Position numbers and translations under genes: made by a program. From a virus: a DNA stretch of 22,491 nt. Location: IMG/VR virus record IMGVR_UViG_3300030451_001553, positions 283-22,773 of that record; one strand, written 5' to 3'. The notes under the pieces were generated by a model, which saw only the letters and a list, made by a program, of their open reading frames with translations, searched no databases and had not been told where the DNA came from. How positions within the stretch are numbered: the stretch's first letter is position 1; each line of letters opens with the position of its first letter. Shown in pieces: positions 1 to 22,491 of this stretch.

Positions 1-41
1 AGATCGTACTCTGCCACTATGCACTTTTATTTATTTTATTA

Positions 42-227
42 ATGACAACTACAACTGAACAAGGCGGAAGACAAAACAGATTCGCAACCGAAGCACAAGC
101 ACAAGTAATCGAACAAGATTATTTTGATAACGCTGAACGTGTAAATGGTCAACTAGCTATGCTAGGTTTCGTTGCTGCTCTTGGTTCATACATAATAACT
201 GGACAAATTATCCCTGGCATTTTTTAA
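42..227 (+). CDS. hli: High-light-inducible protein (Hli/HLIP)
   Basis: A 61-residue single-helix chlorophyll-binding protein of the LHC-like superfamily. The signature AERVNGQLAMLGFVAALGSY at residues 31-50 carries the Glu, Asn/Gly and Ala-Met-x-Gly-Phe positions of the Hli helix. The N-terminus is polar, rich in Thr and Gln, and the C-terminus is short (IITGQIIPGIF). In cyanobacteria these proteins sit in the thylakoid membrane and protect photosystem II assembly and pigments under high light or stress. Cyanophages carry them as auxiliary metabolic genes, usually beside psbA. Here the stop codon abuts the psbA start with no spacer, so the two are probably co-transcribed and translationally coupled. 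The start chosen is the ATG at 42. The frame is open upstream to the window edge, but known phage Hli proteins begin with a similar Thr-rich N-terminus. No Shine-Dalgarno is visible; the leader is A/T-rich. Confidence 0.96.
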   Translation: MTTTTEQGGRQNRFATEAQAQVIEQDYFDNAERVNGQLAMLGFVAALGSYIITGQIIPGIF

Positions 228-1118
228 ATGGCAACAGTAACATTAACAAAACCAACTAACAACTGGGAGCGTTTTTGTGACTGGACAACAAGTACCGACA
301 ACCGACTTTACGTTGGTTGGTTCGGTGTCCTTATGATCCCTGCACTATTAACAGCAACAACTGCATTTATCATTGCGTTTATTGCGGCTCCTCCAGTTGA
401 CATCGATGGCATACGGGAACCCGTAGCCGGATCTCTACTCTATGGAAACAACATCATCTCGGGAGCTATCGTCCCGTCAAGCAACGCAATCGGTCTTCAC
501 TTCTACCCAATCTGGGAAGCTGCAACCATCGACGAGTGGTTGTATAACGGAGGACCATATCAACTTATTGTATTCCACTTTCTCATCGGTGCATCAGCAT
601 ACATGGGACGACAATGGGAACTTAGTTATAGACTAGGAGCTCGACCGTGGATTCCAATAGCTTACTCAGCACCAGTGTCTGCAGCCTTTGCTGTCTTTCT
701 AGTGTACCCATTTGGACAAGGGAGCTTTAGCGATGGTATGCCTCTTGGTATTTCAGGCACTTTCAATTTCATGTTTGTGTTTCAGGCAGAACATAATATC
801 CTCATGCATCCTTTCCACATGCTCGGTGTTGCAGGGGTATTCGGTGGAGCTTTATTCTCTGCTATGCACGGAAGTCTTGTTACTTCCTCACTCATTCGTG
901 AAACAACTGAAACAGAGTCGCAGAATTATGGCTATAAATTTGGCCAAGAAGAAGAGACATATAACATCGTTGCAGCTCATGGCTACTTCGGTAGGTTAAT
1001 TTTTCAATATGCGAGCTTTAACAATTCTCGTGCTTTACATTTCTTTCTTGCTGTTTGGCCAGTCACTTGCATATGGCTCACCAGTATGGGAGTCTCCACT
1101 ATGGCAATCAATCCATAG
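228..1118 (+). CDS. psbA: Photosystem II D1 protein, C-terminally truncated by frameshift
   Basis: This 296-residue frame encodes phage D1, the photosystem II reaction-centre protein of the thylakoid membrane. D1 motifs are intact: [32 protein letters not shown], the [13 protein letters not shown] stretch with redox Tyr161 and Asp170 (here 160 and 169), QAEHN with Glu189/His190, HPFHM with chlorophyll ligand His198, His215, Ser264 and His272. Numbering here is one lower than usual D1. After STMA (D1 Ala294) the frame reads INP and stops at 1116-1118. D1 normally continues to Ala344. The missing part holds Mn4Ca-cluster ligands His332, Glu333, Asp342 and the Ala344 carboxylate, so this product should not support oxygen evolution. 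The lost C-terminus is still encoded in another frame at 1106-1258. Either a true recent pseudogene or a sequencing/assembly deletion. It follows hli with zero spacing. Confidence 0.93.
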
Positions 1119-1258
1119 TAGATTCAAGTGGTAAGGTTATCCCTACTTGGGCAGACGTACTTAACCGTGCTAACTTAGGTATGGAAGTAATGCATGAAAG
1201 AAATGCACACAATTTCCCGCTAGACTTAGCGGCAACAACGGAGTCTGAATATGCCTAA
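1106..1258 (+). pseudogene. psbA: Out-of-frame C-terminal remnant of D1
   Basis: From AAT at 1106 another frame gives [20 protein letters not shown] and then [18 protein letters not shown] and PLDLA, a near-perfect D1 C-terminus from Asn303 to Ala344, followed by an eight-residue tail ATTESEYA that is normally removed by the CtpA protease. It contains the Mn4Ca ligands His332, Glu333 and Asp342 and nearby His337. Compared with D1, residues 295-302 plus one base are absent at the junction ATGGC/AATCAATCC, which equals a 25-nt loss that shifts the frame. No degenerate codons or stops have accumulated, so the event is recent or artefactual. There is no good independent start (a TTG at 1055 and an ATG at 1073 lie in this frame, but inside helix E coding sequence), so separate translation is unlikely. 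Its end overlaps the next small ORF by 8 nt. Confidence 0.9.
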
Positions 1259-1307
1259 AGGTAAAGGTACCTATGGTACTAAAAAAGGAAGACCTCCTAA
1301 AAAATAA
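1251..1307 (+). CDS. 18-residue Lys/Gly-rich basic peptide
   Basis: A complete short [21 protein letters not shown], with 7 Lys and 1 Arg and no acidic residue. Its ATG lies inside the last codons of psbA (8-nt overlap), the arrangement expected of translational coupling. I recall very similar short peptides ([18 protein letters not shown]) in other marine cyanophages, but could not check this. The end, GRPPKK, is like an AT-hook core (GRP) and could bind nucleic acid; that is inference. Function unknown. The clean start, the coupling and the bias toward Lys/Gly/Pro make it more likely real than chance, though it is too short for statistical support alone. Confidence 0.6.
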
Positions 1308-1310
1308 AAC

Positions 1311-1372
1311 ACCACGTCCGTTCATCCTTTAATTAGGACGCATGAAACCACAGCATGGAACGGGGTTGTGGT
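1311..1372 (+). promoter_or_regulatory. Structured RNA element downstream of psbA
   Basis: Two inverted repeats lie close together: CGTCC (1315-1319) with GGACG (1336-1340), and ACCACA (1347-1352) with TGTGGT (1367-1372). The first stem covers AGGA, the only Shine-Dalgarno-like sequence for the ATG at 1342. A competing helix is possible between CCGTTC (1318-1323) and GAACGG (1358-1363); forming it would open the first stem and free AGGA. This is the layout of a two-state leader, but switching is inference from base pairing only. It could also be a processing site or 3' end of the hli-psbA transcript. No U-run follows, so it is not a classical terminator. Confidence 0.4.
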
Positions 1373-1437
1373 ACTGGAGATTTACAATGTCTGTAAAACT
1401 AAAGTATCGTGGTGTAACTTACACAAAAAACATTTAA
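1342..1437 (+). CDS. 31-residue mini-ORF (possible leader peptide)
   Basis: The ORF begins MKPQHGTGLWYWRFTM and continues SVKLKYRGVTYTKNI. AGGA ends 4 nt before the ATG, closer than ideal. A second in-frame ATG at 1387 would give the 16-residue MSVKLKYRGVTYTKNI, whose KYRGVTY core resembles the start of small cyanobacterial DUF4278-type proteins (a YRGxxY motif); that link is tentative. The Trp-Tyr-Trp cluster at residues 10-12 sits within a predicted RNA hairpin, so a leader-peptide role is conceivable. It lies alone between the psbA region and the secreted-protein gene, 9 nt before the latter. Function unknown; the coding status of the first 15 codons is less sure than that of the second half. 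Confidence 0.4.
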   Translation: MKPQHGTGLWYWRFTMSVKLKYRGVTYTKNI

Positions 1438-1446
1438 TTTATTAAC

Positions 1447-1809
1447 ATGAAAACAATTGCACTTGCAGCACTGACTGTAACATCAGCCCTGGCTACACCT
1501 GCAATGGCTGGCGTCTATATAAACGCTGAGTCAAACGCATCTTATACTGGGAACGATTATACTTCTAGAACTACTGATCTACATATTGGATATGAAGGCG
1601 ATGTAGGACAACTTGGATACTACATCCAAGGTGGTCCAGCTTTCTCTGACGTAGATGCAGGAGATGCTGATACTAATCTTTCAGGCAAAGGCGGACTATC
1701 TATTGCTGCTACTGAGAAATTAGATATCTATGGTGAATTATCTTTCGCTCAACAGGAAGATGCTGACAATACATACGGCACTAAGATAGGCGCTAAGTAT
1801 AAGTTTTAA
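1447..1809 (+). CDS. Small secreted outer-membrane beta-barrel-like protein
   Basis: A 120-residue protein with a clear Sec signal peptide: Lys2, a hydrophobic core (IALAALTVTSALA) and an AxA site, PAMA/G, predicting cleavage after residue 21. The mature ~99 residues alternate polar and hydrophobic positions in short strands (VYINAESNASYTG, TDLHIGYEG, LGYYIQGGPAF, GGLSIAA, LDIYGELSF, TKIGAKYKF) joined by Gly/Asp/Asn turns. It ends in Phe, as outer-membrane barrels recognised by the BamA machinery often do. It therefore probably goes to the host outer membrane as a small barrel. I recall similar unassigned proteins in other cyanophages. Possible roles (inference): blocking a receptor, changing permeability, or helping lysis or release. 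It is not an obvious virion protein. No Shine-Dalgarno is visible, and a terminator-like hairpin follows. Confidence 0.8.
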   Translation: MKTIALAALTVTSALATPAMAGVYINAESNASYTGNDYTSRTTDLHIGYEGDVGQLGYYIQGGPAFSDVDAGDADTNLSGKGGLSIAATEKLDIYGELSFAQQEDADNTYGTKIGAKYKF

Positions 1810-1812
1810 ACC

Positions 1813-1830
1813 TATGTGCGTAACCACATA
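1813..1830. repeat. Inverted repeat TATGTG/CACATA
   Basis: A perfect 6-bp inverted repeat, TATGTG (1813-1818) and CACATA (1825-1830), with a 6-nt loop, lies immediately after the stop of the secreted-protein gene and 11 nt before a stronger GC-rich hairpin. It may add to transcript 3'-end stability. By itself it could be chance. Confidence 0.3.
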
Positions 1831-1841
1831 AAACTATCATG

Positions 1842-1867
1842 CCCCTGTAGCGGAACTACGGGGGTTT
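1842..1867 (+). terminator. Terminator-like hairpin after the secreted-protein gene
   Basis: CCCC-U-GUAG pairs with CUAC-GGGG: 8 bp with one bulged U and a CGGAA loop, followed by only three T and then CAATTAA. It sits between genes, 32 nt after the stop at 1809 and 25 nt before the next start. The stem is stable but the U-tract is weak, so it may be a partial terminator or an RNA-stability/processing hairpin between the photosynthesis/accessory genes and the head genes. Confidence 0.55.
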
Positions 1868-1892
1868 CAATTAATCTATAACATTTAAAACC

Positions 1893-2423
1893 ATGGCTTT
1901 TTATGCTAACGAATCTGCTGGTGTTGTTCATTATAGCAATGCTGATTGGCAAACCGCAGGTATTATAACTGATGCTTACATCATTGACAATGCTACTTAT
2001 GGTGGTGTTGCTCATGGTGCTGGTGAAGATGGTACGACTTATCGCACACCTCTAAGCTTCTCGCTTGGCAAGTATGAGCGTGTACTATTCAGAGCAAAGC
2101 TTGACTTCTCTTACCTTGATGGTGACATGAAGTACAAGATCACAACTCCTGCTTCTAGCACTGCTTACAGAGCTATTCGCAGAGTTAGTGAAGATACTAT
2201 TTCTGGTGAAGTATCAGAAACAGGTTACCTTGATGTAGCTGGAACTGGTACAGCAGAAGTTGCAATTACTGCAGCTGATGGTGATTACTATACTTATATA
2301 GACGGTTTCGTAGAAGCTGGTGCTACTGCTGGTACACTCGCTATCCAAATTGGACAGAGAGCAAACCATGCAAATGATACTAAGCTTAACGAAGGTTCAT
2401 ACCTAGAAGTATTACGTTTCTAA
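1893..2423 (+). CDS. Beta-rich jelly-roll-like virion protein (capsid decoration or head fibre candidate)
   Basis: A 176-residue protein without signal peptide, membrane segment or cysteine. It is rich in Gly, Ala, Thr and Tyr and predicted almost wholly beta. The middle (VLFRAKLDFSYLDGDMKYKI) and the end (TLAIQIGQRANHANDTKLNE then GSYLEVLRF) follow a pattern I associate with small jelly-roll phage surface proteins: a D-x-K-Y/F strand pair, then TLxIQxxQ...A..T.L..GSYLEV as the final two strands. Its place directly before the major capsid gene suggests a head protein, for example decoration or head fibre, rather than a tail fibre. That function is inference; homology was not tested. The start ATGGC at 1893 has no Shine-Dalgarno. 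A structured 168-nt leader separates it from the capsid gene. Confidence 0.75.
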   Translation: MAFYANESAGVVHYSNADWQTAGIITDAYIIDNATYGGVAHGAGEDGTTYRTPLSFSLGKYERVLFRAKLDFSYLDGDMKYKITTPASSTAYRAIRRVSEDTISGEVSETGYLDVAGTGTAEVAITAADGDYYTYIDGFVEAGATAGTLAIQIGQRANHANDTKLNEGSYLEVLRF

Positions 2424-2591
2424 ATAGCGTAGGAGGAGAGGCACCTCAGAGTCGGACCTCTCTTTCATTGGCTTTTGGCCCTTACGAGGATACCCTTAAG
2501 CTGTCTAGACGGTGGGATAGACCACACATATATTTCAAAAAAATTTTCTCAACGTTGAGAGTCAGTAAACTATACAACTCTCGTACTAAAC
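2424..2591 (+). promoter_or_regulatory. Structured non-coding leader upstream of the major capsid gene
   Basis: This is the longest stretch without an open frame in the window; it holds no ATG before the capsid start. It contains at least four inverted repeats: GAGAGG/CCTCTC (2436-2441 with 2457-2462, followed by TTTC), GTCTA/TAGAC (2503-2507 with 2518-2522), the palindrome at 2547-2560, and GAGAGT/ACTCTC (2557-2562 with 2577-2582). The last two overlap and would compete. A likely job is promotion, processing or stabilisation of the heavily expressed capsid mRNA. In T7 the strong phi10 promoter lies at the equivalent place. I cannot identify a promoter consensus: TATACA at 2571-2576 resembles a -10 box but has no convincing -35. 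Confidence 0.55.
2547..2560. repeat. 14-bp perfect palindrome before the capsid gene
   Basis: TCTCAACGTTGAGA reads the same on both strands. It lies 31 nt before the capsid start, just after an A7/T4 run. It could be a dimeric-protein operator, part of a promoter, or an RNA stem that competes with the overlapping GAGAGT/ACTCTC pairing. Confidence 0.5.
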
Positions 2592-3608
2592 ATGGCTAAC
2601 GCCACACAGTCAGTACTCGGTGCCTTGAATAAGGCGGTCTCTAATACCGCTGGATCTCAGGCGTATGATACCAAGTACGCAACTTATTTGAAGCTGTTCT
2701 CAGGTGAGCTATTCAAAGCTTATGAGTCAGCAACTATCGCACGTGATACCGTGCAAAGACGTACCCTAAAGAACGGTAAATCATTACAGTTCATCTTCAC
2801 GGGACGTATGCAAGCAGCTTACCATACTCCAGGTGAGCCAATCCTAGGATCAGGCGATCCTCCAGTAGCTGAGAAGACCATCCAATGTGATGACCTTCTA
2901 ATCAGCTCTGCGTTCGTTTATGATTTAGATGAAACACTTGCACATTACTCTTTGAGATCTGAAATCTCTAAGAAGATTGGTCATGCACTGGCCGAAGCAT
3001 ATGATAAGAAAGTCTTCAGAACGATTGCTCTAGCAGCACGTGAAGCTCATCCTATCACTGCATCTCCAGGACCAGAGCCAGGTGGTACAACCATCGAACT
3101 TGGTGTGACTAAGGAGTACAATGCACAAGCATTAGTAGATGCTTTCTTTGAAGCCGCAGCGGTTCTCGATGAAAAGAATCTACCTAAGACTGGACGTACA
3201 GCAGTACTAAACCCACGTCAGTACTATGCTCTTGTATCTCAGGTATCTTCTAACATCTTAAACAGAGACTATGGTAACTCACAAGGTAACCTTAACTCTG
3301 GTGAAGGTCTAGTAGAAATAGCTGGTATATCAATCAAGCGTTCTAACAACCTACCTTTCCTTGCAGGTACAGTTAACTCTGTGTCTGGTGAGAACAACAC
3401 ATACAATGGTGATTTCTCTACTCACTGTGGATTAATCTATCAGCGTGATGCTGCAGGTATTGTTGAAGCCGTTGGACCACAAGTTCAAGTAACAGGTGGA
3501 GACGTATCAGTTTTATACCAAGGAGATGTAATGGTTGGGCGTCTTGCTATGGGTGTAGGTACACTTAACCCTGCAGGTGCTATTGAATTGACCTCTGCTC
3601 GTTCATAA
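2592..3608 (+). CDS. gp10: Major capsid protein (T7 gp10-like)
   Basis: A 338-residue protein, close to the T7 gp10A length of about 345. The N-terminus (SQAYDTKYATYLKLFSGELF, then KAYESATIARDTVQRRTLKN and GKSLQFIFTGRM) and later VLNPRQYYAL, LNRDYG and a Gly-rich end (LYQGDVMVGRLAMGVGTLNP) match the HK97-fold capsid proteins of T7-like phages. It forms the icosahedral shell. It follows the long structured leader, is followed by two very small genes, and then by a strong terminator, as expected for a highly expressed head gene. The start ATGGCTAAC at 2592 has no Shine-Dalgarno; the conserved length supports it. No scaffold gene is in view, so it presumably lies upstream of the window, before hli. 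Confidence 0.95.
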   Translation: MANATQSVLGALNKAVSNTAGSQAYDTKYATYLKLFSGELFKAYESATIARDTVQRRTLKNGKSLQFIFTGRMQAAYHTPGEPILGSGDPPVAEKTIQCDDLLISSAFVYDLDETLAHYSLRSEISKKIGHALAEAYDKKVFRTIALAAREAHPITASPGPEPGGTTIELGVTKEYNAQALVDAFFEAAAVLDEKNLPKTGRTAVLNPRQYYALVSQVSSNILNRDYGNSQGNLNSGEGLVEIAGISIKRSNNLPFLAGTVNSVSGENNTYNGDFSTHCGLIYQRDAAGIVEAVGPQVQVTGGDVSVLYQGDVMVGRLAMGVGTLNPAGAIELTSARS

Positions 3609-3610
3609 TC

Positions 3611-3787
3611 ATGTCTCTTAAACCTGGAATTTCACAGACTATAACCAGAACAAAAGGTAACTACCATGCTTCTGCAGATTATAGTGGTATTGGAAAAGTA
3701 AAGAGTTCAGTTACGAAAAACCCCGCTACTCCTTTAGAGTACGGAAGGCAGCATTCTAACAGTGCACTTCTAGGTACAGTTTCTTAA
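3611..3787 (+). CDS. 58-residue conserved-looking small protein after the capsid gene
   Basis: A complete ORF, starting MSLKPGISQTITRTKGNYHA, basic and without hydrophobic segments. It begins 2 nt after the capsid stop, so it is co-transcribed and perhaps coupled. It sits in the -1 frame relative to the capsid gene, and that frame is open only from 3587. No signal for frameshifting is visible. I do not recognise the family. Position between major capsid gene and terminator suggests a minor head component, or a product used in large amounts late in infection, but this is inference. Confidence 0.65.
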   Translation: MSLKPGISQTITRTKGNYHASADYSGIGKVKSSVTKNPATPLEYGRQHSNSALLGTVS

Positions 3788-3799
3788 CAATATAATACT

Positions 3800-3997
3800 A
3801 TGGCAGTACCAACAGCAGTAGCTGGAGCTGGGATATGCAAGGGTACTCAAACCCGTATCTCACCTTCAGATACTAGTGGATCAGGAACCCCTTCAGCGGT
3901 TGCTTCCACAACTCAAAACTTAAGATTAGCTTATTCTACTGTAGGCGGTTCAGGTGTACTTGACACTTGTGCTGTAGTTACAGCTCAGTATAACTAA
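3800..3997 (+). CDS. 65-residue small Ala/Ser/Thr-rich protein
   Basis: The protein starts MAVPTAVAGAGICKGTQTRI and is rich in Ala, Gly, Ser and Thr, with two cysteines (residues 13 and 56) and no charged cluster, signal peptide or membrane helix. It starts 12 nt after the preceding small gene behind an A/T-rich spacer with no Shine-Dalgarno, and stops 6 nt before the terminator stem. It is the last gene of the capsid transcription block. The family is not recognised; a small virion protein is a reasonable guess from location and composition, nothing more. Confidence 0.65.
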   Translation: MAVPTAVAGAGICKGTQTRISPSDTSGSGTPSAVASTTQNLRLAYSTVGGSGVLDTCAVVTAQYN

Positions 3998-4003
3998 GAC
4001 AAT

Positions 4004-4034
4004 AAAGGGGGGTCTCCGTATCTCCCTTTTTTTT
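4004..4034 (+). terminator. Strong rho-independent terminator after the capsid block
   Basis: AAAGGGGG (4004-4011) pairs with CTCCCTTT (4022-4029), 8 bp including one G-U, with a ~10-nt loop, and eight consecutive T at 4027-4034. It separates the capsid genes from the tail genes. T7 has its late terminator Tphi at the same place, between gene 10 and gene 11, where read-through sets a higher capsid-to-tail expression ratio. Confidence 0.9.
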
Positions 4035-4054
4035 ATTCACAAATATTTATACCT

Positions 4055-4693
4055 ATGACTTCTACTCCCACAACAGTTGACATCGATACAGAACTATCCG
4101 CAGTTAATACGATCTTGGGTAGTATTGGTCAAGCTCCTATATCAACATTAGATTACGATAACCCTGAGATAGCATTTGTCTATAATCTTTTAAAGGAAAG
4201 TAACCAAGATGTACAAAATGAAGAATGGATATTTAATAAAGAAAATCATATAAAATTTAATAGAGATTCTAATAACGAATTTGTTATAGCATCCAATATA
4301 ATCCGTATGGATAGAGATGATGAATGGGATAGGACTCGTGACTTTGTAAGGCGCAGAGATCCTGCAGATAGTAAATGGAAGATATATGATAAGGTAAATC
4401 ATACCTTCCAATTCCCAGATGATGAATATTTCTATTTCAATGTTGTACGTTTATTACCGTTTGAAGATATACCAAGTTGTTTCCAAAGGTATATAACTTA
4501 TAAAGCTGCAGGTAGAGCAGCTGTACAACTTGTTGCTAACTCAGAACTGCAACAAATGTTAAGTACTTTCGAGATCCAAGCAAGAGCTGCATGCCTTGAA
4601 TACGAATGTAATCAGGGAGATCATTCATTCTTTGGATGGCCAGATGATTCAGCTTATCAATCTTATAAACCCTATAGAGCTTTGAGACGTTAA
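4055..4693 (+). CDS. gp11: Tail tubular protein A (T7 gp11-like)
   Basis: A 212-residue protein near T7 gp11 in length (196). The N-terminal helix region (LSAVNTILGSIGQAPISTL) and the later FDDEYFYFNVV/RYITYKAAGRAA-type segments are typical of the T7-like gp11 adaptor, a ring between portal and nozzle in the tail. Here the latter reads ERYFxF-like DDEYFYFNVVRLLPFEDIPS and QRYITYKAAGRAAVQLVANS. It is the first gene after the capsid terminator, and its stop overlaps the gp12 start by one base (TAATG), so the two tail-tube proteins are translationally coupled. There is no Shine-Dalgarno before the ATG at 4055. The order gp10-terminator-gp11-gp12 supports the assignment as much as the sequence does. 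Confidence 0.9.
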   Translation: MTSTPTTVDIDTELSAVNTILGSIGQAPISTLDYDNPEIAFVYNLLKESNQDVQNEEWIFNKENHIKFNRDSNNEFVIASNIIRMDRDDEWDRTRDFVRRRDPADSKWKIYDKVNHTFQFPDDEYFYFNVVRLLPFEDIPSCFQRYITYKAAGRAAVQLVANSELQQMLSTFEIQARAACLEYECNQGDHSFFGWPDDSAYQSYKPYRALRR

Positions 4694-7600
4694 TGGCTAG
4701 TATTACACAACAAATTAACAACTATAAATCAGGTATATCTGAGCTACCAGATGAATTAAAATCTCCTGGTCAAGTAGTTGATTTAAAGAATGCTTTACCT
4801 GATGTTGTACGTGGATGTATAAAAAGACCTGGATCTGATTTAGTGTCTGTCATTACTCCAGCAGCTAATGGTAAATGGTTTTCTATATATTCACAAGAAG
4901 ATGAACAATATATAGGACAAGTAGCTACAACAGGTGCTGTTAAGGTATGGAGATGTAGCGATGGTGCAGAGATTCCTGTTGATTACGCTAATATAGATGG
5001 AACTAATTTAGCTACTTATTTAATCCACTCAAATAGTAATGAGATACAACCACTAACTATTAATGAAGCTACCTTCTTCTGTAACAGAACTAAAACTGTT
5101 GCAATGAAGACTGACACTGCTAGTAAATCTAAACCACAAGAAAAGGAAGCTTATATAGCTTTAAGAACTATCAGTTATGGTAAGCAATATGCTCTTGATA
5201 TATTCGATCCTACTGATCATTCTACTGTAACTTATAATAGAGCTACTTCTATAGAAGCAAAGCCAGATGTAGACGTTACAACTCATAACGGAAGTTATGT
5301 AAATGATGGTAAATGTAATGGGGCAGGTAGATATGTAGTTGGACCTACAGATACTGATATAGGAGTTCCAGTTGCTAGAGGTGGAGTTGGTAGAAGTAAC
5401 TTGAGATATGAGATGGACTGTCGTTGTACTCCTATACCCCAAGCTGGTGCAAGTAGCAATAACTATGACGATTCTTATCAACCTCATGCTCAATTACAAT
5501 TCGGTGGAGAAGGTTGGAAGACAGGTGATACCCATAATCATGTATCAGAAAAATTAGTAGAAACTCAGATCGAAATAAAATCTCATGTAGAGATCGAAGC
5601 AAGAGCTAATATAGCTTTAGTACGACCAACTCCAAGTTCTTCAAACTCCTATGAGAATGTATCAGCTGAAACCGTTATAGCTGATATGAAGAATTCTATT
5701 GATAATATATATAGTACTAATTTACAAACAACTAAAACAGGTAATGGTTTACATTTACATCGTAATACTGATTTCAATGTAACCACAACTGAAACTCAGT
5801 TGATGGATATAATTACAAATGAAGCTAACGCTCCAGACGATCTACCTAAAACTTGTAGACACGGTTTCGTTGTTAAAGTAGTTAATAGTGGTGAAGACCA
5901 AGATGATTACTACTTAAAATTTAAGGTAAAAAATGTTGCAGAGAATATAACACAGTCAGATTGTATTTATACTAGAGGAGTTAGTGGTTCCAAAACAGGT
6001 ACTTATACTAGAGGTGGTCAAGAAGTAATTCTAACTACAAAGGTAAGTACAGGTGATGATACTATAACATGGGATGCTCACCCTTTTACTACAGCTGAAG
6101 CTGTTGTTTATCAAGATGGAGGTGGTACTGCATTAGCAGGTTTAACTGATAATACTACTTATTATATTATTAAAGTTGATAAGGATACATTTAAACTTGC
6201 TACTAGTACAGTTAATGCTAACGCAGGTACTGCTATAAATCTTACAGGAACAGGTAATAATTCACAAACTATTGAATATAATAGAGATAATATAGTTATA
6301 ACTCACGAAGATCATGGGTTACAGGATGGTGATCAGATAGTCGCTACATTTACAGGTGGTGGTACTAATGCTACATACACAATTTCAAATGTAATTAGAG
6401 ATTCTTTTGAAGTAACAGATGCTGCATCTGGTATAATAGCCTCTAATGCTGTAAGTTACACTCACGGTATTGTTACAGTTACTAAAACTAATCATGGTTT
6501 AAATATAAACGATAGCCTTATAGCAGATTTTACAAGTGGTGGGGCTACTGATGGTTGGTATGAGATTGATACTGTAGCTGATGCTAATACTTTAACTTTC
6601 AAACAATCAGTCCCAACAAATATAGGAGGAACTGTAGCTACAACTGGTGTTAATGTAGGTACTGACGTCATTACGTTGACAACTCATGGCTTCTCAACTG
6701 GCGATGCTGTTCACTATAGTAACGGTGGCGGTACAACATTAGCTGGATTAACAGATGATACAAAATATTATTGTATTGCTATAGATGCAAATACATTTAA
6801 ATTAGCTACTACATCTGCCTTAGCTACTGCAGGTACTGCAATAAATTTAACAGGCACTGGAAATAATAGCCAAAAATTCTCAGCCTATATTGATATAACT
6901 CCTAATCGTTTTGGAGAAGGTGTCTGGGAAGAATGTGCTGGTCCAAACTTAGAGATAAAGTTTGATGTAGATACTATGCCAATAAAAATGACTAGGGTTT
7001 TACCTGGTACATTTTCTATAAATGGTGCTGGTGCAACTTCTCATGCTAATGGAGCATTTAGATTTGAATACCCACCATGGGATGATAGAGATGTAGGGGA
7101 TGATATTACAAACCCTAAACCATCTTTTGTTGATAATAAGATTAATAAGATATTCTTCTATAGAAACCGTATAGGTTTATTAAGTGAGGAGAATGTTATA
7201 TTATCTAGAACAAATGACTTCCATAATTTCTGGGCAAAAACTGCTTTCACGATAGCTAATGCTGACCCTATTGATTTACAATCTAGCTCATTATACCCCA
7301 CTGAATTATTCGATGCAATTGAAGTTAATGCTGGACTACTTATATTCAGCGCTTCTCAGCAATTCTTACTTAAAACAGATGAATCTCAGTTAACCCCTGA
7401 GACTGCAATGATTGCATTTTTATCATCCTATGCTTTTAATGAAAAGACAAATCCATTCAGTTTAGGTACAACTGCAGGTTGGTTAAATAGTACAGCTAAA
7501 CGAACTAGATTCCATGAGATGGCTGCTATTGTTAGGAATGGAGAACCTCAAGTATTAGAACAAACTAAACCTATATCTAAGCTATTCCCAGATGATATAA

Positions 7601-8475
7601 CTCTAATAGCTGAATCAACTGAAAACTCATTAGTTTTATTTGCTTCAGAAGATAAGAATGAAGTATGGGGTTATAAGTTCTATAATCAAGGTCAGAACAG
7701 AATACAATCAGCTTGGACTAGATGGGTCTTCCCTGGTACAGTTACCTATCATACTATGATGGATGACTTATATCATGTTGTTTTAAAAAATGGTAGTACT
7801 TATACTCTACAAACTATTGATATAAAAGTAGCTTCAGATACTGAAGTTATAGGAACTGCCCCTGATGAGCACATTGTACATTTAGATACTAAGCTAAATA
7901 TTGGTTCAGGTGCGTTAGGATATTCTTCAACAACCAATAGGACTGGATTTACTAAACCAACTGGATATGATAATGCTGGTCAATTAGCTGTTTATTGTAA
8001 TACCGCAGGTAGTAATTTAGGAAAGTATGCTTTAGCTTCTACTGTTGGTAGTAACCTAGAATTTGACGGTAACTGGACAGGACAGGATATTGTCTTAGGT
8101 TATTTATATGAATATGAAGTAGAGTTACCAACTATCTATATACAACAAGCAGCTGGTGAAAGAGTATCATCAGAAACCCGTGGATCACTGACTATACATA
8201 GAGTTAATTTCTCCTTTGGTCCTGTAGGTTTAATTGACGTTACTCTTAAACGTAAGGGTAGACCAGACTATAATAAATCATATGAATCAATTGAATGGGA
8301 TGTATATAATACAAATGCTTCAACTATAGTTTCAGATCATATACATACTATCCCTGTATATGATAAGAATATAAACTTAAGTTTACATTTAAATTCAACT
8401 CACCCAGCTCCTGCTACCCTCCATTCTATGACTTGGGAAGGAGACTATAACCCTAAATTCTACCAACGTGTCTAA
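4693..8475 (+). CDS. gp12: Tail tubular protein B / nozzle (T7 gp12-like), enlarged by repeat domains
   Basis: 1260 residues against about 794 in T7 gp12, the tail nozzle. Conserved landmarks run in order: N-terminal ITQQINNYKSGISELPDELK with PGQVVDLKNA and KRPGSD; INKIFFYRNRIGLLSEENVI with LSRTNDFHNF and DPIDLQSS (T7 has INDVFFFRNRLGFLSGENII); and the C-terminal WEGDYNPKFYQRV (T7 WEGNYL). The extra mass is mostly one insertion at about residues 412-738, between the equivalents of T7 YYVRYD and VWTETL, which are adjacent in T7. It consists of four beta-sandwich-like repeats in an A-B-B-A order. The insertion should project from the nozzle surface and could touch the cell surface or fibres (inference). 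The start overlaps the gp11 stop (TAATG); the end overlaps gp13 by 8 nt. Confidence 0.93.
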   Translation: MASITQQINNYKSGISELPDELKSPGQVVDLKNALPDVVRGCIKRPGSDLVSVITPAANGKWFSIYSQEDEQYIGQVATTGAVKVWRCSDGAEIPVDYANIDGTNLATYLIHSNSNEIQPLTINEATFFCNRTKTVAMKTDTASKSKPQEKEAYIALRTISYGKQYALDIFDPTDHSTVTYNRATSIEAKPDVDVTTHNGSYVNDGKCNGAGRYVVGPTDTDIGVPVARGGVGRSNLRYEMDCRCTPIPQAGASSNNYDDSYQPHAQLQFGGEGWKTGDTHNHVSEKLVETQIEIKSHVEIEARANIALVRPTPSSSNSYENVSAETVIADMKNSIDNIYSTNLQTTKTGNGLHLHRNTDFNVTTTETQLMDIITNEANAPDDLPKTCRHGFVVKVVNSGEDQDDYYLKFKVKNVAENITQSDCIYTRGVSGSKTGTYTRGGQEVILTTKVSTGDDTITWDAHPFTTAEAVVYQDGGGTALAGLTDNTTYYIIKVDKDTFKLATSTVNANAGTAINLTGTGNNSQTIEYNRDNIVITHEDHGLQDGDQIVATFTGGGTNATYTISNVIRDSFEVTDAASGIIASNAVSYTHGIVTVTKTNHGLNINDSLIADFTSGGATDGWYEIDTVADANTLTFKQSVPTNIGGTVATTGVNVGTDVITLTTHGFSTGDAVHYSNGGGTTLAGLTDDTKYYCIAIDANTFKLATTSALATAGTAINLTGTGNNSQKFSAYIDITPNRFGEGVWEECAGPNLEIKFDVDTMPIKMTRVLPGTFSINGAGATSHANGAFRFEYPPWDDRDVGDDITNPKPSFVDNKINKIFFYRNRIGLLSEENVILSRTNDFHNFWAKTAFTIANADPIDLQSSSLYPTELFDAIEVNAGLLIFSASQQFLLKTDESQLTPETAMIAFLSSYAFNEKTNPFSLGTTAGWLNSTAKRTRFHEMAAIVRNGEPQVLEQTKPISKLFPDDITLIAESTENSLVLFASEDKNEVWGYKFYNQGQNRIQSAWTRWVFPGTVTYHTMMDDLYHVVLKNGSTYTLQTIDIKVASDTEVIGTAPDEHIVHLDTKLNIGSGALGYSSTTNRTGFTKPTGYDNAGQLAVYCNTAGSNLGKYALASTVGSNLEFDGNWTGQDIVLGYLYEYEVELPTIYIQQAAGERVSSETRGSLTIHRVNFSFGPVGLIDVTLKRKGRPDYNKSYESIEWDVYNTNASTIVSDHIHTIPVYDKNINLSLHLNSTHPAPATLHSMTWEGDYNPKFYQRV
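6025..6273 (+). repeat. gp12 insertion, repeat A1
   Basis: Encodes about residues 445-527, with GGGTALAGLTDNTTYYIIKV, DKDTFKLAT and GTAINLTGTGNNSQ. It is a protein-level duplicate of the A2 copy at 6649-6879. The pattern GLTDxTxYYxIxxDxxTFKLAT...GTAINLTGTGNNSQ is typical of small Ig-like/beta-sandwich modules of phage tail proteins. Confidence 0.85.
6286..6615 (+). repeat. gp12 insertion, repeats B1 and B2
   Basis: Two related modules: B1 from residue 532 (NIVITHEDHGLQDGDQIVAT, FTGGGTNATYTISNV) and B2 from residue 592 (GIVTVTKTNHGLNINDSLIA, DFTSGGATDGWYEIDTV). They share I/V-x-V/I-T-x-x-x-HGL-x-x-x-D-x-x-A-x-F-T-x-GG spacing and lie between the two A repeats. Confidence 0.75.
6649..6879 (+). 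repeat. gp12 insertion, repeat A2
   Basis: Encodes about residues 653-729, with GGGTTLAGLTDDTKYYCIAI, DANTFKLAT and GTAINLTGTGNNSQ, matching A1 closely, including the final 14 residues exactly. The DNA copies differ mainly at third codon positions, so the duplication is not very recent. Confidence 0.85.
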
Positions 8476-8929
8476 ATATATCCATCCAATTACAATGGAG
8501 GCTGCTGTTGAGGTAGCCTCTAACTTACGTCCTGATGACTATAGAGAATGTTACGAAGGTCATGGACATTTCCCTCTATTACATTTACCCCTCGCTGTAT
8601 GTAATGAGAACTCAGTATATTTTACAGTGCCTAACGGCAAGACTGCTGGTATGGCTGGGGTAGAACCGGATGGTTCAATATGGATGTTATGTACACCCGC
8701 AATACATGAGTATCCATTTACTTTCGCTAGAGAAGCAAAGCGCTTCGTTGATAGTAGAGAAGAACAATTATTATGGAATATTGTAGATAAACGAAATACC
8801 GTTCATCTTAAATTACTCCAATTTCTAGGATTCAAGTTCTTGAGAGAACTTAAACATGGTCCTAACCAATTAACCTTTATAGAGTTTTGTAAATGTGCGA
8901 CCCCCTCTCAGCTGGCTCATTTGCCTTAA
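8468..8929 (+). CDS. gp13: Internal virion protein A-like, GNAT-type fold (T7 gp13-like)
   Basis: 153 residues against 138 in T7 gp13. The C-terminal half, LLWNIVDKRNTVHLKLLQFL with GFKFLRELKHGPNQLTFIEF, lines up with T7 gp13 (LWNYVWVGNTSHIRFLKTIG, FHEEY, QFQLFTI). The fold resembles GNAT acyltransferases, where N-x-x-x-H-L-x-x-L-x-x-x-G-F forms the last helix and strand. The N-terminal part (ITMEAAVEVASNLRPDDYRE) is also GNAT-like. In T7 this small protein is needed for virion assembly and is not known to be an enzyme; whether this one retains acetyltransferase activity cannot be told. It overlaps gp12 by 8 nt and gp14 by 37 nt, fitting the ejection-protein cluster. Confidence 0.85.
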   Translation: MSKYIHPITMEAAVEVASNLRPDDYRECYEGHGHFPLLHLPLAVCNENSVYFTVPNGKTAGMAGVEPDGSIWMLCTPAIHEYPFTFAREAKRFVDSREEQLLWNIVDKRNTVHLKLLQFLGFKFLRELKHGPNQLTFIEFCKCATPSQLAHLP

Positions 8930-9786
8930 GTGCTGGTAGTTCATTAGCCAGTTACGGTAGTCAAAAAGCAGCTGCTCGTGCTCGTAATAGAGCTAAAATT
9001 AGAAATTATAAACTTGCTGTTGAAGCATACCATAGGGATGTATTACTAGCTAATGCTGAGTGGAAAGATTCTAGAACTCAAACTGAGATCAATCTTGATA
9101 ATCTATTTCAACAAACTGCTGATCGTTGGCAACAACAAGATGCTCAAATTGCTCAACTATGGGATCAACAAAAATTCGATCAGTTTGAGATCCTTCGGAA
9201 GATGCTTGGTTCAGAGTCAGCTAGAGAACAGACAGGTGTGTCTGCAATGCGTATAGCTGGAGAACCTATAAGGAAAGCAGGATACGAGATAACTAAACGT
9301 TATCAACAAACTATGCAGAAAGCAGATGATGCCTTCTTGCAAAAACAAATATTCGAGAATGATGCTAATAGACAACGACGAGTGGAATGGCATAAGACAT
9401 GGCGATCTCCAGTTCCTGGATTTGCTCCAGAACCGGAACCATTAGAAGCTATGCCAAGTATGGGAAGTACATTATTAAACATTGCTTTAGCTGGTGTTAC
9501 ATCTGGTATCAGTGCCTTCCAAATACATAAAGCAGGTGGACTAGGTAGTATATTTGGTAAAGCAGGTGAAGGTGTAACTAAAACATATACAGGCTTTGTT
9601 CAAAATGTTCCAGCAGGAATAGCACCAATTCCATCGCATATTGTCGCACCAGTCAAGGAAGCTAGTGCTTGGTCTCTACAGAACGTGCAGAAGTTCCTTC
9701 CAATCCAAGCACAGAACATACATGGATATACAGCTTTACAAGCTCCGGTTAAAACTATAAAGTATTCTGGATTACCAATCCCATAG
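8893..9786 (+). CDS. gp14: Internal virion protein B (T7 gp14-like)
   Basis: 297 residues, longer than the 196 of T7 gp14. It begins MCDPLSAGSFALSAGSSLAS, with Cys2 as in T7 gp14 (MCW...), then an Ala/Gly/Ser helix, then a long polar Gln/Arg/Ala-rich helical region (residues ~25-170) and a Pro-rich hinge (PVPGFAPEPEPLEAMPS) before a second hydrophobic Gly/Ala segment (LLNIALAGVTSGISAF). In T7, gp14 is ejected first and forms a channel in the host outer membrane; the N-terminal and second hydrophobic stretches could insert in the membrane here. The ATG at 8893 makes an unusual 37-nt overlap with gp13 but is supported by the conserved MC start. gp15 follows after 7 nt. Confidence 0.87.
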   Translation: MCDPLSAGSFALSAGSSLASYGSQKAAARARNRAKIRNYKLAVEAYHRDVLLANAEWKDSRTQTEINLDNLFQQTADRWQQQDAQIAQLWDQQKFDQFEILRKMLGSESAREQTGVSAMRIAGEPIRKAGYEITKRYQQTMQKADDAFLQKQIFENDANRQRRVEWHKTWRSPVPGFAPEPEPLEAMPSMGSTLLNIALAGVTSGISAFQIHKAGGLGSIFGKAGEGVTKTYTGFVQNVPAGIAPIPSHIVAPVKEASAWSLQNVQKFLPIQAQNIHGYTALQAPVKTIKYSGLPIP

Positions 9787-9793
9787 ATAAATT

Positions 9794-12790
9794 ATGTCTT
9801 TTTCAAAACAAATAAATGAGCTAAGAGCGAATAACTGGAGAACTTTATCCAGCTCAACTGCTTCAAGTACTGAACTAGGTAGGTTAGAAGCTGCACAGCA
9901 TACAGAGACTGCTAGATTATTTGATCTAATACCTCAGAAAGTTGTCCCAGCAATTAATAGTTTACATGCTATACATCAAGAGAACAGAATAGCTCAAGCT
10001 CATTCTGACTTTATGATGTGGAAAATGCAGCAATATTTAGATTCTGATGATGCAAAGGTTGCATCTGCAGATTTATTAAATGGAGAGAATCTAAATCGTC
10101 ATCTTGAAGATGGTATAATTGCAAATATGCATGATCTACCATATGACATGATCGAGAAAGCTAATAAGCTAGGTGGTGCTTATGAAGCTGCTCTACATAA
10201 ACTGCATTTAGGACACCTCGCTGAAAGATATCCTGCTGAAATGAGAAGCATGATGTTGAAAAGCGATGAGATGATAGATTGGGTTGATCCAGCTGATGGC
10301 CAAACAAAAAGCTTCAAGATAAATGAAGCATCAAGTTTAGGTGAAAGAATGGCTGCTCATAATTATTTACGTAATAGATATTTCTCTACACATAAAGTTA
10401 CATCTAGTGGATACTCCCAAGCTTTTCTAGCTTTATCTACAGAACAAGGTGGATCAGGGTTTTACCAATCCATCATGGCGCATGAGACAGGTAAAGATGG
10501 GATGTTTTCTCAGTATGAAACAAATGCTGCAATAGAATCGTCATTTAAAGATCAGATGACTATGTATATGGCATTCAAAGCTAACCCTTCAGCTGCAACA
10601 TTTGGTTCATGGTATAGAACAGTTGCTATGGGAGTTAATGAGAAAGGTAAAAAATATGGTCATGCAGGAGCTCATAAAAAAGTAAGAGAACAATTGAAGA
10701 TTTTAGCTGAAACAAAAGGCTTAAAATTCAATCAGATAGAACAGATAAATAAAGCAGTATTTAATATTAATGGTGTAGATATGACGGCTGATGAACTTTG
10801 GCCCAAGTACTTTGGAGTGAATGGAGAGTTAATGCAAAGCTATATGAAAGGTGTTAGAAAGGAATCAGAGAAAGTGCAAACACAGCAGCAAGTAATGTTT
10901 ACAGAAGATAGAACAGATGTTATAGATAGAATAACTAATAAAGAAATTTTCACTAAGGAACAACTTGATAAAGAAATAGCAGTCCTTTATAGTCAATATA
11001 AAGGTCAAGACTATGATTATACTCCTATATATAATCATTGGAGAAAGAATAAAGCTATTGCTCCAGGATTAGTTGAAAGTAGAGTTAAAGCTTTAGTGAA
11101 AATGTCCAAGAATAATAGGCTTATTACTAAAGCTGTTTCAAACGAACATAGTGAGATTACAAGTCATCCTGCGATACAGAAAATACTTAATGAGGAAAAG
11201 GTATTCTTAGAAAATAACATTTCAGAAGATATTATTCAAGCTCTTGCTGTTGGTTTTAAAGGTGAAATGACAACTGAAATGGGTTTACCTAGTTGGAAAC
11301 CTTCTACAGATAGTGGTCAAATTGCCTTTGATCATAAGTTAGGACTTTATTTAAAATATTTAAAAGAAGGAGAATCTCCACAAAAAGCTAGAATATCAGC
11401 AGAAGCAGAATGGAAGCAACTTAATGGAACTGATGAAGCATATAGGAAAGAACATTGGGGGAATAGTAAAAGAAAAGCTGTATTCTGGATGGATAATGAT
11501 GGAAACTTCCCTAATCTTATGAAAGCCTATAAAGGAGATACAGAGATTACCGGAGATGACAGATATAAAGCTTATGTAACTAGTAAGGAGATAATGAATA
11601 GCGGTAATCCAACTTTTTTTCCAGAAATAAAGCAGAAAATTAAAGATCATAGTGGTGGCGCAGTTTTAGCTCTTGGAGAAAGGACAGCAGCTTTCACTGA
11701 AGGTGATGAACCTGGACCAAAAATTCAACTAGCTTTTGAAGAAAAGTTTTTTCCAGATGGAGTTGATTACAATAGATATATAGAAGAAAATGGATCAATA
11801 CCTCCAGAAGCTATATTTTTAGCAAGACAGGAAGGTATATCTTTAGTTGAATTAATGAATGCTCGTCAAAAAGCATATGGGAAACCAGAGCTAAGTAAAG
11901 AGATTATGGAAGAATTAGGAGATTCACAAAACATACATACTCTTAATTGGGCAGTTCGTAAGGCATTATTCAGTTCTGATACAGATGGATATATTCAAGT
12001 TGGAGCAGAGGTTGCAAGAGGAAGTGAAAATCCAACAGAATCATATGAGCAAGCTACTGGTAATATAGAATTTGGAGAGATATCAGAAAGTTTATTTGGA
12101 TCTCTAGGGGATGGTGATGCTTATTCCTATAAAGTTAATGTTAATTTCCCTGCAGCAGTATTAAGTTCTTTTAGTCCAACTTTCGATTTAGATTTTACAG
12201 AAAATGGCCAAGCAGAAGTTTTAGAGAAATTCGCTTATATGCCTCCTGAAGGTAAATCAGAACTTCTATTTAGTAACCCTATTATTGGTGAAAAATTGTT
12301 TGATTTAACTGGAGATCTTAAAGCCTATCCATTAGTACCTGCTTTACAAGGATCTCAATTCGATATAGATAATCAGAATGCTATATACTCAGGATTCCAA
12401 CAGACATTTGCACTTGAGCCTCAAGTTAATTATACAGAAGGACCAGCATTTACAACAAATACAGAAGTACCTACTTATACTACAAAAGTACCAACTGATA
12501 CTATAGAAGTACCGACAGATACTACAGAAGTACCGACAGAAGTGCAACCTAAGAAAGAAGATTTAACTTTAAAACAAGGTAGAAAACTTGTTAAAGGTAT
12601 ATATAACCATCCTATATTTGATAATTGGGCTGACTCTGGATTGGATAAGAAAGATCATTTAATTCAAAGAGTTGATATAGCATTGTTAAACGCAATGAAT
12701 GGAGATATCTCTGAAATTCCTCCAGAATTACTAGAATGGGTACAACCATTTTTAGAACAATTTAATATAGATAACACTATCACTGAATAA
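9794..12790 (+). CDS. gp15: Internal virion protein C (T7 gp15-like core protein)
   Basis: 998 residues; T7 gp15 has 747. It is a mostly alpha-helical, soluble protein, polar and rich in Lys/Glu/Ala/Asn, with no signal peptide or membrane helix. I see no catalytic motif. The assignment rests mainly on position between gp14- and gp16-like genes, size and helical composition, and the N-terminal pattern (short helices followed by long charged ones). In T7, gp15 is part of the internal core and is ejected with gp16 into the periplasm to form the DNA-delivery conduit. Residues 891-917 form a Pro/Thr repeat linker that separates the last ~80 residues (a helical tail with KKEDLTLKQGRKLVKGIYNH) from the body. 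gp16 starts 4 nt downstream. Confidence 0.85.
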   Translation: MSFSKQINELRANNWRTLSSSTASSTELGRLEAAQHTETARLFDLIPQKVVPAINSLHAIHQENRIAQAHSDFMMWKMQQYLDSDDAKVASADLLNGENLNRHLEDGIIANMHDLPYDMIEKANKLGGAYEAALHKLHLGHLAERYPAEMRSMMLKSDEMIDWVDPADGQTKSFKINEASSLGERMAAHNYLRNRYFSTHKVTSSGYSQAFLALSTEQGGSGFYQSIMAHETGKDGMFSQYETNAAIESSFKDQMTMYMAFKANPSAATFGSWYRTVAMGVNEKGKKYGHAGAHKKVREQLKILAETKGLKFNQIEQINKAVFNINGVDMTADELWPKYFGVNGELMQSYMKGVRKESEKVQTQQQVMFTEDRTDVIDRITNKEIFTKEQLDKEIAVLYSQYKGQDYDYTPIYNHWRKNKAIAPGLVESRVKALVKMSKNNRLITKAVSNEHSEITSHPAIQKILNEEKVFLENNISEDIIQALAVGFKGEMTTEMGLPSWKPSTDSGQIAFDHKLGLYLKYLKEGESPQKARISAEAEWKQLNGTDEAYRKEHWGNSKRKAVFWMDNDGNFPNLMKAYKGDTEITGDDRYKAYVTSKEIMNSGNPTFFPEIKQKIKDHSGGAVLALGERTAAFTEGDEPGPKIQLAFEEKFFPDGVDYNRYIEENGSIPPEAIFLARQEGISLVELMNARQKAYGKPELSKEIMEELGDSQNIHTLNWAVRKALFSSDTDGYIQVGAEVARGSENPTESYEQATGNIEFGEISESLFGSLGDGDAYSYKVNVNFPAAVLSSFSPTFDLDFTENGQAEVLEKFAYMPPEGKSELLFSNPIIGEKLFDLTGDLKAYPLVPALQGSQFDIDNQNAIYSGFQQTFALEPQVNYTEGPAFTTNTEVPTYTTKVPTDTIEVPTDTTEVPTEVQPKKEDLTLKQGRKLVKGIYNHPIFDNWADSGLDKKDHLIQRVDIALLNAMNGDISEIPPELLEWVQPFLEQFNIDNTITE
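12464..12544 (+). repeat. 21-bp tandem repeat coding a VPT linker in gp15
   Basis: Three full 21-nt units and a partial one encode EVPTYTT, KVPTDTI, EVPTDTT and EVPTEV (residues 891-917). Units differ at a few bases. The Pro/Thr-rich heptads should form an extended, flexible linker. Such repeats change copy number easily by slippage. Confidence 0.85.
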
Positions 12791-12794
12791 AACT

Positions 12795-15700
12795 ATGGGA
12801 AATCCTTACGAGGGCATGCCTAATGTTAATCCTTACGAAACTGATTCAGGAGAAGCTATTACAGATTTTAGTGGTGAGAACGTTGATACGTCAGCTTCAA
12901 CCGTCACTCCAATTGTTCCTTCTCAGGCACCAGAAAGAGTAAGTTTAGATACACGTCAAGCACGTGTCCAACATTATAAAGAAAAACGTCAAATTAAAAA
13001 ACTTCCAGAAGGTCCAGAAAGAGATTCTGCATTAAATAATTGGGCTCTTAAGTACTACGGTCAGACATGGGATCAGTATAGTAAAGAAATGGAAGCACGT
13101 AAACCTACCATTAGAAGTACTTTAGCTAATAGAAGCGTCTTATATAATAATGAAATGATGCGAGCACCAGCTGTAGGTGCAATTGATTTTGGTATTGATG
13201 CGATGAATTTAACTCCTGGTGTCAATATACCTAAATTACCAGAATTTGAACAAGAAGGTGCTACAGCTCTTAGAGAAATAAGTTCTATTTTAGTCCCATT
13301 TTTCATTTTAAGAGAGAAAGCTGTTGCAGGTAGTTTGAAAATACATGGTGCTAAAATGGCTCCTATATGGATGCAAAGATTAGGTAATAATCCAATATTT
13401 GCTAGATTAGCTAAAACTGGTTTAGATTTAGGTGTCGGTGCTTTTGTGGATGCGACTGTAGAAACTAATAAAACTAATGATACTTTAGCTACATCTTGGA
13501 AACGTGGTAAATGGTGGGGACATAATCTAATCCCTGAGAATTGGACTTCAGATAAATTGGATCCAGATGAGAAACATAGAGCTAATGTACTAGAAGGAGT
13601 TAGGTTAGGTTTTTATACTGAAGTTGCAGAAGCATTTGTAAGATTATTTAGAGCTGGTAGAAGTACAAAGAGAGTTGCTAATTATCTATCAGAATCTGGT
13701 AATCAGAAAGGTTTAGATGAATTAATACTTGATCCACTTGATAACCAAGTATTTGATACCGATGTTGTTTTAGATACTTTTAAAAGAAGTGACGCTAAAT
13801 ACCAACGAGATGTAGATGCACTAACTAATTATTGGTCAACTAAAACTGACGAACTGACTAAACCAACAATAGGTGTACATAATATATCTGATGAATTGAA
13901 AACAGGTATTCGTGTTAAAGATTCAGATAATATAGTAGGAGCAGCAGCCGATCAAGCTCGAATTTCATTAAACAAAGGCACTACCAATGGCAGATTGAGT
14001 AACATGCTTGATGAAGCTACTCGTAAAGCAGGTGCTGGAGAGGATGCTATAAGAAAACGTACAATACTAAGGAAGTTGAGAAATGATTTACTTAAGGCAG
14101 GACCATATTCAGTTTCAGGTAAATTCGGTAAATTAACTTGGAATGAGATTAACCGAGAAGGTACTATACTAGCTGAAATTATTTCTGATCCGACATTACC
14201 TAGAGGTCAACTAAATACTATACTGAATAGTTTTAAAGAAACAGTAGATGGTGTTAAGAAATTAAACCCAGTAGGATATAATGCTGTTAATAAAGCATCT
14301 AAGAATCTATTAGAAGATTGGTCTGATATTACCCATCAAAAAGCAACAGCTTATTTTCTAACATCTGAAGCAGGTCAAATATCTGATATAGCTGAAGGTG
14401 CTAGATATATGAAAGGTACTCCTGCTGTAGGTAGAGCACATGAACAGATTCTAGATCGTTTAGAATTATTTGAAATAGAATCTGCTATCTCAGATTTTAA
14501 TTTCAGAGGTCGTCAGAATTTATTAGCTGCGATGACATCTGATCCTAAAAATGCTCATAAATATATTGGAGAACTATCAAATAATTTTGATTCTAAACTA
14601 TCTGAAATAATACCTAAAGCACAAAAATTCAGAGAAACTCTACATAACATTCAATTATATAATCCAGAGTTTGCTGAATCTCTAAGATTAGCTTATGAAT
14701 TATCAGATGGTAATGTTCAAACAATAAAAGCTTTGAATAAATATATAGAGAATACCCTTGGTACTTACTCTAAAGCTGTTATAGATAAAAATTATAAAAT
14801 ACCTTCATTAGTTAATAAAGCTTTAATGACTAATGTATTTAACTCTATATTATCAGCATTAGGTACTCCTGTAAAAGCTTTATACGGTAACTTCGGTGGT
14901 TTTATATCAGAACCTGTTACAGTAATGTATGGTGCTTTAAGATCTGGTGATGCTGTTCAGATGAGAAGAGCAGCTCATATGTATTTTGGCTTCTCTGATA
15001 CATTTCAGAATGGCTTTAATTATATGGGTAAAATCTTTAGAAAAGCATCTACAGACCCAGGAGATCTTAGTAATATATTTAGAGCAGATATTAAACTAGA
15101 AAGATTACAAAGTGAAGCATTTGCTAACGAAGTAGCATCAGCTGCTGCAAAGAAAGGAGAATATGGTCCTAAATCTATATTATCTATATATAATGAACTT
15201 CAAGCACTTGCTGAAGATCCTGTATTAAGGTTTGGTCCTAATGCTATGACAGCTTTAGATGGCTTTACAGAAGCTACACAGAAAGTTGCACAAGATAAAG
15301 GGTTAGCTTTTGATACTTTAATGAGGAAATATCCTGATGGAAAATGGGGTGCTGAAGAATTCCAAGAATTATGGAAAGAAATATATCAAAAGAATTGGGA
15401 TGCAGATGGTCTTATTAGACAAGACAGTGTAGAATATGCAAGAAGAGAAATAGGTCTTAACTTAGATACACCATTAGTTAAACGTTTAAACCCAATTCTT
15501 AAGGAATATCCAATCCTTAGATCTATATTCTGGTTCCCTACAACCCAAGCTAATGCTCTTGAGATATTCGGTAAGTATGGTAATCCAAGTAGAGTTAAGA
15601 TTGGTACTGATTTTGCTGGTGACTATGCTGAATTATTAGGTCCATTTGGAAGAAAAAGTGTTGCTGAAATTGTAGAATCTGGAGATTTACCAAAAATCCT

Positions 15701-16871
15701 AGCTAAACGTGGTATGGATATGTCTGGTGATCCGATAGCTAAACTAAAGCATCTTAGAAATAAAGTAAGAGGTAGAGTTGCAGCTGGTAATTTAGCAGTG
15801 TTTGGAGCTTTAATCTTAGGTACACAAGGTCGTATAAGAGGTAATGGTCATTGGGATCCACAAGTACAGAAAGTTAGATTAAGTGAAGGTTGGGTGAAAA
15901 AGACTTATCAAGGTTTAGATGGTAAATGGCATTCTTATGAACACCTTGGACCATTAGGAGATTGGCTTGCTTTAACAACTGATGTATTGGATAACTTTAG
16001 TTCAATTAACACTGCAACATTTGAGACACATATGAAAAAGATGGCATTTATTTTAGGTGCTAGTCTTACAGATAGATCCTTATTAGGTGATATAGAACCT
16101 TTATTCGCTGTAATAAGTGGTAATGAGACTCAAGGTAAAAGATGGGTTGCTCAGATGACTAATGCTTTATTCCCTTTATCTAATTTCAGAAATGAATTAG
16201 GTAAGAATATGTTTGGAATGTTAAGAGAAGTATCTAATGATGATATCGGAGAGATGATAAGGAATAGGAATAATTATTTGGATTTAGTTGATCCTGAAGG
16301 AGCATTAGGACCAATAGTTAGTTTTGTAACTGGTGAACCTGTTAAAAAAGATAGAGGATTCTGGGGAAATGCTAGAAAAAATATCTTTGGGTTTGGGGGA
16401 GATGATAACCCTCATCCATTAAGTCAATTCTTAATTGATATAGAATATGATATGATGCCACATTTTAATGTATCTGACGGTGGTGTTCCATATACATCTC
16501 AACAAAAAGCTGAGTTAAGGAAGTTATTAGGTGATGATGGTTATTTCCATAGAAGATTAAAAGATATATACGAAGAAGCTGGACATATGGTATATACAGA
16601 TCCTGAAACAAAACAAACTATTAAAGGATATGTAGCAATTAACCATTACTTACGAAGAAAAGGTTACTCCTCAGCTGATTTCCCTGAATGGGGTAGAGTA
16701 AATCATCAAATAGATGTAGCTTTAAGACGAGCTATCAATCGTGTAGAGGGTGATGTAACTGGATATCATTTAATTAGACAACAAGAACTCTTGAAACATC
16801 AAGCTACCAGTGCGGCTGCAAGACAAGATCAAGAAGGTCTTGACGAAGCACTAAACCTTAAGAACAAATAA
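12795..16871 (+). CDS. gp16: Internal virion protein D (T7 gp16-like core/ejection protein)
   Basis: 1358 residues, close to the 1318 of T7 gp16, and last of the gp13-16 ejection cluster. The N-terminal ~110 residues are polar and Pro-rich (GNPYEGMPNVNPYETDSGEA), followed by long helical regions with hydrophobic patches (VGAIDFGIDAMNLTPG, ISSILVPFFILREKAVAG) and a C-terminal segment (NLAVFGALILGTQGRIRGNG, HLGPLGDWLALTTDVLDNFS) of the type seen in large phage core proteins. I find no lytic transglycosylase domain: the ES...GLMQ-type motif at the T7 gp16 N-terminus is absent. Wall penetration must then use another activity. In T7 the protein spans the inner membrane during DNA entry. The final helix is Gln/Lys-rich. 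Its stop overlaps the tail-fibre start (TAATG). Confidence 0.87.
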   Translation: MGNPYEGMPNVNPYETDSGEAITDFSGENVDTSASTVTPIVPSQAPERVSLDTRQARVQHYKEKRQIKKLPEGPERDSALNNWALKYYGQTWDQYSKEMEARKPTIRSTLANRSVLYNNEMMRAPAVGAIDFGIDAMNLTPGVNIPKLPEFEQEGATALREISSILVPFFILREKAVAGSLKIHGAKMAPIWMQRLGNNPIFARLAKTGLDLGVGAFVDATVETNKTNDTLATSWKRGKWWGHNLIPENWTSDKLDPDEKHRANVLEGVRLGFYTEVAEAFVRLFRAGRSTKRVANYLSESGNQKGLDELILDPLDNQVFDTDVVLDTFKRSDAKYQRDVDALTNYWSTKTDELTKPTIGVHNISDELKTGIRVKDSDNIVGAAADQARISLNKGTTNGRLSNMLDEATRKAGAGEDAIRKRTILRKLRNDLLKAGPYSVSGKFGKLTWNEINREGTILAEIISDPTLPRGQLNTILNSFKETVDGVKKLNPVGYNAVNKASKNLLEDWSDITHQKATAYFLTSEAGQISDIAEGARYMKGTPAVGRAHEQILDRLELFEIESAISDFNFRGRQNLLAAMTSDPKNAHKYIGELSNNFDSKLSEIIPKAQKFRETLHNIQLYNPEFAESLRLAYELSDGNVQTIKALNKYIENTLGTYSKAVIDKNYKIPSLVNKALMTNVFNSILSALGTPVKALYGNFGGFISEPVTVMYGALRSGDAVQMRRAAHMYFGFSDTFQNGFNYMGKIFRKASTDPGDLSNIFRADIKLERLQSEAFANEVASAAAKKGEYGPKSILSIYNELQALAEDPVLRFGPNAMTALDGFTEATQKVAQDKGLAFDTLMRKYPDGKWGAEEFQELWKEIYQKNWDADGLIRQDSVEYARREIGLNLDTPLVKRLNPILKEYPILRSIFWFPTTQANALEIFGKYGNPSRVKIGTDFAGDYAELLGPFGRKSVAEIVESGDLPKILAKRGMDMSGDPIAKLKHLRNKVRGRVAAGNLAVFGALILGTQGRIRGNGHWDPQVQKVRLSEGWVKKTYQGLDGKWHSYEHLGPLGDWLALTTDVLDNFSSINTATFETHMKKMAFILGASLTDRSLLGDIEPLFAVISGNETQGKRWVAQMTNALFPLSNFRNELGKNMFGMLREVSNDDIGEMIRNRNNYLDLVDPEGALGPIVSFVTGEPVKKDRGFWGNARKNIFGFGGDDNPHPLSQFLIDIEYDMMPHFNVSDGGVPYTSQQKAELRKLLGDDGYFHRRLKDIYEEAGHMVYTDPETKQTIKGYVAINHYLRRKGYSSADFPEWGRVNHQIDVALRRAINRVEGDVTGYHLIRQQELLKHQATSAAARQDQEGLDEALNLKNK

Positions 16872-19621
16872 TGGCACACGCAAAAATTACAAAAGCATAT
16901 TCAGCTAATACTGGTACAGCCAATACATACTCTTACTCTGGTAATTTTGATGTATTTAAAGGTAGTGAAGTTATAGTTGAATTAGACGGTACTGCTTTGA
17001 CATATCAAAGTGGTACTATAAATGAATCCGCCAACCCTCGTGAATACACAGTAAATACAACAGCCAAAACCGTACATATTGGTGGTGCTGATTTATCTAG
17101 TGGTTCTATTGTTTTACGTCCTAATACAGACCCAGGAGCACCTACTGCTAGAGCTACATTTACAGCTGGATCTGCTATTACAGCAAGTGATTTAAATGAG
17201 AATCAAACTCAATTACTTCGTTTAGCTATAGAGTATGATGATAATAGTTTATCAAATACTGGTGGTACAATGACTGGTGACCTTGAAATGGGTCAGAATG
17301 CTAATATTAAATTTGAAGGAGCAACAGATAATGCTTATGAGACCACTCTTACGGTTGCTGATCCTTCTGCTGATCGTACAATTACTCTTCCTAACGTAAC
17401 AGGAACAGTTGTAACGACTGGAGATACAGGTAGTGTAGCAACTGGTATGGTAGCTGATGATGCAATTACAGCTGATAAATTAGCTAACTCAATAAACTCA
17501 GAGATAGCAGCTAACACAGCTAAAACTACTAATGCAACACATACAGGTGATGTCACTGGAGCTACTTCATTAACTATTGCAACTGGAGCAGTTAATTCAG
17601 CTAAAATAGCTAATGGAGCGATTGTAAACGATGATATTAATGCATCCGCTGGTATTGCTCATAGTAAATTAGCTAATGTTACAGATGGACGGATCCTTGT
17701 TGGTAACGGTTCTAATGTACCTACTGCTGTAGCGGTATCGGGTGATGTAACTTTAGCTAATGATGGAGCAGTAACGATTGCAAATGATGCAGTTGAAATA
17801 GGAATGATAGGTTGTGAGCAGACAACTATCTCAGATAGTGACTCACATATTCCTACATCAGGAGCTGTTGTAGATTATGTAGCAGCACAATTAGAACCAT
17901 TTGGTGGCTTTGAAGTAATTGCTAATAGAACTAGTTTTCCAAATACTCCTCCAGCAGCTGGTGTTGTAATTAGTATTTTAGATGCAAGTGGTGTAGTATT
18001 TGATTCCTCAAGTACACCTGACACAACTGCTGGTAATTGTACAGAAGTAGATGGTACAGCTATAACAATTCAAGCAGCTCCAGATGCTTTACAAGGTAAA
18101 ACAATAGGCGCAGGTATTGGTCTATTATGTGCATACTCTGGGTCTGGAACTAACTATACTTTCCATAGATTATTAGCTAAAGATTCAGATGTAGAACGGC
18201 TCAGTCAAGATATAGACGACTTTAACAATAGATATCGTGTAAATGCTGGAGAACCTGGATCTAATAATGATCAAGGTGATTTAGTATTTGACACTAGTGC
18301 TTCTAAGATGAAAGTCTATGACGGATCATCATGGGGTGAAGTTACATCAACAGGTGAGTTTAAGTATCTTGTGATGTGTAATCCTGGTACGACAGATGCT
18401 GCTACTTTAAATGGTAGTAACTTTGCATTTGATCTAAAGGAAACATCTACAAGTGGATCTGCTGCTAGTGTAACTAGTGCAGCTCAATTGATTGTTAGTG
18501 TTAATGGTGTTATACAGAAACCTAACCCAGGAACAAATCGATCAGGTTTAGATGGATTTGTAATGGCTGATGCTGATACTATTAACTTCTGTGCTGGAGT
18601 ACCTTCTAGTGCTGATGTCTTTATTATACAAGTAGGTTCAGCTGTAAGTATTCCTACACCAGGAGATGATACAGTTACATCTGCTAAGATAGTAAATGGA
18701 GCAATATTAAATGTTGATGTTAATGCTTCAGCAGCTATTGTAGGTAGTAAGTTAGCAGACGATTCAATAGCTGAAGTTAAATTAGATATACATAATGCTC
18801 CTAGTGGAACTGATAAATTCCTAGCTTATACCTCTAATGGTATGGAATGGGCAGTACCTACAGATACTAATACTCAATTAACAGCTGAAGCAGTAGAAGA
18901 TATTGTAGGAGGTATGCTTGATGGTACAGAAACTGGTATTTCAGTAAGTTATGATGATACTGATGGTAATATAGACTTTGTAGTTAGTACCCCAACTGAT
19001 ATAACAGTTGCAGATGAATCTAGTGATACTACATGTTTCCCATTATTTGTAACAGCAGCTACAGGTGATTTAGAACCTAAGAGTGGTTCTAATTTAACCT
19101 TTAACTCTAACACTGGTGCATTAGGAGCTACTAGTTTTACAGGTGACGGTTCTGCTTTAACAGGTATAACTGCAGTACCAGCTGGTGCTGTTATAGCTTG
19201 GACTACAGCTAGTGCTCCAACTGGATGGCTTATTTGTGATGGATCAGCTGTAAGTAGAAGTACTTATTCAGGATTATTTGGTGTAATATCTGATGATTAC
19301 GGTGCTGGTGATGGAAGTTCAACTTTCAATTTACCAGATTATCGTGGTGAATTCCTAAGAGGTACAGACGGTGGTAGATCAGTAGACCCAGATAGATCAT
19401 CTAGAACTGATAGAGGAGATGGTACTGGAGGAGATGTAGTAGGATCAAAACAGGGTCATATGTATGCTTCTCATAGTCACAGTAATGGAGACTCTGGAGG
19501 TAGTGGTGCAGCATCACCAGGTAGTTACGGTAGAGCTTTTGGTAACTGGTTTACTGGAGCTAGTGGTGGTAACGAAACACGACCAAGAAACGTTAATGTA
19601 AACTGGATTATTAAAACTTAA
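16871..19621 (+). CDS. gp17: Tail fibre, T7 gp17-like N-terminus with C-terminal tail-collar domain
   Basis: 916 residues. Residues 1-125 (TNTYSYSGNFDVFKGSEVIV, TYQSGTINESANPREYTVNT, ITASDLNENQTQLLRLAIEY) are the T7 gp17-type domain that anchors the fibre to the tail. The middle is a Thr/Ala/Gly/Asp-rich shaft with SAKIxNGAIxNxDxNASAxI repeats at residues 243-271 and 604-632. From about residue 769, PAGAVIAWTTASAPTGWLIC then FNLPDYRGEFLRGTDGGRSV, a His/Ser/Gly-rich loop (HMYASHSHSNG) and the C-terminal RPRNVNVNWIIKT are the phage tail-collar domain known from T4 gp12-type short fibres. The protein should trimerise and bind a cell-surface receptor with the C-terminal end. It begins in the gp16 stop (TAATG). 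Confidence 0.93.
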   Translation: MAHAKITKAYSANTGTANTYSYSGNFDVFKGSEVIVELDGTALTYQSGTINESANPREYTVNTTAKTVHIGGADLSSGSIVLRPNTDPGAPTARATFTAGSAITASDLNENQTQLLRLAIEYDDNSLSNTGGTMTGDLEMGQNANIKFEGATDNAYETTLTVADPSADRTITLPNVTGTVVTTGDTGSVATGMVADDAITADKLANSINSEIAANTAKTTNATHTGDVTGATSLTIATGAVNSAKIANGAIVNDDINASAGIAHSKLANVTDGRILVGNGSNVPTAVAVSGDVTLANDGAVTIANDAVEIGMIGCEQTTISDSDSHIPTSGAVVDYVAAQLEPFGGFEVIANRTSFPNTPPAAGVVISILDASGVVFDSSSTPDTTAGNCTEVDGTAITIQAAPDALQGKTIGAGIGLLCAYSGSGTNYTFHRLLAKDSDVERLSQDIDDFNNRYRVNAGEPGSNNDQGDLVFDTSASKMKVYDGSSWGEVTSTGEFKYLVMCNPGTTDAATLNGSNFAFDLKETSTSGSAASVTSAAQLIVSVNGVIQKPNPGTNRSGLDGFVMADADTINFCAGVPSSADVFIIQVGSAVSIPTPGDDTVTSAKIVNGAILNVDVNASAAIVGSKLADDSIAEVKLDIHNAPSGTDKFLAYTSNGMEWAVPTDTNTQLTAEAVEDIVGGMLDGTETGISVSYDDTDGNIDFVVSTPTDITVADESSDTTCFPLFVTAATGDLEPKSGSNLTFNSNTGALGATSFTGDGSALTGITAVPAGAVIAWTTASAPTGWLICDGSAVSRSTYSGLFGVISDDYGAGDGSSTFNLPDYRGEFLRGTDGGRSVDPDRSSRTDRGDGTGGDVVGSKQGHMYASHSHSNGDSGGSGAASPGSYGRAFGNWFTGASGGNETRPRNVNVNWIIKT
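17597..18766 (+). repeat. Internal duplication in the gp17-like fibre shaft
   Basis: Two copies of a ~29-residue unit lie about 1.08 kb apart: SAKIANGAIVNDDINASAGI-HSKLA (from 17597) and SAKIVNGAILNVDVNASAAI-GSKLA (from 18680). The LAD/AKI-type repeats also recur in the next fibre gene (DETKLADDSI, DEAHIADNQV at 19692-19770), indicating a shared shaft module. Confidence 0.65.
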
Positions 19622-19624
19622 ATT

Positions 19625-20089
19625 ATGGCAAATTCATTAACAACAATCAAAGGTCTTGCTGCAACTGCTTTAGGAGCAGATGTTATAGATGAGACTAAAT
19701 TAGCTGATGATTCTATAGATTCAGAACACTATAATGATGGATCTATAGATGAAGCTCATATAGCTGATAACCAAGTAACCCTGGCTAAGATGGCAGGACT
19801 TGCTAGAGGTAAGATCATTTATGGTAATGCTTCTGGAGATCCTACAGCTTTGACAATTGGTTCAGCAAACTACGTATTAAAATCTGATGGTACAGATATA
19901 TCATGGGGTGAAGTAGCTGCTGGTGCTCAAGGTACAGGATCAGATAAGATATTCTGGGAAAATGGGCAAACAGTAACAGGAAATTATACAATTACAAATA
20001 ATCAAAACGCCATGTCTGCAGGACCGATTACTATTAATGATAGTGTCACGGTTACTATAGGTGATGGAGAAACCTGGACAATCGTATAA
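19625..20089 (+). CDS. Small tail-fibre-like protein
   Basis: 154 residues made of shaft-like repeats (VIDETKLADDSIDSEHYNDG, SIDEAHIADNQVTLAKMAGL) followed by a GKIIYGNASGDPTALTIGSA/NYVLKSDGTDISWGEV module, common in marine phage tail fibres and also present in variant form in the preceding fibre (GRILVGNGSNVPTAVAVSGD). The C-terminus (ITINDSVTVTIGDGETWTIV) is a beta-helix-like cap. It lacks the T7-type anchor domain, so it probably joins another fibre protein. The start lies 3 nt after the previous stop in the sequence TAAATTATGGCAA, which recurs before the next gene. Confidence 0.82.
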   Translation: MANSLTTIKGLAATALGADVIDETKLADDSIDSEHYNDGSIDEAHIADNQVTLAKMAGLARGKIIYGNASGDPTALTIGSANYVLKSDGTDISWGEVAAGAQGTGSDKIFWENGQTVTGNYTITNNQNAMSAGPITINDSVTVTIGDGETWTIV

Positions 20090-20092
20090 ATT

Positions 20093-20668
20093 ATGGCAAT
20101 AACAATTAGTGGGAGTTCGGGTATAACAACTCCTGCAGAAGGAATAGCAACAACAACTTTAGGTAATGGAGCAATAGTACAGGTTCAAAATACTACAACC
20201 AGTACAACTGGAACATTAAACCTTTCTACAGCTAATCAGTATTATGATATACCTAATCTTAATGTAAGTATTACTCCAAAGACTAATACTAATAAAATAT
20301 TATTAACTTTCCATGCATTTGGTGAATCAGAAACAAATGAACATTTAACCAGTTTTCAGGTTAAAAGAGCTATAAGTGGTGGAGCAACGACTTCTATTAC
20401 TGCACCAGCTGCAAGTAATAGGATTCAGGCTTTAACAATGCTTCCTGAAACTTATTATGGTGGAGATCATTCTTCTACTCCTTCAGCAGGTCAAATTTCT
20501 AACTATCTTGATGCACCTAGTACAACAAGTGCGGTTACTTATACAGTACAAGTTAGGTGTTATACAGCTGATCAAGATTGGTTTTATAATAGAACTGATG
20601 CAGATTCAGATGATACTGGCATTGAAAGAGGTGTCAGTTGGATTACAGTAATGGAGGTAGTAGCATGA
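20093..20668 (+). CDS. Tail fibre/appendage-like protein
   Basis: 191 residues, beta-rich, beginning MAITISGSSGITTPAEGIAT. The segment YYDIPNLNVSITPKTNTNKI followed by LLTFHAF matches a pattern I know from many marine phage fibre proteins (IxNLxxSITPxxxxxKILLxxxxxG), an interaction or receptor-binding head with a jelly-roll-like fold. The protein has a later YTVQVRCYTADQDWFYNRTD segment and ends ISWITVMEVVA-like (GVSWITVMEVVA). Family assignment is by pattern only. It starts 3 nt after the preceding stop and overlaps the next gene by 4 nt (ATGA). Confidence 0.78.
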   Translation: MAITISGSSGITTPAEGIATTTLGNGAIVQVQNTTTSTTGTLNLSTANQYYDIPNLNVSITPKTNTNKILLTFHAFGESETNEHLTSFQVKRAISGGATTSITAPAASNRIQALTMLPETYYGGDHSSTPSAGQISNYLDAPSTTSAVTYTVQVRCYTADQDWFYNRTDADSDDTGIERGVSWITVMEVVA

Positions 20669-21279
20669 CATTAAAACTAAACGGTTCCTCATCAGGGAGC
20701 GTATCAATAGATGCTCCTGCTAGTACAACAGGTGGAGCAGATGTAGCATTAACTCTTCCAGTAAATGATGGAGATGCAGGACAAGTCTTGCAAACCAATG
20801 GATCAGGAACTTTAAGCTGGGTAACTTTAGATAACACTCCTTCTTGGGGTGCTCATATGTCAACAGCTTTGAATAATTTAACATCTGGAACTTGGTACAC
20901 TCTTGTTTGTGATACAGAATTATGGGATACAGATTCTGCTTATGATACATCAACAGGTAAATTTACTGTACCAGCAGGAAAAGGTGGTAAATACCAAATC
21001 AATGCTGCTTGGTCATTAGATGATCCAGCTTCTTCTTTTGGACTTATTGCTATAAGTAAAACACCTGATGGAGGAGCACTTACAGAACTACATAGAGTTC
21101 TATTACCTGGTCAAACAGGTTGGAATAGTACTTGGCCAATATCTTGTGTCGTTGATTTAGACGCTGCAGATGTAGTAGAAGTAAGAATAAGACAAGTTGA
21201 TGCTGGAAATAGCCAAGATGTAGAAGCTGATATGAACCATACTTGGTGGCAAGGCTTCAGATTATTAGGAATTTCATAA
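20665..21279 (+). CDS. Fibre/appendage protein with C1q/TNF-like jelly-roll domain
   Basis: 204 residues. The N-terminus (MTLKLNGSSSGSVSIDAPAS, LTLPVNDGDAGQVLQTNGSG) is a short module common at the N-termini of marine phage fibres. From residue ~57 the pattern SWGAHMSTALNNLTSGTWYT, FTVPAGKGGKYQINAAWSLD, ELHRVLLPGQTG and WQGFRLLGIS follows the C1q/TNF-like jelly-roll (a strand, FTVP, Y-x-I/F-x-A-x-W). Such domains trimerise and bind ligands, here probably the host surface. The start chosen is the ATG at 20665 in an ATGA overlap. GGAGG at 20653-20657 gives it the only strong Shine-Dalgarno among the fibre genes; an upstream TTG at 20638 is less likely. Confidence 0.82.
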   Translation: MTLKLNGSSSGSVSIDAPASTTGGADVALTLPVNDGDAGQVLQTNGSGTLSWVTLDNTPSWGAHMSTALNNLTSGTWYTLVCDTELWDTDSAYDTSTGKFTVPAGKGGKYQINAAWSLDDPASSFGLIAISKTPDGGALTELHRVLLPGQTGWNSTWPISCVVDLDAADVVEVRIRQVDAGNSQDVEADMNHTWWQGFRLLGIS

Positions 21280-21281
21280 CT

Positions 21282-21902
21282 ATGAGTACAGTTAAAACAA
21301 CAAATATTACCCACGGTAGTAATTCAGGTACAGCTAACTTAGTGTTAGCTAGTGATGGCGGTATTACTTATGCTAAGAAACCTGCATTAGGAAGACAAAT
21401 ACTAGAACAGTTCTATACGCCTTGTGATGGATCAGTCATAGCAACATCGGCTGGTAATGTAACTGTAGAAGATGAAGATGATGAGCTAATCATGACTACC
21501 TCTTATCAAGATATAACAGGTTCTTCAATAGCTTATACTCCTCCATCTGGAACAACTCAAGTTATTTATGAATTTAGCTATACGCATTCCAGAGGTGATA
21601 CCGATCCTATTACACATTTCAAATTCTTTATAGATAGTGATGAAGTTACAGATGCTAGAGGTACTTTTACTGCTTCAAAGGCTCAACTTTTAATTAATTT
21701 TAAATGGGGAATAAATATAGGTGGTTCTGCAGTAACAGCTACAGGTAGACAAGCTTCTTGGAGCTCATCTAAAACTCTTAAAATGCAAGGAAGAGAATAT
21801 GGTAGTAGTAACCAATCAAGATTACATAATACTTACCATTGGGATGGAGGTCAGACTTTTACATTCCATAGACCCTGTATTGGAATCACAGCAATAGGAT
21901 GA
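21282..21902 (+). CDS. Fibre/appendage-like structural protein
   Basis: 206 residues starting MSTVKTTNITHGSNSGTANL, a short fibre N-terminal module with the VLASDG extension, then a segment QILEQFYTPCDGSVIATSAG typical of marine phage appendage proteins, and a beta-sandwich-like C-terminal part (TTQVIYEFSYTHSRGDTDPI, FKFFIDSDEV, NTYHWDGGQTFTFHRP). It resembles the last two fibre genes in layout, a constant N-terminus plus a variable beta domain, suggesting alternative or accessory receptor-binding tips. The ATG at 21282 is preferred to any upstream start because it matches that module. It overlaps the next gene by 4 nt (ATGA). Confidence 0.8.
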   Translation: MSTVKTTNITHGSNSGTANLVLASDGGITYAKKPALGRQILEQFYTPCDGSVIATSAGNVTVEDEDDELIMTTSYQDITGSSIAYTPPSGTTQVIYEFSYTHSRGDTDPITHFKFFIDSDEVTDARGTFTASKAQLLINFKWGINIGGSAVTATGRQASWSSSKTLKMQGREYGSSNQSRLHNTYHWDGGQTFTFHRPCIGITAIG

Positions 21903-22288
21903 TAAAAATACCTAGTGCCGACCTACCTAAGGCATTAGATATCCCTCAGCTGTACTTTAAACCGCCTACAGCGAACGTTCCGTCCTATAAACCTATGGTG
22001 ATCCCTCCAGCCGATTTGGAGCGTCCTAAGGACACTGAGGCGGAACCTACAACTGAGGAGCCAGAACCACCAAGTTTAAAGATTCCTGTATTAGATATAC
22101 AGATGCCAGTACCGGAAACAGCGGTAGTGGTAACGGCTGTAACAACAGCTGTAGTGGCAGTGGCAACCACCTCTGTTACACAAACCTTATTTGAACCAAT
22201 TAAAAAGAAAGTCCAAAAGCAATTACAAGCTAAGGTCAACAAATGGAAGGAAAACCGGAAGAAAAAAAAGGACTCCTCGGAAAGCTGA
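21899..22288 (+). CDS. Small Pro-rich protein with one membrane segment and basic C-terminus
   Basis: 129 residues. Residues 1-75 are rich in Pro and acidic residues (DLPKALDIPQLYFKPPTANV, EAEPTTEEPEPPSLKIPVLD). Residues ~76-94 (VVVTAVTTAVVAVATTSV) form one probable transmembrane helix. The C-terminal ~30 residues are strongly basic (PIKKKVQKQLQAKVNKWKEN, then RKKKKD). This gives an N-out/C-in or anchored-tail topology by the positive-inside rule. I do not recognise the family; I recall comparable Pro-rich, single-helix proteins near fibre genes of cyanophages. Its place next to a holin-like gene (46-nt overlap) makes a lysis-related role, for example antiholin or spanin-like, possible but unproven. 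The ATGA start ties it to the fibre operon. Confidence 0.7.
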   Translation: MIKIPSADLPKALDIPQLYFKPPTANVPSYKPMVIPPADLERPKDTEAEPTTEEPEPPSLKIPVLDIQMPVPETAVVVTAVTTAVVAVATTSVTQTLFEPIKKKVQKQLQAKVNKWKENRKKKKDSSES

Positions 22289-22491
22289 AAGATGCTGCCG
22301 TGGATCAAGAACACCAAATCCAGATTCTCGGAACATTCGTCAGACTTGGCGTAGTTGTTTGGTCTGGGTTTATAATAACAATGAATTACATAGAATTACC
22401 TATGATAAAGAAAGCTGGTAACTCCGATATCACGTTCGTGGCAAGTGTGTTTACTGGTGCACTAGCCACTTTTGGCTTGTCTACTGGTAAT
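22243..22491 (+). CDS. Holin-like small membrane protein (partial, runs off the window)
   Basis: An ORF open to the window edge, at least 83 residues, starting MEGKPEEKKGLLGKLKDAAV. It has an amphipathic, charged N-terminus, then two hydrophobic segments: ILGTFVRLGVVVWSGFIITM (residues ~29-47) and ITFVASVFTGALATFGLS (~63-80), separated by a short loop (NYIELPMIKKAGNSD). Two helices with a charged N-terminus fit a class II holin. I recall close relatives in many cyanophages, with no proven function. It overlaps the preceding gene by 46 nt in another frame; its better family-like composition and uninterrupted frame support it as real. In T7-like genomes the holin (gp17.5) lies directly after the fibre, as here. 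The 3' end is not in the window. Confidence 0.75.
   Translation, partial: MEGKPEEKKGLLGKLKDAAVDQEHQIQILGTFVRLGVVVWSGFIITMNYIELPMIKKAGNSDITFVASVFTGALATFGLSTGN

Follow-up and report, generated by a model that had tools for sequence, protein, structure and literature searches.

A predicted six-stranded outer-membrane protein of cyanophages, its duplicated host relative and the RNA elements upstream of its gene

The locus and its protein family

The window, that is, the whole stretch of DNA analysed here, comprises 22,491 nucleotides and makes up most of a 22.8-kb IMG/VR record (IMGVR_UViG_3300030451_001553) of a T7-like cyanophage that carries psbA and T7-like morphogenesis genes. Its gene order (psbA, the gene under study, hereafter the barrel gene, a gene for 170-190 amino acids, and the capsid gene) is most similar to that of phage NATL1A-7. 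An earlier note on this DNA had placed the barrel gene between the photosynthesis and capsid genes. Both psbA and the major capsid gene indeed flank it, but a riboswitch and a micro-ORF that the note had missed intervene (Table 1), and psbA (228-1258) is frameshifted. Near position 1111, it lacks 25 nt that are present in relatives (e.g., L006 and L030), and D1 therefore ends at position 1118 with the C-terminal part in another frame; this gap may reflect real decay or an assembly error.

Table 1. Features of the barrel gene and of the RNA elements upstream of it and of its T4-like relatives (window positions, unless a locus is named)
Feature	Residues	Position	Strand	Basis
Glutamine-II (type 2 glutamine) riboswitch aptamer		1316-1372	+	Rfam RF01704
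Shine-Dalgarno region (ACTGGAG) of the micro-ORF, straight after the aptamer		1373-1386	+	sequence
16-aa downstream peptide MSVKLKYRGVTYTKNI, DUF4278-like motif KYRG[VI]xY		1387-1437	+	conserved in 32/32 loci
Outer-membrane beta-barrel-type protein gene (PF24653 / phrog_417 / T4-GC 241)		1447-1809	+	120 aa, exact ORF
Signal peptide, cleavage between AMA and G	1-21	1447-1509	+	sequence; near-invariant site in alignment
Mature protein, 99 residues		1510-1806	+	AlphaFold2 model, alternation test, invariant Phe
Strand 1	22-34	1510-1548	+	AlphaFold2
Strand 2	37-53	1555-1605	+	AlphaFold2
Strand 3	56-69	1612-1653	+	AlphaFold2
Strand 4	75-87	1669-1707	+	AlphaFold2
Strand 5	92-102	1720-1752	+	AlphaFold2
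Strand 6	109-118	1771-1800	+	AlphaFold2
Last codon, Phe		1804-1806	+	invariant in alignment
Two-hairpin RNA leader		L076:5862-5910		
Two-hairpin RNA leader		L078:5873-5920		
Two-hairpin RNA leader		L079:7882-7929		
Two-hairpin RNA leader		L080:4854-4901		
Two-hairpin RNA leader		L081:21568-21614		

Several other features are present in the neighbourhood. A GC-rich hairpin (CCCCTGTAG-CGGAA-CTACGGGGG; 1842-1866) with a short T run lies 3' of the barrel gene; it looks terminator-like by eye and was not flagged by the terminator scan. The 176-aa gene 5' of the capsid gene (1893-2423) has a weak match to phrog_24062 only, and NATL1A-7 possesses a gene of similar size at the corresponding place, followed by a tRNA-Gly. 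In the nearest viral contig, a group I intron is found downstream of the barrel gene (L001:6730-6956; 94.7 bits).

The earlier note had taken the ORF to be a genuine gene with relatives in other cyanophages, and both statements are borne out. The Pfam scan assigns its product to PF24653, a known family already named in Pfam as 'Cyanophage outer membrane protein like beta barrel domain' (E 4e-43; 146.9 bits, cut-off 27), and the match covers positions 2-122 of the 122 in the model, hence its full length. The protein also matches phrog_417, which carries no assigned function (E 1e-41). A tblastn search with the protein retrieved 471 phage records whose titles name Synechococcus, Prochlorococcus, cyanophage, marine or uncultured phages; the carriers of PF24653 genes are T4-like (Kyanoviridae) and T7-like (Autographiviridae) cyanophages, and the family is absent from S-PM2, P-SSP7 and Syn5. 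Members of this family appear under various other labels (T4-GC 241, 'gp222', 'DUF680', PhCOG173-'DUF680'). Since Pfam returned no DUF680 match in the window protein or in the relatives scanned, the legacy 'DUF680' label is unsupported. For the OMP_b-brl family (PF13505), no Pfam match is listed for the window protein, while related members reach E 1e-5, the best of them with 25.8 bits and hence under the cut-off of 28.7.

Predicted fold and host relatives

The signal peptide (MKTIALAALTVTSALATPAMA, followed by G) consists of a basic n-region, a hydrophobic core and an A-x-A site whose residues (A19, A21, G22) are invariant or nearly so among aligned relatives, and such a peptide is present in essentially all PF24653 members. 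Twenty-six diverse relatives share with the window protein the invariant positions A21 and G22, Y24, G48, G63, G83, G115 and the C-terminal Phe. An AlphaFold2 model built from a 60-sequence alignment contains six strands of membrane-spanning length (10-17 residues), with a pLDDT of about 90 in the mature part, and the in/out hydrophobic alternation on these six strands is high: the summed value is 2.50 versus 0.99 +/- 0.30, and none of 20,000 column shuffles was as high. The signal peptide, the mature protein of about 99 residues ending in Phe, and the alternating short strands of the earlier note have thus all been recovered. The top fold matches in the PDB (Foldseek) are mostly outer-membrane proteins (OmpA, Ail, OmpX, OmpW, NspA, OprF); they are weak (E >= 0.015, TM about 0.5), as expected where the query has fewer strands, and a sequence search of solved structures gave no significant relative. 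Taken together, the structure prediction supports the view that the barrel gene encodes a secreted outer-membrane protein of the beta-barrel type.

The nearest structural comparison is with the eight-stranded small outer-membrane proteins (OmpX, Ail, the transmembrane domain of OmpA; PF13505), which resemble the phage protein in strand length, alternation and C-terminal Phe, and to which the weak PF13505 scores of relatives and the fold matches also point. These proteins possess eight strands in about 150 residues, whereas the phage protein has six in 99. To our knowledge, six strands are two fewer than in the smallest known lone barrel. The earlier note had proposed a minimal outer-membrane barrel and had suggested a structure prediction and a comparison with barrels of the OmpW/OmpX/Opa type. 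The outer-membrane type is upheld by the Pfam name, by the PF13505 scores of relatives and by the fold matches, but the model does not show the eight-stranded architecture of OmpX and OmpA, and a minimal lone barrel is unsupported because six strands are too few and because the homologue in hosts contains the unit twice in tandem.

This homologue emerged from a search of 400 host-family genomes with the PF24653 profile, which gave matches above the cut-off in 32 of them. The strongest matches in host assemblies appear to be on phage contigs, and four matches (in G070, G390, G363 and G279) were discarded as host homologues: that of G070 lies on the 16,917-bp contig of L001, and the others resemble phage contigs by size or neighbours. 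Genuine host relatives fall into two groups. In the first, a 256-aa outer-membrane protein contains two PF24653 units in tandem; it was found in Synechococcus RCC307 (E 2e-13, two stretches in Pfam) and in at least three further genomes of the Cyanobiaceae; both its halves match the phage profile over about 75-100 residues, nearly gap-free. The second consists of a His-rich, roughly 330-aa protein with a weak PF24653 match in its C-terminal third. Apart from the 256-aa proteins, host matches are weak, and a shared barrel composition could partly contribute to them. His-rich OMP-like proteins of this size (L191:369-1370 and L200-L217) stand beside znu-type genes in picocyanobacteria and are likely zinc-related outer-membrane proteins. 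Two further PF24653 members were seen in host assemblies: a distant one (L226:7552-7911) on a contig that also bears a tyrosine-recombinase-like ORF and could belong to a mobile element or prophage, and a decayed copy with two in-frame stops (L227; G118:C1:132523-132861) on a 2.4-Mb host chromosome contig.

The host protein of the znu locus thus consists of two fused units with zinc-uptake neighbours, whereas the phage protein is a single unit, and no fused version was found in the viral contigs and phages searched. There are, in addition, T4-like contigs with two PF24653 phage genes side by side. The tandem units of the host protein and these adjacent phage genes suggest, from sequence, that the phage protein acts in pairs.

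RNA elements upstream of the gene

The riboswitch upstream of the barrel gene matches RF01704 over its full length (1-60 of 60; 54.9 bits, gathering threshold 33; E 5e-11). An alignment of 27 homologous aptamers contains 54 two-sided compensatory changes, and its covariation score of 0.374 compares with 0.115 in shuffled and at most 0.066 in slid alignments. In total, 96.9% of the cells are paired; the pseudoknot is invariant and keeps all its pairs, while P1 and P2 covary. An alternative pairing of P2 with the RGV codons of the peptide, derived from the fold of the window, was dropped, as it does not persist in sequences with an altered P2. Type 2 glutamine riboswitches are reported to switch expression on in response to glutamine and to be associated with DUF4278 peptides (PMC6316151; see also PMC2864571, and PMC6698751 for structure); published accounts of glutamine binding and gene control by RF01704 concern host examples alone (PMC6316151, PMC6698751). 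The phage element shares with these the full-length match, the pseudoknot pairs and the adjacent DUF4278-like peptide, but in the host case inspected no PF24653 gene follows, while in the window the outer-membrane protein gene is the next cistron. In the searchable part of the open literature, which our search covered incompletely, no link between the barrel gene and a riboswitch was found.

The order riboswitch, YRG[VI] peptide, stop, 3-16 nt and ATG of the barrel gene is conserved in 32 of 32 loci (the spacing is 9 nt in the window). The peptide varies between 13 and 35 aa among them. A 35-aa phage version gives a sub-threshold match to DUF4278 (PF14105; E 0.0014, 19.3 bits, cut-off 25.3), and the 16-aa window peptide is too short to scan. 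In all 32 loci the micro-ORF is preceded by an anti-SD match of 3-5 nt, mostly 4, whereas other genes of the window mostly have a shorter match or none, and the barrel gene has no SD of its own. The riboswitch is located 5' of the barrel gene in 20 of 20 close relatives tested and in further contigs; six cultured Prochlorococcus phages (P-SSP6, P-SSP10, 9515-10a, NATL2A-133, NATL1A-7, P-SCSP-R27W) each possess exactly one Glutamine-II riboswitch in 47 kb, always before the barrel gene. Within PF24653, this riboswitch and micropeptide arrangement is confined to one T7-like set (Tangaroavirus, Cheungvirus and window-like contigs). The cassette also occurs with no barrel gene behind it in P-SSP7, S-RIP1, S-RIP2, L052, L060 and L104; the link between riboswitch and gene is therefore clade-specific, and the cassette did not arise for the barrel gene. 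In P-SSP7 (L271:2523-2576), the Glutamine-II riboswitch lies 5' of the capsid gene.

Translation of the peptide may be coupled to that of the barrel gene. The missing SD is not by itself evidence for this, because most window genes lack one, and it was dropped as proof after this control on the other window genes. Given this and the occurrence of the cassette alone in other phages, the sequence arrangement makes coupling likely rather than proven.

T4-like members of the family carry a different leader, a 48-nt two-hairpin element that ends 17-27 nt 5' of the ATG (Table 1). Its first hairpin has two-sided changes at six of six pairs, and the covariation score is 0.647 versus 0.231 in shuffled and at most 0.26 in slid alignments. 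A model of the element gave one strong match per genome in S-SM1, Bellamy, P-SSM4, Syn19 and S-TIM4, each directly 5' of the gene, and none in S-PM2, which is also without the barrel gene; no Rfam family matched it at E <= 1. R1-like hits in three host genomes scored weakly, at about 22 bits, and were put down to chance. We regard this leader as a candidate new, hitherto undescribed cis-regulatory RNA.

Nutrient contexts and possible function

Relatives of the barrel gene are found near nutrient-uptake genes. Genes for ZnuA, an ABC-3 permease, an ABC ATPase, a Fur-type regulator and CobW are near both kinds of host protein (Pfam, one genome), and the two-unit gene of RCC307 has, by eye, a similar znu-type neighbourhood. 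Among T4-like isolates with two PF24653 copies (Bellamy, Syn19, S-SM1), the second copy lies directly 5' of pstS in all three, with phoA also beside it in S-SM1; this paralogue, too, is predicted to have six strands and gives barrel fold matches. A Pho-box-like repeat precedes the paralogue in S-SM1, Syn19 and L098 only, and no Pho box above chance was found 5' of the window-type barrel gene. The 'DUF680' gene has been linked to phosphate stress (PMC6224464). By sequence comparison, ORF224 of S-TIM4 is a homologue of the window protein; mutations in it, of which many were disruptive, rose to about 100% in populations passaged on WH8102 in replete medium, none did so upon passage in MIT9515 or MED4, and its product was not found in particles (PMC6224464). 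A distant homologue, S-SZBM1_90, was detected in purified particles with two peptides (PMC9146016). An accessory uptake role fits best with the pstS context and with the S-TIM4 and particle data, and the pstS/phoA and znu contexts speak for solute entry, one of the functions raised in the earlier note.

Other roles have to be weighed against this one. Host-surface remodelling was the main proposal of the earlier note: in superinfection exclusion or receptor masking, the protein would occupy or obstruct a receptor of the outer membrane and thereby keep related phages from adsorbing. Such a role is known for some small envelope proteins of phages (Cor, Llp and porin-replacement cases), the gene occurs in two unrelated cyanophage families with common hosts, and in the alignment of relatives the loops are more variable than the strands. 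This reading leaves the pstS/phoA context of the paralogue and the znu context of the host homologue unexplained, however, and nutrient-type RNA control would be unexpected for an exclusion factor; we consider it unlikely. A contribution to lysis, by weakening the outer membrane late in infection, would agree with the late-region position beside the capsid genes and with the S-RIP1 copy, which overlaps a gene whose product has a phage lysozyme domain (PF18013). We reject it as the main reading and judge it improbable, because several lytic relatives (S-PM2, P-SSP7, Syn5) do without the family and because loss is tolerated in S-TIM4, whose populations with disrupted copies still propagate and take over. 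Hardly more probable, and in our estimate slightly less so, is a virion component instead of a host-envelope protein: the peptides of S-SZBM1_90 and the adjoining capsid gene of the window speak for it, but outer-membrane proteins often co-purify with lysate membranes, the S-TIM4 homologue was not found in particles, and a signal peptide is nearly universal in the family.

A further possibility concerns the RNA and not the protein. The riboswitch might serve the micropeptide only, with the barrel gene transcribed and translated independently and its glutamine link merely positional. The cassette without the barrel gene in several phages, and in one host genome, is in keeping with this, as is the scarcity of SD sequences in the window, which means that the barrel gene could presumably start independently. 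Yet the 3-16 nt spacing has been kept in all 32 loci across about 56-100% protein identity, and a scan found promoter-like sites around the barrel gene in no excess over chance. We hold this explanation to be rather doubtful, albeit a serious competitor.

We favour the reading of the barrel protein as a dimerising half-barrel uptake porin under glutamine-riboswitch control with peptide coupling, and assign to this explanation as a whole a probability of about 0.5. A secreted, six-stranded half-barrel of the PF24653 family would be exported during infection by the host Sec and Bam systems and placed in the outer membrane of the cell. Two copies, or one copy and a paralogue, would join there as a closed barrel of about 12 strands, corresponding to the single fused protein of some host Synechococcus. 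This barrel would alter the passage of small solutes, most likely as an uptake porin. In the clade of the window phage, a glutamine-sensing riboswitch and the 16-aa peptide would come first, and the barrel gene would follow as second cistron. By analogy with the published work on hosts, sufficient host glutamine would cause the riboswitch to free the ribosome site of the peptide, and ribosomes ending the peptide would then start on the barrel gene a few bases downstream. If glutamine opens the switch in this way, the protein would be made when nitrogen is not limiting, and another nutrient such as phosphorus would likely be the limiting one.

New in this analysis are the proposed half-barrel nature of the protein with its duplicated host relative, the nutrient-uptake contexts, and the RNA elements upstream of the gene in both phage families. 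Tentatively, and with somewhat less than even confidence, we suggest that cyanophages use half-barrels to build outer-membrane uptake pores, each of which an RNA or DNA element would connect to its own nutrient signal. In T7-like Prochlorococcus phages this signal would be glutamine, read by the type 2 riboswitch; for the paralogue it would be phosphate, by way of the Pho box along with pstS/phoA; and in T4-like phages the two-hairpin leader would respond to some ligand or repressor. The two-unit host homologue of the zinc locus, the phage paralogue of the phosphate operon and the glutamine riboswitch of the Prochlorococcus phage set make these ideas testable. If they are true, marine phages would sense how well the cell is supplied with nitrogen and adapt the permeability of its outer membrane, and this would bear on how viruses change the flow of nutrients in the most abundant photosynthesisers.
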